Shown: positions 1 through 64,000 of the stretch, one piece after another
How positions within the stretch are numbered: position 1 is the first letter of the stretch
How the letters are laid out: each line of letters begins with the position of its first letter
Assembly: GCA_002401455.1 (NCBI GenBank)
Contig: NVTE01000006.1
Span: 59,910 to 123,909 of the forward strand
DNA from: Alphaproteobacteria bacterium
GTDB lineage: Bacteria > Pseudomonadota > Alphaproteobacteria > Sphingomonadales > Emcibacteraceae
Direction: 5' to 3'
DNA length: 64,000 nucleotides
Notes under the pieces: model-generated
Databases searched by the model: none
What the model was told of the DNA's origin: nothing
The model's input: the letters and a program-made list of their open reading frames with translations, nothing else
Position numbers and translations under genes: made by a program

Positions 1-528
1 CTGAATTTTGATGTGGCCGTAGAGGTTGCCGCCGAAGCTGCTCAGGGTGAGGTTTGCACTGCGGCCAATGATAATGCCGATGGCCAGGTGGTGATTAGTG
101 GTCATAAGGCTGCCGTGGAGCGCGCTATTGTCATCGCCAAGGAAAAAGGCGCGAAACGAGGGATACTGCTGCCGGTTAGTGCGCCGTTCCATTGTTCCCT
201 GATGCAGCCCGCCGCCGCCGAGATGGCTGAAGCTTTGGCGGATACTGTTATTTCCGCACCGATCGTGCCGGTGATTGTCAATGTCACCGCCGCGCCGGAA
301 AGTGATCCTGAGAATATCCGGAAATATCTGGTGGAGCAGGTCACGGGCCGGGTGCGCTGGCGGGAATCAATTTTGAAAATGAATGAGCTTGGTGTTGAGC
401 ATCTTATCGAAGCCGGGACCGGAAAAGTTCTGAGCGGCATGGTGCGTCGTATTTGTCGTGACATCAAAGGGGTGTCTCTGCAAAGCCCGGCGGACCTCGA
501 AGCCTTTGCTCAATCCCTAAAATCATAA
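1..528 (+). CDS. fabD: malonyl-CoA:ACP transacylase, C-terminal part (5' end outside window)
   Basis: Transfers malonyl groups from CoA to acyl carrier protein in the cytoplasm, supplying the extender unit for fatty-acid elongation. The frame is open from base 1, so only about the last 175 residues are present. PVSAPFHCSLM contains the catalytic His of the FabD family (the second half of the Ser-His pair), and VISGH and the GxGKVLSGMVRRI segment are typical of the C-terminal half. The nucleophile motif GHSLGE lies upstream of the window. fabG follows after 19 bases, which fits a fabD-fabG-acpP-fabF cluster. Identification is firm; the start is not visible. Confidence 0.95.
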   Translation: MNFDVAVEVAAEAAQGEVCTAANDNADGQVVISGHKAAVERAIVIAKEKGAKRGILLPVSAPFHCSLMQPAAAEMAEALADTVISAPIVPVIVNVTAAPESDPENIRKYLVEQVTGRVRWRESILKMNELGVEHLIEAGTGKVLSGMVRRICRDIKGVSLQSPADLEAFAQSLKS

Positions 529-547
529 TCAAGACGGAGAATACCAT

Positions 548-1285
548 ATGTTTAATTTAGACGGTAAATGTGCGCTGGTCACCGGGGCATCCGGCGGACT
601 GGGCAGTGCCATCGCCCGCGTCCTGCACAGTAACGGCGCCAAAGTCGCCCTGTCCGGCACCCGGATTGAGCCTTTGGAAGCTCTGGCGGCGGAACTGGGC
701 GAGGGTGCCTTTGTGGTACCGGCCAATCTGTCCGATCCTGAGTCTGTTGCCGCCCTGCCAAAGGCAGCGGAGCAGGCCATGGGCCAGGTCGATATCCTAG
801 TCAATAATGCCGGTATTACCCGCGACAATATCGCCATGCGCATGAAAGATGCCGAATGGGACGATGTGATGCAGGTCAACCTTAAGGCGGCCTTTAAATT
901 AACCCAGGGTCTGATGCGCGGCATGATGAAGCGCCGCTATGGCCGGGTAATTAATATCACCTCCATCGTCGGCGTTACCGGCAACCCGGGTCAGGCCAAC
1001 TATGCGGCGTCCAAGGCTGGCATGATCGGCATGACCAAGAGTCTGGCCCAGGAGCTAGCCTCCCGTAACATTACTGTGAACTGTGTCGCACCCGGCTTTA
1101 TCGAAAGCCCGATGACTGATGTGCTCACGGATGACCAGAAAAACGGCCTGCTGGTCAGTGTGCCGATGAAACGCTTAGGTCTTGGTGATGAAATTGCTGC
1201 CGGTGTGTTGTATCTGGCCAGTAGTGAAGCAGCCTATGTGACGGGACAAACCCTTCATATCAATGGCGGAATGGCCATGATCTGA
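548..1285 (+). CDS. fabG: 3-oxoacyl-[ACP] reductase
   Basis: NADPH-dependent reductase that converts 3-oxoacyl-ACP to 3-hydroxyacyl-ACP in the type II fatty-acid cycle. It is a full-length classical short-chain dehydrogenase of 245 residues. The cofactor motif TGASGGLG is at residues 12-19, NNAG near 86-89, and the catalytic set Asn111, Ser139, Tyr152 and Lys156 (YAASK) is complete. The C-terminal TGQTLHINGGM is characteristic of FabG. The ATG lies just after a purine-rich GACGGAGA ribosome-binding site. The short gap to fabD suggests cotranscription, whereas a 213-base gap separates it from acpP. Confidence 0.97.
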   Translation: MFNLDGKCALVTGASGGLGSAIARVLHSNGAKVALSGTRIEPLEALAAELGEGAFVVPANLSDPESVAALPKAAEQAMGQVDILVNNAGITRDNIAMRMKDAEWDDVMQVNLKAAFKLTQGLMRGMMKRRYGRVINITSIVGVTGNPGQANYAASKAGMIGMTKSLAQELASRNITVNCVAPGFIESPMTDVLTDDQKNGLLVSVPMKRLGLGDEIAAGVLYLASSEAAYVTGQTLHINGGMAMI

Positions 1286-1498
1286 TATTATAGTTCATTT
1301 ATTCTTGGCAACTACGGACTTAATGTGCTAGGAAGCCTCCGATGAATGAACGGCTTGGTTAATTCAAAGTCCATTATTATATAGGAATTCAGTTTTTTTA
1401 TTGCTTTTGCTTGTAAAAGGAAAATAGAGTATTAAATACTGGTTCTGTGATTATCAAAACCCGGGCTTGAAGAAGCCCCCTAAAATAGGGATAGAATT
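1286..1498 (+). promoter_or_regulatory. fabG-acpP intergenic region with possible acpP promoter and hairpin
   Basis: This non-coding gap of 213 bases precedes the highly expressed acpP. A weak sigma70-like pair, TTGCTT (1407-1412) and TATTAA (1430-1435), has 17-base spacing. A 6-bp hairpin GGGCTT-GAAG-AAGCCC spans 1463-1478 and is followed by the AGGGA ribosome-binding site of acpP. No U-tract follows the hairpin, so it is not an intrinsic terminator. The promoter is a low-confidence reading by eye. Confidence 0.3.
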
Positions 1499-1732
1499 AT
1501 GAGTGATGTAGCTGAACGCGTTAAAAAGATTGTTGTAGAACATTTGGGCGTCGAAGACGACAAAGTGACAGAAACTTCAAGCTTTATCGATGATCTTGGC
1601 GCTGATAGCCTGGACACTGTTGAACTCGTTATGGCATTTGAAGAAGAATTCGGTTGCGAAATTCCTGATGATGCTGCTGAAAAAATCCTTACCGTTAAAG
1701 ATGCTATCGATTTTATCAGCGCTAACGCTTAA
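1499..1732 (+). CDS. acpP: acyl carrier protein
   Basis: Small acidic carrier (77 residues) that holds growing acyl chains on a 4'-phosphopantetheine arm during fatty-acid and lipid A precursor synthesis. The attachment site is Ser37 in the motif [11 protein letters not shown], and the length and acidic helix II match the family. It lies between fabG and fabF, the usual bacterial order. Codon use looks biased toward preferred codons, as expected for an abundant protein. Identification is certain. Confidence 0.99.
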
Positions 1733-1898
1733 TACAGCAGTCGCTGTTGCCTGATATCGCGAGATATGGCAAAATAATTATGGCCGCGAAGCACTCTGTC
1801 TTTTAATTGTAAAGATAAGGCGCTCGCGGTCTTGTTATTCTTGGTGTATTCTGCTTTTTTAATATATATTATGTCCTTGCAATGAAAAGGAAGTTATT

Positions 1899-3167
1899 AT
1901 GATGAGACGTGTAGTAGTTACTGGATTGGGGCTTGTTACCCCGCTGGCTTCGGGTGTCGAAGAAACCTGGAAGCGTCTTATCGCCGGAGAGTCCGGTGCC
2001 GGACCGATCACCCGCTTTGATGCAAAAGACCTTTCTTCGCGCATCGCCTGTGAAGTTCCCCGCGGTGATGGCACCAATGGCACCTTCAATCCTGATGACT
2101 GGATGACGGCCAAAGAACGTCGCCGGATTGATGACTTTATTCTTTATGGCATTGCCGCCGCTGAAATGGCGCTGGAAGATTCCGGATGGAAGCCAACAAG
2201 TGACGAAGATCAATGGCGAACCGGTATTCTGACCGGTGCTGGCATTGGCGGACTGCCCGGCATTCAGAAAGAATCTATTGTCATGCATGAGCGCGGTGTG
2301 CGTCGGGTCAGCCCGTTCTTCATTCCGCGCTGCCTGATCAACCTGATTTCCGGAAATGTCTCGATCCGTAATGGTCTTAAGGGACCAAACCACGCGGTTG
2401 TGACCGCCTGTGCTACGGGTACTCACGCCATTGGTGACGCGGCCCGGATGATTGCGCTGGATGATGCGGATGTGATGGTTGCCGGTGGTGCTGAAGCCGC
2501 TATCTGTGAAATGGGCGTTGCCGGTTTTGCCCAGGCTAAAGCCCTGAGTACGCATTTCAATGACACCCCAGAAAAAGCCTCACGGCCCTATGACCGGGAC
2601 CGGGACGGCTTTGTCATCGGTGAGGGCTCCGGTATGGTGATCCTTGAAGAATACGAGCATGCCAAAAAACGTGGCGCTAAAATTTATGCCGAAGTTGTCG
2701 GTTATGGCCTGTCCGGTGATGCCCATCACGTGACAGCCCCGGCGCCGGATGGCAGTGGTGGCTACCGGGCCATGCAGGCGGCCTTCAAACGGTCTGGCCT
2801 GACCCCGGCAGATATCGGTTATGTCAACGCCCACGGCACCTCAACGCCTCTGGGTGACGAGATTGAATTCAATGCGGTGAAAAGAATGTTTGGTGATGCG
2901 GCAGGTCAAATGGCCATGTCCTCGACGAAATCATCCATCGGCCATCTTTTGGGTGCCGCTGGCAGTACCGAAGCGATCTTCGGTATCCTGGCTATGAACC
3001 GCGGTGAATTGCCGCCGACACTGAACCTGGATAACCCGTCTGACGGCATCGAAGGTATCAACCTGGTGCCTCATGAAGCGCAGCAGAAGACCGGCATTAC
3101 AGCTATCCTGTCCAACAGCTTCGGCTTTGGCGGCACCAATGCCTCGATCATCTTTAAGGCAGTGTAG
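1899..3167 (+). CDS. fabF: 3-oxoacyl-[ACP] synthase II
   Basis: Condenses malonyl-ACP with acyl-ACP to elongate fatty acids (KAS II). It has 422 residues, a normal length. The catalytic triad is intact: Cys171 in VVTACATG, His312 in NAHGTST and His349 in SSIGHLLGAAG, with the conserved Lys344 just before it. The C-terminal SNSFGFGGTNASI is diagnostic. The start at 1899 follows an AAGGAAG ribosome-binding site; a second in-frame ATG is the next codon. The 166-base gap after acpP is non-coding and contains short inverted repeats but no clear terminator. mltG starts 9 bases downstream, so the two are probably cotranscribed. Confidence 0.98.
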   Translation: MMRRVVVTGLGLVTPLASGVEETWKRLIAGESGAGPITRFDAKDLSSRIACEVPRGDGTNGTFNPDDWMTAKERRRIDDFILYGIAAAEMALEDSGWKPTSDEDQWRTGILTGAGIGGLPGIQKESIVMHERGVRRVSPFFIPRCLINLISGNVSIRNGLKGPNHAVVTACATGTHAIGDAARMIALDDADVMVAGGAEAAICEMGVAGFAQAKALSTHFNDTPEKASRPYDRDRDGFVIGEGSGMVILEEYEHAKKRGAKIYAEVVGYGLSGDAHHVTAPAPDGSGGYRAMQAAFKRSGLTPADIGYVNAHGTSTPLGDEIEFNAVKRMFGDAAGQMAMSSTKSSIGHLLGAAGSTEAIFGILAMNRGELPPTLNLDNPSDGIEGINLVPHEAQQKTGITAILSNSFGFGGTNASIIFKAV

Positions 3168-3176
3168 GTTATTCCC

Positions 3177-4163
3177 ATGACGGGAATTAGAAAATATATC
3201 ATATTACTTTTGTTAGGCAGCACCTCGTTCGGGGTGCTGTTTTTCTATCTGGGTTACCGTAGTTTTTATGAAACCGGCCCCCAGGACCGCCAAGCGGTAT
3301 ATTACCTGCCCAAGGGCCAGGGCGTGATCCGCACCGCCTGGGAATTGGAAAAACAGGGCCTGATCACCAGCCAGGATATTTTCAAGCTTGGGGTCAAACT
3401 GTCGGGCTTTGACCGCAAATTACAGGCCGGGGAATTTGCCCTACCGGCCAAGGCCAGCATGTTCGATATCATGATGACCCTGTCCGGGGGCGAGGTCATT
3501 CAGCACCGCCTGACCATCATTGAAGGCTGGACCAGCTGGCAGATCGCCGAGCATCTTAATAGCATCGACAATATGACCAGCCCGGTCACCGATCTGCCCC
3601 GGGAAGGTTCGGTCCTGCCGGAAACTTACCTATATACCAAGAATACCGCCCGTCATGATCTGATCCGGCGCATGCAGGTGCGGCAGTTGGACCTGATGGA
3701 TGTGTTGTGGCAGAAACGGGATGAGGGCCTGCCGCTCTTGTCCATGGAAGACGCGCTGATCCTGGCCTCGATCGTCGAAAAAGAAACTGCGACCCCTGCA
3801 GAGCGGCCCCATATCGCCGGGGTGTTCGTGAACCGGTTGCGGAAAAATATGCGGCTCCAGACCGATCCGACGGTGATTTACGGTCTGAGCCGCAAGGGTT
3901 TTATCAACCGGCCCTTAAGCAAGGCAGACCTGAAGGCAGATAATCCGTATAACACCTACCGGATTAAGGGACTGCCACCGACCGCCATCGGCCATCCGGG
4001 CCGGGCCGCTATTGAGGCAGTATTGCATCCGCTGAAGACCGATGATCTCTATTTTGTCGCGGATGGCACCGGCGGCCACGCCTTCGCCAGCAGTCTGAAA
4101 CAGCATCTGAAAAACGTCAGGAAATGGCGCAGAATTGAAAAAGACCGGCAGCGGACAAATTAG
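3177..4163 (+). CDS. mltG: endolytic murein transglycosylase
   Basis: Inner-membrane lytic transglycosylase that cleaves nascent peptidoglycan strands and so sets glycan length. The protein has 328 residues with an N-terminal transmembrane helix (about 6-27), a LysM-like segment and the YceG/MltG domain. The catalytic Glu is Glu201 in ILASIVEKETA, followed by the family signature VFVNRL and LQTDPTVIYG. Linkage to fabF is common in Proteobacteria. The gene ends 8 bases before the convergent SDR gene, with no recognisable terminator between them. Confidence 0.95.
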   Translation: MTGIRKYIILLLLGSTSFGVLFFYLGYRSFYETGPQDRQAVYYLPKGQGVIRTAWELEKQGLITSQDIFKLGVKLSGFDRKLQAGEFALPAKASMFDIMMTLSGGEVIQHRLTIIEGWTSWQIAEHLNSIDNMTSPVTDLPREGSVLPETYLYTKNTARHDLIRRMQVRQLDLMDVLWQKRDEGLPLLSMEDALILASIVEKETATPAERPHIAGVFVNRLRKNMRLQTDPTVIYGLSRKGFINRPLSKADLKADNPYNTYRIKGLPPTAIGHPGRAAIEAVLHPLKTDDLYFVADGTGGHAFASSLKQHLKNVRKWRRIEKDRQRTN

Positions 4164-4171
4164 ATCTTCCC

Positions 4172-4936
4172 TTAATTCTTGGAGGGCATCACCCGGGTAA
4201 TTCGGTCGAACAGCCATTCGGGCAGAAAACGCACCACGGCGCCATAGAGCAGGCTCAGTTGCCAGGGGAAGGTGATCCGGGCCTGATTCTTCTCCAGCCC
4301 CCGACGCAACGCCCGGGCCGCTTTGTTGGTTTCCATCAGGAAGGGCATGGGGAATTTATTGCTCGCGGTCAGGGCGCTTTTGACAAAGCCCGGACAGACC
4401 ACATTAATCTCAATTCCGTGTCGGGCATAAAGGCCGCGCAGGGCTTCGCCGTAAGCTTTGACGCAGGCCTTGCTGGTGCTGTAAGCCGGGGCAGTGGGGG
4501 TGCCATGATAACCGGCGAGGGAGGAGACGAGGGCGATCTGGCCCCTGGCCCGGGGCTGCATCAGACGAATGGCCGGATGGACCGTATTGAAAACCCCGTT
4601 CACATTGACCTCAAAAATCTGCTTGGTATGGGCGCCCAGGTCCATATTTGTATAATAACCCAGTCCAATACCGGCGTTGGCGACCACCAGGTCCAGGGTC
4701 CGGGTGGCATCACAGTCTTCCATCCACTGGGCCATCGCTTTTTCATCACTGGTATCAATCAACCCCATATGAACCTCTGCCCCTAAGGTTCGGCAGCGTT
4801 CGGTCACCGCGGTCAGCCGTGCTTCATTACGCCCTGACAGGAACAGGGTCATGCCCTCTGCGGCATAGTCGAGGGCCAGAGCCTCGCCCAGTCCGCTGCT
4901 GCCGCCAGTAATAAGAATGGATTTTGGATTTTTCAT
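4172..4936 (-). CDS. SDR family oxidoreductase, substrate unknown
   Basis: A 254-residue NAD(P)-dependent short-chain dehydrogenase. The cofactor motif TGGSSGLG is at 10-17, NAG near 87-89, and the catalytic Ser139, Tyr152 and Lys156 (YSTSK) are present. The C-terminal part, ending in a basic FDRITRVMPSKN, resembles the membrane-peripheral DltE/YdfG-like SDRs rather than FabG. No neighbour indicates its substrate. It is convergent to mltG and divergent from yicC, so it is transcribed alone. Confidence 0.85.
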   Translation of the reverse strand: MKNPKSILITGGSSGLGEALALDYAAEGMTLFLSGRNEARLTAVTERCRTLGAEVHMGLIDTSDEKAMAQWMEDCDATRTLDLVVANAGIGLGYYTNMDLGAHTKQIFEVNVNGVFNTVHPAIRLMQPRARGQIALVSSLAGYHGTPTAPAYSTSKACVKAYGEALRGLYARHGIEINVVCPGFVKSALTASNKFPMPFLMETNKAARALRRGLEKNQARITFPWQLSLLYGAVVRFLPEWLFDRITRVMPSKN

Positions 4937-5003
4937 CTGCGGTTATTCCTGCTATAGCTTGTCCCTATTACGTGAAACCATAACAGATGAAAAACCGAAT
5001 ACC

Positions 5004-5891
5004 ATGACATTATCAAGTATGACCGGATTTGCCCGCGCCACAGGCCAATGGGAAAAATATAATTGGACCTGGGAAATCAAAAGCGTCAATGGCCGCAATC
5101 TTGATGTGCGCTGCCGGACCCCGTCCGGTCTGGACGGTATTGAGCAGATGGCTCGAAAGGGCATGAAGAATGCCATTGCCCGGGGCTCGGTTAATATTAA
5201 CCTTCAGATGAGCCGGGAGACGGACAGCACCGCCTTTAAGATTAATCAGGATATGCTGGATGCACTGGTTGAGGTGGCGACAGAAACCGCCATGAAAAAC
5301 CATCTGCCCCAACCCGGCCTGGATGCGCTGTTGGCGATCAAAGACGTCATTCAGTATGTGGAGGCCGAAGAAGACGAGGACAGCGTCAAGGCCCGTGACG
5401 TAGTATTGCAGACCTCCTTTGATGAGGTTCTGATCGCCTTTGTCGCATCTCGTCAGACCGAAGGCGCGGCCATGCAGGACGTGCTAAACGGTCTTCTGGA
5501 TGAGATTGAACGGCTGGTGAAAGAGGCGGATGCGTTGGCTCAGGAACTGCCGGACCTGATCAAGCAACGTTATATGGATAAGGTCGCGGCCCTGCTCGAT
5601 GACAAAAACACCATTGACCCGGAACGACTGGCGCAGGAAGTGGTTCTGCTGGCGACAAAGGCCGACATCAAGGAAGAGATTGACCGGCTGTACGCCCATA
5701 TTGCGGCGGCGCGGTCCCATATGACGGCCACGGGCCAGATTGGCCGGAAACTGGATTTCCTGACCCAGGAATTCAACCGGGAAGCCAATACCCTATGCAG
5801 CAAGGCCGCCGATATTCGCCTGACCGATGTCGGCCTGTCCCTAAAGACGACCATCGACCAGTTCCGTGAGCAGGTCCAGAACATTGAATAG
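5004..5891 (+). CDS. yicC: YicC family endoribonuclease
   Basis: Member of the YicC/YloC family, which in E. coli acts as an endoribonuclease in small-RNA turnover. The start is placed at ATG 5004 because MTLSSMTGFAR is the conserved family N-terminus; the longer open frame from 4917 would add a non-conserved tail overlapping the divergent SDR gene. The resulting length of 295 residues matches the family. The N-terminal YicC domain is followed by the C-terminal DUF1732 region with IKEEIDRLYAH and GRKLDFLTQEFNREANT. It is tightly linked to gmk (7 bases), the usual bacterial pair. Confidence 0.92.
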   Translation: MTLSSMTGFARATGQWEKYNWTWEIKSVNGRNLDVRCRTPSGLDGIEQMARKGMKNAIARGSVNINLQMSRETDSTAFKINQDMLDALVEVATETAMKNHLPQPGLDALLAIKDVIQYVEAEEDEDSVKARDVVLQTSFDEVLIAFVASRQTEGAAMQDVLNGLLDEIERLVKEADALAQELPDLIKQRYMDKVAALLDDKNTIDPERLAQEVVLLATKADIKEEIDRLYAHIAAARSHMTATGQIGRKLDFLTQEFNREANTLCSKAADIRLTDVGLSLKTTIDQFREQVQNIE

Positions 5892-5898
5892 AGTCAAC

Positions 5899-6546
5899 AT
5901 GACACCTAAAAATATCAAGAAAATTGACCGGCGGGGATTATTGCTGGTGTTGTCCTCACCGTCGGGGGCCGGGAAATCAACCCTGTCGCGGCTGTTGCTG
6001 GACCAGGATAAGAATATTACCCTGTCGGTGTCCATGACCACCCGCAAGCCGCGCACGGGAGAAGTCGACGGCGTGGATTATAATTTTGTGACCAAGGCTG
6101 AGTTTGAAGCTCTGGTGGCCGAGGACGGCTTCCTGGAATATGCCAAGGTCTTTGACAATGATTACGGCACCCCGGCCGCCCCGGTGGAGCTGGCCATGAA
6201 AGAAGGCCGCGACGTGTTGTTTGATATTGACTGGCAGGGCACCCAGCAACTGACCCAGAAAGTGGCCAAGGACCTGGTGCGGGTGTTCATTCTGCCGCCG
6301 AGCAAGGATGAGCTGGAACGGCGCCTGAAAGAACGGGCCCAGGATAGCGCCGAGGTGGTTGCCAAACGCATGTCAAAGGCCAGTGAGGAAATCAGCCACT
6401 GGGACGGCTATGATTATATCATCGTCAATGATGACCTGGACAAGGCCGAACAACAGCTGTTCTCCATCCTGCAGGCCGAGCGCTTAAACCGCGAGCGCCA
6501 GACCGGCCTGGTTTCCTTCGTCCATAAGATCATTGGTGAAGGCTAG
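5899..6546 (+). CDS. gmk: guanylate kinase
   Basis: Phosphorylates GMP to GDP with ATP, feeding GTP and (p)ppGpp pools. The chosen ATG at 5899 gives 215 residues; an open frame from 5866 would overlap yicC and add unconserved residues. The P-loop SPSGAGKST lies at about 20-28, followed by the GMP-binding segment TTRKPRTGEVDGVDYNFV, the conserved GTPAAPVE loop and the LID region. It is cotranscribed with yicC. The gene ends 4 bases before the convergent rsmA stop. Confidence 0.97.
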   Translation: MTPKNIKKIDRRGLLLVLSSPSGAGKSTLSRLLLDQDKNITLSVSMTTRKPRTGEVDGVDYNFVTKAEFEALVAEDGFLEYAKVFDNDYGTPAAPVELAMKEGRDVLFDIDWQGTQQLTQKVAKDLVRVFILPPSKDELERRLKERAQDSAEVVAKRMSKASEEISHWDGYDYIIVNDDLDKAEQQLFSILQAERLNRERQTGLVSFVHKIIGEG

Positions 6547-6550
6547 GTCT

Positions 6551-7417
6551 CTAGTTCTTTCCGTATTCCAGCGCCAAACGACAGAAATCTTCAACCGTTA
6601 ATTCCTCGGCGCGGCAGGTGGCTTTGATGCCGGCGGCCTCCAGTCGGGGCAGCGGGTCCTGCCCTAAAGCCTTCAGGCTGGTGCGCAGCATCTTGCGCCG
6701 CTGGTTAAAGGCGGCGGAAACCAGCTTTTCCACAATCGGCTGTTTTGGGGTGTCCGGTTGCTCTGGCGCGGGGCTGATGCCGACGATGCAGGAGGTGACT
6801 TTCGGCGGCGGAATGAAGGCCCGGGCCGGGACATCAAACATGATTTTTGAGCTGGCGCGGTATTGGCCGAGCACTGACAGACGACCATAAGCCTTGGTCC
6901 GGGGCTCAGCGACGATGCGCATGCCGACCTCTTTCTGAAACATCAGGGTCAGGGAACTATACCACGGCAGCCAATCTGCCAGGGTCAGCCATTTGACCAG
7001 CAGCGCCGTGCCGACATTATAGGGTAGATTGGCGATGATTTTGATCGGGCGGCCTTCGGTGTCGCCGATCAGGGCCAGCTCATCAACCTTCAGCGCGTCG
7101 CCTTCATGGACGTCAAGCTTTCCCGGGTAGGCGGCCTGAACCTGTTTCAGGGCCTCGATACAACGCGGGTCCATTTCCACCGCCACCACCCGGTGGGCAC
7201 CGTTCATCAAAATAGCCCGGGTCAGGGCGCCGGGGCCGGGGCCTACCTCATAGACGATGGAGTCTTTCAGGCTGGTACCGCCCAGACCTTCGGCCGATCG
7301 GACAATTTTCCCGGTCAGGTTAAGGTCGGTGAGAAAATTCTGGCCCAGGGCCTTTTTGGCGTTTAACTCATACTGGTTGATAACATCCCTGAGCGGGGGA
7401 AGACCGTCCTCATACAT
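6551..7417 (-). CDS. rsmA: 16S rRNA dimethyladenosine transferase
   Basis: SAM-dependent methyltransferase (KsgA) that dimethylates two adjacent adenines in helix 45 of 16S rRNA late in 30S assembly. The protein has 288 residues. KKALGQNFL (21-29) is the family N-terminal signature, the SAM motif [10 protein letters not shown] lies near 57-66, and the catalytic NLPYN motif is at 130-134. The gene is last in the lptD-surA-pdxA-rsmA series and overlaps the end of pdxA by 8 bases, which implies translational coupling. Confidence 0.97.
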
Positions 7418-8471
7418 TTTTGCGGGTCCTGTTGGTATATATTTTCTGGGCCTGTTTCAGGGCGTTGATCATGCTGTTGGCGCTGGCCAGGTTTTTCCCG
7501 GCGATATCAAGGGCCGTACCATGGTCCGGCGATGTGCGGATGATCGGCAGGCCGATGGTCACATTGACCCCGCCATCAAAATCAAGGGTCTTGATCGGGA
7601 TCAGGGCCTGATCATGATACATGCACAGGGCGGCATCATAGGTGGCCCGGGCCGCTTCATGAAACAGGGTGTCGGCGGGCAGGGGGCCGCGGATATTCAT
7701 GCCCTGCGCCCGGAGAAGGTCAAGGGCTGGCGTAATGATCCGCTGTTCCTCGGTACCCATGGCCCCGTCTTCACCGGCATGGGGGTTTAATCCGGCAACG
7801 GCAATGCGGGGATGGTCCAGGCCAAAATCCTGGATCAGGGCCGTGTTTATAATTTCGCTGGTCCGGCGGATCAGCTCAGGGGTGATCGCTTTAACCACGT
7901 CCGTGATCGCCATATGAATGGTCAGTGGCACCACCCGCAGGTGATCGGACACGAGCATCATAACGGGCATCAATACGGGGGTATGGGGAGCAGAGGCTTG
8001 TTTCTGGCATAGTTCCGCCAGATATTCCGTATGTCCGGGACAGGAGAAGCCTGCTTCATAGAGTACGGATTTCTGGATCGGGGCGGTGACCAGACCGGCC
8101 GCCTTGCCCTCAAAGATTAGCTCAACAGATTTTTCTATGGCCCCGATGGTCAGGGCTGCGGTCGCTGTTGACGGGGTGCCGAATGTAAACTCATCCGTCA
8201 GCCCTAAATCGAGAACCGGTAGGGCGTCCGGAAAGGCCGCGCCGACGTCTTCCAAAGAGGAGAGGGGCTGTAGCGGAATTTCCAGGCCTAGTTTCCGGGC
8301 GGTTTCCGCCAGGACCCTTTCGCTGCCAACAACAAAAAAATCCGGCAAATTATGGTCGGCTCGATCCATCCAGGCTTTCAGGATGGTTTCAGGGCCAATA
8401 CCGGCAGGCTCACCAAGGGAGACAGCAAAGGGTAGCGGTTTAGTGTTATTTATAGTCGATAATGGCATCAC
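7410..8471 (-). CDS. pdxA: 4-hydroxythreonine-4-phosphate dehydrogenase
   Basis: NAD-dependent, metal-requiring enzyme of the DXP-dependent pyridoxal-5'-phosphate pathway. It has up to 353 residues. [13 protein letters not shown] is the PdxA N-terminal signature; [19 protein letters not shown] and [11 protein letters not shown] carry the metal-binding His residues. The frame opens with GTG (8471) then ATG (8468), both inside the 3' end of surA, so the overlap is 23-26 bases. The surA-pdxA-rsmA order is conserved in Proteobacteria. Confidence 0.95.
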
Positions 8472-9765
8472 GCCGAAGATCCCTGAGGTGGCGTCTGGCG
8501 ATCAGGCCAACCCGCTGCTGGGACAGGCTTCCCTCAACACTGTCATAGTCGGGGAGCCGTATCTCGGGGTCTTTTCTGTCGCACACGACAAATACACGGT
8601 AGCCGTTTTCTTCCTTGAGAGGTTTGGTTGCATGGCCAATTTCAAGATCGAGAAGGGTTTGATGCATGTTCTTGGGCAGTTCTGAAATGGCGAGATTGCC
8701 CAGGCTGCCGGTTTCTTTGGCCCCGAGAGCCTTGCCTTGTTCTTCCAGATTTTCACAATTTTCAATTTTTGCGGCGGCGGCAGTTACAATCTTTTCCAAT
8801 GCAGCCACTTCGTCGCTTTCGGCCTTGTCGGAAATTTCAAAGAACATATGCTGCAAGTCAACACGGGCGTCGATTTCATTGGGGGTCAGAATCTGCCTCT
8901 TACCCGCAAGTTGAAGGATATAAAACCCGTCTTCTGTTTCAATGGGGTCCGAAATCTGACCGATTTCCATGGCCTCAAGGGCGGTGACAATTTCCATGCT
9001 AAGTTGGGATTTCATCAACCAACCCAGGTCGCCGCCGACTGCGGAGGTGGTTGACTGGGAGAACTGACGGGCCATCTGCTGAAAAGAAGCCTTGTCTTTC
9101 AGTTGTTCAACAATCCGGTGAGCAGCTGTTCTGCTATCTTCACGCTGGTCATTTTCAGAAACCAGCAGGAAAATTTCCAGCGGGTGATATTCTTCCTGGC
9201 CTTTGTTAGTGGTCATGCGGTCCAGAATGGAATAGATTTCCTCATCACTGATACTGACCTGAGGCATGAGAAGGCCACCAACAATTTGTTCCCATGCCAG
9301 ACTAGCTTCAATCTGAAGCAACATGGATTCCTTACGGATGCCAACCTGGCCTAACTGTTGTTCCAGTTGGGACGCGGTCACTCTCATCTGCTGGGCATAG
9401 GAGGCAAAGGACTGTTCCTGCTCCTGTTTACTGATGACGGTTTTATATTTATCTGCTTCCTGGGTCTTTAATTTGTCATCAACCAGGCTTTGCAGGGCCT
9501 GCTGATTAAAATATTGTTGTTCCTGTTGGGTAAACTGACGGGCCCCTGATGACATCATGAACAGGAGAACCCGTTGTTTCAGGTCATAGAGTGAGATTGG
9601 GCTGTCATTGACCACTGCAACAATTTGTTGAACATCACTAAGTTGCTGTGTTTCGTTAGATTGCTGGGCAAATCCTGGTAACGGGGACAGCAGGAAACTG
9701 CTCATGATGGCCAACACGCTTAACTTGAATGTTCCGGCAATATTTTTTCGATTATTTTTATACAT
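8446..9765 (-). CDS. surA: periplasmic chaperone / peptidyl-prolyl isomerase SurA
   Basis: Periplasmic chaperone that escorts unfolded outer-membrane proteins, LptD among them, to the Bam complex. The 439-residue protein begins with a basic stretch and hydrophobic segment ending LPGFAQQ, a probable Sec signal peptide. An N-terminal SurA domain starts with QQIVAVVNDSPISLYDL, and the parvulin domain contains EYHPLEIFLLV, QFSQS and GGDLGWL, followed by a second, degenerate parvulin-like region. It sits 119 bases downstream of lptD in the same direction. The protein is Gln-rich over residues 30-130. Confidence 0.92.
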   Translation of the reverse strand: MYKNNRKNIAGTFKLSVLAIMSSFLLSPLPGFAQQSNETQQLSDVQQIVAVVNDSPISLYDLKQRVLLFMMSSGARQFTQQEQQYFNQQALQSLVDDKLKTQEADKYKTVISKQEQEQSFASYAQQMRVTASQLEQQLGQVGIRKESMLLQIEASLAWEQIVGGLLMPQVSISDEEIYSILDRMTTNKGQEEYHPLEIFLLVSENDQREDSRTAAHRIVEQLKDKASFQQMARQFSQSTTSAVGGDLGWLMKSQLSMEIVTALEAMEIGQISDPIETEDGFYILQLAGKRQILTPNEIDARVDLQHMFFEISDKAESDEVAALEKIVTAAAAKIENCENLEEQGKALGAKETGSLGNLAISELPKNMHQTLLDLEIGHATKPLKEENGYRVFVVCDRKDPEIRLPDYDSVEGSLSQQRVGLIARRHLRDLRRDAIIDYK

Positions 9766-9884
9766 ATCTAACCTTGGTCAAACCCTAAAATTTTACGCTA
9801 TATCTATACTGGTAAATATTGGAAAAATCAAAAGGCAAATTATCTCAATGTTATTCCCCTGATTTTGTCCCAATAAATTCTCAA

Positions 9885-12080
9885 TTATCCCAAATGTTTT
9901 AAGACCAGCCTGAGGTGGATTGTGCTGGATGGGGTAATGTCTCGGTCAGAGGTCAGGCGTCTTTCAAAGCCCAGCCCAAATTCCAAGCATTCATTCTTGA
10001 ATTTAACACCAGCATCGTAAGAAATTGTGTCATTTTTAAGCATATCACGAACCCAGCTGCCATACATGGTCCACTGATTGGTAACGTGATATTGAAACCC
10101 AGTACCTAATTCCTTGATATTTTTAAGTTCTGTATTGGTCAGGTCTGTCCCCGCCCGGTCAAGGTCAAGGAAGCGCACAGATACTCTGACTTTTTTTGAG
10201 CCGCCGGACAAAATCATTTCATTACGGCGCAAACGGAGACTGCTTTTGTCCAGCCTGAAGCGATGGACATAATCAATATAATCACCATATGTCACATCCA
10301 GACGACCAACAAAGTCAGATGACTTGCCTTCGAAACCTGATCCGACAGGGAATGTTTCAGAGGATTGAATGCGAAAACTTTGCCCTATGGTGCCGATGAC
10401 AGTGGTTTTTCCGGCATAAAGGGAATAGCGCAGGCCATAATTAATTCGGGTGCCGGATTCCCATTTATCATATCCGTTATAGCGCTCATGGCTGAACAGG
10501 TTGTTTTCATCAAATTCGAAATTCCGGCTGTCCTCATTGACGATGTCGGTTGAATTCTTGTTATTGGGCGCGAAAATGATCGAGACCAAAGGTTCAATGA
10601 TCTGTTGTGTTGTATCGCCATTTTTTATGAAAGGCAGTTTCCAGTCGATGGCAAATTTTGGTAACACCCGGCCAAAAGTGCCATTAGTCCCGCCGTTGAT
10701 GGGCTGGTCCTGTAATTCTGCCGAACTGATATGAAAGGCGTCAGCCCGAACACTTGCGGTGAAGGTATAAAAGTCACCGAGGCTGGTTTTTAGCGGCAGT
10801 TTCCAGGCTCCCTTAAGGCTCACCCGTTGTGAGTTCAGGCCTTCGGACCGGACGATGGCGACACCGCTGGCATCAACGGTAAACTGGTTACCCCACTTGC
10901 CCGGAGTCGAGGCAATATTCAGGTCGAATGCTGGCAGGGCCTGGCCGGTGGTGGCGGTGACATCCTCTTCGTCAAGGCCCTGAAATCCATAAACACCCGC
11001 TGTGAAATAGCTGCGGTTGGTGAAATTCTCTATGCGGGCATGACTTTCCAGGACGTCGGAACGATCCTGATAATAGCGTCTCAGGTAAGTGTCATCGCTG
11101 ACCCAGCGCAGATCATAGTCCCACTGCCAAGTGTCGCTGACCAGGTTCAAATTATCCAGAGAAAATTTTCCGCCGGAAAAAATATGGCCTCTAATTTCGC
11201 GATCGCCGGTATCAATTTTATCCTGATCTCGGTCAAGGGCATAGGTCGTGGACCCCTTGATGAAAAACTGGCCATTGCCGGTATGCTGGCGATATGTCCC
11301 GGCCATGACAATGCCGTCCCGTGAGGTGACCAGGGGTTCCAGGGTCAGGTCTTTATCCGGGGCCAGGCTAAAATAATAGGGGATGGTGACATTCAGGCCG
11401 AGCTCTGATGAGGTCGAGAACTCCGGTGTCAGAAATCCGGAGGCGGAATGAACCGTGGGGTCTGGATGGGAAAAATAGGGAGTATAGAGAATAGGCACTC
11501 CGGCCACTTCCAGAATTACGTTTTTATACCGGATGACCTTGTCATTTTCATCATGGGTGATGGCGGCCGCGCGAATTTGCCATAAGGGTTTACGCTCGCC
11601 GTCCCGGTTGCAGGTCTTACAGGGGGAATAGGCCGCTCTTTTGAAAGTGGTCTTGCCATCGGTACGGCGTCCTTCCTGGGCAATAAGATGGCCATCGTCA
11701 GCAAAAAGAACCCTTATATTTCTAATGAATCCATCCTTGAATCCATCGGTCAGGATCGTTTCGTCCAGAAACATGATATTGCCATTGCCATCCCGAATAC
11801 TGATGTTACCGGTGGCTTTCACTTCATGGGTTTTGCGATTAAAGATAACCTTGTCGGCTTTAAGAACGTTGCGACCCTGGTACAGGTTGACATCACCGGT
11901 GGCAATGACCCGGTCTTTTGCGCTGTCATAAACCACATTTTCGGCAGAGAAATTAATGTCCTTTTTCATGTCGGGCATTGTGCCAACAGGGGCCTGATCC
12001 TCGAAGGACAGGCTGTCCATTGAAGAGAGTGATATTAAGGCCCCTGATAACAGGCAGGTGAGGATTATTTTTCTTCCCAT
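9885..12080 (-). CDS. lptD: LPS-assembly outer-membrane protein LptD
   Basis: Outer-membrane beta-barrel that inserts lipopolysaccharide into the outer leaflet. It has 731 residues with an N-terminal signal sequence (about 1-25), then an OstA/LptA-like jellyroll with repeating INFSAENVVYD and ATGDVNLYQGRNVLKADKV segments, then a long barrel of alternating strands. A CKTC pair lies near residue 155 and a single Cys near the C-terminus (NECLEF), reminiscent of the LptD disulfides. It heads the block containing surA, whose product assists its folding. lptF and lptG, often found between pepA and lptD in related bacteria, are absent here. Confidence 0.93.
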   Translation of the reverse strand: MGRKIILTCLLSGALISLSSMDSLSFEDQAPVGTMPDMKKDINFSAENVVYDSAKDRVIATGDVNLYQGRNVLKADKVIFNRKTHEVKATGNISIRDGNGNIMFLDETILTDGFKDGFIRNIRVLFADDGHLIAQEGRRTDGKTTFKRAAYSPCKTCNRDGERKPLWQIRAAAITHDENDKVIRYKNVILEVAGVPILYTPYFSHPDPTVHSASGFLTPEFSTSSELGLNVTIPYYFSLAPDKDLTLEPLVTSRDGIVMAGTYRQHTGNGQFFIKGSTTYALDRDQDKIDTGDREIRGHIFSGGKFSLDNLNLVSDTWQWDYDLRWVSDDTYLRRYYQDRSDVLESHARIENFTNRSYFTAGVYGFQGLDEEDVTATTGQALPAFDLNIASTPGKWGNQFTVDASGVAIVRSEGLNSQRVSLKGAWKLPLKTSLGDFYTFTASVRADAFHISSAELQDQPINGGTNGTFGRVLPKFAIDWKLPFIKNGDTTQQIIEPLVSIIFAPNNKNSTDIVNEDSRNFEFDENNLFSHERYNGYDKWESGTRINYGLRYSLYAGKTTVIGTIGQSFRIQSSETFPVGSGFEGKSSDFVGRLDVTYGDYIDYVHRFRLDKSSLRLRRNEMILSGGSKKVRVSVRFLDLDRAGTDLTNTELKNIKELGTGFQYHVTNQWTMYGSWVRDMLKNDTISYDAGVKFKNECLEFGLGFERRLTSDRDITPSSTIHLRLVLKHLG

Positions 12081-12246
12081 ATAGCGTTATTTACAGACTT
12101 TTCTTTTTGTTGCCTACCGTTATTTCCTGATTGCTGGAAAATAGTCTGGAAATGAACAGGACTTTACACTTGCACAATGCCATTTGCAGCAGTATCAATC
12201 ATTAAGGAACACCCTAGAAATACACTTGGACATAATTGAGGCAATA

Positions 12247-13740
12247 ATGAATATAAAATTTATCAAGAATACTCTTCCCACTTCCGATGCCCACATCGTT
12301 TTTGTTTATGCTGACAGGGAGATGTCAGGCACGGCAGAAAAAATTGATAAGGAAACCAATGGACTTATCAGCCGGGCCATGGACGTTGGACATTTCGAGG
12401 GTAAGTTTGGCCAGATGATTGATCTTGTCGCCCCGACAAATCTGGATATCAATCGTGTCCTGGTTGTCGGACTTGGCAAAGAATCGGCCCTTGATGAAGT
12501 GAAGGTCCAGAAAATTGGCGGTAAAATTATGGCCAAATTGATTTCTTCGGGTGATGAAAATATTTCCATAGCTGCGGATACTCCTAAAAATGCCAATATT
12601 TCAGGGGCTGAATTTGCCGCTCACCTGGGGTATGGCATTCGCCTGCGCCGCTATCGGTTTGATAAATATTTCACCAAGGAAGCCGAGTCCAAGAAGCCAT
12701 CCGTCATCGCGGTCTCTCTGATGACCCCGGCGGTCAAGAATGCGCTAAAGCTTTTTACCGAGCTGGACTTTGTTGCTGATGGGGTTCAATTGGCCCGTAA
12801 CCTGGTGACCGAGCCCGGCAATGTGGTTTATCCGGAAAGCTACGCGGAGAAAATCAAGGAATTATCCACCCTCGGTATTGATGTTGAAGTCCTGACCGAA
12901 GATGAAATGGAAGAATTAGGCATGGGCTCTCTGCTCGGTGTCGGGCAGGGCAGTGCCTGTGAATCCCATATGGTGATCATGCACTGGAATGGATCGGAAA
13001 ATGATGATGAGCCACCGGTGGCCTTTGTCGGTAAGGGCGTTACCTTTGATACAGGCGGTATTTCCCTGAAGCCGGGTGCAGGCATGGAAGACATGAAATT
13101 TGATATGGGGGGATCGGCCGCTGTGGTTGGGGCCATGAAAGCCCTGGCCGGGCGGAATGCCAAGGTCAATGTGGTCGGTATTGTCGGCCTGGTGGAAAAT
13201 ATGCCGTCCAGCACCGCCCAGCGTCCCGGTGACGTGGTCACCAGCATGTCCGGACAAACCATTGAAGTTATCAATACCGATGCGGAGGGACGGTTGGTCC
13301 TGGCTGATGCCCTGTGGTACACACAAGACCGTTTCAAACCTAAATTGATCATTGATCTGGCGACCCTGACCGGGGCCATGATGGTGGCGTTGGGCCAGGA
13401 ATATGCCGGTATATTCTCGAACAATGATGAGTTGTGTGAGAACCTGACCACGGCGGGCAGCCAAGTTGATGAGCTGGTATGGCGTATGCCCATCGGCGCG
13501 GCCTATGACAAGATGATTGATTCCAAGATTGCCGATATGAAGAATATTGGCGGTAAATATGCTGGCAGCATCACCGCCGCCCAGTTTTTGCAGCGCTTTG
13601 TCAATGATGTGCCCTGGGTTCATATTGATATTGCCGGAACCGCCTGGAAAACGGAAGGCTCAGATGTGGCTGACCGGGGTGCCACCGGCTATGGCGTGCG
13701 GCTTCTGGACCAGTTTGTGCGAAACTCCTACGAAGATTAG
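12247..13740 (+). CDS. pepA: leucyl aminopeptidase (M17 family)
   Basis: Cytosolic two-metal exopeptidase that removes N-terminal residues. The ATG at 12247 gives 497 residues, with MNIKFIKN matching alphaproteobacterial homologues; an upstream open extension from 12184 has no such similarity. The C-terminal catalytic domain carries GKGVTFDTGGISLKPG (metal ligand Lys and Asp) and the family signature NTDAEGRL. E. coli PepA also binds DNA, but nothing here shows that. It is divergent from lptD across 166 bases and followed by two palindromic repeats. Confidence 0.95.
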   Translation: MNIKFIKNTLPTSDAHIVFVYADREMSGTAEKIDKETNGLISRAMDVGHFEGKFGQMIDLVAPTNLDINRVLVVGLGKESALDEVKVQKIGGKIMAKLISSGDENISIAADTPKNANISGAEFAAHLGYGIRLRRYRFDKYFTKEAESKKPSVIAVSLMTPAVKNALKLFTELDFVADGVQLARNLVTEPGNVVYPESYAEKIKELSTLGIDVEVLTEDEMEELGMGSLLGVGQGSACESHMVIMHWNGSENDDEPPVAFVGKGVTFDTGGISLKPGAGMEDMKFDMGGSAAVVGAMKALAGRNAKVNVVGIVGLVENMPSSTAQRPGDVVTSMSGQTIEVINTDAEGRLVLADALWYTQDRFKPKLIIDLATLTGAMMVALGQEYAGIFSNNDELCENLTTAGSQVDELVWRMPIGAAYDKMIDSKIADMKNIGGKYAGSITAAQFLQRFVNDVPWVHIDIAGTAWKTEGSDVADRGATGYGVRLLDQFVRNSYED

Positions 13741-13741
13741 A

Positions 13742-13871
13742 GCCCGAAGCTCCTTAGGGGCTTCGGCAAGGGCAAGCGCCCGCCCGAGTTAATACGAGGA
13801 AAGCCTGAGCTGCCTGAGCTTTAGTTTACTAAAGCGGAAAATAAAGGAAAGCGCCGGCGATTGAGGCAAAA
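13742..13871. repeat. palindrome-rich intergenic repeat, copy 1 (with nested palindrome)
   Basis: Begins with a hairpin formed by CCGAAGC and GCTTCGG, then shares 52 identical bases (13759-13810) with copy 2 at 13894-13945, and ends with a 22-base stretch (13850-13871) matching 13949-13970. Between these shared blocks, copy 1 carries about 40 extra bases including the perfect palindrome GCTTTAGT-TT-ACTAAAGC (13818-13835). A CCTGAGC sequence is doubled at the junction. This looks like a REP-type element that received a second small insertion. The leading hairpin may also help end pepA transcripts, although no U-tract follows. Confidence 0.8.
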
Positions 13872-13878
13872 CATAAAT

Positions 13879-13970
13879 CCGAAGCCGACTTTAGGCTTCG
13901 GCAAGGGCAAGCGCCCGCCCGAGTTAATACGAGGAAAGCCTGAGCGTGAGCGCCGGCGATTGAGGCAAAA
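13879..13970. repeat. palindrome-rich intergenic repeat, copy 2
   Basis: Second copy, lacking the nested palindrome. Its hairpin has 8-bp arms (CCGAAGCC and GGCTTCGG), followed by the shared 52-base core (13894-13945) and the shared 22-base tail (13949-13970). It abuts the holC start codon at 13975, so it must form most of the holC leader. The frame through copy 2 stays open and in phase with holC, giving an Arg/Lys/Glu-rich potential N-terminal extension. I regard that extension as untranslated. Confidence 0.8.
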
Positions 13971-13974
13971 AATA

Positions 13975-14424
13975 ATGACTGAGATCAGCTTTTATCATCT
14001 TCTGCACCAGCCTTTGACGAGCGCTTTGCCAAAGTTGCTGGAAAGGGTGCAGGGGGCCGGGTTAAAGGCTGTGATCAAGGTGGGGTCGGAAGACCATATG
14101 AAGGATCTGGATGAGGCTCTATGGAGCTTTAAAAAAGACAGCTTTCTACCCCACGGGCATATGAAGGGCAAATTCCCCGACCAGCAACCTATTTACCTGA
14201 CCACCGGCGATGAAAACCCCGCCGAAGCAACGATTCTTGTGCTGGTAGACAGTATGGAAAGTGACCTACTGGATAACTATGACCGGTGCCTGGAGATGTT
14301 TGATGGCACCGATCAGGAGGCCGTCACGGCTGCCAGAGTGCGGTGGAAAACCTATAAAGAGGCCGACCATGACCTGACTTACTGGCAACAGACTGAACAG
14401 GGCGGGTGGGCTAAAAAGGCTTAA
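13975..14424 (+). CDS. holC: DNA polymerase III subunit chi
   Basis: Accessory subunit of the clamp-loader complex that contacts single-strand-binding protein. The start at ATG 13975 gives 149 residues, beginning MTEISFYHLL as in the family; upstream in-frame codons lie inside a repeat element. Recognisable segments include LPKLLERVQGAGLKAVI, a WSFKKDSFLPHG block and the C-terminal RVRWKTYKEADHDLTYWQQ. The pepA-holC order is conserved in many Proteobacteria. The ATG has only a weak ribosome-binding site inside the repeat tail. Confidence 0.92.
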   Translation: MTEISFYHLLHQPLTSALPKLLERVQGAGLKAVIKVGSEDHMKDLDEALWSFKKDSFLPHGHMKGKFPDQQPIYLTTGDENPAEATILVLVDSMESDLLDNYDRCLEMFDGTDQEAVTAARVRWKTYKEADHDLTYWQQTEQGGWAKKA

Positions 14425-14436
14425 GGTCTAGACCAA

Positions 14437-15036
14437 TTATGAGCAGGGCGTCGTTGATGCTGAATCAGGGATAATATTCTCAATAGAGCCGCGTCTGGGC
14501 CTGAAATAGGATAAATATTCTATTCGTTCGCCAATATCGATAAAACCGATGATCGGGGTGAAATTATAAACAACTTCTGTAACCACCAGAACCTGAGATG
14601 TCATGACAATCATATTTTCCGGGATATCAGAGGTTGCGACAACTGACCCGGCACTGCCAAAATTATTAGTACTGTTCATGGAGCCATAACATCTCTGCCA
14701 GGCCACCTGGTAACTGGTCGGTGCGGAGCCATCGGTTCCGACTCCGATGATGGCGGTGACGGTTGCCCGGCCATCGGCGGCCAGGTCGAGGGGTTTGCTG
14801 ACCTCACCCAGGGACAGCATCATATCTGATAGTTGGGACTCGGTTAAGCCTTCATCCATCTGGGTGATCAGGTTGGATATGGTATAGGACGCCCGTGATA
14901 TTTTCTGATTGGCGACCAGGAAGGACACCATGTCCGCACTGGCAAGGATCATCATGATGATGACCGGTGACACCAGGGCCATTTCTATTGATATCACGCC
15001 TCTATGGCATCGTTTAAGGAGGCTCAGAAGCTTCAT
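14437..15036 (-). CDS. TadE-like minor pseudopilin
   Basis: A 199-residue protein with the TadE N-terminus: a short basic leader, then GVISIEMALVSPVIIMMILASADMV, where the Glu and hydrophobic helix resemble type IV pilin-like prepilin segments. The remainder is a predicted periplasmic domain. TadE-family proteins are minor pseudopilins of Tad/Flp pili or related secreted structures. The start overlaps the upstream TadE-like gene by 4 bases, so the pair is translationally coupled. No tadABC or flp genes occur in the window. Confidence 0.8.
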   Translation of the reverse strand: MKLLSLLKRCHRGVISIEMALVSPVIIMMILASADMVSFLVANQKISRASYTISNLITQMDEGLTESQLSDMMLSLGEVSKPLDLAADGRATVTAIIGVGTDGSAPTSYQVAWQRCYGSMNSTNNFGSAGSVVATSDIPENMIVMTSQVLVVTEVVYNFTPIIGFIDIGERIEYLSYFRPRRGSIENIIPDSASTTPCS

Positions 15037-15665
15037 GAGCAGATCACACTTGTGCTTGGTTCCCAGGATGCCCCGCCAAAGGGTTCGTTCCGGACGACGG
15101 TGGAAGCCGACAGGTTGATGGTTTCTTTCCCACCCATCATGGAAATCATATAGCTGGTCATATAGGGAAGATTGACATCAACGGTCATGACCATGATGTT
15201 TTCCTCGCCCCCGGCACCGGACGATCCCATATCAGAATCCCATGAGGTATTAGCATTGATGTCGGAATAACATTCTCCAACATCATAATTGCCATTGCCA
15301 TTCTGGTCCACATAGGGTTCCGGGTCGCCAATATCTGAGAATGACTCGTAAACTTTCATGGATACGGTAATGCCTGAGGTGATATTAACATCCTTCAGAT
15401 TGGACAATACAATATGTTCGATATAATCCGACCGTGTATTGTAAGCTTCCGGCAGGTTGCCGGTCATGGCTGTCCGGGTTGCTTCTGAAACCGCGCCCTC
15501 CAGGGAAGCATTGACCATATAAATACGGCCCAGTTCAAATCCGCCCATTGTCATGGTCAGGAATACAGGCAAGACCAAGGCATACTCAACTGCCGCCGCG
15601 CCTTTTTGCTGGCGGGCGAGAAGCCGAAAAACATTTCTCAGTGAATATGTGATCCGATATAACAT
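15033..15665 (-). CDS. TadE-like minor pseudopilin with EF-hand-like loop
   Basis: A 210-residue TadE-family protein. KGAAAVEYALVLPVFLTMTM (about 21-40) forms the prepilin-like helix, with the conserved Glu at 27. The periplasmic part contains a dockerin/EF-hand-like loop, DQNGNGNYDVGE (120-131), with acidic or Asn residues at the usual calcium-ligand positions, followed by a second Asp/Asn-rich stretch, DINANTSWDSDMG. Calcium binding is inferred from the motif only. It is first in a two-gene operon and divergent from the TadG-like VWA gene. Confidence 0.82.
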   Translation of the reverse strand: MLYRITYSLRNVFRLLARQQKGAAAVEYALVLPVFLTMTMGGFELGRIYMVNASLEGAVSEATRTAMTGNLPEAYNTRSDYIEHIVLSNLKDVNITSGITVSMKVYESFSDIGDPEPYVDQNGNGNYDVGECYSDINANTSWDSDMGSSGAGGEENIMVMTVDVNLPYMTSYMISMMGGKETINLSASTVVRNEPFGGASWEPSTSVICS

Positions 15666-15857
15666 GGACTATCCCCTGTTTGTTTTGATTTCATTTGCAT
15701 TCCTAAATGCTAAAATACCGCTAAAGGGTTTAAAAATGCTTTAACAAGTCAGGGGGATTTTTATAAAATTGTAGGCATAGCTTAATCCTTTTTTAAACGG
15801 ACCCGGAATAGAATTCGTGCTTATTTTGTTAAATGCAAAGTTCTGTTGGAGGATAAA

Positions 15858-17519
15858 ATGGTTTCATACCTAGTACAGAAAGGATCAAAGCTCGCCGCGC
15901 GTCTCGCTCGGGACGAAGAAGGTGCCATCCTCATCAAAACAATATTCATGCTGGTCCCCCTTATCGCTATACTGGGAATCGGTGTCGATATGTCCCGGGC
16001 CTACCTGTATCGCTCTCAATTGTCAGGGGCTCTTGATGCGGCGGCACTTGCTGGTGGCAAAGCTTTTCACTCTTCTACCAGAGACGATGAAATTACGGCG
16101 TTTTTTGAAAATAATTTTTCCTCTGACTACATGGGAGGCACTCTAGACTCATTTGTAATTACTGAAACAGATGCCGTACAGAAGACCCTGACCGTGACAG
16201 CGTCTGGCTCAATTCCTGCAACATTCATGGCGCTTTTTGGTTATGGCTCTATTCCCATAAACGTTGCCGCAGAAACCACCAGCAAGACCACAGGGTTGCA
16301 GCTGGTGATGGTGCTTGATTCCACTGGCTCCATGAGAAGCTCTGCTGGCAACTCGTCCCGGATGACAGCGCTGAAAGAAGCCTCAACAACACTGGTGAAT
16401 TCCCTGTTTGGCAATGACCCAAGTTCTGAGCAATTATCCATCGCCATAGTGCCCTATGTCACGACGGTTAATGTGGGGCATTTGCTTGATAGCAGCTATA
16501 TGGATATGAGCACGGTCCCGGCAAGTTATACCTATGATGCCAATGATCTTAACAAATGGGCTGGCTGTGTGGAGGCAAGAACAACTAATGCCAGTCTCAA
16601 TGCCAATGCCTATGATGTTCAGGTCGAGCATCAGGGACAGGACTGGGTGCCATTTCTGTGGCGGCCCCATTATGATAATCATTTTTACAGCCTGCCCGGC
16701 ATTAAGGGGCCGAGTGGTGAAAATTGGCCAGCACCTAATTATCAACTCAAGGGTGGAAATGGTGAGGGGTCCAGTGATGCCGGGCCAAATATCAATTGCC
16801 CGGCCCCCGTGCTGGATTTCACCAATGACAAGGCGGAACTGACAAATTATATTGATGGCCTGTATTATTCCTATAATCGGGGAGGCACGATTGCTAACCT
16901 GGGGATGATCTGGGGCTGGCGCATGTTGCATACGGGTTCGCCGTTTTTTAACCCGGTGCCCTATAATGATGATCAGATGCTGAAGGCTGCGATTCTGATG
17001 ACTGACGGCCAAAACTGGATTATTGGATCCAGAGGAAAACATCCTAATTATGATGGGCAGAATTCCTCCCGGGATAATCGGGACACCTATGATGATGATG
17101 GCGATGGTCAGTGCTCCCGGGGCTGTCGTCGAAGCCGGTGGGACAGGGACGATGAAAATAACGGTCCCCGGGCCTTTGATGCCCGCAACGGCAATGGGAT
17201 TGGTCGCTATTATGTCGGCGATTATTCCGGTTATGGCCGCCGGGACCTGGGTCGTATGGGGGGGGCGAAGACCAAATCTGCTTCGACCAGGGCGATCGAT
17301 AAACGCCTAGCTCATGTCTGTGCCGCCATGCGGGGGGCGGGCATTACCATTTATACCATTACCTTTGGCAGCGGGGCGACCAACCCCAGCCTGCAAAACC
17401 TGTACCGGGGCTGCGCTACGGACAGGGGTAAATATTTTCATGCCCCATCCTCCTCTGAGCTTGAAGGCGCGTTTGAGGCCATCGCCAATGACCTGTCCAA
17501 TCTGCGGCTCAGCAGATAA
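15858..17519 (+). CDS. TadG-like pseudopilin with von Willebrand factor A domain
   Basis: A 553-residue protein. The ATG at 15858 is chosen because GGAGGA lies 5-10 bases upstream; an in-frame TTG at 15846 overlaps that site. The N-terminus (DEEGAILIKTIFMLVPLIAI, then GVDMSRAYLYRSQLSGALDAAALAG) is the TadE/TadG (Flp pilus-assembly) helix. A VWA domain starts at LVMVLDSTGSM, a MIDAS-type metal site with Thr at the middle position. The domain carries long insertions, one an Asp/Gly/Arg-rich segment with DDDGDGQCS and several Cys, before the final strand TIYTITFGSG. It is probably exported and surface-associated. Confidence 0.85.
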   Translation: MVSYLVQKGSKLAARLARDEEGAILIKTIFMLVPLIAILGIGVDMSRAYLYRSQLSGALDAAALAGGKAFHSSTRDDEITAFFENNFSSDYMGGTLDSFVITETDAVQKTLTVTASGSIPATFMALFGYGSIPINVAAETTSKTTGLQLVMVLDSTGSMRSSAGNSSRMTALKEASTTLVNSLFGNDPSSEQLSIAIVPYVTTVNVGHLLDSSYMDMSTVPASYTYDANDLNKWAGCVEARTTNASLNANAYDVQVEHQGQDWVPFLWRPHYDNHFYSLPGIKGPSGENWPAPNYQLKGGNGEGSSDAGPNINCPAPVLDFTNDKAELTNYIDGLYYSYNRGGTIANLGMIWGWRMLHTGSPFFNPVPYNDDQMLKAAILMTDGQNWIIGSRGKHPNYDGQNSSRDNRDTYDDDGDGQCSRGCRRSRWDRDDENNGPRAFDARNGNGIGRYYVGDYSGYGRRDLGRMGGAKTKSASTRAIDKRLAHVCAAMRGAGITIYTITFGSGATNPSLQNLYRGCATDRGKYFHAPSSSELEGAFEAIANDLSNLRLSR

Positions 17520-17554
17520 AATGTCTTCGTAATGTTATTCTGTCGTTTTTTCGG

Positions 17555-17583
17555 TTCACAGGGCAAATAAAATTGTCTATAAG
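17555..17583 (+). promoter_or_regulatory. sigma70-type promoter for the leuA leader
   Basis: TTCACA (17555-17560), a 17-base spacer and TATAAG (17578-17583); each box matches the consensus at 5 of 6 positions. Transcription would begin near 17590, 27 bases before the leader-peptide ATG. No experimental support. Confidence 0.6.
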
Positions 17584-17616
17584 GGCGGGTAATTGAAACA
17601 TTATGCAAGATTAAGC

Positions 17617-17748
17617 ATGCGACAGATGACAATATCATCATTGACCTTTCCGAATACTGGCCAGATTTGTGCCGGGACTGTTCGGCTGTTCGCGGCGTCC
17701 CTCCTTCTATTATCCCTTCTTCTTCCAGGTCGACTTAGTCGCCCCTGA
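17617..17748 (+). CDS. leucine-rich leader peptide of leuA
   Basis: A 43-codon frame (ATG 17617, TGA 17746-17748). Codons 29-36 read CTC CTT CTA TTA TCC CTT CTT CTT: seven leucines in eight codons, with another Leu at codon 40. It lies between a good promoter and leuA, the first committed enzyme of leucine synthesis, and the stop codon overlaps one arm of an alternative RNA pairing. This is the arrangement expected for ribosome-mediated attenuation. The peptide could alternatively be a small hydrophobic protein, but position and codon content favour a leader. Its ribosome-binding site is weak. Confidence 0.75.
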   Translation: MRQMTISSLTFPNTGQICAGTVRLFAASLLLLSLLLPGRLSRP

Positions 17749-17815
17749 CGTCTTGATATTATGAGCCAGTTCGCTGGCGGACGGGCAGGGGAGAAAAACA
17801 AGATTTCACTCCCTG
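17742..17815 (+). promoter_or_regulatory. mutually exclusive RNA pairings of the leuA attenuator
   Basis: CAGGGG at 786-791 of this block (window 17786-17791) can pair perfectly with CCCCTG at 17742-17747, which overlaps the leader stop codon. The same stretch, extended as CAGGGGAG (17786-17793), can pair with CTCCCTG at 17809-17815 with one bulged G. A ribosome finishing the leader would cover the first partner and permit the second pairing; one stalled at the Leu codons would leave the first partner free. The downstream pairing has no U-tract, so the output mechanism is unclear. Confidence 0.5.
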
Positions 17816-17862
17816 ACCGGGAAATATGATATATTCACTTTACAAATTTTAAGGCTACGACA

Positions 17863-19407
17863 ATGACCACAGATAAAAACAGGGTTATAATTTTTGATAC
17901 CACATTGCGCGATGGGGAGCAGTCACCGGGCTGTTCCATGACCCTCGGCGAAAAGCTGCGGGTGGCGGAGGCCCTTGAAAACTTGGGTGTCGACGTGATT
18001 GAAGCCGGGTTCGCCATTGCTTCCAACGGTGATTTTGAGGCCGTGTCCCAGGTGGCGCAATTGCTGAAAGAGACCACAGTTTGTTCCCTGGCCCGGGCCT
18101 CCTTCAAGGATATTGATCGGGCGGCAGAGGCGCTGAAAAAGGCGATTCGCCCCCGGATTCATACCTTCATTTCTACCAGCCCTCTGCATATGGAGTATAA
18201 GCTGCAAATGACCCCCGATGAGGTGATCGGGCGCATTGCCGACAGTGTCAGCTATGCCCGTAACCTGTGTGATGATGTGGAATGGTCCTGTGAGGATGGC
18301 ACCCGGACCGAAGAGGATTTCCTCTATCGCTCCATTGAGGTCGCGATCAAGGCCGGAGCCACGACCATCAATGTGCCGGACACCGTGGGTTATACCACCC
18401 CGGATGAATATCGGATCATCATGCAGAAGATCATCGAGAATGTACCTAATTCTGACAAGGCGATCTTCTCGACCCATTGTCATAATGACTTGGGGCTGGC
18501 GGTGGCCAATTCCATCGCGGCGGTCCAGGGCGGGGCGCGACAGATTGAATGCACCATCAATGGCATTGGTGAGCGGGCCGGTAATGCGGCGCTGGAAGAA
18601 ATTATCATGGCCTTCCGGACCCGGGCGGATGTCCTGCCCTACCACACCAACATAATTACCCAGAACATCCTCAAAACCTCTAAGCTGGTGTCGTCCGTCA
18701 CTGGTCTTAATGTCCAGCATAACAAAGCGATTGTCGGGGCCAATGCCTTTGCCCATGAAAGTGGGATTCATCAGGACGGCATGCTGAAAAATGCCGAAAC
18801 CTATGAAATCATGACCCCTGAGTCCATCGGCCTGAAGCAATCCGAACTGGTGATGGGCAAGCATTCCGGTCGTCATGCCTTCCGGGAAAAGCTGAAAGAC
18901 ATGGGCTATGAACTGGGTGATAATGAATTTATGTCCGCCTTCACCCGATTCAAGGACCTGGCCGATGTGAAAAAGACCATCTATGACGACGATATTATTG
19001 CCATTGTTGACGAAAATATGCGCGATAATGACCATATGAAGCTGACCAGCTGGTCGTTCATCTGTGACAGTTGGCAGGAAAGCAGTGCCACTTTCGGCCT
19101 GGAAGTGGACGGCGAGAATATGACCGTCTCCAGCAAGGGCAACGGTCCGGTCGATGCCTCCTTCAAGGCCTTGCGTGAGTTATCCGGCGGCGAACCGAAT
19201 CTGGAGTTGTATCAGGTTCATGCGGTCACCCGCGGAACCGATGCCCAGGCAGAGGTCACGGTGCGGCTTGAAGAAGAGGGCAAGACGGTTAATGGCCATG
19301 GGGCTCATGTAGATACCCTGGTGGCGTCTGTTAAGGCCTATATCAATGCGCTCAATAAACTGCAGGTCAAGCGGGAAAAAACCGCCCCTGAGGCCATGAG
19401 CGATTAA
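17863..19407 (+). CDS. leuA: 2-isopropylmalate synthase
   Basis: Condenses acetyl-CoA with 2-oxoisovalerate in the first committed step of leucine synthesis. The 514-residue protein has the DRE-TIM barrel signature [13 protein letters not shown] near residue 10, [12 protein letters not shown] and [14 protein letters not shown] in the barrel, and [13 protein letters not shown] leading into the linker. A C-terminal LeuA allosteric domain, the site of leucine feedback, is complete. An upstream Leu-rich leader suggests control by leucyl-tRNA. A strong hairpin follows the gene. Confidence 0.97.
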
Positions 19408-19418
19408 TCTTTATTAAC

Positions 19419-19461
19419 TATAGCCATTTCACTGGGGGTTTCTCCTTGTGGAATGGCTATA
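19419..19461 (+). terminator. hairpin downstream of leuA
   Basis: Perfect 10-bp inverted repeat TATAGCCATT (19419-19428) and AATGGCTATA (19452-19461) around a 23-base loop, followed by a modest T-rich stretch (ATTTGTCCATTTTT). It lies 12 bases after the leuA stop. Probably an intrinsic terminator, though the large loop and weak U-tract leave doubt. Confidence 0.5.
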
Positions 19462-19634
19462 ATTTGTCCATTTTTGGTAATTTAGACTTAATATGACCAA
19501 AAAACACAAAAGGCGTCAGATTCTCCACAATAAAATTGCTTTCGAAGCGGTATGTTAATACAAACGATATATACGCGCCGTAATAGGGTTAATGAGACCG
19601 AAACGGGCAGGTTAAGAAAAGCAACAGGCGATAA

Positions 19635-20675
<1,041 letters not shown>

Positions 20676-20710
20676 GGCCGCAAATTTCTGGACATATAAC
20701 ACGAGGGTAA

Positions 20711-21556
20711 ATGATGAAGGAGTTGAGACACAGGTTTTCCTCTGGCTTCTTCGTGACCATGGCCCTTGCCCTGCTCATATTTGGCAGTAAGAACAGCCCG
20801 GTGGTGGATGGATTTAAGTCAGGGGTTTCTGATTTTTTTGTCCCGGTTCTGGATCTGGCATCCCGGCCTTTTGAAGCGGCTGATGATTTCATCGAATGGA
20901 CACAGCAGGTCGCCATCGTTTTCTCGGAGAATAAAAGGTTGCGGGCGGAAAATGACAGCCTGAAACAGGCCCGGACCAAAGCCTCCCAACTGGCCATTGA
21001 TAATCAACGTCTGAAAAGGCTGTTGAATGTGGGCGAGGGTCAGGTGAATACCCTGGCCGCCGCCAGAGTGGTTTCGGACAGTGACAGTCCCTTTTTCAAG
21101 AGTGTCCTGATTAACCGGGGAACCCGTGACGGGGTGGGAAAAGGCAAGGCGGTCATTAACGAAGACGGCATCGTCGGACGGACCATCACGGTCGGCGCGT
21201 CCTCCTCCCGGGTTTTATTGGCTACGGATATTAATAGTCGTATCCCGGTTAAGCTGGCTTCCGGCGGTCTGAATATGATCCTTGAAGGTGACAATTCAGC
21301 CTATCCAAAACTGGCCTTTCTGCCCTTGGGTGAACACCTGGTTATCGGAGACCTGGTCCTGACATCAGGCTATGGTATGGTTTTTCCCCCTGATCTGCCA
21401 GTGGGGCAGGTAGTGGCCATAAATTCTGAGGGCATAAAGATTAAGTTATCGGCTAAATTATATAACCTGAATTACGTCAGTATTGTCGGCTATGAAATTA
21501 TTCGCAGCCCGGTCACCAGTGGAGGTGACCCTAGTCTCAAGGAAATAAACCGATGA
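20711..21556 (+). CDS. mreC: rod-shape-determining protein MreC
   Basis: Bitopic inner-membrane protein linking cytoplasmic MreB with periplasmic wall enzymes. It has 281 residues: a short cytoplasmic N-terminus, a transmembrane helix (about 14-30), a coiled-coil (FSENKRLRAENDSLKQ region) and a beta-barrel-type periplasmic domain with SSRVLLATDINSRIPV and VLTSGYGMVFPPDLPVG. The frame starts with two consecutive ATGs (20711 and 20714). Its end overlaps mreD by 4 bases. Confidence 0.93.
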   Translation: MMKELRHRFSSGFFVTMALALLIFGSKNSPVVDGFKSGVSDFFVPVLDLASRPFEAADDFIEWTQQVAIVFSENKRLRAENDSLKQARTKASQLAIDNQRLKRLLNVGEGQVNTLAAARVVSDSDSPFFKSVLINRGTRDGVGKGKAVINEDGIVGRTITVGASSSRVLLATDINSRIPVKLASGGLNMILEGDNSAYPKLAFLPLGEHLVIGDLVLTSGYGMVFPPDLPVGQVVAINSEGIKIKLSAKLYNLNYVSIVGYEIIRSPVTSGGDPSLKEINR

Positions 21557-22071
21557 ATATGGGACTGGAAATAAAATCAGAGGTTGGTTTCCGAGGGGCC
21601 TTGCCCTTCCTCAGTACTTTGGTGCTGCTGGTGATGATGCAGCTTCAATACAGGGTATTCTTTCTGGATAACCTGTTTCCATTTTTGTCGCTGGCGGCGG
21701 TCTATTACTGGTGCATTTTCAAACCTCAGCTAATGCCGGTGAGTGTTGTTTTTTTGCTGGGAATATTGCAGGATATATTGAGTGGTGGCCCCTTGGGTAT
21801 GATGGCGTTGCTCCTGGTTCTAGTCCGGATATTTGTGGTCTGGCAGAGCAGTCGATTTCTGGAGCGGGAATTCCTGTTTAACTGGCTGGGGTTTATTTTT
21901 ATAACGCTGGCTTTCGGTTTGGGGACCTGGGTCATTGCCTCCATTTATTTGAAACAAAGCCAGAATTTTTGGGATTCTTTCGGACAGAGCATGGTGACCA
22001 TCGCCGTTTTCCCCGTGGTGTTTCTTACCCTTGGATGGGTGCGTAATCTGCTGGTAAAGGAGAGCAGGTGA
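21553..22071 (+). CDS. mreD: rod-shape-determining protein MreD
   Basis: Small polytopic inner-membrane component of the elongasome. It has 172 residues and about five hydrophobic segments; the family motif near FLLGILQDILSGGPLGMMAL is recognisable. It starts in a 4-base overlap with mreC and ends 4 bases before mrdA, so it lies in the same operon. Identification rests on position plus this motif, as MreD sequences are poorly conserved. Confidence 0.88.
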   Translation: MNMGLEIKSEVGFRGALPFLSTLVLLVMMQLQYRVFFLDNLFPFLSLAAVYYWCIFKPQLMPVSVVFLLGILQDILSGGPLGMMALLLVLVRIFVVWQSSRFLEREFLFNWLGFIFITLAFGLGTWVIASIYLKQSQNFWDSFGQSMVTIAVFPVVFLTLGWVRNLLVKESR

Positions 22072-22075
22072 GAAA

Positions 22076-23932
22076 ATGGCGACGTCTCCTGATGATCAAA
22101 AATACAAATTATTCACCCGGCGCGCTGGCCTGATTTCAGGCGGTATGCTGGTGTTGACGTCCGGACTGATCGGGCGGTTGTATTATCTGCAGGTTGTTGG
22201 CCAGGATCAATACAAACTACTGGCGGACAAGAATAGGATCAGTTTCCGTCTGTTGGCCCCGGAAAGAGGAAAAATCCTGGACCGGAATGGTTACGGGTTG
22301 GCCATTAACCGCACAGATTACCGGGTCAATATCATCCCCGAACAAACAGACAATGTTGAGAAAACCCTAGAAGCCCTGAACTTGATTTTACCGATCTCAG
22401 AACGGCAGAAAAGAAAAATTCTGCGGGCGGTTAAAAGGCAAAGGGCTTTTTTACCGGTCACGGTCGCTGAGAATCTGGACTGGGAGACCTTTGCCCGGGT
22501 AAATATCAATATTCCTGATCTGCCGGGAATCCAGCCTGACATGGGGATCACCCGCTTTTATCCTGAAAAAGACCTTCTGGCCCATATTGTCGGCTACGTC
22601 AGTTCGGTCAATGTCCAAGAAATTGGTGAGGACCCGTTGCTGGAACTTCCCGGTTTCAAGATTGGCAAGAATGGCATGGAACGCATTCTGGACCGGAGAC
22701 TTCGTGGCAAAGCCGGTAACAGCCGGGTTGAGGTTAATGTCATGGGCCGGGTCATTCGGGAGCTGTCCCGTCAGGACAGCGTGGCCGGAGATACGCTGAA
22801 CTTGACCATTGACCGGGATATTCAGAAATTTACCGCTGACCGGGTCCGCGATGAAAGTGCCGCCGTGGTGGTGATGGACGTTCACAGCGGCGAAATACTG
22901 GCGCTGACCTCGACCCCGGCCTTTGATCCCAACGACTTTAATCTGGGCATAAGTCAGAAGAAATATGATGTGCTGCTCAATGATGCCCGCAAACCTCTGA
23001 TCAATAAGACCGTTCAGGGTGAATATCCGCCCGGTTCAACCTTTAAAATGATTGTCGCGCTGGCGGCCCTGGAGGCGGGTGTTATTGATGCTAATGAAAA
23101 AATATTCTGTAACAGTAAATATCAGATCGGCAATAGCACCAAACATTGCTGGAAACGGCGGGGCCATGGGGCTGTGAGTATGGTCGAGGCCATTGCCGGG
23201 TCCTGCGATGTCTACTTTTATGAGATTGCCGGACGGGTCGGTATCGACAGAATTCATGATATGGCAGCACGTTTTGGCCTGGGCAACAAATTTGGCATTG
23301 CTATCCCCGGGGAGCGAAAGGGTCTTAATCCCTCAAAGGGCTGGAAAATGGCCAACCGGGGCCAACGCTGGCAAGGCGGGGATACGGCCAATGTAGGTAT
23401 TGGACAAGGCGATGTCCTGGTAACCCCTCTGCAGCTTTGCGTCATGATGGCACGTTTGGTGAACGGGGGCAGGGCGGTTATGCCAAAAATTCTACTCTCA
23501 GATCAAGAGACGGCCTCTGAAGAGCCGGAGGTGATCGCCTATAATCGGCGCAATATGGACATTGTCCTGCAGGGGATGTCGGCGGTGATCAATAAACCTA
23601 TAGGGGTTGCCTTTGCCCAGCGCATGAGGCAAAAAGATATGTCTTTCGGCGGTAAGACGGGGTCGGCGCAGGTCCGGCGTATTTCTAAGAAGGAACGGGA
23701 CGTCAGGGTGCGCAAGAATGAGGAAAAACCCTGGGTCGAGCGGGATCATGCCCTGTTTGTCGGCTTTGGCCCTCTGGAGAATCCGCGCTATGCCATTAGT
23801 GTGATCGTTGAACATGGCGGGGGCGGGGCGACGAAAGCCGCGCCCATTGCCCGGGATGTGTTAGAATTTATGTTCGGTAAGGATAAACAAAAGTCGGCTT
23901 CAGTGGCACTCAAGCAGGAGGATAATACCTGA
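22076..23932 (+). CDS. mrdA: peptidoglycan D,D-transpeptidase PBP2
   Basis: Class B penicillin-binding protein that crosslinks lateral-wall peptidoglycan with its partner RodA. It has 618 residues with an N-terminal transmembrane anchor (about 18-38), a dimerization domain with APERGKILDRNG (61-72), and a transpeptidase domain. The active-site Ser321 lies in PPGSTFKM (SxxK), the second motif is Ser377-Cys-Asp379 as usual in PBP2, and the third motif is KTGSAQ. The stop overlaps the rodA start codon. Confidence 0.97.
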   Translation: MATSPDDQKYKLFTRRAGLISGGMLVLTSGLIGRLYYLQVVGQDQYKLLADKNRISFRLLAPERGKILDRNGYGLAINRTDYRVNIIPEQTDNVEKTLEALNLILPISERQKRKILRAVKRQRAFLPVTVAENLDWETFARVNINIPDLPGIQPDMGITRFYPEKDLLAHIVGYVSSVNVQEIGEDPLLELPGFKIGKNGMERILDRRLRGKAGNSRVEVNVMGRVIRELSRQDSVAGDTLNLTIDRDIQKFTADRVRDESAAVVVMDVHSGEILALTSTPAFDPNDFNLGISQKKYDVLLNDARKPLINKTVQGEYPPGSTFKMIVALAALEAGVIDANEKIFCNSKYQIGNSTKHCWKRRGHGAVSMVEAIAGSCDVYFYEIAGRVGIDRIHDMAARFGLGNKFGIAIPGERKGLNPSKGWKMANRGQRWQGGDTANVGIGQGDVLVTPLQLCVMMARLVNGGRAVMPKILLSDQETASEEPEVIAYNRRNMDIVLQGMSAVINKPIGVAFAQRMRQKDMSFGGKTGSAQVRRISKKERDVRVRKNEEKPWVERDHALFVGFGPLENPRYAISVIVEHGGGGATKAAPIARDVLEFMFGKDKQKSASVALKQEDNT

Positions 23933-25077
23933 TGGTGATAGGCTTGCAAGGTCGGCGGCGATCAAAATCTGTGTTTCAGAAGCTGTCAGAACTGAATTTC
24001 CTGATTGTCATTGTTGTGATCATGATCGCCGGGGTCGGTTTTGCCCTGCTGTATTCCGTGGCCGGGGGAGCCGTAGACCCCTGGGCTAAAAAGCAAGTGA
24101 TCCGATTTGTCATTGGCATGGTCGGTATGGTTGTCATCGCCCTGATTGATATCCGGGTATGGATGTTTCTGGCCTATCCGTTTTATTTCCTATCTTTGAT
24201 GCTGTTGGTTTTTGTCAGTGTTATGGGCCATACTGGCATGGGGGCGACCCGCTGGATCAACCTTGGATTCATGAATCTACAACCGTCAGAGCTGATGAAA
24301 ATTGCCCTGGTTCTGGCCCTGGCCCGCTATTACCATTGTCTGGCCAAGGAGGAGACGGGAAAATATATGCGGCTGATCATGCCGGTTTTCCTAATTGGAG
24401 CCCCGGCGGTTTTGGTGCTGTTGCAGCCAGACCTAGGCACGGCGCTTCTGATCATCATTGGCGGACTGTCCATTTTATTCTGTGGCGGCGTTCGTTTGTG
24501 GATATTTGTCGTCGGTTTTATTGCCATGATTCCGACGGCTTTCGGGGCCTGGAATTATATGAAACCCTACCAGCAGAAAAGGGTTCTGACTTTTCTTAAT
24601 CCGGAAAGAGACCCGCTGGGGGCAGGATACCACAGTATTCAGGCCAAAATTGCTGTTGGTTCCGGTGGAGTGTATGGCAAGGGGTTTATCCAGGGAAGCC
24701 AGAGCCAGCTTAACTTTCTGCCGGAGAAGCATACGGATTTTATCTTTACGGTCCTGGCGGAGGAATTTGGCCTCATGGGCGGGCTGGGTCTTTTGGGGCT
24801 GTATATTATTCTGCTGGGCTATGCCCTGATTATCAGCATGAGCGTGCGCAGTCAGTTTGGACGATTGTTGTCTTTTGGCATCGCGGTGACCTTTTTCCTC
24901 TATATGTTCATTAATGTGGCCATGAATCTGGGCATGGTGCCTGTGGTAGGTGTTCCGTTGCCGTTGGTATCCTACGGCGGATCAGCTATGTTGACCCTGT
25001 TGGTGGGGATCGGTTTTGTGCTTTGTGTGGCGATCCATCGGGATACATCAATCTCCCGGGGTGGGGCCTTTGCTTAA
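23932..25077 (+). CDS. rodA: peptidoglycan glycosyltransferase RodA
   Basis: SEDS-family polytopic membrane glycosyltransferase that polymerizes lipid II during elongation. It has 381 residues and about ten transmembrane helices. Family signatures include WINLGFMNLQPSELMK, LLQPDLGTALL, a catalytic-loop region with FLPEKHTDFIF and VAEEFGLMG-like ILAEEFGLMGG, and a C-terminal NVAMNLGMVPVVGVPLPLVS stretch. It overlaps mrdA by one base and closes the operon; a hairpin followed by a U-run lies about 95 bases downstream. Confidence 0.97.
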   Translation: MVIGLQGRRRSKSVFQKLSELNFLIVIVVIMIAGVGFALLYSVAGGAVDPWAKKQVIRFVIGMVGMVVIALIDIRVWMFLAYPFYFLSLMLLVFVSVMGHTGMGATRWINLGFMNLQPSELMKIALVLALARYYHCLAKEETGKYMRLIMPVFLIGAPAVLVLLQPDLGTALLIIIGGLSILFCGGVRLWIFVVGFIAMIPTAFGAWNYMKPYQQKRVLTFLNPERDPLGAGYHSIQAKIAVGSGGVYGKGFIQGSQSQLNFLPEKHTDFIFTVLAEEFGLMGGLGLLGLYIILLGYALIISMSVRSQFGRLLSFGIAVTFFLYMFINVAMNLGMVPVVGVPLPLVSYGGSAMLTLLVGIGFVLCVAIHRDTSISRGGAFA

Positions 25078-25172
25078 TCCTTAAATTGGTTCCTTTTAGT
25101 CAATATTCACTCGCGCCTGTATTGCTTTTTTTGGATTTTTATATTATAGTCCTCTTAATAAATAATCGACCT

Positions 25173-25200
25173 GGAGGAGCGATCGCGTCCTCTTTTTTTT
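25173..25200 (+). terminator. intrinsic terminator after rodA
   Basis: A stem formed by GGAGGA (25173-25178) and TCCTCT (25188-25193) encloses the palindromic GCGATCGC, followed directly by a run of eight T. It fits an intrinsic terminator of the mreBCD-mrdA-rodA operon. Confidence 0.65.
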
Positions 25201-25262
25201 CGTTTTTTGGGTTTTAGCACCTAATATGGTTAGTTGCCCTAGTGGAGGGCATGGAGTAGACA

Positions 25263-25367
25263 ATGTTGCATCGGATTGATCGGACAGAAATTCGTAAGGA
25301 ATTCTTTTTAGCCGTCATTATTGGTATTGTAACCTGCTGTATATTTCTCTTAATTGTAGGTTGGTAA
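25263..25367 (+). CDS. small membrane peptide (34 residues)
   Basis: A frame of 34 codons from ATG 25263 to TAA, preceded by a GGAGTAGA ribosome-binding site at good spacing. The peptide has a charged N-terminal stretch (HRIDRTEIRKE) followed by a single hydrophobic helix, FFLAVIIGIVTCCIFLLIVGW, with two adjacent Cys. It lies between the rodA terminator and the convergent tag gene, in 312 bases with no other gene. It is not recognised as any family. Charge distribution and ribosome-binding site favour a real single-pass membrane peptide; no function can be assigned. Confidence 0.5.
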   Translation: MLHRIDRTEIRKEFFLAVIIGIVTCCIFLLIVGW

Positions 25368-25389
25368 TAGGAATACTTAGTCTGACGAA

Positions 25390-25962
25390 TTACCTTAATT
25401 CAGCTTGCCTGAAACACTTGCTGTCATGGTCATTGGCTATGCCCACGGCTTGCATGAAGGCATAACAGATTGTCGGACCGCAAAATTTAAATCCCTTCTT
25501 TTTCAAGGCGTTACTCATGGCTTCTGACTCTGCCGTCGCAGCGGGAACCTGATCGATGTTCGGCCAGTTATTCTGGAGAATTTTACCATCGGTGAAGCTC
25601 CAGATAAAATCAGAAAAACTGCCGGCCTTCTCTGTCTCCATGATCAGGTAAATATGGGCATTCTTAATGGTAGACAGGATTTTTAGGCGGTTGCGAATAA
25701 TGCCTTTGTCCTTCATGAGCCGTTCAATATCATCCTTATCATAACGGGAAATTTTTTCAGGATCAAAGTTATCAAAGGCTTTCAGAAATGAGTCTTTTTT
25801 GCGTAAAATTGTAATCCATGACAGACCCGCCTGAAATCCATCCAGAATGAGTTTTTCAAAAAGCTGTTGTGAGTCGTATACTGGTACGCCCCATTCTTCG
25901 TCATGGTAGGCTACATAGAGCGGGTCATCACCCGGCCAGCTGCAGCGGATTTTATCACTCAT
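25390..25962 (-). CDS. tag: DNA-3-methyladenine glycosylase I
   Basis: Base-excision-repair enzyme that removes 3-methyladenine from alkylated DNA. It has 190 residues, of the HhH superfamily. The structural zinc site is complete: Cys7, His20 (AYHDEEWG), His179 and Cys183 (HDSKC). The segment LILDGFQAGLSW corresponds to the E. coli LEGxQAGLSW motif, with Asp41 where E. coli has the catalytic-pocket Glu38. The start overlaps the stop of the upstream ygfZ by 4 bases, indicating an operon. Confidence 0.95.
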   Translation of the reverse strand: MSDKIRCSWPGDDPLYVAYHDEEWGVPVYDSQQLFEKLILDGFQAGLSWITILRKKDSFLKAFDNFDPEKISRYDKDDIERLMKDKGIIRNRLKILSTIKNAHIYLIMETEKAGSFSDFIWSFTDGKILQNNWPNIDQVPAATAESEAMSNALKKKGFKFCGPTICYAFMQAVGIANDHDSKCFRQAELR

Positions 25963-26792
25963 GTATCTTGCTCGGTCAACCAGTCTGGCCGCCAGGGGGT
26001 GACACTGGCTTGGCCACAGACATAGGTTTGGTCAAATTCCATATGGGCCAACCGGAAATAGCCAATCGCCTGCCCATCCCTCCCGGACCTGATGTCGCCA
26101 ATTTTTTTGCCGTTGTCGTCTGTGATCTCTGTGCCCCGCTCTGGCAGGTCGCCCTCGACAGTCACTGGCAACAGGCGTTTTTTCAGATTGGACCGATGTT
26201 TCATGCGAGCCGTTACTTCCTGGCCCACATAACAGCCTTTGTTAAAATCGACCCCATTTAACTGCTCCATATTGCCTTCCAGGATCAGAGTCCGGTCAAC
26301 GTCAAAGTCCCGTGACCCGTCGGGCAGACCAAGGGCAAGGCGATGGCTGTCATAGTCAGTGCCGCTATTGTGGGTGTTCTCTACAGGCGAGGCAGCCAGG
26401 ATTGCCCTGAACCCCATAGCGGCATGTCGGGGGTCTGGATAACATATCAGAGAGTCCTCAATCCTGTCAGAGGTGGCCAGGACAGTATATGCGCCAGAGC
26501 AGTCTGTAATATCGACTTCTGCCCGGAGCTTATACATCATCAGCCGACGATACAGGTCCGCCAGCCGGTCCCGTTCACAATCCAGATAGAGGGTGTCGTC
26601 CACCTCCGAGATGAAAAAATCATGGAGATATTTACCCTGTGGGGTCAGCAGGGCGGCATAAAGGGCAGAGGTATCTGTTATCTTTTCCACATTGTTGGTG
26701 ATGAGGCCCTGAAGGAAGCTTTTACGGCCTGGTCCAGAAATTGTCAGGATTGCGCGTTGTGTCAGGACACTGGTGTCGGGGAGTTTTTGCAT
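25959..26792 (-). CDS. ygfZ: folate-binding protein YgfZ (Fe-S cluster repair/assembly)
   Basis: YgfZ/COG0354 family (CAF17/IBA57 relatives), tetrahydrofolate-dependent proteins that support maturation or repair of certain Fe-S enzymes. The 277-residue protein has the defining motif KGCYVGQE with its conserved Cys, preceded by GVDFN and followed by TARMKHRSNLKKRL. The N-terminal GPGRKSFLQGLITNNV is typical. It overlaps tag at its 3' end and wecB at its 5' end (31 bases), so the three genes are probably cotranscribed. Confidence 0.92.
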   Translation of the reverse strand: MQKLPDTSVLTQRAILTISGPGRKSFLQGLITNNVEKITDTSALYAALLTPQGKYLHDFFISEVDDTLYLDCERDRLADLYRRLMMYKLRAEVDITDCSGAYTVLATSDRIEDSLICYPDPRHAAMGFRAILAASPVENTHNSGTDYDSHRLALGLPDGSRDFDVDRTLILEGNMEQLNGVDFNKGCYVGQEVTARMKHRSNLKKRLLPVTVEGDLPERGTEITDDNGKKIGDIRSGRDGQAIGYFRLAHMEFDQTYVCGQASVTPWRPDWLTEQDT

Positions 26793-27910
26793 AGGTTCTT
26801 TTCTATAATTTCTTTCAGATGGGCGGTTATTTTTTCCGCCGCGTGTCCGTCACCAAAGGGGTTATGGGCGTGTTGCATTCTTTTATAATGCGCCTTGTCC
26901 TCAATAAGCAAGTTCAGTTCATATAATATGGTGTGCTTTTCGGTTCCCGCAAGCCTCAGGCAACCGCTGTCCAGACCTTCGGTTCGTTCTGTCATGTCCC
27001 GAACAACGATAACCGGAATATTGAGCGCGGGGGCCTCTTCCTGAATGCCGCCGGAATCTGTTATGATGGCAAAGGCATTAGCCATAAGGTGAACAAATTG
27101 CGGATAGTCAACAGGCGGCAGGAGGGTGATATTTTTCTGTTCCCCAAGCTGGCTTTTAATCATCTGAGAGCTGAGGGGGTTGGGATGCAGGGGAAAGATG
27201 AAATCAAATTCTGGTTTGCTGATGGCAAAATCCCGCAGGCAGGATGTAATTATCATCAACGGGGCCCCCTGACTTTCCCGTCGGTGCAGGGTGATCAGGA
27301 AATAGGGCCTTTCCCCTTCTTGGCGAGGGGCGGTGGAATTACCCCTCTCGCAGGTTAACTGAGCATGGGTTTTAAGGACCATGTCAACCGATGTATTGCC
27401 GGTCACAAAGATATTCTCCGGGGCGATATTTTCCCTGAGTAGATTTTGCCGGGCCAGGTCTGTGGGGCAGAAATGCCACGTGGCCAGGGTAGATATTTTT
27501 TTGCGGTATATTTCCTCGGGAAACGGTGATGAGATATCGTGGGTTCTGAGACCGGCTTCTATATGGGCAAGGGGAATACCCTTTTTAGCTGCAATGACCG
27601 CGCTGGCCATGGCGCTTGCCGTATCGCCCTGGATAATGACAATGTCAGGATTTGCGTGATCAAGGACCCGGGGAAGTTGGGCGAAGAGCTGGGCCATCAG
27701 TTGGTCCAGGCTTTGGTCCTTGCGCATCACATCGAGTTGATAGTCCGGGACCAGGTTAAATGTATCCAGGTGCTGGCTTAAAATGTCCTTGTGCTGTCCC
27801 GTGTTGCAAAGCTGGGTCGTGATATTTGGCATCGTTTTCAAGTGTTGCAAAACTGGAAATATTTTAATTAATTCTGGTCGGGAGCCGCAGCAGAACAATA
27901 GTTTTCGCAC
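26762..27910 (-). CDS. wecB: UDP-N-acetylglucosamine 2-epimerase (non-hydrolysing)
   Basis: Interconverts UDP-GlcNAc and UDP-ManNAc, a precursor of surface polysaccharides. It has 382 residues and a GT-B-like fold. Recognised segments are the N-terminal GSRPELIKIFPVL, NTGQHKD, IQGDTASAMASAV, HIEAGLRTHD, PFPEEIYRKK and DSGGIQEEAP. The start is a GTG at 27910. No other polysaccharide gene lies nearby, so the product's destination is unknown. It is divergent from the dihydroorotase gene across 118 bases. Confidence 0.93.
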   Translation of the reverse strand: MRKLLFCCGSRPELIKIFPVLQHLKTMPNITTQLCNTGQHKDILSQHLDTFNLVPDYQLDVMRKDQSLDQLMAQLFAQLPRVLDHANPDIVIIQGDTASAMASAVIAAKKGIPLAHIEAGLRTHDISSPFPEEIYRKKISTLATWHFCPTDLARQNLLRENIAPENIFVTGNTSVDMVLKTHAQLTCERGNSTAPRQEGERPYFLITLHRRESQGAPLMIITSCLRDFAISKPEFDFIFPLHPNPLSSQMIKSQLGEQKNITLLPPVDYPQFVHLMANAFAIITDSGGIQEEAPALNIPVIVVRDMTERTEGLDSGCLRLAGTEKHTILYELNLLIEDKAHYKRMQHAHNPFGDGHAAEKITAHLKEIIEKNLCKNSPTPVS

Positions 27911-28028
27911 TCTGGATATACTCTGTTTTACTGCAAATATAATTGTCTGACCCCCTAAGGAATATCTTGTTGAGTTATCTAAATAAGGGTATTCCTGTTA
28001 CCATAACTTAAAAAAGGGACTGATTCTA

Positions 28029-29357
28029 GTGACAATTGATATTCTGATACAGAATGCAATCTGTGTATCCCATAACGGGATGGAAGCAACAGACGTGGCC
28101 ATCAAGGATGATATTATCGTGGCTATTGGGCATCTTGATAATGTTGATGCCAAAGAAGTAATTGAGGCCCGGGGATTACATCTTATGCCGGGGGTTATTG
28201 ATACCCAGGTTCACTTCCGCGAACCGGGGGCGGAAACTAAAGAAGACCTGGAAAGTGGCAGCCGTGCCGCCGTTATGGGCGGGGTGACCGCCGTTTTTGA
28301 AATGCCAAATACCACTCCCTCCACCACTACGGCCAAGGCCCTTCAGGACAAAGTCAAGCGGGCAACCAACCGCATGTGGTGTGATTTTGCCTTCTATATG
28401 GGGGCGTCAAAAAAGAATGCCAAGACCCTGCACAAGCTGGAAAGACTGCCCGGTTGTTGCGGGGTAAAAATTTTCATGGGATCATCCACCGGCGACCTGT
28501 TGGTGGTCGATGACCAGACCCTGGCCGACATCATGTTGAACGGCAACCGCCGGATAGCCATTCATGCGGAGGATGAGGCTCGCCTGATCGAGCGGCAGCA
28601 TCTGTCAGAAGAGGGCGGCGTCGAGCAGCACCCCGTCTGGCGCGATGCCAAGACCGCGTATCTGGCCACGGAACGTATTCTGGACATGGCCCGGCGCACG
28701 GGCCGCCAGATTCATGTGCTACATGTGACCACAGAGGATGAGATGGCCCTGCTGGCAGCCTATAAGGATGTGGCCTCGGTAGAGGTGACTCCCCAGCATC
28801 TGACCCTGTCGGCGCCGGACTGTTACCTGGAGCTTGGCTCATATGCCCAAATGAATCCGCCAATCCGGGGCGAGGCGGACCGTATCGGCCTGTGGAAGGC
28901 GCTCAGTGTCGGCATCGTTGATGTGCTCGGCTCTGACCATGCACCCCATGAGAAGGAACAAAAGGCGCTGCCCTATCCCCAAAGCCCGTCGGGCATGCCC
29001 GGGGTCCAGACCATGCTGCCGCTGATGCTGGATCAGGTCAATAAGGGATTTCTGTCCATGGAACGCCTGGTAGATCTGACCAGTGCCGGACCGGCCCGGC
29101 TGTTTAACATTGCCGGCAAGGGACGTTTGGCGGTGGGCTATGACGCGGACCTGACCCTTGTTGACCTGAAGAAAAAATGGACCATCGACGAAGACTGGTT
29201 ACAAAGCAAATGCGGCTGGAGCCCCTTCACCGGCCGGCAGATCACGGGCAAGCCCGTGGGCACCTTTGTCCGCGGCAAAAAAGTCATGTGGGACGGGGAA
29301 CTGGCCGACGAAGCCACTGGCCAGGCCATCCGTTTTCAGGATACATTAGGCGGCTGA
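28029..29357 (+). CDS. pyrC: dihydroorotase (amidohydrolase superfamily)
   Basis: Predicted to cyclize N-carbamoyl-aspartate to dihydroorotate in pyrimidine synthesis. The 442-residue protein starts at GTG 28029 after an AAAAAAGGGA ribosome-binding site. Metal-site elements are visible: the carbamylatable Lys in GVKIFMGSSTGD, His in AIHAED and HVLHVTTEDE, and GSDHAPHEKEQK. The first metal motif, normally DxHxH, reads D58-T-Q-V-H62, so one His is replaced by Gln60. REPGAETKEDLESGS and MPNTTPST are typical of class I dihydroorotases. No other pyr gene is adjacent. Confidence 0.85.
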   Translation: MTIDILIQNAICVSHNGMEATDVAIKDDIIVAIGHLDNVDAKEVIEARGLHLMPGVIDTQVHFREPGAETKEDLESGSRAAVMGGVTAVFEMPNTTPSTTTAKALQDKVKRATNRMWCDFAFYMGASKKNAKTLHKLERLPGCCGVKIFMGSSTGDLLVVDDQTLADIMLNGNRRIAIHAEDEARLIERQHLSEEGGVEQHPVWRDAKTAYLATERILDMARRTGRQIHVLHVTTEDEMALLAAYKDVASVEVTPQHLTLSAPDCYLELGSYAQMNPPIRGEADRIGLWKALSVGIVDVLGSDHAPHEKEQKALPYPQSPSGMPGVQTMLPLMLDQVNKGFLSMERLVDLTSAGPARLFNIAGKGRLAVGYDADLTLVDLKKKWTIDEDWLQSKCGWSPFTGRQITGKPVGTFVRGKKVMWDGELADEATGQAIRFQDTLGG

Positions 29358-29397
29358 GCCAGGCCTGGTCTTTATTAATATTTGGGAGGATTAAGAG

Positions 29398-29880
29398 ATG
29401 ACGCATAAAGTGATCAAATGCCTGATGATCGGGGGTATTGTCACGCTGAGTTCGGTGCTGGCGACGGCAGCGGAACCCGCGCCTGTCAAAGCGGCCCCAA
29501 AGACCGAAGTAAGAGCGGTTCTGGATCAAATTTTTACCGCAATGAGGGCCGGGAACGGGGCGGCCATGTCGGATCTGATCCTGCCGAACGCTCCCCTGGA
29601 CCGCATCACTCCGGGCAAGGCAATCCATCACGGAAAAGTTTCAGACTGGATAGACTGGGTCGACAGCCTGAACCCCGGGCAGGCCGATGAGCAGATATTT
29701 GATGTGAAAATAAACGTGGAAGGCCCACTGGCCGCCGCCTGGGCCCCGTTCACCATCGCCCTCGACGGCGAGCTGAAATCCTGTGGTGTGAATCAGTTCA
29801 CATTGGTCAAAACTGATGGCAGCTGGAAAGTGGCCTATTTGATTGATACCCACACCCCGGATAAATGCCTGAGCAAATAG
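29398..29880 (+). CDS. secreted NTF2-like (SnoaL-type) protein
   Basis: A 160-residue protein with a probable Sec signal peptide: basic start, hydrophobic CLMIGGIVTLSSVLATAAEP, cleavage expected near ATA-AEP. The rest resembles the NTF2/SnoaL cone fold: VRAVLDQIFTAMRAGNGAAMSDLIL at the start, then strands around VKINVEGPLAAAWAPFTIAL and the final NQFTLVKTDGSWKVAYLIDT. Two Cys flank the C-terminal strands. Such domains bind small ligands or act as isomerases; no specific role can be given. A GGGAGGA ribosome-binding site precedes the ATG, 40 bases after pyrC. Confidence 0.75.
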   Translation: MTHKVIKCLMIGGIVTLSSVLATAAEPAPVKAAPKTEVRAVLDQIFTAMRAGNGAAMSDLILPNAPLDRITPGKAIHHGKVSDWIDWVDSLNPGQADEQIFDVKINVEGPLAAAWAPFTIALDGELKSCGVNQFTLVKTDGSWKVAYLIDTHTPDKCLSK

Positions 29881-29913
29881 AGCCGGTTTGAGGAGTGGGG
29901 GTTACTGATTCCA

Positions 29914-29927
29914 ACCCAAAGCAGCCG
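29914..29927. repeat. fragment of a dispersed palindromic repeat (AT-rich patch boundary)
   Basis: ACCCAAAGCAGCCG resembles the half-palindromes at 30704-30724 and 31416-31446 (CCCAAAGC or GAAAGC core). The three lie in the gaps before, between and after the two AT-rich orphan genes. Short, so possibly coincidental on its own. Confidence 0.35.
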
Positions 29928-30092
29928 TTCGCGAGAAATAATTTTGACCCGTCTATTTTACTTAACAAGCTTAGAATTGAAGCATTTGGCCTTCTAGTGA
30001 ATTTCTCTAAATTAATAAAAAAGTCCTGACCGATGCACCCTTAAAGACCTATAGAATGCGGTGTATCTTTACAAAATAATGGAGTAGTGTAA

Positions 30093-30117
30093 CCTTATAT
30101 AAAATATATAAGGAGAG
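30093..30117 (+). promoter_or_regulatory. AT-rich hairpin that includes the ribosome-binding site
   Basis: CCTTATATA (30093-30101) and TATATAAGG (30105-30113) form a perfect 9-bp inverted repeat with an AAA loop. The 3' arm runs into AAGGAGAG, the ribosome-binding site of the gene starting at 30126. In RNA the weak A-U helix would hide part of that site. It could instead be a promoter element (TATAAAAT-like). Confidence 0.45.
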
Positions 30118-30125
30118 AAAAAACT

Positions 30126-30674
30126 ATGCAATCCAATTTGTCTATAGTTGCAAATGTTATGCAAATTGTAATGGGAATTTCATTAATATGCCTTTCCGTT
30201 ATTGTATATTATCATCAGAAAAAAAATGATAAAGAAGCGTTGCGTCATCGAGCATGGGATGCTCAACAACAATTAAATTTTATGATCCTTTCTAATAATC
30301 ATATTTGGCGTGGGTCAGATTTAATTATTGATGGGCATACTGGCTCCTCTCCCTTAACGATAGAGGATGTACAAGGTGCGGTGTTTATCAGTTTTATACA
30401 AATTAATAGAATCCATTCTCTGTGGTGCGGATGGCAATCGGGAATTCTAAAAAGACATGAACTATTAGAAGAATTGCGGCCAACCTTGGCCATTCAATTA
30501 GGCATACCTGAGATTTTTGATTATTGTCTTACTAGAGGATATTCTGAGAGTTTTGTAAAGTTTATGATTGAGGAAATGAAATACGTTAAAGAAAACCTTC
30601 CACAACCTGAAAGCACATTCGTTTGGGCAACAAATTACTTAAAAGCCCAAACAAAAGAACCAAAATTTACATAA
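30126..30674 (+). CDS. hypothetical single-pass membrane protein
   Basis: A 182-residue protein I do not recognise. One N-terminal hydrophobic helix (about 8-28, IVANVMQIVMGISLICLSVIVYY) is followed by a predicted cytoplasmic domain rich in aromatic residues, with QINRIHSLWCGWQSGILKR and EELRPTLAIQLGIPEIFDY as its most family-like stretches. The architecture recalls DUF4760-type proteins, but this is only a resemblance. The gene is clearly more AT-rich than its neighbours and has an AAGGAG ribosome-binding site inside a hairpin. Acquisition by transfer is likely. Confidence 0.6.
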   Translation: MQSNLSIVANVMQIVMGISLICLSVIVYYHQKKNDKEALRHRAWDAQQQLNFMILSNNHIWRGSDLIIDGHTGSSPLTIEDVQGAVFISFIQINRIHSLWCGWQSGILKRHELLEELRPTLAIQLGIPEIFDYCLTRGYSESFVKFMIEEMKYVKENLPQPESTFVWATNYLKAQTKEPKFT

Positions 30675-30703
30675 AATTTCATTCTTTTAAATGACTTCTT
30701 ACG

Positions 30704-30724
30704 ACCCAAAGCGGACTCTCAGGA
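30704..30724. repeat. half of a dispersed palindromic repeat
   Basis: GACCCAAAGCGGACTCTCAGG shares AAGCGGACTCTCAG with AAGCAGACTCTCAG at 31433-31446. It lies between the two AT-rich orphan genes. Confidence 0.5.
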
Positions 30725-30815
30725 ATTTAGTTTAGATAATCAGAAAATTCAACTTTCTTAAAATCAATTGGATAATATTTTCAGTTTATATAAGGTTGGC
30801 AGTGGGGAGCATAAT

Positions 30816-31394
30816 ATGAGGAAACATTTAAAGGAATTACCGCTAGCAATCGTAGCTTTTGCTATATTTAATCATGGGTTTTTGCCAATAAGTCTTCCAT
30901 ATCAATTAAGATTTACGATGGACAGTTTTAATGCTGGTTTTGGTATTCTTATCATTGTGGCTTTGCCCATAGCTATATTTGTCCGATCCTCTTTGTTTAA
31001 GAATATATATTTGAAAATACTAGGCTTTCTCTCATTCATAGGCGTTCTCGGCTTGTATTCTGTTGGTTTTTTAGCATTAATATTCATTTTTTTTGATTTC
31101 TTTGAAACAATTGAAAATGGCAGAGATATATCCTTCAAACTAGAAAAAGATATTGAAATTAGTGGGTATCATTACCGCCTTTATCATACCGTGTGTGGCG
31201 CAGGATGCAGCGAAAGAAAAATTCTGAGAAAAGAAATGAATTTATTGCCGGGATTCAAAATAGTAAAACAACTGTATAATACGGATATCTTCAACCCAGT
31301 AACCCTAACCGTTATTGATTCCAATAAGATACAATTAATTGTTGGGAATTATGAAGATGAGACTAATATTGAAATAATCACTTATGAGCCTTGA
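30816..31394 (+). CDS. hypothetical membrane protein with C-terminal soluble domain
   Basis: A 192-residue protein of no recognised family. The ATG at 30816 is preferred because a GGGGAGC ribosome-binding site precedes it; an upstream TTG at 30768 has none. Three hydrophobic segments lie near residues 8-24, 38-54 and 66-92, followed by an extramembrane domain of about 95 residues with a CGAGCSE Cys pair and several short beta-like stretches. The gene is AT-rich like the preceding orphan, and related repeat fragments lie on both sides. The two may have been acquired together. Confidence 0.55.
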   Translation: MRKHLKELPLAIVAFAIFNHGFLPISLPYQLRFTMDSFNAGFGILIIVALPIAIFVRSSLFKNIYLKILGFLSFIGVLGLYSVGFLALIFIFFDFFETIENGRDISFKLEKDIEISGYHYRLYHTVCGAGCSERKILRKEMNLLPGFKIVKQLYNTDIFNPVTLTVIDSNKIQLIVGNYEDETNIEIITYEP

Positions 31395-31415
31395 GCAAAT
31401 CTTAAATCACCGCCA

Positions 31416-31446
31416 ATGTCCGCTCTTGGCAGAAAGCAGACTCTCA
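31416..31446. repeat. dispersed palindromic repeat, near-complete copy
   Basis: ATGTCCGCT and AGCAGACTCTC arms around CTTGGCAGAA form an imperfect palindrome with one mismatch. The right arm AAGCAGACTCTCAG nearly repeats the half copy at 30711-30723. This type of GTCCGCT/AAGCGGAC palindrome recurs between genes in many marine proteobacteria. Confidence 0.5.
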
Positions 31447-31482
31447 GATTGCTAAAATCTGGATTTTTTCTTATACTGGACC

Positions 31483-32079
31483 ATGACTGACGCGCCCTCA
31501 AAACCGGAAAAATTCCGTGCCTTTATCGCCCTGTCTCTGACCAATGACGGCCTGGATCGGCTCAAGGCCGTGATCCGGCCGCTGAAACGCCATTTTGAGC
31601 ATAAGAATATCCGCTGGGTACCGGGCCAGAACTTCCATATCACCCTGGCGTTTCTCGGCCATATCCCGCGCTTTGATATCCCCGCGCTTGAGAGCCTGAT
31701 GGCCGGGGTCAGTGCCGCGACCAAAGTGTTTCCGGTGGCGGTCGGCCCGGTCACCCTGTTCCCCAACCCAAAGAAGGCTGGGCTTTTGGTGGCGGATGTG
31801 GTGCTTGATGCGCCGCTGGCCGACCTGCAGGCCCGGTTATATGCCGCCCTGATTTCAGACGGGTATCAGCTGGAAGACCGGCCCTACCGGCCCCATATCA
31901 CCATCGCCCGGCTGAAAAAGACCGTGATCACCGAGCTGCCGCCGGTAACCGACACCGCGCCCGTCCTCAATCCCATAACCGGTATTCACCTTTACCAAAG
32001 TGAAAGCGCGGTCGGTGGTGTGGTTTATTCCATTCTGAAGACGGAATTATTAACGGGAAAGGGGAAAGCTGCTTATTAA
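31483..32079 (+). CDS. thpR: RNA 2',3'-cyclic phosphodiesterase (2H family)
   Basis: 2H-phosphoesterase that hydrolyses 2',3'-cyclic phosphates at RNA ends (ThpR/LigT family). The 198-residue protein carries both HxTx motifs: HITLAFLG in the first half and HITIARLK in the second. RAFIALSL at the start and a C-terminal LYQSESAVGG match the family. G+C rises again relative to the preceding orphan genes. Its last 30 bases overlap the convergent gene on the minus strand. Confidence 0.92.
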   Translation: MTDAPSKPEKFRAFIALSLTNDGLDRLKAVIRPLKRHFEHKNIRWVPGQNFHITLAFLGHIPRFDIPALESLMAGVSAATKVFPVAVGPVTLFPNPKKAGLLVADVVLDAPLADLQARLYAALISDGYQLEDRPYRPHITIARLKKTVITELPPVTDTAPVLNPITGIHLYQSESAVGGVVYSILKTELLTGKGKAAY

Positions 32080-32469
32080 TTTATAAGCGAAGAGGACAAA
32101 CAAAACCCCACCATATAGGTTCGCAAAAAACCGGGTAATGAATAAGGCAGTATCAGGGCTAACAAATGTATCACTGAAAATGCCAACCTGAAAAAATACA
32201 AAAACGTTCCAGAAGTTTCCTGCAAACATAAAGAAAAATAAAATTATGGCCACTATTTTAAGACTTCTTAAGCGTAAAATGGGGGCGATGATCGCACCAG
32301 AATAATATGCGGCAGTGATGGCAAGGAGAAACAGTGAAATATTGTAAATTATCAAGAGAGTAAGATGATCTCGAATAAAGTATGGAAATAAGACTGCACA
32401 TACATAAGTGAGGTAAATGCCTAAAACTTGCAGGATTCCTATTATTGTATTTGGCAATTTAATATTCAT
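32050..32469 (-). CDS. hypothetical four-helix membrane protein
   Basis: A 139-residue, very hydrophobic protein with about four transmembrane segments (near 5-30, 36-58, 70-95 and 108-132) and few charged residues. Not recognised. The gene is AT-rich relative to thpR and the transglutaminase gene on either side, and its 3' end overlaps thpR by 30 bases tail to tail. It starts 21 bases downstream of the transglutaminase-like gene on the same strand, so it could be cotranscribed. Confidence 0.55.
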   Translation of the reverse strand: MNIKLPNTIIGILQVLGIYLTYVCAVLFPYFIRDHLTLLIIYNISLFLLAITAAYYSGAIIAPILRLRSLKIVAIILFFFMFAGNFWNVFVFFQVGIFSDTFVSPDTALFITRFFANLYGGVLFVLFAYKLISSFPLSR

Positions 32470-32490
32470 CTTGTCCCCCTTTTATAGTCC

Positions 32491-33171
32491 CTAATCCTTG
32501 GCCTTTTTCGCGGCCTCTGCGGCGCCCTCCTTGGCAAAGTCGCCTTTCAGGAAATCGGAAATCAGGATCGAAGGGTTTAACGCCTTGAAGTCGGCCATAA
32601 TCCGATCCAGCGGTACATCGGCATAACGGCCCAGGTCGCGGATATATTCCATATGTCGGTGGCCATCTTCGGTGAAGGGATGAAAGACAGAATCCTCGCG
32701 GCCATCAAATTCCAGCGGCTTGAGCCTGAACTTCTGGCATAGGGACAGATTAAAGGCCGGGGTCGCCTTGACCCATTTTCGCTCCAGAAACAATTCGGTA
32801 TAGGCGTGCCAGGGCATAATATCGCCGCCGATGAATTTCTTGAGCCGTTCGGTGGTGATGTGATTTCTGACATCGGCAAAGCCCAGTCGGGCTGGAATAT
32901 TGAGCGACCGGGCACAGGCGGCCAGGATGGCGGCTTTCGATATGCAAAAACCAACGCCTTTATCTAAAGTCCAGCTGGCTTTAAAGACGTCCGGGTTGGT
33001 GTAATCCACATAGGGTGTATAGGGGAAATCATCCCTGACCCGGTAATAGAGGGCAATGGCCTTCTCCAGATCACTGGCTATCTCATGGGTGGTTTCCCTG
33101 GCATAGGCAATGATATTTTCCGCGTCACTGTCTACATAGGTGGCGGGCATCAGGTACATGGGTATCGACAT
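32491..33171 (-). CDS. transglutaminase-like superfamily protein
   Basis: A 226-residue predicted cytoplasmic protein with a papain-like transglutaminase core. The nucleophile Cys lies in GVGFCISKAAILAACAR and the His in MPWHAYTELFL. The place of the usual third Asp is taken by WVKATPAFN, with no Asp, which suggests a noncanonical triad or a non-transglutaminase reaction (hydrolase or peptidase). The C-terminus is Lys/Ala-rich. It follows the cyclopropane-fatty-acid synthase gene on the same strand after 23 bases. Substrate unknown. Confidence 0.8.
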   Translation of the reverse strand: MSIPMYLMPATYVDSDAENIIAYARETTHEIASDLEKAIALYYRVRDDFPYTPYVDYTNPDVFKASWTLDKGVGFCISKAAILAACARSLNIPARLGFADVRNHITTERLKKFIGGDIMPWHAYTELFLERKWVKATPAFNLSLCQKFRLKPLEFDGREDSVFHPFTEDGHRHMEYIRDLGRYADVPLDRIMADFKALNPSILISDFLKGDFAKEGAAEAAKKAKD

Positions 33172-33194
33172 AATTTTATGCTCTTACAGTTAAA

Positions 33195-34394
33195 CTATTC
33201 TTGAAACAGGTAATCCCGGGTCAGGGGGACAGCATCTACTTTTTTGGCCAGTTGAAATTGAAAAACAACATGGCCCATATGACGGAAGGAGGCCTCCCCA
33301 CTGGCCAGGTAAAAATCCCACATACGGAAAAAACGTTCATCATAAAGATCAATAATTGCCGCCTTGTTTTTATGAACCCGTACCCGCCATTCTTTGAGGG
33401 TTTCGGCATAATGCAGCCGCCAAATCTCCATATCGGTGATATACAGCCCAGCTTTTTCAATGATCGGAGCCACTTCGGACAGGCTGGGCGCATAGCCGCC
33501 GGGAAAGATATATTTCAGGGTCCAGGGATCGGTGGAGCCCGGACCATCGGCCCGGCCAATGGTATGGATCAGCGCCACGCCATCGTCTTTCAGGCTGTTA
33601 TAAATTTTGTCAAAATAGGTTTTATATTGCCGGCGGCCCACATGTTCAAACATACCGACAGAGACAATACGGTCAAATTTCTGGTCAATGTCTCGGTAGT
33701 CTTGAAAGCGGATATCAATCCTGTCCGTCACATCATTGTCCTGCACCCGTTGACGGGCGACGTCATATTGTTCCTGACTGAGGGTGACGCCGGTGACATG
33801 GGCCCCGGATAATCTGTTGAGATGCAGGGCCAGCCCGCCCCAACCACAGCCGATGTCGAGAACTTTGTGATGCTCTTCCAGCAGCAACTTGGCCGCGACG
33901 ATATTTTTCTTATTTTCCTGGGCCTGTTCCAGGGTGTCATTTTTCGATTTGTAATAACCACAGCTATATTGCCGATCCTTATCCAGGAAAAGGTCATACA
34001 GGTCGCCTGAAAGGTCATAATGATGGGCGACATTCTGTTGGGATCGTCGGGCCGGATTAATTTGTGCTAGCCAGCTTTTTAACCGGCTATAAGGGTCGCC
34101 GCCGGTCAGATGCATGGCATTGTCCGGCCGCCATTCCATATTTTTGAGGATCAGGTTGAGGAAATCAAAGATGCTCTTGCCGTCCTCAACGGTCAGCGTG
34201 CCGTCCATATAGGCTTCACCGGCCTTGAGGTCGGGCTTGAGGAAAATTTGCAGAGGCACCAGTTTAGTATGGAATCGGATAGTCACCTCGGGCGCGGCAC
34301 TGCCAGTAAAGCTGTGCTTTTTACCCCTGGCATCAATAATATGTAAAGTGCCGTTGCGGATGAGTTTCTTAAGAAAAAAAGACAGTAGGAACAT
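33195..34394 (-). CDS. cfa: cyclopropane-fatty-acyl-phospholipid synthase
   Basis: SAM-dependent enzyme that adds a methylene bridge to unsaturated phospholipid acyl chains, or a close methyltransferase relative. It has 399 residues: an N-terminal lipid-binding domain with DLKAGEAYMDGTL, then a Rossmann methyltransferase domain with VLDIGCGWGGLALHL. Residues matching the bicarbonate pocket of CFA synthases are visible: Cys in QYSCGYY, Glu in MFEHVG and His in LIHTIGR. FIFPGGYAPSL-like KYIFPGGYAPSL also fits. Confidence 0.92.
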   Translation of the reverse strand: MFLLSFFLKKLIRNGTLHIIDARGKKHSFTGSAAPEVTIRFHTKLVPLQIFLKPDLKAGEAYMDGTLTVEDGKSIFDFLNLILKNMEWRPDNAMHLTGGDPYSRLKSWLAQINPARRSQQNVAHHYDLSGDLYDLFLDKDRQYSCGYYKSKNDTLEQAQENKKNIVAAKLLLEEHHKVLDIGCGWGGLALHLNRLSGAHVTGVTLSQEQYDVARQRVQDNDVTDRIDIRFQDYRDIDQKFDRIVSVGMFEHVGRRQYKTYFDKIYNSLKDDGVALIHTIGRADGPGSTDPWTLKYIFPGGYAPSLSEVAPIIEKAGLYITDMEIWRLHYAETLKEWRVRVHKNKAAIIDLYDERFFRMWDFYLASGEASFRHMGHVVFQFQLAKKVDAVPLTRDYLFQE

Positions 34395-34488
34395 AGGCTC
34401 TCCCCATTAAGATTTGCCTGATCATGCCATTTTGTCGTATGCTGTGCAAGATCATAATTTTAAAGGGTTTACTCGGGAGAGAAGTGGT

Positions 34489-34866
34489 ATGAAAATGATC
34501 CTTGCGGTGGCAGCAGGCGGCGCTCTGGGCGCGACGGGGCGGTTTCTGGTTGGCAAGATGGTGTTCCGGCTGATGGGCCCAGGCTTTCCCTGGGGCACGT
34601 TGACGGTGAATATCATTGGCTCTTTTGTCATCGGAGTGGTCGTGACCCTGCTGGCCACTCGTTATAATTTGGCCCATCACTGGCAGGGATTTCTGGTCAT
34701 CGGGGTCCTGGGTGGTTTTACGACTTTTTCCGCCTTTTCCATGGAAGTGGGGCTGATGCTGGAGCGGCATGAAATCACCAATGCGGCCCTCTATGCCGGC
34801 ACATCATTAATCTTTGGGGTCGCTGCGTTATTTATGGGCCTTTACGCGGGCCGCTATTTGGCGTAA
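34489..34866 (+). CDS. fluC: fluoride ion channel FluC (CrcB)
   Basis: Dual-topology dimeric channel that exports fluoride. The ATG at 34489 follows a GGGAGAGAAG ribosome-binding site and gives 125 residues; the longer frame from 34414 adds an unconserved tail. Four transmembrane segments are evident, with GGALGATGRFLVG at the start, GTLTVNIIGSF with the pore Asn, and GGFTTFSAFSME with the Phe-box and central Na+ motif. No fluoride riboswitch is recognisable upstream. rluC starts 27 bases downstream. Confidence 0.95.
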   Translation: MKMILAVAAGGALGATGRFLVGKMVFRLMGPGFPWGTLTVNIIGSFVIGVVVTLLATRYNLAHHWQGFLVIGVLGGFTTFSAFSMEVGLMLERHEITNAALYAGTSLIFGVAALFMGLYAGRYLA

Positions 34867-34893
34867 TACCAAGCCCCAACAAAAGGAAAAGAT

Positions 34894-35889
34894 ATGTCTG
34901 GTGTCAGTCATCATAAGGTTCAGTCGTTCGAAAATGACTGGCGCATTGATAAATGGTTTAAAAAGAATTTCCCCGACCTCGGGTTTGGTCGTCTGTCAAA
35001 GCTGATGCGAACTGGACAGGTGAGGGCCGATGGCAAGCGGGTCAAGTCCGGATTCCGGGTGACTGAGGGCATGGAAATCCGGGTGCCACCGATCGGGGTC
35101 AACCCCAATGCGGGCAAGGAGTGGTCCACCACCAACACCAAGAAAAAATTCACCCAGGAAGACGTCCGCTACATGCGGGATATGGTGATTTATCAGGATA
35201 ACAGCGTCATTGTTCTGAATAAACCGCCCGGCATTGCGGTCCAGGGCGGCAGCAAGATCACCCGCCATGTGGATGGCCTTTTGGAGTGTCTTCAGGGCGA
35301 CAACCCGGAAAAGCCCAAGCTGGTTCACCGGCTGGATAAGGATACCAGTGGTGTGCTGGTGATCGCCAGAAACAGCCAGGCGGCCAAAAGCCTGACCGAA
35401 TCCTTCCGCAACCGGAAAACCAACAAGATTTACTGGGCGCTGGTCATGGGCCGGCCCGAACGCAATGAAGGTACGGTCAATGCGCCGCTTGATAAGGAGC
35501 CGGGCACCCGGGGGGAACGGATGATGGTCGCCGATAAGGGCAAAAAGGCGGTGACGGATTTTTTCGTCATGGACAGTGCGCTGAAATCGACCAGCTGGGT
35601 CGCTTTTAAGCCGGTGACCGGACGTACCCATCAGATCAGGGTCCATGCCACGGTACTGGACACGCCGATCGTCGGTGACGGCAAATACGGTGGCAAGGAC
35701 GCTTTCCTCGATGGAGCGGTCAGCAAGAAGCTCCATCTCCATGCCCGCAGTATTGAGATTGATCATCCGGACGGCGGTTTGCTTAACGTGACGGCTGACC
35801 TGCCCCGTCATATGGTGGACAGCTGGGACATGTTCGGCTTTGACAAAAATGACAAGAGCAATCCCTTTGACGAAGAGGCACAATTTTGA
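34894..35889 (+). CDS. rluC: 23S rRNA pseudouridine synthase RluC/RluD-type
   Basis: Isomerizes specific uridines of 23S rRNA to pseudouridine. The 331-residue protein has an N-terminal S4 RNA-binding domain (about 12-75, with RLSKLMRTGQVRADGKRVK) and a catalytic domain with HRLDKDTSGVLVIAR, holding the nucleophile Asp. The signature GRTHQIRVHA follows. A short insertion or linker with lysines lies between the domains. The HAD gene starts 40 bases after the stop, suggesting an operon with fluC upstream and the ATP12 gene downstream. Confidence 0.93.
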   Translation: MSGVSHHKVQSFENDWRIDKWFKKNFPDLGFGRLSKLMRTGQVRADGKRVKSGFRVTEGMEIRVPPIGVNPNAGKEWSTTNTKKKFTQEDVRYMRDMVIYQDNSVIVLNKPPGIAVQGGSKITRHVDGLLECLQGDNPEKPKLVHRLDKDTSGVLVIARNSQAAKSLTESFRNRKTNKIYWALVMGRPERNEGTVNAPLDKEPGTRGERMMVADKGKKAVTDFFVMDSALKSTSWVAFKPVTGRTHQIRVHATVLDTPIVGDGKYGGKDAFLDGAVSKKLHLHARSIEIDHPDGGLLNVTADLPRHMVDSWDMFGFDKNDKSNPFDEEAQF

Positions 35890-35929
35890 TCGACCTGACG
35901 ATGTCAGAAACTGGGCCGGGAACAAGCGC

Positions 35930-36589
35930 ATGAAGTTGATTGTATTTGATTGTGACGGCACGCTGGTTGATGGCCAGCATCTGATTTTGGATGCCATGCA
36001 GTCGGCCAGCCGGGCCTGTGAAATAGTCTATCCGGGCGATGAGGTCGTGCGCCAGATCGTCGGCTTGTCGCTTCTGGAAGCCATTGAAATATGTTACCCG
36101 CAGGAAACAGCGACGGCCCATAATGCCTTGAAGGATGCCTTTATCGGGCGGTTTCAGGAATTGCGCCTGCGCGAAGAGGATGATGAACCGCTGTATGATG
36201 GCGTTCTTGAGACGATCCTAGAACTGCATGAGGCAGGCTATCTGTTGGGCATTGCCACGGGAAAGTCACGGCGTGGCTTGGATGTCACCCTGAAGAATCA
36301 TGACCTCAGAGACTATTTCCTGACCCTGAATACCGCCGATGACGGACCGGGAAAACCCCATCCCTCCATGTTGCTGAATGCCATGGCTGACGTGGGCGCC
36401 GAGCCGGAAAATACCTTCATGATTGGCGATACCACCTATGACATTCACATGGCGCTGGCGGCCAAGGTTCGGGCGGTCGGGGTTTCCTGGGGCTATCATG
36501 ACCGGGACAAGTTGATCCAGGCCGGGGCCCATCATATGCTGGATGATATTTTACACCTTCGAAAGGTTCTCGATGAAGCGTTTTTATAA
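35930..36589 (+). CDS. HAD family hydrolase (phosphoglycolate phosphatase-like)
   Basis: A 219-residue haloacid-dehalogenase phosphatase from ATG 35930; the frame is open upstream into rluC, but MKLIVFDCDGTLVDG is the natural family start. Motif I DCDGT holds the nucleophile Asp, motif II lies in GIATGKSRRGLD, the Lys region is KPHPS, and motif IV is MIGDTTYDIHMA. The helical cap is of the subfamily IA type. Its 3' end overlaps the ATP12-chaperone start by 17 bases. Substrate uncertain; Gph-like enzymes clear 2-phosphoglycolate. Confidence 0.85.
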   Translation: MKLIVFDCDGTLVDGQHLILDAMQSASRACEIVYPGDEVVRQIVGLSLLEAIEICYPQETATAHNALKDAFIGRFQELRLREEDDEPLYDGVLETILELHEAGYLLGIATGKSRRGLDVTLKNHDLRDYFLTLNTADDGPGKPHPSMLLNAMADVGAEPENTFMIGDTTYDIHMALAAKVRAVGVSWGYHDRDKLIQAGAHHMLDDILHLRKVLDEAFL

Positions 36590-37262
36590 AGCCGCCATCC
36601 TTGTCACCCATGAGGCGGGCTATCTGGTGGAACTGGATGGCCGCGAGGTCAAGACCCCGGAAAAACGGCTAAACCTCAGCCCGAACAAAGCCATGGCCGA
36701 GGCTATCTGCCAGGAATGGAATGACCAGGGCGACAAGGTTGACCCCAACAGCATGCCGATCGCCAAGCTGCAAAATACCGCTATTGACCGGGTGGAAACC
36801 CGTCGTACTGACCTGATTGATGAACTGGTGAAATATGCCGGTACGGACCTGCTCTGTTACCGGGCTGAATTCCCGGATGACCTGGCCAAGCGGCAGGCTG
36901 ACATCTGGCAACCGCTGCTGGACTGGGTGGCAAAAACCCATCAGGTGTCGCTGAAAGTAACCACAGGGATTTTACATATTTCCCAGGATAGTGCGCAATT
37001 GGCCCGGCTTAAAACATTCCTCCAGGGCATGGACAGTTTTCGGCTGGCGGCTTTTTATAATATCACCACCCTCTGTGGCTCGGTATCGGTAGGGCTCAAT
37101 GTTCTGGGCGGTAACCTGACCGCCGAGCAGGCCTGGGAGGCTGCGGAACTGGATGAGAATTACCAGATCGAGCAGTGGGGTATTGATGACGAAGCCAAAA
37201 TCCGTCAGGACAATATGAAGACCGAACTGAATGCCGCCGTGCGTTTTCTGGCGCTGCTCTAA
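36573..37262 (+). CDS. ATP12 family chaperone
   Basis: Homologue of mitochondrial Atp12, which helps assemble the F1-ATPase alpha subunit; in bacteria it is essentially confined to Alphaproteobacteria. The ATG at 36573 gives 229 residues beginning MKRFYKAA. Family segments include ELDGREVKTPEKR, AEAICQEWNDQGDKVDPNSMP, YAGTDLLCYRAE and the C-terminal YQIEQWGIDDEA. Translation is probably coupled to the overlapping HAD gene. The gene converges on the B12-transport operon with a 4-base overlap. Confidence 0.92.
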   Translation: MKRFYKAAILVTHEAGYLVELDGREVKTPEKRLNLSPNKAMAEAICQEWNDQGDKVDPNSMPIAKLQNTAIDRVETRRTDLIDELVKYAGTDLLCYRAEFPDDLAKRQADIWQPLLDWVAKTHQVSLKVTTGILHISQDSAQLARLKTFLQGMDSFRLAAFYNITTLCGSVSVGLNVLGGNLTAEQAWEAAELDENYQIEQWGIDDEAKIRQDNMKTELNAAVRFLALL

Positions 37263-38050
37263 GCTGTATGGTCAGGCCGGCCTGAGATTTTCCACGGGCT
37301 GAGGAAGTGATCGTCTTCCTCCTGCCAGCGGCTGGCCTTGATATGGTAGGCCAGTTCCAGGTTTTCCGTCGTTAATACCTGCTCAACCGGGCCTTGGGCC
37401 AGAATCTGCCCCTTATTGATCAGCACAAGCTCATCACAGTAGCGCCCGGCCAGGGTCAGGTCGTGAAGCACGATTAACACCCCGTGGCCGTCTGTCGCCA
37501 GTCCGCGCAGAATATCCATAATCCGCAGCTGGTGATAGGGGTCGAGGGACGCGATCGGTTCATCAGCGCAGAGATAATCGGCATCACTGACAATGGCCCG
37601 GGCGAGCATGACGCAGGCTCTCTCCCCGCCAGATAGGGTGGTGGTCAGGCGTTTCGCCAGATGCAGTGTGTCGGTCTTGACCATGGCCTGATGGATCAGG
37701 TTCTGATCTGCATCACTGATTTCCTGCCAGGGGTCAAGATGGGGAATACGGCCGAGGGAAATGATATGCTCCACATCCAGCGGCCAATGGACCGGTGCCC
37801 CCTGGGCGGCGTAGGAAATTTTTTTGGCTCGATCTTTTAAGCTCCAGCCCGATAATTCCTCGCCATCGAGGGTGATCTGGCCCGACTGGATATCTGTCAG
37901 CCCCAGAATGGCTTTCAGCAGGGTGCTTTTCCCGGCGCCATTGGGCCCGATCAGGCCGATCACTTTGCCTTTGGGCACCGAAAGGGAGGCGCCCTTGAGA
38001 ATGGCATTATCTTTGATGGTCACATGAATGTTGTGGGCGTCGAGTGTCAT
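37259..38050 (-). CDS. btuD: ABC transporter ATPase, cobalamin uptake
   Basis: Cytoplasmic ATPase of a FecCD/BtuCD-type importer. The 263-residue protein has Walker A GPNGAGKST, signature LSGGERACVMLARA, Walker B DYLCADEPIASLDP and the switch His in VLIVLHDLTLAGRYC. By sequence alone it could serve haem or siderophores (HmuV-like), but its place in an operon under a cobalamin riboswitch indicates vitamin B12. It overlaps the permease gene by 4 bases and is last in the operon. Confidence 0.88.
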   Translation of the reverse strand: MTLDAHNIHVTIKDNAILKGASLSVPKGKVIGLIGPNGAGKSTLLKAILGLTDIQSGQITLDGEELSGWSLKDRAKKISYAAQGAPVHWPLDVEHIISLGRIPHLDPWQEISDADQNLIHQAMVKTDTLHLAKRLTTTLSGGERACVMLARAIVSDADYLCADEPIASLDPYHQLRIMDILRGLATDGHGVLIVLHDLTLAGRYCDELVLINKGQILAQGPVEQVLTTENLELAYHIKASRWQEEDDHFLSPWKISGRPDHTA

Positions 38051-39042
38051 CTCATGGTTCCCCGGGTTTTATAGATGATATAGAGGAACAGGGGCGAGCC
38101 GACAAAGGCCGTAACCACTCCGAGCCGTAACTGGCCGTGACCCACCGGTATCCGGGTTAACAGGTCGGCAATGGTCAGTAAAATGGCTCCCATCAGGGCG
38201 CTGGGTACCAGCAGGCGGCCGGGAGCATGGCCGATCAGGCTGCGCACCATGTGGGGCACCACCAGACCGATAAAACCAATGGAACCACAGACAGACACCG
38301 TGGCCCCGACGCTGATGGCACTGCCGATAATAACCTTCATGCGCAGCCTTTTCAGGTTAATGCCAAGAGTCTGCGCGGTGTCTTCACCCAGACTGCTGGC
38401 ATCCAGCCCTTGTCCGACACCGCGCATGATCACCCAGCCACCGATAATGAACGGCCCGGCCAGGGTGATGTCGGTCATGGTCCGGTTTTCAAGAGAGCCC
38501 AGCAACCACATGATCATATCCTGCAACGACATGGGGTTGGGGGCAAAATTCATGGCTAGCGCGATGGACGCCGTGGCTAGGGAGCTGATGCCGATGCCGG
38601 CCAAAATCAAGGTCAGGACGCTGCTATCCCGGCGGGAAACCAAAGATAAAATCAAGGTTGCCAGCAGGGCCCCGCCCATGGACATGATTTGGATTGACAG
38701 GGGGAAGAGGGCGGACAGGCCAAAATATATGGCAATGACGGCCCCGAGGCCGGCGGTGGCAGATACCCCTATGATCCCCGGGTCGGCCAAGGGGTTTCGG
38801 AGCAGGCCCTGCAGGGCGGCCCCAGACAGGCCAAGGGAAGCCCCGGCCATTATACCCAGAATAACCCGAGGTAGGCGTAGCTCAAGGATGATGATCTCGG
38901 TCGAGGATTGCGCCGTACCAAACAAGGCCGACATAATATCACCTGGCGGAATATCCGCCGCCCCGATGAACAGCGACAGGAAGGCGATGATCAGCAAAGA
39001 CAGGCTCAACAGAAGGGTCAGGGGCGACGGGGTGATGTTCAT
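38047..39042 (-). CDS. btuC: ABC transporter permease, cobalamin uptake (FecCD family)
   Basis: Inner-membrane permease of the B12 importer. The start at ATG 39042 gives 331 residues and about ten helices; the frame is open further upstream, but that part lies inside the binding-protein gene. Family features include LRLPRVILGIMAGASLGLSG, LQGLLRNPLADPGIIGVS and GFIGLVVPHMVRSLIG, the last holding the coupling-helix region that contacts the ATPase. It overlaps the genes on both sides by 4 bases, a sign of translational coupling. Confidence 0.92.
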   Translation of the reverse strand: MNITPSPLTLLLSLSLLIIAFLSLFIGAADIPPGDIMSALFGTAQSSTEIIILELRLPRVILGIMAGASLGLSGAALQGLLRNPLADPGIIGVSATAGLGAVIAIYFGLSALFPLSIQIMSMGGALLATLILSLVSRRDSSVLTLILAGIGISSLATASIALAMNFAPNPMSLQDMIMWLLGSLENRTMTDITLAGPFIIGGWVIMRGVGQGLDASSLGEDTAQTLGINLKRLRMKVIIGSAISVGATVSVCGSIGFIGLVVPHMVRSLIGHAPGRLLVPSALMGAILLTIADLLTRIPVGHGQLRLGVVTAFVGSPLFLYIIYKTRGTMR

Positions 39043-39950
39043 TTTATCAATGTCTCCAGCTTGCTCTGAATAAATTCTGCGGCATCGACTGAAAATATGC
39101 CGTTGCAGGATAAATAACGGCCCGGAACGATGATGGTCGGGATGGTGTTGAGCATCTCCCGGATCTTGCCATGGCGCGCCAGGCTCCATTGTGATACGTG
39201 AATATTTTTCTGATTGAAAAAACTGCCAATAATGATGTCGGGCGGATTTTGTACTAATGCTTCTAACGGAAGGGGTTGCCAGCCGACAAGACCGAACTCT
39301 TCGGACAGCGATGCGAGGCCAGCCAGCTTTATAATGTCATTGACAAAGGTGTTTTTACCCGCCGTGATTCCGCCGGGGGCGATATAAGCAGCGTGCAGTT
39401 TGCGGCCTTTGGCCAAGGTCATTTTGTTTTCCTGGGCCACTTTTTTTTCCAGGGCTGCCCAGCGGACTTGATGGTCGCGGATCAATTTCTCTGCTCGTTC
39501 TCCCTGGTCAAGGGCCGCGCCGATGACCCGCATATTCTGATAGAGGACTTGCGGCCCTATACCATAGGTGGATGAGGCGACCGGAATATTAGCCCGCGCC
39601 AACAGAGGAAGCATTTTGGTGCCGCCCCAGTTGCGGATCACCACATCCGGGGCCATTTGCAGAACCTCTTCGGCGGTGGCCCGGTATAGGGGCAGGCCCC
39701 GAGCCTGCTTCTGGTAAAAGGAGTGGCTTTCGATTGCTTCGGTGGTCAGGGCCATAATCTGATCCCGATCCGCCAGGGACAGGATGAACTGATCAGCGCA
39801 ATAATCCAGAGACACAGCCATTGGCTTGCCATGAGGGGTGTTTTGGAGAGGTTCCTGAGCGTAAGACAGCGTAGAAAATCCAGCAGAAAACAGGACTGCC
39901 GCAACAGACAGTCTGAACATATTAAATACTATCGTTGCGGCAGTCTTCAT
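39039..39950 (-). CDS. btuF: periplasmic cobalamin-binding protein (BtuF-like)
   Basis: Type III substrate-binding protein delivering ligand to the BtuCD-like importer. It has 303 residues with an N-terminal signal peptide (hydrophobic LSVAAVLFSAGFSTLSYAQE; cleavage expected after SYA). The Fe/B12 periplasmic-binding fold is shown by VSLDYCADQFILSLADRDQI, APDVVIRNWGG and PDIIIGSFF. Ligand identity is inferred from the cobalamin riboswitch upstream. The gene ends 4 bases into btuC and starts 3 bases after the receptor gene. Confidence 0.85.
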   Translation of the reverse strand: MKTAATIVFNMFRLSVAAVLFSAGFSTLSYAQEPLQNTPHGKPMAVSLDYCADQFILSLADRDQIMALTTEAIESHSFYQKQARGLPLYRATAEEVLQMAPDVVIRNWGGTKMLPLLARANIPVASSTYGIGPQVLYQNMRVIGAALDQGERAEKLIRDHQVRWAALEKKVAQENKMTLAKGRKLHAAYIAPGGITAGKNTFVNDIIKLAGLASLSEEFGLVGWQPLPLEALVQNPPDIIIGSFFNQKNIHVSQWSLARHGKIREMLNTIPTIIVPGRYLSCNGIFSVDAAEFIQSKLETLIK

Positions 39951-39953
39951 AGG

Positions 39954-41783
39954 TTAGAATTTTCCTCTGATCCCGGCATAGAATGACCGGTCAGCCGTTC
40001 CATAACCACGGACCTGCTGATATTCCTTATCGAACAGGTTATCAACTCTGGCGTAAACTTCAACTTTATCATTGAGGTCATAAGAGGCCTTCAGGTCAAA
40101 ACGTGTCCAGCCCTCAAGATCAGGTCCGAAGGAATATTTTTCTTTGCCATTATAGATAATGCTGGCGGTCAGGTTAAGGTTCTGGAGCGCTTGCCAGGAG
40201 ACTTCTGCAAAAGCGGCATTTTCAGGAACCCGGATAAGGGCCAATCCTGAATTTGTATCCTTGGCATTGGTATAGGTGTAATTTCCGCTGATCAGTATAG
40301 TTTCCGTGACCTGAAGTTCAGCGAATAACTCGACTCCTTTGGTCCGGACATTATCTATGTTGAAATAGATTCCGCTCCAGGCGATCATGTTTTTAAACGT
40401 CTGATCGAAATAAGTGGCTCCGAGTTGGGCTTTGCCCTCCATGAAATTCTGCTCAAGTCCGATTTCCCAGCCATTGGATTCTTCGGCTTTCAGGTCAGGA
40501 TTTCCACTATATGAATCGGTTAACTGATAGATGGTGGGGGCTTTGAACCCTTCGCCCCAGTTGGCAAAAATCTTGGTGTTTGTTTCTGCCACATAATAGG
40601 CCGCTGTGATCCGGGGTGTGGTTGTGCTGCCATATTGGTTATGGTCGTCATAACGCAGGCCCGCCGTAAGGGTCAGTCCCTCAACAGCCTGCCAGCTTAT
40701 TTCGGAAAAAACGCTGTCGATATTAAATTTCTGGGAGGAAATGGTCTCGGCTTGAGTTTCTTCATGTTGCAGACCAAAGGACAGGCCAAACCCATTGCGA
40801 AGGTCATAGTGACCAAAATAATCCAGATTGAGGCGGCTGCCTTCAAATGTCAGGTAGGATACCGGTGCGCCATTTGCTTCACCGCGACGGTTAATCGTTG
40901 AATATTCCACGGAGAGGGTGTTTTGAAGGGCGCCATCCAAATAAGTAAAGAAACCCCGACCGGCAATCAGAAATTCTTCACTGAAGGAAACATCATCCGT
41001 ATCCTGTAAACCATAAAAGGGCGGTGGAAAACCATCATATTCTGTGCGGCTGTCCACATAGCGGCTGATCAGTTGCAGGCTGTGATTTTCGGAAATCCTG
41101 GTGGTTATTTTGCCGTGAAGGGAAATGTTGCGGTAGCCATCGTCTTCGCTATTGCCATCTTTTTCATCGGCCTTTGAAATACCATCTGTTGTGATGGCTC
41201 CTGCGGACAGGTTAAAGCTGATTTTGTCCGTACCACCGGCAATATGTCCGCCGGCGCGGAACGTATTATAAGAACCGCCCTCGGCATATAGACCGCCTTC
41301 CAGGCCTTCACTGCCGGTCGGGGTGATGATATTGACCACACCGCCCATGGCATCTGAACCATAGAGAATGGATTGGGGGCCGCGCAACACTTCAATGCGC
41401 TCAATGCCGGAAGGGTCAAGGTTGGAAAAGTCAAAGGCACCCCCGGGAGAGGCGACATCATTAAGCTGTATACCATCAATCAGGATAACGGTCTGGGCTG
41501 ATGCGGCGCCGCGAATACGAACTGTTGACGTGCCGCCAAAGGCGCCATTCTGGTTCAGGGATAGGCCGGGCACATTTTGCAGAATGTCCTGGACAAAAAC
41601 AACCTGGGATTTTTCCAGGTCTTCGGCGCTGATCACGGAAATGCTGCTGCCGATTTGGGAAGCAGGTTTCTCGTAGCGGGTGGCGGTGACAACCACTTCT
41701 TCCAGGTCATCGGCGGCATAAGTAACGGGAAGGGTGGCGACTGTGGTTAACAGGGCGGTTGAAAGGTGTCTTTTAAAACCCAT
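39954..41783 (-). CDS. btuB: TonB-dependent cobalamin receptor (BtuB-like)
   Basis: Outer-membrane gated barrel for active uptake. The start is set at ATG 41783 because GAGGA lies 8 bases upstream and the protein then opens with a good signal peptide (GFKRHLSTALLTTVATLPVTYA); an earlier ATG at 41798 has no ribosome-binding site. The 609-residue protein has a plug domain starting LEEVVVTATRYEKPAS (TonB-box region) with VRIRGAASAQTVILIDGI, and ends with a barrel whose last strand is FYAGIRGKF. It is first in the operon, directly downstream of the cobalamin riboswitch. Confidence 0.92.
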   Translation of the reverse strand: MGFKRHLSTALLTTVATLPVTYAADDLEEVVVTATRYEKPASQIGSSISVISAEDLEKSQVVFVQDILQNVPGLSLNQNGAFGGTSTVRIRGAASAQTVILIDGIQLNDVASPGGAFDFSNLDPSGIERIEVLRGPQSILYGSDAMGGVVNIITPTGSEGLEGGLYAEGGSYNTFRAGGHIAGGTDKISFNLSAGAITTDGISKADEKDGNSEDDGYRNISLHGKITTRISENHSLQLISRYVDSRTEYDGFPPPFYGLQDTDDVSFSEEFLIAGRGFFTYLDGALQNTLSVEYSTINRRGEANGAPVSYLTFEGSRLNLDYFGHYDLRNGFGLSFGLQHEETQAETISSQKFNIDSVFSEISWQAVEGLTLTAGLRYDDHNQYGSTTTPRITAAYYVAETNTKIFANWGEGFKAPTIYQLTDSYSGNPDLKAEESNGWEIGLEQNFMEGKAQLGATYFDQTFKNMIAWSGIYFNIDNVRTKGVELFAELQVTETILISGNYTYTNAKDTNSGLALIRVPENAAFAEVSWQALQNLNLTASIIYNGKEKYSFGPDLEGWTRFDLKASYDLNDKVEVYARVDNLFDKEYQQVRGYGTADRSFYAGIRGKF

Positions 41784-41927
41784 GGGATTTTTCCTCATAG
41801 TTATTATTTTTAATAAGTGCGAGGAAGGTCGTTGAATATTGTCAGGACACTCCGCACACGGCAACAAGCGTCACCTGTACGGAAAATCCGCTCTGTCCTA
41901 TTATCCCGATAGGCAGATAGGGCGACA

Positions 41928-42082
41928 TGATGGCAGGTTTCCTGACTTATGAGTTATGACTTGATATCACCTTCCCGAGTTCCCCCAGTGGTTCTAAAGA
42001 TATCAAGCTCGTCAATTACAGTTGCGGGTACAGTCTCGGTTTATCACCGTGTTCCCTATTATCCCCCTGCGGGGCACCATCA
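41928..42082 (-). promoter_or_regulatory. cobalamin (AdoCbl-type) riboswitch
   Basis: On the minus strand the aptamer reads through GGTGCCCCGC, then GGGAACACGGTGATAAACCG, then GACTGTACCCGCAACTGTAA, a CCACTGGG element, CGGGAAGG, and the B12 box AGTCAGGAAACCTGCC (41932-41947). The closing P1 helix pairs GATGG (42077-42081) with CCATC (41929-41933). All the conserved blocks of the cobalamin class are present in order. It controls the receptor gene that follows; high cobalamin should lower expression of the uptake operon. The output platform lies in 41784-41927. Confidence 0.95.
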
Positions 42083-42129
42083 ATGGCCCTGATATAGTCC
42101 GAAGTCAGCCGACTGGCAAGGGGAAAATG

Positions 42130-42720
42130 TCACGGCAGGAGAATTCTCTGAACCCTAGTCCGCAGGCCCGGGATTACCTCACGTTCAAACCAGGAATTCT
42201 TTTTTAACCAGCCAAAATTGCGCGGGCTGGGATGGGGCAGGGGTAGGATATGGTCGCCATAATCTCGCCAAGATTTTACCGTTTCGGTCAAGTTTTTACG
42301 GGCTTGCCCCTTCATGTGCCAGGCCTGTGCATACCGGCCTATGACCAGCGTTAGCGTCAGGTCGGGCAGGTTATCGAGCAGTTGGGTCCGCCATTTGGGT
42401 GCACATTCCGGCCGGGGCGGCAAATCACCTGATTTGGCGCTACCGGGGAAGCAAAACCCCATGGGCAGGATGGCGATTTTGCTGGCATCATAAAAGATAT
42501 CCCGGTCGATGCCCATCCAGTCCCGAAGACGGTCGCCGCTGGGGTCATTGAACGGAATGCCGGTCTCATGAACTTTTCGACCCGGGGCCTGCCCGACAAT
42601 CAGAATGCGGGCGGCGCTGGAAATCTGAATGACCGGCCGCGGTGCATGGGGCAGCATATTCTCGCAATGCTGACAGGCCGCGACCTGTTTGATCAGATTT
42701 TCCAACTTGGTGTCGGTCAT
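42130..42720 (-). CDS. uracil-DNA glycosylase family protein (probable Fe-S type)
   Basis: A 196-residue protein of the UDG superfamily. Motif 1 is GQAPGRKVHETGIPFNDPSG and motif 2 is PLPHPSPRN. Four Cys are spaced as in the 4Fe-4S family 4/5 enzymes: Cys16-x2-Cys19 and Cys90-x15-Cys106. Many proteins of this group excise uracil from DNA; activity here is inferred. The gene ends 48 bases upstream of the riboswitch on the same strand and follows the DUF3365 gene by 9 bases. Confidence 0.85.
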   Translation of the reverse strand: MTDTKLENLIKQVAACQHCENMLPHAPRPVIQISSAARILIVGQAPGRKVHETGIPFNDPSGDRLRDWMGIDRDIFYDASKIAILPMGFCFPGSAKSGDLPPRPECAPKWRTQLLDNLPDLTLTLVIGRYAQAWHMKGQARKNLTETVKSWRDYGDHILPLPHPSPRNFGWLKKNSWFEREVIPGLRTRVQRILLP

Positions 42721-42729
42721 GGGGTGAGT

Positions 42730-43320
42730 CTAATCAGATAAGTCTTTTTGCAGGGTAAAGGCCCCGCGGATATCGCCGGCTTTAAATCCGGTGGCCCGGT
42801 CATCGGGGTAAAAGCTCAGGATTTGGTGCTTAAGGTCCGGGGCGATGCTTTCCCCGTGACAGGTTAGGCACAGGCCGCCCGTGGGGATCGCCTTCATATA
42901 GCGAAAGACCGTGCCATTTTCGGTTAGCTCTTGATGATCCAGAGTTTTAATGTCTTCCCCGGCCTGAAGACGTTTCTGAAAGTCGGCCATGACAGTCAGT
43001 TCCCAGGCGTCTGGTGCACTGCCGCTGTTGCGGGCCTTTAAGCTAGTCCGGCCGATGGTCCAGGGGCTGTCTTCCGACAAGCTAAGGGCTATTTCCGGAG
43101 CCTGGCGGGCACAGACATCAATGGCGGCGATGGCTCCGTCTGTCTTGATGGCATGGACCAAGGTTGTCTTTAGCTGTCCTGCATAATTTTTGATCAGGCC
43201 TCTGGCTTCCTGAACCCGTTGGTCCTGGTTTGAGGGGGAGGTTTCGCTGGCATAGAGGGGGTGTGTGAGGGCTATCACCCCCGTGAGACCTAAGGCAAGG
43301 GCAGAAAATTTTACAGGCAT
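42730..43320 (-). CDS. DUF3365-family haem-binding periplasmic protein
   Basis: A 196-residue protein with an N-terminal signal peptide (hydrophobic ALALGLTGVIALTHPLYAS). A single c-type haem site, CLTCH (151-155), lies in the C-terminal half, preceded by FRYMKAI and followed by SFYPDDRATGFKAGDIRGAF, the Tll0287/DUF3365 pattern. Such proteins are haem-binding sensors or redox carriers. Covalent haem attachment would occur in the periplasm. Neighbours give no clear pathway. Confidence 0.82.
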   Translation of the reverse strand: MPVKFSALALGLTGVIALTHPLYASETSPSNQDQRVQEARGLIKNYAGQLKTTLVHAIKTDGAIAAIDVCARQAPEIALSLSEDSPWTIGRTSLKARNSGSAPDAWELTVMADFQKRLQAGEDIKTLDHQELTENGTVFRYMKAIPTGGLCLTCHGESIAPDLKHQILSFYPDDRATGFKAGDIRGAFTLQKDLSD

Positions 43321-43388
43321 GGGGTATCCTTTATATTCAATGGTTATATCTGACTGTACACGATCAGGACCTAAATGACATCTTCAGA

Positions 43389-46067
43389 TCACGCGGACTT
43401 TTCGGTTTCAGGAGCCATGTTTAGCCTCTGGTAAAGATACCCGAGGCCCAACAGCGCACCGCCCAGTCCCATGAAGGACAAGGCCCGGGATATGCCTTCT
43501 AACTGGCTCATGTCAATCGCGAAGACTTTTACCACAACCACTCCCAACACCAGAAGGCCTGCTTTCCTGATTGTTGGATAGTGATATTTAAGACCCGCCA
43601 GCAGCAGGGCGATGGCATAGATAAGCCAGACTAGTGAATAGCCATATAACTCTCCGTCGAATGTGACTGCCGGGTTAATGCCATGAGGGTGAAAACCGTT
43701 ATAGACTTCAACGGATATCCAGAGCCATATGGCTAAAAAGGCGGTGAGGCCATAGAGATCTATGCTTCTGGGCTTGTTAGCACAGTGTGCGATATAGGCC
43801 TTGAGGCCATAAAGCAAGCCCGGGATGAGGAATTGCAACAGCTGCAAATTAAAGATCGGGATGGTGCCGACGTCTGGATTGTAGATAAAGACATTATTTA
43901 TCACACCACCGCCAATGACAAGACCGAACAGGGTGACCAGGGTCATGAAGCGTCTGAGTCGTCCCAGCAGCGCATCGTTGTTTTTCACTTCAAACCAGAA
44001 CAGCAGGCAGGTCGCCGCTGCCCAGTTAATGGTCTGTAGGGCGGTTTCCAATTCTGTTGGGTCTGACAATAACCGGTTGCCAGAGCTGAACAGAACCCGC
44101 AACTCAAGGGTGACAAATCCGACGGCCAGCAAGATGGCCCCGGCTTTCAGGGCCGACATCAGTCTGTCTTCTTCTCCGCCGTCCTGCCGAAACAGATGGG
44201 CGGCATAGGCGAATAACCCCGCCGTCAGGGCATAGCCGTAAAACAGCCAGTTGATCACCGGCAGGGGCTGTCCGCCACCATAGTCAAAGATGGAACCATT
44301 GAGAGTCAGGCGGATGAAGACAATACTGGCCAGCAGTAACGCCAGGGTGCGCAGGCCCCGGACCCCGGTCAGCCGCCAGATATGGCCGAGGGCGGCGATT
44401 TGCAGGGCGAGGGCGAAACTTAACCAGGCATCCCGCAGGACCATGGCAATGCCTAAGGAGATAGCCGTGGTCGCCCCGGCGGCATAGGCGGCGAGGGGCA
44501 CCAGGTTTTCAGGCTTATTGGCGGCACGGAGCCTGATCACGGCCAGGACAAAGAAGGCGGCCAGAATCACGGCGACAAAGGCAAACGTGAGGCTGGTGCC
44601 CCAGTCTTCTATGCGCCAGTAGGTGATGATCAGCATCAAGACCGGCACAATGGCCCCGAGGGACGCCCAGACATTCTGCCGCATCAGGGCTCCCAATCGC
44701 AGGTAAATGGCAAACCCTGTAACGCCGGTGAAAATCAAACCGGCGGCGAGGAATTTTTCCAGGCCGGGAGGGGCGGTCGGTGCCCAGGCGGTCTTAAGCT
44801 GGTCAAAGGGCACGAGCGAGGCGTTGAATTCGACCAGGTTGGGCACATGCCAGGTGGCGAACAGGAACAGGCCGCCGGCCAGCGCCATCATGCCGCCAAA
44901 ATCAGCCGCCGGACTCCGGTGGACGGCGTAGGCCTGGGCCAGGAGGCCAAGGGTCAGCAGGATCAGGCCCGTGGCACTGTAGTGATCCAAGCGGACCAGG
45001 CTGACCATTAGCAGGACGATGGTGATCATGACCCCGTCCGAAATATGGGTGATGACAGAGCCCTTTACCATGCCCTTGAAGCTGCGGTCGGTGAACCTGT
45101 CCGGACTGGCCCCGCTGAGCAGCGCCGCGTTGAGGATACCCAGAAGCACCAGATAGCTGCCGACTGGGATAATATCGCCCATGGTCCAGTTGGTGGGAAT
45201 CCAGATGACCACCCACATCAGGGCCAGAACCAGGGTCGTGGCCGCCACATCGGTCCAGGCTTTCTGGCGTGAGACCCAGAGGCTGGCGGTGATGATCACC
45301 ACCAGATAGGGGAACAGTCCCCAGGCGCTGGGCGAACCCGTAGTAACAAGAGCTGGCACAATGATGCCGCCAATCAGCCCCAGGTAAGCAAAGAAGCGTC
45401 CCTGATACCAGGCCAGACCTGAGGCGACAAAGGACAGAAGGGCCAGAGCGATGAAGGCCCCGAGGGCGGGCAGCAATTCATACAGCGCATAGGAAGCATA
45501 AATGGCAGCAAAGGCGGAAAATAATCCGGCGGCGGATATGGCGCTCGGCAGATAATCGGGGTCGCCTTTTAACACTTCAAAATTAGTGCGTTTCTGGCGG
45601 AGAATTTCCCCGCCAACGGTCAGGACAATACCCAGGGTAAAGCCAAAACTGACCCGGATCAGCGGGCTGAGCAAGCCGGCATCAATGGAATATTTAACCA
45701 GAAAACCCCCGCCGAGCGCAATGGCCAGTCCGCCAACCCAGACCATCCAGCGGGATGACAGGCTTTCCTCAAGGTTCCTGAGGGTGGTTGCGGACTTGGT
45801 TTTTTGGGGGGCTTTGGCGACTGTTGGCTGGGGTTCGGGCGGATGTGATTCAACGCTTTCGGGCGGCGTGGTGTCTTCCGCTACCGGTTTTTCAGGCTCA
45901 GGATATGGTTTTGGCTGAGGGGATTTTTTCTTGTTAGCCTCAGGAGAATATCGGGCCAAAGCCCTTTCAAGGGCATCGACCTTTGTCTGAAGAGCATTTT
46001 GTTCTTTATTAATTTTAAAAACAAATATTCCAAGGACGGCGGTCAGGAAAAGCCAAAGTAAACCCAT
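43389..46067 (-). CDS. large polytopic DUF2339 membrane protein
   Basis: An 892-residue protein with the start at ATG 46067, 9 bases after GGAGA; the frame is open to a TTG at 46073. One N-terminal helix is followed by a coiled-coil-like stretch, a Pro/Glu/Lys-rich linker (about 48-95), and then more than twenty hydrophobic segments. SSRWMVWVGGLAIALGGGFLVKYSI is the DUF2339 signature region. Function of the family is unknown. The size and many helices suggest a scaffold or transporter-like role, but nothing visible defines it. Confidence 0.8.
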   Translation of the reverse strand: MGLLWLFLTAVLGIFVFKINKEQNALQTKVDALERALARYSPEANKKKSPQPKPYPEPEKPVAEDTTPPESVESHPPEPQPTVAKAPQKTKSATTLRNLEESLSSRWMVWVGGLAIALGGGFLVKYSIDAGLLSPLIRVSFGFTLGIVLTVGGEILRQKRTNFEVLKGDPDYLPSAISAAGLFSAFAAIYASYALYELLPALGAFIALALLSFVASGLAWYQGRFFAYLGLIGGIIVPALVTTGSPSAWGLFPYLVVIITASLWVSRQKAWTDVAATTLVLALMWVVIWIPTNWTMGDIIPVGSYLVLLGILNAALLSGASPDRFTDRSFKGMVKGSVITHISDGVMITIVLLMVSLVRLDHYSATGLILLTLGLLAQAYAVHRSPAADFGGMMALAGGLFLFATWHVPNLVEFNASLVPFDQLKTAWAPTAPPGLEKFLAAGLIFTGVTGFAIYLRLGALMRQNVWASLGAIVPVLMLIITYWRIEDWGTSLTFAFVAVILAAFFVLAVIRLRAANKPENLVPLAAYAAGATTAISLGIAMVLRDAWLSFALALQIAALGHIWRLTGVRGLRTLALLLASIVFIRLTLNGSIFDYGGGQPLPVINWLFYGYALTAGLFAYAAHLFRQDGGEEDRLMSALKAGAILLAVGFVTLELRVLFSSGNRLLSDPTELETALQTINWAAATCLLFWFEVKNNDALLGRLRRFMTLVTLFGLVIGGGVINNVFIYNPDVGTIPIFNLQLLQFLIPGLLYGLKAYIAHCANKPRSIDLYGLTAFLAIWLWISVEVYNGFHPHGINPAVTFDGELYGYSLVWLIYAIALLLAGLKYHYPTIRKAGLLVLGVVVVKVFAIDMSQLEGISRALSFMGLGGALLGLGYLYQRLNMAPETEKSA

Positions 46068-46145
46068 ATTCAATTCTCCAATTAACGTAAGTCTGTCCGC
46101 TTTTGGTATTAAACGATAGAAAATGAAGTTGTGAAAGTTCTAACT

Positions 46146-46586
46146 TTATTCATTTTTCTGCCTCTGTGTCCATATTTGTTTTGTCCCGATGCTGTAAGAA
46201 ACCCCGTAGGCTAGGCAAATGAATGAACTCCAAATCAGGAAATTATCTAACACTTCTGGCATAAAAAAATAGGCCGGGATAATCACTAGGCCTCGAATAA
46301 GATAAATCATTGATATGAGAGTAAGACCGAGTTTTAATAAGGGCAGCTTGCGGATAATACCCGCCCCCGAAAAGGCATAAAGCGCCCATGTAAAGAGAAT
46401 TATCGCAATGCCGGAAGTGATAATAGGGGGATACCACGACCCTGCCTCAGCCATGACAGCCATTTCTTCACCTGCGCCAAAAAAGCGGTACCAATCGGGG
46501 CCGCCAATGATGATGGCAACATGAAGAAGCGCAGCAATGACACTTAACATGCCACCAAAGATTAGGGGTTTATTGATTGTTGTCAT
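46146..46586 (-). CDS. hypothetical small membrane protein
   Basis: A 146-residue protein from ATG 46586 (the frame is open to 46634, but that part overlaps the next gene). Four hydrophobic helices are predicted near 8-28, 50-70, 80-105 and 112-135, with GGPDWYRFFGAGEEMA in the first loop. I do not recognise a characterised family. It starts 12 bases downstream of another small membrane-protein gene on the same strand, so the two form a probable operon and perhaps a complex. Confidence 0.65.
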   Translation of the reverse strand: MTTINKPLIFGGMLSVIAALLHVAIIIGGPDWYRFFGAGEEMAVMAEAGSWYPPIITSGIAIILFTWALYAFSGAGIIRKLPLLKLGLTLISMIYLIRGLVIIPAYFFMPEVLDNFLIWSSFICLAYGVSYSIGTKQIWTQRQKNE

Positions 46587-46597
46587 GGTTTTAATCC

Positions 46598-47008
46598 TTA
46601 AACGCTGAGTTCTATCGCCGCCCCAATAAAGCACAGGGTTGAGACTAGAATGCCGATAAAGGGTATTTTGAACCAGTATTTTTTTGCCAGATATAGATAC
46701 GACAGGCTAACCCCTACAGGAAGCCATGAAAACCAGAGGCTTTCCTCAATGATTGTGAAATGTGACATGGCCAGGGGGATATAAAATGCGGGGACAAGTA
46801 GAGCGCCCAAACTATGGCTGGCATTAAAGCCGACCCATGCCTTCCAAATTGTCGTTTCCTTGGTCAGGACGGGCGAGATGCCTTCCATGGCTTCCTTTAC
46901 GGACAGGTTATAGGGGGTAAATTTATTGGTGGCGAAGGTATAAAACAAATGCACAGCCCCCAATAAACCGAATATACTTGCCGCTATTATAATTAAAATC
47001 TGTGCCAT
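46598..47008 (-). CDS. hypothetical small membrane protein (possibly LIC_13387-like)
   Basis: A 136-residue protein with four hydrophobic helices, a first loop FATNKFTPYNLSVKEAMEG and the distinctive WKAWVGFNASHSLGALL at the second helix. This last motif reminds me of the uncharacterised LIC_13387 family, but I cannot confirm it. It precedes the other small membrane-protein gene by 12 bases. The region is slightly AT-richer than its surroundings. Confidence 0.65.
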   Translation of the reverse strand: MAQILIIIAASIFGLLGAVHLFYTFATNKFTPYNLSVKEAMEGISPVLTKETTIWKAWVGFNASHSLGALLVPAFYIPLAMSHFTIIEESLWFSWLPVGVSLSYLYLAKKYWFKIPFIGILVSTLCFIGAAIELSV

Positions 47009-47181
47009 TTTGTCCTTCCCCTGTCAGATCTGTGATCATTGTTATAGGAACTATGGCTGAATTTATAAGTTATTTCCGTCTGTTATTCAATGGTTGGCAA
47101 AAGGGGCAGGGAGTTGGGGATAAGCCTAACATCACTTTATCCTCTGGTAAAACCCAGTTGAAACAATTTATCCCGCAGTCG

Positions 47182-47850
47182 TTATTTCATCGTGCGTTTA
47201 AACAGGCGAATGGTAGGTTTGATCAGGGGGCGATATAAATAGCGCAATATCCAGCCTGGGACCGAACCGCTGCGTTCCTCATAGGCGACGCGCCCCCGGG
47301 GGTGGCCCATAAACTTAAATGCCGGAGCGACATATTTACTGTCATCCGACCAAAATTCAACGGTTGTAATGTGTTTTACACTTTTGCTGCCATAGTGAGC
47401 AGGCGCGAGGAGACGCAGTGGCGCGCCATGTGCAGCGCATAAGGCTTCACCGTCCAAAGTATCGGCGAGCAACACATCATCGCCGAGTAAATCTTCGAGG
47501 GGCAGAATGGCCCGGTAGCCATCGGTACTTTTAAGAATGACAAAGGTGGCATCGGCATGGGGCTTGGCGTCGGGCTTTATGATCTTTTCATAGACGTCCC
47601 TGAAGCGATAGCCGCGCCATTCCAAACCACATTTGGACCAGCTGGTAACGCAATGAAAATCACTCACCTGCGTCACCCGGGGCAGGGAGGCGAGGTTTTC
47701 AGCATCGAGCGTTAAGGGGGTGTCCACATCGCCCCTAATGCGCAAAGACAAAGGCTCACGTTCAGCTTTGTAGCGATCGGCGTATTTCGTCAGGCCAAAG
47801 CGGGGAAAATCTTCGATTTCAAATTGACCGGGCGGCAACATTTTCTGCAT
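47182..47850 (-). CDS. molybdopterin-dependent oxidoreductase, sulfite-oxidase type
   Basis: A 222-residue protein with the sulfite-oxidase molybdopterin fold. DFHCVTSWSKCGLEWRG carries the Cys67 that ligates molybdenum; ILPLEDLLGDDVLLA and GAPLRLLAPAHYGSKSVKHI are family motifs. There is no twin-arginine or Sec signal, so it is probably cytoplasmic, unlike MsrP (YedY). The small size matches stand-alone domain proteins of unknown substrate. A separate haem or membrane subunit is not encoded nearby. Confidence 0.85.
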   Translation of the reverse strand: MQKMLPPGQFEIEDFPRFGLTKYADRYKAEREPLSLRIRGDVDTPLTLDAENLASLPRVTQVSDFHCVTSWSKCGLEWRGYRFRDVYEKIIKPDAKPHADATFVILKSTDGYRAILPLEDLLGDDVLLADTLDGEALCAAHGAPLRLLAPAHYGSKSVKHITTVEFWSDDSKYVAPAFKFMGHPRGRVAYEERSGSVPGWILRYLYRPLIKPTIRLFKRTMK

Positions 47851-47974
47851 AATTCACTCCATTCATATGATGAAATAAAACAAAACGACCGTTTGACCGT
47901 ATCATTTAAATTCCAATAAACACATTGGTTTCTGAGATGTTTTTTCAGATTTATGATGTCTCCTGAGAATTTTA

Positions 47975-48049
47975 TATAATATTCGCTTGACCTTAAATAA
48001 TTCATCTCTATGTTCAGCGGCGGGCTATCCCTCCCCAACGGGGGACGCT
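47975..48049 (+). promoter_or_regulatory. serC leader: promoter -10 box and structured 5' UTR
   Basis: A perfect TATAAT (47975-47980) lies 95 bases before the serC ATG, with a weak upstream box. Downstream, 48016-48049 can fold into a compact structure: AGCG/CGCT closing pairs around a TCCCC-AACG-GGGGA hairpin. Rfam has an alphaproteobacterial serC leader motif, and this may be an example; I cannot verify the match by eye. An AAGGAGTAGGAG ribosome-binding site follows. Confidence 0.45.
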
Positions 48050-48074
48050 TATTCTGCAAGGAGTAGGAGATAAA

Positions 48075-49232
48075 ATGAAACCTTTACAGAAACCAGCGAA
48101 TCCGCTGTTTTCGTCAGGTCCGTGCGCTAAACGCCCGGGCTGGACGATCAAGAATTTAGAAAACGCACCTTTGGGTCGTTCTCATCGTGCCAAAATTGGT
48201 AAATCCCGTCTTAAAGAAGCTATCGACCATACTGCGTCCATTTTAGGATTGCCAGAAGGTTACCGCGTGGGCATCGTGCCAGGTTCCGATACCGGGGCCG
48301 TGGAAATGGCGCTCTGGTCCATGCTCGGCGCTCGCGGCGTTGATATGCTGGCGTGGGAAAGTTTCGGCGCTGGCTGGATCACCGATATCACCAAACAACT
48401 GAAGCTGGACGACGTCCGCAGCCTGACCGCCGATTATGGCGACCTGCCGGACCTGAGCAAAGTCGATCCGGCCCGTGACGTTGTCTTCACCTGGAACGGC
48501 ACTACATCCGGTGTCAAAGTCCCCAATGCCGACTGGATCAGTGATGACCGGGCAGGGCTGACCATCTGTGATGCGACTTCTGCGGCTTTTGCCATGGACC
48601 TTCCGTGGGACAAGCTGGATGTGACCACTTTCTCCTGGCAGAAAGTATTGGGCGGCGAAGCGGCTCATGGGATCATCATCCTCAGCCCGCGTGCTGTGGA
48701 ACGTCTGGAAAGCTATACGCCATCCTGGCCTTTGCCGAAAATCTTCCGCCTGACCAAAAATGGCAAGCTGATCGAAGGTATCTTCTCTGGCGCGACCATC
48801 AACACCCCGTCCATGCTGTGTGTCGAAGACTATCTTGATGCTCTGAACTGGGCGGAAAGCATTGGCGGTCTTCGGGGTTTGATTGCAAAATCAGAAGAAA
48901 ACCTTGGGGTTCTTCGTGACTGGGCAGCGCGTACCGATTGGGTACAGTTCCTGGCCAATGATGCGGCGACTGTGTCCAACACGTCTGTCTGCTTCAAGAT
49001 TGTGGCGCCATGGTTCACTGACCTTGAGCCAGCGGATCAGGCAGCAGCAGCCAAGAAAATGGCGACGATGCTCGACGATGAAGGCGCAGCCTATGATATT
49101 GGCGCTTACCGTGATGCGCCGGCTGGACTTCGTATCTGGGCTGGTTCCACCATCGAAGCCTCTAATCTGTCGGCCCTTGTGCCCTGGCTCGATTGGGCCT
49201 ACGAGCAAGTCAAAGCCACATATACATCATAA
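48075..49232 (+). CDS. serC: phosphoserine transaminase
   Basis: PLP enzyme that converts 3-phosphohydroxypyruvate and glutamate to phosphoserine, and also acts in the pyridoxal pathway. It has 385 residues, the long alphaproteobacterial form. The PLP Lys is Lys190 in [16 protein letters not shown], with [13 protein letters not shown] and [14 protein letters not shown] before it. An AAGGAGTAGGAG ribosome-binding site precedes the ATG. serA follows after 29 bases in the same direction and catalyses the preceding step. Confidence 0.97.
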
Positions 49233-49261
49233 TTCTAGATTTTTAAGGAAGGTTCCTGAAA

Positions 49262-50839
49262 ATGGTAAAAGTACTTATTTCTGATAAGTTAAGCCCGCTG
49301 GCGAAAGAAATTTTCGAAAACCGCGGCATCGAAGTTGACCAAATTGTTGGTCTGACCCCTGAACAGCTGATCGAAGCCATCCCGCGTTATGACGGTCTGG
49401 CCATTCGTTCCGCCACCAAAGTAACCCAGGCTGTGCTTGATGCCGCCACCAACCTGAAGGTTGTTGGCCGGGCCGGTATCGGGGTTGACAATGTTGACAT
49501 CCCCTCTGCCACCAGCCGCGGTGTGGTCGTCATGAATACGCCTTTTGGTAATAGCATTACCACGGCAGAGCATGCTATCGCCATGATGTTTGCTGTCGCC
49601 CGTCAGATTCCTTTGGCCAACGAAAGCACACATGCCGGCAAATGGGAAAAATCCCGTTTCATGGGTGTTGAGCTGACGTCTAAAGTCCTCGGCATCATCG
49701 GCTGTGGTAACATTGGGGCCATCGCCGCTGAGCGGGCTCTTGGTCTTAAAATGAAGGTCATCGCTTTTGATCCTTATCTGTCCGTTGAACGGGCTGAAGA
49801 GATCGGTGTTGAGAAAGTGGAGCTGGATGATCTCCTGCACCGCGCTGACTTCATCACCCTGCATACGCCACTGACTGACAGCACCCGCGGAATTCTGAAT
49901 GCCGAGGCTTTCGCTAAGATGAAAGACGGCGTGCGGATCATCAACTGTGCCCGTGGCGGCCTGATTGACGAAGCGGCCCTGTTGGTCGCTTTAAATAATG
50001 GCAAGGTTGCCGGTGTGGCGCTTGATGTGTTCGCCGTTGAGCCTGCCAAGGAAAATCCTTTGTTTGGTCATGAAAAAGTTGTGGCAACACCGCATCTTGG
50101 TGCCTCCACTTCGGAAGCCCAGGTTAATGTGGCGGTCCAGGTTGCTGAACAGATGGCTGATTACCTTCTGGACGGTGCCGTGACCAACGCGCTGAACATG
50201 CCGTCCGTGTCTGCGGAAGAATCAATTCGTCTGAGCCCCTATATGGACCTCGCCAAGCAGATCGGTAGTTTTGCCGGTCAGTTGACCGAGCATGCCCTGC
50301 AGAGCATCCAGATCGAATATCAAGGTGATGTGACCGAGCTTAATACCCGGCCACTGACCGCGATTGTGGTTGAAGGCCTGCTGCGGCCGCTGATGGATTG
50401 TGTCAATATGGTCAATGCCCTGTCTGTGGCTAAAGAACGCGACATTGATATTGTCGAGACCCGTCACGATTCCGCTGGTGACTATAATACCTTTATCAAG
50501 GTCACCGTCACCACTGATAAACAGGTGCGCAGCGTTGCTGGTACTCTGTTCGCTGACAAGCGCCCGCGCATCGTCAGTGTCAAAGACATCATGGTGGAAG
50601 CTGAACTGACGCCAAACATGCTGTATGTGTCCAACGATGATCTGCCCGGATTTATCGGTGCCCTGGGGACAACCCTTGGCGCGGCCGGTCTGAACATCGC
50701 GACCTTCAGCCTGGGTCGGGCCGAAGAAGGCGGCGAAGCGATTGCCCTGGTGGCCATTGATGCGCCGGCCAATGAGGCGACAGTTGCCGCCGTGCAGGCC
50801 CTGCCTCATGTGAAACAGGTCAAAGCGCTGAATTTCTAG
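49262..50839 (+). CDS. serA: D-3-phosphoglycerate dehydrogenase
   Basis: NAD-dependent oxidation of 3-phosphoglycerate, the first step of serine synthesis. The 525-residue long form has an N-terminal catalytic split domain, a Rossmann domain with GIIGCGNIGAIAAERALG, the conserved VGRAGIGVDNVDI, catalytic Arg/Glu/His around INCARGGLIDE and TPHLGASTSEAQ, an intervening ASB domain, and a C-terminal ACT domain from about 453, the likely site of serine regulation. Ribosome-binding site GGAAGG. Ends at a clear terminator. Confidence 0.98.
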   Translation: MVKVLISDKLSPLAKEIFENRGIEVDQIVGLTPEQLIEAIPRYDGLAIRSATKVTQAVLDAATNLKVVGRAGIGVDNVDIPSATSRGVVVMNTPFGNSITTAEHAIAMMFAVARQIPLANESTHAGKWEKSRFMGVELTSKVLGIIGCGNIGAIAAERALGLKMKVIAFDPYLSVERAEEIGVEKVELDDLLHRADFITLHTPLTDSTRGILNAEAFAKMKDGVRIINCARGGLIDEAALLVALNNGKVAGVALDVFAVEPAKENPLFGHEKVVATPHLGASTSEAQVNVAVQVAEQMADYLLDGAVTNALNMPSVSAEESIRLSPYMDLAKQIGSFAGQLTEHALQSIQIEYQGDVTELNTRPLTAIVVEGLLRPLMDCVNMVNALSVAKERDIDIVETRHDSAGDYNTFIKVTVTTDKQVRSVAGTLFADKRPRIVSVKDIMVEAELTPNMLYVSNDDLPGFIGALGTTLGAAGLNIATFSLGRAEEGGEAIALVAIDAPANEATVAAVQALPHVKQVKALNF

Positions 50840-50861
50840 CCCTGACTGACATAATTTTCTG

Positions 50862-50900
50862 AAAAGAGGCCGTTTCGTTAAAGAGATGGCCTCTTTTTTT
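50862..50900 (+). terminator. intrinsic terminator of serC-serA
   Basis: AAAAGAGGCC (50862-50871) pairs with GGCCTCTTTT (50888-50897) around a 16-base loop, followed by further T. Located 23 bases after the serA stop. Good intrinsic terminator. Confidence 0.88.
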
Positions 50901-50920
50901 GTCTGGAAGGTGGGTCCTAA

Positions 50921-50949
50921 TTGACTGAATAGAATAGCTGATATATAAG
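50921..50949 (+). promoter_or_regulatory. sigma70-type promoter of hisZ-purA
   Basis: TTGACT (50921-50926), 17-base spacer, TATAAG (50944-50949), each 5 of 6 to the consensus. It lies just after the serA terminator and 40 bases before hisZ. Confidence 0.75.
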
Positions 50950-50988
50950 CACGGCGGTGTTGACTAAAAACACATAAATGGACGTGAT

Positions 50989-52155
50989 ATGCCTGATACA
51001 GACTATGAACCAAACCAGATAGCTCTTCTGCCCGAAGGCCTGCATGATACGCTGGCTGCCGAGGCCGAATATGAAGCCGAAATCGTCGAGAAACTCCGCC
51101 AGTGTTTTGCCAGTTATGGCTATGAGCGGGTTGTCCCGCCGCTGCTGGAATTTGAGGAAAGCCTGTTGAGTGGCCCGGGCAAGGCCCAGTCCCGGAATAT
51201 GTTCCGGGTGATGGACCCTGTGAGCCAGCGCATGATGGCGGTGCGTACCGATATGACCGGACAGATTGCCCGGATCGCCCGGTCGCGTCTGAATAATTCA
51301 CCGCGGCCTCTGCGCCTGAGTTATTCCGGCGATGTGCTCCGGGTGCGCGGCACCCAATTGCGTCCGGAACGGGAATTCAAGCAGGCCGGTGTCGAACTGA
51401 TCGGTACGGACAGTCCGGAAGCCTACGTTGAAATTATTCTGCTGGCCCGGGACGTTTTGTCCACGGTTGGGGTGACCAATGCCAGTATTGACCTGACCAT
51501 GCCCTTGCTGGTGCCGGCAATCTGTCGGGGCCTTGGGCTGGATAAGGATCGGTCCAAAATGGTTCGCCATGCCCTGAATGCCAAGGATATGGGGGCGCTT
51601 GATAATCTGGACGGTGAGATCGGCGAAATCAGCCGGAAATTATTATCCGCCGCAGGATCAGCCGACAAGGCGATGAAAATCATCGGTGGCCTGTCCTTGC
51701 CCGCAGAAGCCCAGATCATGTGTGACGAACTTAAACTTCTGGTGTCGCGGCTGAAGCAAGTCGCTCCGGAGCTGAGCATCACTATTGATCCCGGTGAATA
51801 TACCGGCTTTGAATTCCAAACCGGCATTGGTTTTTCGCTTTTTGTTCGGGGTGTGCGGGGTGAACTTGGGCGCGGTGGCCGTTATCCGATCGGTGGGGCC
51901 GAGGACAGTGAGCCGGCAACAGGTTTTTCCCTCTATCTGGACAGCCTGATGCGGGCCTTGCCGGAGATGGCAGAGATCAAATATATATATTGCCCGTTCG
52001 GCATGAGCCTGGACGCGTTAAGAGATTTACGCCAGGAAGGGTACCGCACCATTTGCGGGCTTGAGGCAGTTGAGAATGACCTGGCGGAAGCCCGGCGACT
52101 GAATTGTCGCCATATCTGGCAGTCAGACAAAGTAACAGAGATTTTGAAAGGTTAA
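50989..52155 (+). CDS. hisZ: ATP phosphoribosyltransferase regulatory subunit
   Basis: HisRS-like paralogue that combines with short-form HisG to make an active, histidine-regulated ATP phosphoribosyltransferase. The 388-residue protein shows class II synthetase-like segments: [20 protein letters not shown], a motif 2-like [17 protein letters not shown], and GRGGRYP in the C-terminal half. The anticodon-binding domain of true HisRS is absent. purA follows 4 bases later. hisG is not in the window. Confidence 0.93.
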
Positions 52156-52159
52156 AATT

Positions 52160-53467
52160 GTGGCAAATGTGGTCGTAGTCGGTTCCCAATGGGGCGATGA
52201 AGGTAAAGGCAAGATTGTTGACTGGTTATCAGAACGGGCCGACGTGGTGGTGCGTTTTCAGGGGGGCCATAATGCGGGTCATACCCTGGTCATTGATGGC
52301 AAGGTTTATAAGCTGAGCCTATTGCCGTCCGGTATTGTTCGCGGTGGAAAATACTCTGTGATCGGTAACGGTGTTGTGGTTGACCCCTGGGCATTGCTCA
52401 AGGAAATTGATCTGCTCCGGTCCCAGGGGGCAGATGTGACCTCTGATAACCTGATGGTGGCGGAAAATTGTGCGCTGATCCTGCCCTTGCATGGTGAGCT
52501 CGACGCGATTCGTGAAGATGCGGCAAACCTCTGCACCAAGGGCGGTCCAAAGATTGGCACCACCCGACGCGGTATTGGGCCAGCTTACGAGGATAAAGTC
52601 GCCCGTCGGGCGCTCCGGGCCTGTGACCTTAAATCTGATGAAGCCATCGAAGCCCGGGTAGACGTTCTGCTCGGCCATCATAACCCGCTGCGGCGTGGTC
52701 TGGGCGTTGCGGAAATTGACCGGGAAGAGATGATTGCCAAAATCAAGGAAATCGCCCCGAAAATTACGCCTTATCTTGGCGCAAGCTGGCGGGTTCTGGA
52801 TAAAATGCGTCATGAGCGAAAACGCATCCTGTTTGAAGGTGCGCAAGGGATCATGCTGGATATCGACCATGGGACTTATCCCTATGTCACCTCATCTAAT
52901 ACCATCTCGGCCCAGGCCGCTGGTGGCAGTGGTGTCGGGGCCAGAACCCTGGATTATGTCCTGGGCATTACCAAAGCCTATACCACCCGGGTTGGCGAAG
53001 GTCCGTTCCCGACAGAATTATTTGATGACGTAGGCAAAGGTCTTGGCGAACGGGGTCATGAATTTGGCACCGTCACCGGTCGTAGCCGCCGCTGTGGTTA
53101 TTTTGATGCGGTTATGGTCCGTCAGGCGATGAAGATTGGCGGTATCTCTGGTATTGCCCTGACCAAGCTTGATGTATTGGACGGTATGGACGAACTTAAG
53201 GTTTGTGTTGCCTATGATCTGGACGGGGAAACAATCGATTATTTCCCGGCGTCGACAGAAGATCAGGCGCGGGTTAAGCCGATTTATGAAACCCTGGAAG
53301 GCTGGAGTGACAGCACTTACGGGGCACGTAGTTGGGTCGATCTGCCGGCAACGGCGATCAAATATATCCGCCGTATTGAAGAGCTGATTGAAACACCGGT
53401 TGCGATGTTGTCCACCAGCCCGGAGCGGGAAGACACCATCTTGGTTCAGGACCCGTTTGAAGATTGA
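52160..53467 (+). CDS. purA: adenylosuccinate synthetase
   Basis: GTP-dependent conversion of IMP and aspartate to adenylosuccinate, the first step to AMP. It has 435 residues starting at GTG 52160, 4 bases after hisZ. The N-terminal [16 protein letters not shown] contains the catalytic Asp and P-loop; [24 protein letters not shown] and [20 protein letters not shown] are family signatures. Pairing with hisZ is a recurrent alphaproteobacterial arrangement. A strong terminator follows. Confidence 0.98.
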
Positions 53468-53490
53468 GTTTTCTGAAGGTTCAGAAATGA

Positions 53491-53522
53491 AAAACGGCGC
53501 TTCATTCAAGCGCCGTTTTTTT
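53491..53522 (+). terminator. intrinsic terminator of hisZ-purA
   Basis: AAAACGGCGCTT and AAGCGCCGTTTT form a 12-bp perfect stem with a five-base CATTC loop, followed by T-rich sequence; the A-tract on the other side could also serve the convergent VOC gene. Confidence 0.93.
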
Positions 53523-53542
53523 ATGTCTTTCCTTGATAAATC

Positions 53543-53929
53543 TTAGGTGGGCATATTGAAGTTAAAGACATTCATCTTGTTGCCGTCCAGATCGCGAAAA
53601 TAACCCGCATAAAAATTGGGGTCAAAGTCGGGGCGCGGTCCGGCAGGGCCTTCGCAGGTGGCGCCCATTTTAATGGCCAGATTATAAACCTTGTCGACCA
53701 TTTCAGTGCTGGGGGCGAAGAGGGCCATCATGTTGCCGTTGCCGGGTGTGGCGGGGTTACCATCATTGGGCTTGATCACGGCAAAGCTTGTGGTGCCGTC
53801 GCCGCTGCTCCAGGAAATGAAGCCGTCGGCTTCCATATTTCTTTTGGCGCCGAGTTCCGCGAGTAGGGTGTCATAAAATTTTCCCGCTTTTTCGATGTCG
53901 TTGGTGCCAACCATAACATATCCAAGCAT
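53543..53929 (-). CDS. VOC family (glyoxalase/bleomycin-resistance fold) protein
   Basis: A 128-residue protein with the paired beta-alpha-beta-beta-beta modules of the vicinal-oxygen-chelate fold: MLGYVMVGTNDIEKAGKFYD at the start and YFRDLDGNKMNVFNF at the end, the latter carrying the usual late metal-ligand position (here Asn/Lys rather than a clear Glu). The absence of a full set of metal ligands leaves the activity open. It is monocistronic, convergent with purA. Confidence 0.82.
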   Translation of the reverse strand: MLGYVMVGTNDIEKAGKFYDTLLAELGAKRNMEADGFISWSSGDGTTSFAVIKPNDGNPATPGNGNMMALFAPSTEMVDKVYNLAIKMGATCEGPAGPRPDFDPNFYAGYFRDLDGNKMNVFNFNMPT

Positions 53930-54276
53930 TCTTCTTCTCCTGTGGTGATTATTGTTAAGTTTACAAAGGGGTGACTGGCTCAGGATTAATGTCCCTGAAT
54001 GCCAATACCCTATATAATATAGGTGGTTATTTGATCATATCAAGCGGGGCTTGATCACTTAAATGTCAGGCTGAACTTAGTTTCATCATTCATTTGAGAT
54101 GGCTTGTACTTTGGGTCAAGCATAGACCCTGGTTGCGAAGCAGACGGTCACGTCAAACGAGTTCAGGGTGACCGGGCCAGAGGGGGTGCAATTGGGTCCG
54201 ATTGAAATTAAAAAAATGGATGCCCCGATTTTACCCGGGGTACCCAGAGGGGGATACAATAGGTTACAGGTAAACT
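53930..54276. other. 347-base intergenic region with short inverted repeats
   Basis: No open frame with a ribosome-binding site is visible on either strand. A 7-bp hairpin ATCAAGC-GGG-GCTTGAT lies at 54039-54055, nested with TGATCA repeats at 54032-54037 and 54052-54057, and a CCCG/CGGG hairpin near 54215-54240 is followed by the end of the secreted-protein gene on the minus strand. It should hold the promoter of the VOC gene; I cannot pick it out. Confidence 0.4.
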
Positions 54277-54681
54277 TTATTTAATAGTGCTCACCATATA
54301 GATGCTGCTAGACTCGCAACTGGCGATTTCACCAAATCTTTTTCGGACATCCTTATTGGCGTCATTATCACCCCAGAACTCTTCCATGCCGGCGACCTTA
54401 GCCGCGTTTGGAGCAGTGCCGCTCCAATAAAATGACCCCCGGGAAATATCCTGGGAATAGAGGGGCCATAAGAGCTCCATGCTATACCCCTTGATCTTTT
54501 CTTTCCGGACAATTTTCATAAAATCAGCGGCGACTTTTTCCATGGCCTCCTGCTTGGCCCCCTCGACCAGCTTGCACTTGAAAAAGTCCCGGGCTGCGGC
54601 TTGGGCGGAATATGATGAAAAAGACAGGCTGATTAAAACGACTGATAAACTAAATGAAATACTCAAAAGTATACGTTTCAT
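54277..54681 (-). CDS. hypothetical secreted protein
   Basis: A 134-residue protein. The ATG at 54681 is chosen because GGAGAG lies 6 bases upstream; a GTG two codons earlier is possible. The N-terminus (MKRILLSISFSLSVVLISLSFSSYSAQAAA) is split between a basic start and a hydrophobic core ending SAQA-AA, a clear signal peptide. The mature part is about 105 residues with two Cys (FKCKL and ASCES) that could form a disulfide, and YSMELLWPLYSQDISRGSF near the middle. No family recognised. Transcribed alone. Confidence 0.65.
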   Translation of the reverse strand: MKRILLSISFSLSVVLISLSFSSYSAQAAARDFFKCKLVEGAKQEAMEKVAADFMKIVRKEKIKGYSMELLWPLYSQDISRGSFYWSGTAPNAAKVAGMEEFWGDNDANKDVRKRFGEIASCESSSIYMVSTIK

Positions 54682-54795
54682 GTCCACTCTCCTTGTATTA
54701 TTTAATTAGGTCGCATTGAGCGACAATAACAGGAGGTTAACACAACTATTGATTTAAATCAATTTGACGTGATGGCTTTGAGGGTTGAACCGGAT

Positions 54796-56664
54796 TTAGG
54801 CCTTTAACACCTCAATATTTTCCTCAATCTCGATCCACTCCAACTCAAACTCTTCCAGGTCCAGGGTCATGTCTAGTTTTTCTGCAGTAAATTTCTTCAG
54901 GGCCGCGGCGGCTTTATGGTCGCCGTGGACATAGAGTTTCGGATTCTTCAGCGCCCGGTCATATTTTGCAATGTCCGTGGTCAGTCGCTTGATTTTCTTT
55001 TCCAGCTTTTCCCGCTGTTTACGCAGGGAGGTCAGCTCCGGATTTTCGCTCTTGACCTTTTGGACCACGTCAGTTTTTTTGGTCTTCTTGCGGGAGGTGG
55101 CCCGGGATTGCAGGATCAGCTTTTTATAATCTTCCATATCGCCGTCATAGGGGTTGACGGTACCATCATGGACCAGCCACAGGCGGTCGGCACAGGCCTC
55201 GATCAGATGGCGGTCATGGCTGATCATGATTACTGCGCCCTCATAACCGTTGATGGCATGAATCAGGGCTTCGCGGCTTTCCACGTCCAGATGGTTGGTC
55301 GGTTCGTCGAGGATCAGAATATGGGGCGCATTGAGGCTCATCAGAGCGAACAACAGCCGGGCTTTTTCACCACCGGACAGGTCTTCAACCCGGGTCATGG
55401 CCTTGTCGGAGCCAAAGCTGAAGGCGCCGAGCTTGGCCCGGACCCGGCTTTCGGGCACATTGGGCATGCGCTCCTTCAGGTGACTGAGCGGGGTACCGTC
55501 CATATTGAGCTCATCCAGCTGATGCTGGGCAAAATACCCCACGTCAAGCTTGGAGGATTTTTTCATCGCGCCGTCCATAATATCAAGTCGACCTGAGATC
55601 AGTTTGGCGAAGGTGGATTTACCGTTACCATTCTGACCAAGCAGGGCGATGCGGTCATCCATATCCAGGCGCAGGTTCAGGCGGGTCAGGATCGGCTTGC
55701 CGGCCTCATAGCCAACCTGGGCATGGTCGAGGGTGAACAGAGGCGGGGCCAGCGGTTTGGGGTTGGGGAACTCAAAGGAAAAGGTCTTGTCTTCCAGAAT
55801 GCTGTCCAGCGGGCCCATTCTTTCCAGCATCTTGACCCGGCTCTGGGCCTGTTTGGCTTTGGAGGCTTTGGCCTTGAAGCGGTCGATGAAGCTTTGCAGA
55901 TGTTTTTGCGCGGCTTCCTGTTTGACGATACCGGCCTTACGGTGGGCCAGCTGTTCCCGGCGCAATTTTTCGAAATTGTCATAGTTTCCGGTGTAGAGCT
56001 TGAGCTTCTGCTGGTCCAGATGCAGGATCGCGGTCACTGAACTGTTGAGCAGGTCGCGGTCATGGCTGACAATGATGATGGTATAGGGGTAGGTTTTGAT
56101 GAAATTCTCCAGCCACATGACCCCTTCAAGGTCAAGATAGTTGGTCGGTTCATCGAGCAGCAGCAGATCCGGTTTGGTGAACAGGGTACAGGCCAGGGCC
56201 ACCCGCATGCGCCAGCCGCCGGAAAAGGACGAGCAGGGCCGCCGCTGGGCCTCACCATCAAAACCAAGGCCGGAGAGGATGCTGGCGGCGCGGGCTTCGG
56301 CGGTATGGGCCTCAATATCGGCCAGCCTCATGTGAATGTCGGCGATTTTTTCAGGATCTGTTTCAGTCTCCGCGGCCTTTTCCAGGGCCTGCATTTCATG
56401 ATCTGCTTCCAGAACCGTATCGAGCAGGCTGGTAGCCCCGCCGGGCGCTTCCTGAGCCACCTGACCGAGTTTGGCCTTGCGTCTGATTTGAAGCGAACCC
56501 TCATCGCAGTGCAATTCGCCGGTGATGAGTTTCAACAGCGTTGACTTGCCCGCACCGTTTTTACCGACGATGCCGACTTTATGGCCCGCAGGGACCCGGG
56601 CGCTGGCGCCCTCAAGCAAGGTTTTACCGGCAATACGGTAAGTGATGTCCTGAATTTGAAGCAT
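54796..56664 (-). CDS. ABC-F family ATPase (YheS-like)
   Basis: Soluble tandem ATPase of the ABC-F group, which acts on ribosomes rather than membranes. The 622-residue protein has two nucleotide domains: Walker A GKNGAGKST and GQNGNGKST, signatures FSGGWRMRVALA and LSGGEKARLLFA, Walker B LLLLDEPTNYLDL and ILILDEPTNHLDV. Between them lies the basic interdomain linker (about 240-300) that reaches the ribosomal P/E site. The C-terminus is a Lys-rich coiled coil. Closest by layout to E. coli YheS; which subfamily is not certain. Confidence 0.92.
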   Translation of the reverse strand: MLQIQDITYRIAGKTLLEGASARVPAGHKVGIVGKNGAGKSTLLKLITGELHCDEGSLQIRRKAKLGQVAQEAPGGATSLLDTVLEADHEMQALEKAAETETDPEKIADIHMRLADIEAHTAEARAASILSGLGFDGEAQRRPCSSFSGGWRMRVALACTLFTKPDLLLLDEPTNYLDLEGVMWLENFIKTYPYTIIIVSHDRDLLNSSVTAILHLDQQKLKLYTGNYDNFEKLRREQLAHRKAGIVKQEAAQKHLQSFIDRFKAKASKAKQAQSRVKMLERMGPLDSILEDKTFSFEFPNPKPLAPPLFTLDHAQVGYEAGKPILTRLNLRLDMDDRIALLGQNGNGKSTFAKLISGRLDIMDGAMKKSSKLDVGYFAQHQLDELNMDGTPLSHLKERMPNVPESRVRAKLGAFSFGSDKAMTRVEDLSGGEKARLLFALMSLNAPHILILDEPTNHLDVESREALIHAINGYEGAVIMISHDRHLIEACADRLWLVHDGTVNPYDGDMEDYKKLILQSRATSRKKTKKTDVVQKVKSENPELTSLRKQREKLEKKIKRLTTDIAKYDRALKNPKLYVHGDHKAAAALKKFTAEKLDMTLDLEEFELEWIEIEENIEVLKA

Positions 56665-56735
56665 AGAATGTACCTAATAAAATTTGTACAGGGTTTAACA
56701 GGATTTGGCAAAAATACAATGGATGATTTCTTCTG

Positions 56736-56764
56736 TTGATGTTCTGGCCAGAAAACATTATAAC
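56736..56764 (+). promoter_or_regulatory. sigma70-type promoter of ndk
   Basis: TTGATG (56736-56741), a 17-base spacer and TATAAC (56759-56764), matching the consensus at 4 and 5 of 6 positions. The ndk ATG is 39 bases downstream. Confidence 0.65.
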
Positions 56765-56802
56765 CCGCCCCAAATTGTATTTTTAAACTCAAGGATTGAA
56801 CG

Positions 56803-57225
56803 ATGACTGTTTCCCGTACTTTTTCTATTATTAAACCAGACGCCACCCGCCGCAACCTGACCGGCGCTATTGTTAAAATGTTTGAAGACGGTGGTCTGCG
56901 CATTGTCGCGTCCAAGCGTATTCAGATGACCCGCGCACAGGCCGAAGGCTTCTACGGTGTTCATAAAGAACGTCCTTTCTTTGGTGAACTGGTTGATTTC
57001 ATGATCTCTGAGCCGGTTGTTGTTCAGGTTCTCGAAGGCGAAAACGCTGTAACCCGTAACCGCGACATCATGGGCGCTACTAACCCAGAAGACGCTGACG
57101 AAGGCACAGTTCGTAAATCCCACGCCCTGTCCATCGGCGAAAATTCCGTTCACGGTTCCGACAGCGCAGAAAATGCTGCCATCGAAATCGCTTTCTTCTT
57201 CAAAGAAGACGAACTGGTTGGCTAA
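56803..57225 (+). CDS. ndk: nucleoside-diphosphate kinase
   Basis: Transfers gamma-phosphate from ATP to nucleoside diphosphates, balancing NTP and dNTP pools. The 140-residue protein has the phospho-acceptor His117 in NSVHGSDS, with [13 protein letters not shown] at the start and [19 protein letters not shown] before the active site. Codon use is strongly biased, as for a highly expressed gene. It has its own promoter and terminator and is divergent from the ABC-F gene. Confidence 0.98.
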
Positions 57226-57250
57226 GCTTTAATTAGCTTAAGACATAAGA

Positions 57251-57286
57251 AAAGCCGCGGATCATTGTGATCGGCGGCTTTTTTTT
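57251..57286 (+). terminator. intrinsic terminator of ndk, possibly bidirectional
   Basis: AAAAGCCGC...GCGGCTTTT-type stem (57251-57280) extended by GATCA/TGATC around a short loop, followed by eight T on the plus strand. The A-run on the left would give a U-run for minus-strand transcripts ending purN. Confidence 0.9.
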
Positions 57287-57309
57287 GTGGGAAACTGTAA
57301 TTTAACCCG

Positions 57310-57963
57310 TCATACTTTCGTTGGTTCCGGACTGATCAGGCCGTGTTCCGGGTAGCTGGCTTTTTCGATGACCGCCTTGTTGCCGGAAATGCGCACCCGG
57401 CCCAGGGCGACCAGCTTCAGGGCCTCCGGGTAGATCACATGTTCAAGCTCAAGAACTTTGCGCGACAGATTATCGGCATCATCTTCCGGGTCAACGGCCA
57501 GAGCCGCCTGAAGAATGATCGGGCCGTCGTCCATTTCCGGCCGGACAATATGCACCGTGCATCCGGTAAAGCGCACACCAGCCTCTAACGCCCGTTCCTG
57601 GGTATGCAGGCCGCGGAAGGCGGGCAGCAGGGACGGATGGATGTTCAGGATACGATCTTTCCAGCGATTGACAAAACGGCCGTCCAAAATGCGCATGAAA
57701 CCGGCCAGGCAGATAAATTTGGCCTTGTATTTTTTCAGTTCCTGATCGATGGCTTCTTCAAAGCTCTCCCGGTCATCATAATCCCGGTGATTGATCACGG
57801 AGGTGGCAATGCCGGCTTTTTTGGCCCGTTCCAGGCCATAAGCCCCCGGGTTGTTAGAGATCACCGCCACGATGCGGGCGGGAAAACCGTCCTGGGCGCA
57901 GGCATCAATGAGGGCTTGCAGGTTACTTCCCTGACCAGAAACCAATACAGCAACGTCTAACAT
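57310..57963 (-). CDS. purN: phosphoribosylglycinamide formyltransferase
   Basis: Transfers a formyl group from 10-formyl-THF to GAR in purine synthesis. The 217-residue protein starts MLDVAVLVSGQGSNLQALID (phosphate-binding loop) and has the catalytic NIHPSLLPAFRG with its His, preceded by CLAGFMRIL and followed by a conserved Asp in VRPEMDDGPIILQ. It is cotranscribed with purM upstream, which makes the substrate's successor in the pathway; the gap is 14 bases. Confidence 0.97.
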   Translation of the reverse strand: MLDVAVLVSGQGSNLQALIDACAQDGFPARIVAVISNNPGAYGLERAKKAGIATSVINHRDYDDRESFEEAIDQELKKYKAKFICLAGFMRILDGRFVNRWKDRILNIHPSLLPAFRGLHTQERALEAGVRFTGCTVHIVRPEMDDGPIILQAALAVDPEDDADNLSRKVLELEHVIYPEALKLVALGRVRISGNKAVIEKASYPEHGLISPEPTKV

Positions 57964-57977
57964 GCGATATATCCTGT

Positions 57978-59081
57978 TTAAGTTGAGGAAAGAGCCTGCC
58001 AGGCGGTATCATAGCCCCAGCTGCCCTTGGTGCCGGTGACTACGGTTGCCGGTTCGTTGGCTGATTTCTTCACCACCTGTCCCAAAGTATAGACCGTTTC
58101 GCCCATCTGTTCGAAGATTTTCCGGGTTTCCTCAGCACCGTCGGCGGTGACGATCACCACCAGGCCAATGCCGCAGTTAAAGGTCTTGGCCATTTCCAGC
58201 GGTGCCAGATTGCCAGCTTCCCGCAGCCAGTCAAAGACCGGCGGCAGGCTCCAGCAGCTGGCATCTACATGGGCGGAAACACCGTCCGGCAGAATGCGCG
58301 GGATATTTTCGACAAATCCACCGCCGGTGATATGGGAGATGGCATGGATGTGACCGGCTTTCAGGGCGGCCAATGTGCTTTTGACATAAATTCTGGTGGG
58401 CTCCAGCAGGGCGGCGCCAAATTCTTTGTCGGCATCAAACGGGCAGGGGTCATTATAGCCCAGACCTGAATCTTCCACCAAGCGACGAACCAGGGAGAAG
58501 CCGTTGGAATGAACACCGCTGGAGGCAAGGCCCAGAAGGACATCACCTTCCGCCACATGTTCACCGGTCAGAATCTTGTCCCGGTCCACAGCCCCGACAC
58601 AGAAGCCAGCCAGGTCATAGTCGCCGTCCTTATACATGCCGGGCATTTCTGCGGTCTCGCCACCGATCAGGGCAGTGCCCGACTGGCGACAGCCCTCGGC
58701 GATGCCTTCGATGATGGCGCGGCCAGCGTCAACGCTCAGATGGCCGGTGGCAAAATAATCCAGGAAAAACAGGGGCTCTGCCCCCTGAACAATCAGGTCG
58801 TTGACACACATGGCCACCAGGTCGATGCCGACGGTGTCATGCTTACCGGATTCTATCGCTACCTTAAGCTTGGTGCCGACTCCGTCGGTGCCGGATACCA
58901 GGATCGGATCGGTATAACCCGCCGCCTTGAGGTCAAACAGGGCGCCAAAGCCCCCAAGACCAGATGTGCAACCGGGCCTTTTGGTCGAGGCTGCGGCTGG
59001 TTTAATGGCTTCTACAAGGTCATTACCCGCATCAATATCAACACCGGCATCTTTGTATGTGTAGGATTTTTTTTCGTTCAC
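57978..59081 (-). CDS. purM: phosphoribosylformylglycinamidine cyclo-ligase
   Basis: ATP-dependent closure of the imidazole ring (AIR synthetase). The start is placed at GTG 59081 because AGGTGG lies 7 bases upstream and the protein then begins [17 protein letters not shown] as in the family; an open extension to 59159 is AT-rich and unconserved. This gives 367 residues. Signatures include [35 protein letters not shown] and [14 protein letters not shown]. purN follows in the same operon. Confidence 0.96.
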
Positions 59082-59248
59082 GATTGTCCACCTGAAAACA
59101 TTATATTCAAGTTCAGATATAAGGGCAGGGGCGGGAAAAGGCCACCTGATTTTTATCAATTAAGAAATTATAAATGTCTTGCCATAGTCATGACAAAATG
59201 CGCAAATAAGTCTATAAGACGAAAAATGGATTGTTTGGATTAATATAA

Positions 59249-60433
59249 TTGACTAAAAACTTTTTAAATACAATGATGTATATGATTATATTGATGTTTT
59301 TCATTAATATAAATGGCGGTCATGCCCTGGCGCAGGAGGCTGAAGGCCGTCCAGGTTCCGTTAAGGATCCTCTTGACGTCAGTCACATCGGGTCGCCAAA
59401 AATATATACCATCTATAATATCTCAATCGATAAAACGGCGAGAACGTCCAGCCGGGCAAGCCGGGCCGCCCTGCGATCCGCCCAGCGCATGGCCCTGGAC
59501 ACATTGTTCCGTAAAATTATTCGGGAAGAGGATCATGAAACTCTGCCACAGCTCTCCGACGGTCAGGTTGCGGAGTTGGTCAGCGGAATTGAGGTGGCCA
59601 ATGAGAAAAGCTCGCGCGTACGTTATATGGCGGACTTTACCGTTCATTTCAGCCGGGACAAGATTTATAATTTCCTGTCTGAGAAACAAATTCCCTTCGC
59701 GGAAACATTATCTAATCCGGCCAGTATCCTGACGGTGCTGGAGCAAGACGGGGCAGCGGTATTGTGGGAAAAAAACAATGACTGGCGCGCCGCATGGCTG
59801 AGCTATGATACGGCAAATAACCTGGTACCGATCCGGGTCGTTGTCCCGTCCCTGGCTAATCGTCTGGCTCTGACCGCCGGGCAGGTGCAACTGGGAGACA
59901 GGCAACTGTTGCAGGATTTTGCCGACAGACAAGGGCTGGTGAAGCTTTATGTCATGAGTGCCCGGATCAAAAATGACATTGTCCGGCAAATAAAGACATT
60001 GGAGTTGAGTATTTATAAGCTTGGTGACGATGATTTTTCTTTCACGACAACAATAGATCTTGATATTACCACAGATGACATGAGTTCACTCTATGACGAG
60101 GCCATAAAACAGGCGACATATTGGTTGGATAATGAGTGGAAAGAAAAGGTGATGATTCACTTTGGAACCTCGTCGCACCTGAAGGTTCAAATCCAATATG
60201 ACAGCAGTGAAGACTGGTTTCAGATCAAGAAAAAACTTGAGTCGATCTCCCTGATCCGAAAGGTAACATTAAAGAATTTTACCATCAGGGCGGCGGGTGT
60301 GGAAATAGAGCATTCCGGGGATGTCGAACAGATTATTCTAACCCTTGATCAGGAAAATCTGATTTTGACAGAACAAATGGATACTATGGCGACTGAGGAA
60401 AATTATCCTTGGGTCCTGACGTTAAAGAAGTAA
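59249..60433 (+). CDS. DUF2066 domain protein, exported
   Basis: A 394-residue protein starting at TTG 59249 or at ATG 59273; neither has a good ribosome-binding site. A hydrophobic N-terminal stretch (MIILMFFININGGHALAQ) reads as a signal peptide. The DUF2066 region lies in about the first 250 residues: RTSSRASRAALRSAQRMALD and RYMADFTVHFSRDKIYNFL. The C-terminal part is less conserved. DUF2066 genes recur beside hda-type genes, as here (hdaA begins 5 bases after the stop), but their role is unknown. Confidence 0.78.
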   Translation: MTKNFLNTMMYMIILMFFININGGHALAQEAEGRPGSVKDPLDVSHIGSPKIYTIYNISIDKTARTSSRASRAALRSAQRMALDTLFRKIIREEDHETLPQLSDGQVAELVSGIEVANEKSSRVRYMADFTVHFSRDKIYNFLSEKQIPFAETLSNPASILTVLEQDGAAVLWEKNNDWRAAWLSYDTANNLVPIRVVVPSLANRLALTAGQVQLGDRQLLQDFADRQGLVKLYVMSARIKNDIVRQIKTLELSIYKLGDDDFSFTTTIDLDITTDDMSSLYDEAIKQATYWLDNEWKEKVMIHFGTSSHLKVQIQYDSSEDWFQIKKKLESISLIRKVTLKNFTIRAAGVEIEHSGDVEQIILTLDQENLILTEQMDTMATEENYPWVLTLKK

Positions 60434-60438
60434 TACAT

Positions 60439-61098
60439 ATGCCTCCCGTACAAATTCCTTTTGATATTCCCGTGCGCGTTGCCTTTGAGGCGGAAGACTA
60501 TCTGGTGACTGCGTCCAATGAGGCGGCGGTCCAGTGGATCGACCGCTGGCCCGACTGGAACACGACACACTGCACGATCCTGTATGGCACGCCGGGCTGT
60601 GGCAAAACCCACCTGTCCCATGTCTGGCAGCATAAGTCAGGGGCCCGTCTGGTCGATCTTGCAACTGTAAATCTGCCAGGGAACGCCTGTAGTCTGATCA
60701 TTGAGAATGTGGATGTCATCCTTGAAGATCCAGGGATGCAGGAGAAATTGTTTCATCTCTATAACTGGCAGAAGGAAAAGGGCGGCACGCTGATGCTGAC
60801 CGCGGACAAGCACCCAAAGCATTGGCAGCTTGACCTGCCGGACCTGCGGTCGCGGATGCTGGCCTCCATGGCCATAGAAATCGGGCCGCCGGATGATGAC
60901 CTGCTGGCCGCCGTGATCGTCAAACAATTTATGGACCGACAGATCATGGTTCCCCTGGAGGTGGTCACTTACCTGATGGCCAGAATAGAGCGGTCATTTG
61001 AGGCCGCACGGGATATTGTGGCCAAAATCGATCAATTGGCCCTGAGCCAGAAACGTAAAATAACGATTCCCCTGGTTCGGCATTTACTGGATGATTAG
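60439..61098 (+). CDS. hdaA: DnaA-related replication regulator HdaA
   Basis: AAA+ protein that, with the DNA clamp, stimulates ATP hydrolysis by DnaA and prevents re-initiation. The ATG at 60439 gives 219 residues beginning MPPVQIPFDIPV, whose QIPFDI matches the clamp-binding motif at the N-terminus of Hda proteins. The AAA+ domain has GTPGCGKTH (50-58) and an imperfect Walker B in SLIIENVDVI. The truncated ATPase domain without the DnaA DNA-binding domain separates it from DnaA itself. Directly downstream of the DUF2066 gene. Confidence 0.93.
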   Translation: MPPVQIPFDIPVRVAFEAEDYLVTASNEAAVQWIDRWPDWNTTHCTILYGTPGCGKTHLSHVWQHKSGARLVDLATVNLPGNACSLIIENVDVILEDPGMQEKLFHLYNWQKEKGGTLMLTADKHPKHWQLDLPDLRSRMLASMAIEIGPPDDDLLAAVIVKQFMDRQIMVPLEVVTYLMARIERSFEAARDIVAKIDQLALSQKRKITIPLVRHLLDD

Positions 61099-61173
61099 CA
61101 AATAATTAGGGTGTTTCACAAAATTGCAATATTTTAGACATATTAATAGGCGGAAATAATTGGGATTTTTTAG

Positions 61174-63318
61174 ATGACACAATCAGAGATACAAGAAGAA
61201 AAACCATTTCCGTTCCGCGATTTTCCCGTTGAAGAGCGCCTGATTAACCGCGAGCTATCGTGGTTGCGCTTTAATATGCGGGTGATGGAGGAGTCTAATA
61301 ACCCGGCCCATCCCCTGTTGGAGCGCCTGCGGTTTTTATCCATATCAGGCAGTAATCTGGACGAATTTTATATGGTTCGGGTGGCTGGTATCCGCGGGCA
61401 GATTACCGCCGGGGTGGAAAAAATCAGCAATGAAGGCATGACGCCAACAGAGCAGTTGGACCAGATTAATGACCTGGCCGCAGACCTTATTCATAATCAG
61501 CAGGTCTGCTGGGCCGGACTGGTGGAGAGTTTGAAGGAAGAGGGCATCAACCTGATCGACTCCCGGGATATTTCTACCGAGGATATGGTCTGGCTTGAAA
61601 CCTATTTCCTGGAAAGTGTTTTTCCGCTGCTCACACCGCTGGCGGTTGACCCGGCCCATCCGTTTCCCTTCATCCCCAATATGGGGTTTTCCATTGTCCT
61701 TGAACTGGAAAACAACGAAGATGGCCGGCCCCTGTTGGCCCTGTTGCCGGTTCCGCGCCAGACCAAGCGTTTTGTCCGCCTGCCGGGGGACGAGGTCCGG
61801 TTTATTTCGGTAGAGAATTGCATCCGCCTGTTTATGACCCGGTTATTTCCCAACTATTCCATTCAGGGGGAGGGTATTTTTCGCCTGATCAGGGATAGTG
61901 AGATGGAAGTAGATGAAGAGGCCGAAGACCTGGTCCGAGTGTTCGAAAGCGCGCTCAAACGTCGGCGCCGGGGCAGTGTGATCCGGTTGGAAGTCAATGC
62001 GGACATCCCGAAAAACCTCCTGAAAATGGTCCGGCGGGAGCTTCGCATAACCAAGAAGGAAATTGTCAATATTGACGGGATTTTGGGTATTGCGGAGGTC
62101 GACCAGCTGATTGTTGATGGCTTTACCAATCTTAAATTTCCCGCCATGGACCCGCGGTTTCCCCAGCGCATGAAAGAAAAGGGCGGCGATTGTTTCTCGG
62201 CGATCCGGGAAAAAGATTTTATCGTTCACCATCCTTTTGAGAGTTTCGATGCAGTGGTCAGCTTCCTGCGCCAGGCCGCCCAGGACCCGGATGTGGTGGC
62301 GATCAAGCAGACCCTGTACCGGACCAGTGATAATTCGCCGATCATCCGGGCCCTGATTGATGCGGCGGAGTCCGGCAAGTCGGTCACCGCCCTTGTGGAG
62401 CTGAAAGCACGGTTTGATGAAGCCCGCAATATCCAGTGGGCCCGGGATATGGAACGGGCCGGGGTTCAGGTGGTTTACGGTTTTCTGGAATTAAAAACCC
62501 ATGCCAAGATATCGGTGATCATTCGCCGGGAAAATGAACAGCTGCGGACCTATATTCATTATGGCACCGGCAATTACCACCCAATAACCGCTAAGGTATA
62601 TACCGACCTGTCCTTCTTCACCGATGATGAGGCACTGGGCCGGGATGCTGTGCATATTTTTAACTATCTGACTGGATATGCCAGGCCAAAACAGTTGGAA
62701 AAAGTGGTGATTTCCCCCTTTGGTATCCGGGACCATTTGATGGGTATGATTGATCGGGAAATAGACTTTTCCAAGGCGGGGAAGCCCGCCAGTGTCTGGG
62801 CCAAGATGAATGCGCTTGTCGACCCGATTATCATTGATAAATTATATGAGGCGTCCTGCCAGGGGGTCTCCATTGATTTGGTCGTGCGGGGCATCTGCTG
62901 TCTGCGCCCTGGTGTGGCGGGAATGTCGGAGAATATTCGGGTGAAAAGCATTGTCGGCCGCTTTCTGGAACATTCTCGAATTTTTTGTTTTGGCAATGGC
63001 CATGTCATGCCCTCTGATGAGGCAAAGGTCTATATTTCCTCTTCTGACTGGATGCCGCGCAATTTTGAACGGCGGGTGGAATCGATGATTCCCCTGGAGA
63101 ACAAGACGGTCAAATCTCAGGTTCTGGGCCAGATCATGGTTGCTAACCTAAAGGATAATGTGCAAAGCTGGCATCTGGAAGAGGATCATTCTTATAAACG
63201 GGCCACTGTGGGGGAAGAACCCTTCTGTGCCCATGATTATTTCTTGAAAAATCCCAGCCTGTCCGGTATGGGAAAAGCAATTAAGGGCAAGGAATTTCCC
63301 TTGCGGTTAACAGAGTGA
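61174..63318 (+). CDS. ppk1: polyphosphate kinase 1
   Basis: Reversibly polymerizes the gamma-phosphate of ATP into polyphosphate. The 714-residue protein has the Ppk1 layout: N-terminal domain with LINRELSWLRFNMRVMEE, head domain, and two C-terminal phospholipase-D-like domains. The autophosphorylated His lies in LKTHAKISVI and a second catalytic His in RFLEHSRIFCFGNG; IHYGTGNYHP is the ATP-loop signature. It follows hdaA after 75 bases. The ppx frame begins 6 bases after its stop, so the two are probably cotranscribed. Confidence 0.97.
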   Translation: MTQSEIQEEKPFPFRDFPVEERLINRELSWLRFNMRVMEESNNPAHPLLERLRFLSISGSNLDEFYMVRVAGIRGQITAGVEKISNEGMTPTEQLDQINDLAADLIHNQQVCWAGLVESLKEEGINLIDSRDISTEDMVWLETYFLESVFPLLTPLAVDPAHPFPFIPNMGFSIVLELENNEDGRPLLALLPVPRQTKRFVRLPGDEVRFISVENCIRLFMTRLFPNYSIQGEGIFRLIRDSEMEVDEEAEDLVRVFESALKRRRRGSVIRLEVNADIPKNLLKMVRRELRITKKEIVNIDGILGIAEVDQLIVDGFTNLKFPAMDPRFPQRMKEKGGDCFSAIREKDFIVHHPFESFDAVVSFLRQAAQDPDVVAIKQTLYRTSDNSPIIRALIDAAESGKSVTALVELKARFDEARNIQWARDMERAGVQVVYGFLELKTHAKISVIIRRENEQLRTYIHYGTGNYHPITAKVYTDLSFFTDDEALGRDAVHIFNYLTGYARPKQLEKVVISPFGIRDHLMGMIDREIDFSKAGKPASVWAKMNALVDPIIIDKLYEASCQGVSIDLVVRGICCLRPGVAGMSENIRVKSIVGRFLEHSRIFCFGNGHVMPSDEAKVYISSSDWMPRNFERRVESMIPLENKTVKSQVLGQIMVANLKDNVQSWHLEEDHSYKRATVGEEPFCAHDYFLKNPSLSGMGKAIKGKEFPLRLTE

Positions 63319-63324
63319 TGGTTC

Positions 63325-64000
63325 TTGGTAAAATTTGCAGTTATTGACATCGGATCAAATTCGGTCCGTCTGGTGGTTTATGAAAGCATGCGGCGGGCGC
63401 CCTATGTAATTTTTAATGAAAAAATCCTGTGTGGCCTGGGACGCGGCTTGTCTGAGACCAATACGATGCGGGACGAAGCCATGGATGCGGTGATCGACAA
63501 CCTGCAACGGTTTCATCTGATGCTGGACAAAATGGATGTGGAAAATTACCGGGTGGTGGCGACATCTGCGGTCCGGGATGCCAAAAATGGGCCGGCTTTT
63601 GCGGAAAGAATCAAAAGTGAATGTCGGCTGGATGTGGCGGTAATCCCGGGGGAGGAAGAAGCCCGGCTATCAGGACTTGGGGTGTTATGTGCTTTGCCCC
63701 GTGCCACAGGCATCATGGGTGATCTGGGCGGGGGCAGTCTGGAACTGGCCCAACTGTCAGATGGTGACGTGGGTCAACGGGTAAGCTTTCCTATTGGGCC
63801 GCTGAAATATCAGACCTTAGAGGGTCAGACCATTACCTCTCCCAAGGCCGATGTGGATCAGGCAATTGCCTCCCTAAGCTGGTGCCAGGAGCATAAAAAC
63901 GAGAATTTTTATGCGGTTGGCGGTTCCTGGCGGGCGCTGGCCAAAATTCACATCATGGAAAAGGGCTATGTCCTTAATAATGTTCATCATTATACCATCG
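63325..64000 (+). CDS. ppx: exopolyphosphatase / Ppx-GppA family protein, N-terminal part (cut by window end)
   Basis: Hydrolyses terminal phosphates of polyphosphate or pppGpp. The frame is read from TTG 63325 as VKFAVIDIGSNSVRLVVYE, the phosphate-1 motif of the ASKHA fold; no ATG or GTG is available in this frame at a suitable position, and an ATG at 63318 in another frame stops at once. RVVATSAVRDAKNG, IPGEEEARLSG and GDLGGGSLELAQL follow. About 225 codons are present to the edge. The start in a six-base gap after ppk1 suggests translational coupling. Confidence 0.9.
   Translation, partial: MVKFAVIDIGSNSVRLVVYESMRRAPYVIFNEKILCGLGRGLSETNTMRDEAMDAVIDNLQRFHLMLDKMDVENYRVVATSAVRDAKNGPAFAERIKSECRLDVAVIPGEEEARLSGLGVLCALPRATGIMGDLGGGSLELAQLSDGDVGQRVSFPIGPLKYQTLEGQTITSPKADVDQAIASLSWCQEHKNENFYAVGGSWRALAKIHIMEKGYVLNNVHHYTI

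Follow-up and report, generated by a model that had tools for sequence, protein, structure and literature searches.

A leucine-codon leader upstream of leuA in Alphaproteobacteria and its probable role in translational attenuation

Introduction

The closest described system to the leader studied here is the LEU element, located upstream of leuA in Actinobacteria (Seliverstov et al. 2005, PMC1262725). As far as the available text of that article goes, the two have in common a leader ORF with a run of Leu codons, placed before leuA and devoid of a terminator, and they appear to share, to judge from our class as a whole, a base stem in which leader codons pair with the Shine-Dalgarno region of leuA and an inner fold is enclosed. 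They differ in this inner fold: the LEU element has there either a pseudoknot or an alternative hairpin, and the present leader a hairpin holding the leader stop codon and a CUUAnnnGCCCCUGA core (hairpin B). Mutations of the S. coelicolor leader were reported, in the same text, not to fit classical attenuation.

The E. coli leu leader is described in PMC6123439, the available part of which also refers to leader peptides and terminators that had been proposed for species across the Gram-negative bacteria. With the classical leu and trp attenuators our leader shares a leader peptide rich in Leu codons, a stop codon within a switchable hairpin and ribosome stalling as the presumed sensor; it differs from them in that the window analysed here, a stretch of 64,000 nucleotides, has neither a U-tract terminator nor an Rfam match at the leader. 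No alphaproteobacterial leuA leader was described in the titles and abstracts searched. PMC1273637, in its available part, credits Vitreschak et al. 2004 with an alphaproteobacterial ilvB leader. Neither the S. meliloti survey nor the Caulobacter one (PMC10117765, PMC4117421) has the word 'leuA' in its main text, and 'isopropylmalate' and 'leucine' are absent from the available text of a 26-genome RNA survey (PMC8632094).

Gram-negative amino-acid leaders are usually read as terminator switches, and terminator-based searches would miss leuA leaders that control translation. In translational attenuation of the ermC/cat type, a ribosome stalled on the leader opens a helix over the downstream ribosome binding site (RBS). 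By analogy, a stalled ribosome would open the RBS helix of the present leader; the signal would be uncharged tRNA-Leu and not a drug, and the genes and folds are others. We report here on a leader that, in our judgement, rather probably acts as a leucine-responsive translational attenuator of leuA.

Materials and Methods

LeuA was detected in 28 of 32 genomes of the family (E≤1e-100) and in 192 of 386 genomes of the class (E≤1e-150). Upstream regions were taken from 80 named loci, which are the best named LeuA matches, and 100 further regions were added, the class set consisting of the better-scoring LeuA matches and covering 129 of the 192 genomes; this sample is not random, and some genomes are present twice. 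The 238 regions were reduced to 232 by dropping duplicates or fragments (L001, L014, L027, L028 and L029) and one region at a contig edge (L013).

The core finder scores the pairing of an arm that contains the stop codon together with the Leu codons, with a threshold of at least 10. Among the 159 regions reaching it, 153 met the conditions on spacing, length and absence of N, and the redundancy filter left 116 of these; in the first swap test the two numbers were 154 and 122. For the Leu count in 93 non-redundant leaders, the stop was picked by arm pairing alone, without the Leu term of the finder. Alignment A2 holds the 103 leaders whose hairpin B loop is at most 36 nt, and the genus alignment A1 comes from 13 of the 15 genus genomes having LeuA, the other two being without leader and at contig ends. 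The model of the leader core, R1, was built from leaders that include many of the genomes later searched. Outside the class, 40 upstream regions were drawn from 114 non-alphaproteobacterial genomes with a match, 3 of the 40 being shorter than requested.

Results and Discussion

The leuA leader of the window

The window belongs to a partial genome (69% complete) of an Emcibacter-like alphaproteobacterium, and its LeuA has its closest named match in Emcibacter sp. NORP208 (86% identity). The leuA product was identified by PRK00915.1-4 (1.2e-252) and also by TIGR00973 leuA_bact, both over the cut-off. The features described below are collected in Table 1.

Table 1. Features of the leuA leader region, in window coordinates
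Feature	Position	Strand	Basis
Candidate promoter, TTCACA-N17-TATAAG	17555..17583	+	sequence
43-codon leader ORF, ending ...LLLLSLLLPGRLSRP-stop	17617..17748	+	open frame; homologous Leu-rich leaders before leuA
Leu codon run, proposed stall site, 7 of 8 codons Leu	17701..17724	+	sequence; in-frame Leu counts
Helix A 5' strand, GGUCG 17728-17732 and UUAGUC 17735-17740, within leader codons	17728..17740	+	RNAalifold; class swap tests
Hairpin B, arms CCCCUG 17742-17747 (overlapping UGA 17746-17748) and CAGGGG 17786-17791, inner stem, UUCG apex 17765-17778	17742..17791	+	folding; covariation
Alternative helix 3:4 of the earlier reader, CAGGGG/CTCCCTG	17785..17816	+	folds of window from 17590-17660
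Small hairpin C, UCCC-UGACC-GGGA	17810..17822	+	-5.2 kcal/mol; 82.7% of cells paired over the 13 leaders of the genus
Helix A 3' strand = leuA RBS and start: UAAGG 17850-17854, GGCUA 17853-17857, UGACC 17864-17868	17850..17868	+	RNAalifold
leuA, 2-isopropylmalate synthase, 514 aa	17863..19407	+	PRK00915.1-4 and TIGR00973 leuA_bact

An earlier note on this DNA had described TTCACA-N17-TATAAG, a 43-codon leader peptide, a Leu run and a stop codon lying within a helix arm, and each of these could be read again in the sequence. The two hexamers (TTCACA at 17555-17560 and TATAAG at 17578-17583) are separated by 17 nt, the frame is open from ATG 17617 to TGA 17746-17748, seven of eight codons are Leu (CTC CTT CTA TTA TCC CTT CTT CTT), and CCCCTG, which overlaps the leader stop, pairs with CAGGGG. 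A further Leu codon, CTT 17734-17736, occupies position −4 from the stop, and the leader ends RP-UGA. An in-frame TTG (17593), just behind the candidate −10, would be an alternative start giving a nearly leaderless ORF of 51 codons, and the ATG start is thus putative.

TTCACA was found upstream of 12 of the 13 genus leaders. The candidate promoter is missing from our promoter scan because in that scan the sixth base of the second hexamer has to be T; its sole match lies inside leuA (17863-17891; 0.7 expected from shuffles). An internal promoter in the tail near 17825-17835 was also considered and rejected, the scan listing none there.

Leucine leaders precede leuA in relatives

Looking at the upstream regions sampled from Alphaproteobacteria, we found the leader element before leuA in 159 of 232 (score of at least 10, compared with 4 of 694 dinucleotide shuffles). 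Many of them share one layout, with a Leu-rich leader, the CUUAnnnGCCCCUGA core in which the stop codon lies and, after a short loop, UCAGGGG. The remaining 73 regions include Pelagibacteraceae without the element and variants in which the stop lies outside the arm. In seven leaders (L088, L100, L069 from Pelagibacteraceae, L094 from Caulobacter sp., L115, L121 and L150) a hairpin is kept at this place and the stop stands outside its usual arm position; the stop-in-arm arrangement is therefore common and not universal.

The earlier note had held that homologous leaders lacking the Leu run would speak against attenuation, and the opposite came out. Between codons −13 and −2 the 93 leaders carry on average 4.44 Leu codons in frame, compared with 0.47 and 1.61 in the other two frames, and codon −4 is Leu in 89 of the 93. 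Rfam 15, a search that the same note had called for, gave no family at E≤1 at the leader, either in the window or in 14 related loci; the Rfam family name for the classical leu leaders is presumably Leu_leader.

Hairpin B covaries around the leader stop codon

Hairpin B has a predicted energy of −23.0 kcal/mol in the window. Over the 103 leaders of A2, 98.4% of its cells are paired and five of its eight pairs are changed on both sides (39 cells), all measures being above those of 500 shuffles (0/500) and of slid structures. The compensatory changes that a covariance check was expected to reveal were thus present for the stop-codon helix; indeed, pairing is kept with compensation when the stop becomes TAA or TAG (L047, L061). 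The UUCG hairpin, first taken as an extra element, turned out to be the apex of hairpin B itself, with a loop that is not conserved in the genus.

Few leaders contain a terminator

No terminator-like site was found between 17480 and 17900 (0, with 0.4 in shuffles), in agreement with the missing U-tract that had already been remarked upon after the second helix. Among the 159 leaders, a strict scan (at least 6 T of 8) retained 2, with 0.8 expected, and a lax one (at least 5 T) retained 12, with 4.4 expected. With none in the window and few elsewhere, an intrinsic terminator is poorly supported as the output; given the excess in the lax scan, a few leaders may have one.

Such scarcity would also suit a Rho-dependent transcription attenuation, in which the naked leader would admit Rho after ribosome release, and a stalled ribosome or hairpin B would block it. 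The long untranslated tail after the leader fits this scheme, as does codon −1, which is Pro in 86 of the 93 leaders: a leader end Pro-UGA could slow ribosome release, as in TnaC, the leader of the tna operon, which the RP-UGA end of the window resembles. The present tail, however, differs from the TnaC case in being no richer in C than leuA is over its first 60 nt (C 0.291/G 0.238 in the tail, C 0.296/G 0.225 in leuA). Moreover, codon −1 is Leu in 4 of the 93 leaders, and the CCUC arms of L195 and L210 still pair; pairing within hairpin B can therefore account for the CCC codon, and a TnaC-like Pro-stop as a universal rule is weakened accordingly. Since Rho would also leave the excess of pairing between leader and RBS, described below, unexplained, we hold this mechanism to be unlikely.

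Predicted pairing of leader codons with the leuA RBS and start codon

When RNAalifold was run unprompted on the 13 genus leaders, it placed a base stem, helix A, around hairpin B, in which the leuA start codon is covered by GGUCG:UGACC and the RBS by UUAGUC:GGCUAA. In the window, GGCUA (17853-17857) faces 17736-17740 and UGACC (17864-17868) faces 17728-17732, with one mismatch, U17735-C17858. In the genus, 95.1% of the helix A cells are paired, compared with 11-49% for slid structures; double changes occur in only 1 of the 29 pairs of the whole structure and in none within helix A.

In the class, native partners were compared with swapped ones. In 122 leaders, the summed leader:tail duplex energies (−2130.7) are well below those of swapped partners (−1734.3 ± 33.9; 0/2000), and the leader:RBS duplexes (−30 to +9) behave alike (−2115.6 compared with −1742.7 ± 34.4; 0/1000, z −10.9). 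Before GC matching, the controls gave z −1.5 (leader against leuA codons) and z −3.1 (an earlier part of the leader against the RBS). After GC matching, the leader:RBS difference is −2.83 kcal/mol (t −6.6; native lower in 85 of 116), with controls at +0.04 (t 0.15) and −0.45 (t −1.2), respectively. The native excess extends from about −36 to −3 relative to the leuA start, with ratios of 1.17-1.35, and is absent upstream of −48. Native and swapped scores both peak over the Shine-Dalgarno positions, which for the swapped ones reflects the high pyrimidine content of Leu codons. No more than 32 of 122 native leader:tail pairings and 25 of 116 leader:RBS pairings fall within the best 5% of swaps, meaning that helix A is weak in many leaders. 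Clear examples are L151, where CUUCGACUUAUUCGC pairs with GCGAAUAGUCGAAG, and L197, where CCCUUCGACUUAGGUG pairs with CACCUUGAGUC..GAAGGG, Shine-Dalgarno included.

The earlier note had left the output in doubt between Rho, a translational effect and a helix not recognised. Helix A, supported by the swap tests, is such an unseen helix, and the doubt pointed in the right direction. As a base stem, to be compared with that of the LEU element, it is supported across the class; in the window it covers the RBS and the start codon, and its formation varies with the stretch chosen for folding.

We also modelled the cost of opening the RBS. Masking the helix A strand, as a stalled ribosome would do, lowers the mean cost from 9.20 to 6.64 kcal/mol, compared with 8.19 for a mask further upstream and 7.95 for a ribosome on the stop codon; the mean drop is 2.56 kcal/mol with the first mask (at least 2 in 59 of 115 leaders) and 1.01 with the mask further upstream (33 of 115). 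In the window, the cost is 4.55 free and 3.15 with the A 5' strand masked, compared with 3.27 for the control mask, that is, no extra help.

The sequences CUUA/CGACUUA and AGGGGA are conserved more than simple pairing would require. This would be expected if the fold made of A and B were a protein site or controlled mRNA decay, the leader peptide being secondary, a role proposed for the actinobacterial LEU element in the available text of PMC1262725. A protein site would nevertheless have no need of the strong in-frame Leu bias, and we regard this explanation as very improbable.

Helix 3:4 competes with hairpin B in folds of the window

The earlier note had described two helices competing for CAGGGG, hairpin B and helix 3:4, in the manner of trp/leu attenuation. 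Helix 3:4 (CAGGGG:CTCCCTG 17809-17815) is worth −9.2 kcal/mol alone, and forcing it into the 17701-17880 fold costs 1.6 kcal/mol (−38.6 compared with −40.2). The probabilities in that fold are 0.67 for G17729-C17867, about 0.13 for the inner A pairs, 0.74 for B and 0.16 for 3:4. Its weight depends on the start of the fold: from 17700 or 17725 it is minor (1.9-3.4 expected pairs), A and B being favoured, and from 17590, 17617 or 17660 it dominates (7.4-8.9, compared with 0-1.6 for A and 0.1-1.3 for B). The competition is therefore real for the window sequence, and the window's helix A rests more on its relatives than on its own static fold. Among 11 genus relatives folded over a similar length, 9 (all but L010 and L032) favour B (6.9-7.0 pairs) over 3:4 (0-1.5), with 3.4-12.9 pairs for A.

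Simulated ribosomes switch these helices as in classical attenuation. With the A-site at Leu 17716-17722, B rises to 4.7-5.8 expected pairs and 3:4 falls to 1.7-2.7, and with the ribosome on the stop codon B has 0 and 3:4 has 8.5 pairs. In the first position, A has only 0.2-1.1 pairs and the leuA AUG stays paired; with the fold restricted to RNA 3' of the ribosome, the AUG is free in RNA ending at 17880, and in longer RNA, ending at 17890 or 17900, it pairs with leuA codons. These simulations thus gave no clean RBS switch in the window.

From the classical scheme of the earlier note, the Leu leader stands, as do, in the folds of the window, the helix competition and the response of B and 3:4 to the simulated ribosome; a terminator output is poorly supported. 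The scheme could be completed, at least in this genus, if a terminator, weak or of an unusual kind, lay at 3:4 or at hairpin C. The dominance of 3:4 in the whole-leader folds of the window, its response to ribosomes and the excess in the lax terminator scan are in its favour, along with L006, where TTTTT comes after a GC-containing stem (1448). On the other side stand the terminator counts of the window and of the strict scan and the preference of most relatives for B. Helix 3:4 itself shows no native excess in the class swap test (z +1.35, with the native value being the lower one in 42 of the 115 leaders) and, with 88.3% of its cells paired in the 13 genus leaders, no covariation, so that the compensatory changes looked for in this second helix were not found. 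Helix 3:4 was rejected as a class-wide output, and we judge the terminator variant in the genus to be quite unlikely. Hairpin C showed no double changes in the 13-leader alignment. In the tail of L006, the segment ATTCCCCGCGGGGAATTTTT (1448-1467) looks like a terminator stem and was not counted by the scan of 159 leaders.

A proposed model for leucine-responsive control of leuA translation

In the translational attenuation that we favour, the default state would be one in which the last leader codons, the 5' strand of helix A, pair with the leuA RBS and start, keeping translation of leuA low; hairpin B would form inside helix A and join its two strands. When charged leucyl-tRNA is scarce, a ribosome would stall in the Leu run or at the near-invariant Leu codon −4, covering the A strand (and the 5' arm of B), and leuA would be translated from the open RBS. 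When leucine is plentiful, the ribosome would finish at the stop codon and depart, and A and B would close. The leader would then probably turn leucine synthesis on when leucine is short. In favour of this model, the Leu codons lie in frame and close to A and B. The leader, its Leu run, hairpin B, helix A across the class, the scarcity of terminators and the place before leuA are established by comparison; this direction of the switch, leucine as its signal and an effect on the level of LeuA are what we infer, and we would expect the window to behave like its relatives.

Distribution of the leader and its association with two LeuA types

Searching the window's own genome with R1 gave one significant site (E 1.5e-6), the second being at E 0.4. 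In the class, there were 71 matches in 67 of 191 genomes: 59 lie at most 200 nt upstream of LeuA and 1 at 418 nt, 2 precede LeuA fragments at contig ends and 2 precede leuA_yeast-type LeuA, a placement at leuA that is partly by construction since many of the searched genomes also supplied training leaders. Five matches lie elsewhere (G071, second matches in G035, G058 and G082, and one on the opposite strand in G159), and those in G164 and G218 (2 of the 71) have no assigned relation to LeuA. In the other classes of the phylum, none of the 40 leuA upstream regions matched R1 at E≤10; Leu-rich ORFs of another form are present among them, with 7 of 8 codons in L296 and 6 of 8 in L295 and L298.

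Of 60 genomes of the order, 13 have genes of the TIGR00970 leuA_yeast type, and these 13 belong to a single other family, possibly Sphingomonadaceae. The leader precedes the gene in all 13 (L348-L360); its core there is CGACUUA, with a hairpin of either CCCUUA/UAAGGG or CCCUUGGG. The regulator would then have been kept while the enzyme was replaced. The leader:RBS pairing is repeated before these enzymes as well (0/5000 swaps, 11 of 13 leaders).

A widespread set of leuA leaders apparently controls the start of translation instead of termination. This offers an explanation for attenuators without terminator, provides annotation with a covariance model and gives an example of a single leader serving two types of LeuA enzyme. 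That the leader is a widespread, undescribed leucine-sensing translational attenuator of Alphaproteobacteria, which outlived its own enzyme and converged on, or co-descended with, the actinobacterial LEU element, is a tentative proposal whose chances we put a little short of even.

Two minor observations concern the window. A weak Rfam match to snoRNA sR30 within the upstream coding region (16956-17020; 21.4 bits, with a gathering threshold of 38) is most likely due to chance. A GGGAAATATGATA-like motif, missing or altered in L006-L012, was seen by eye between hairpin C and the RBS (17820-17831) and again in the tails of L003-L005, L018, L019 and L021-L025, which belong to two genera.
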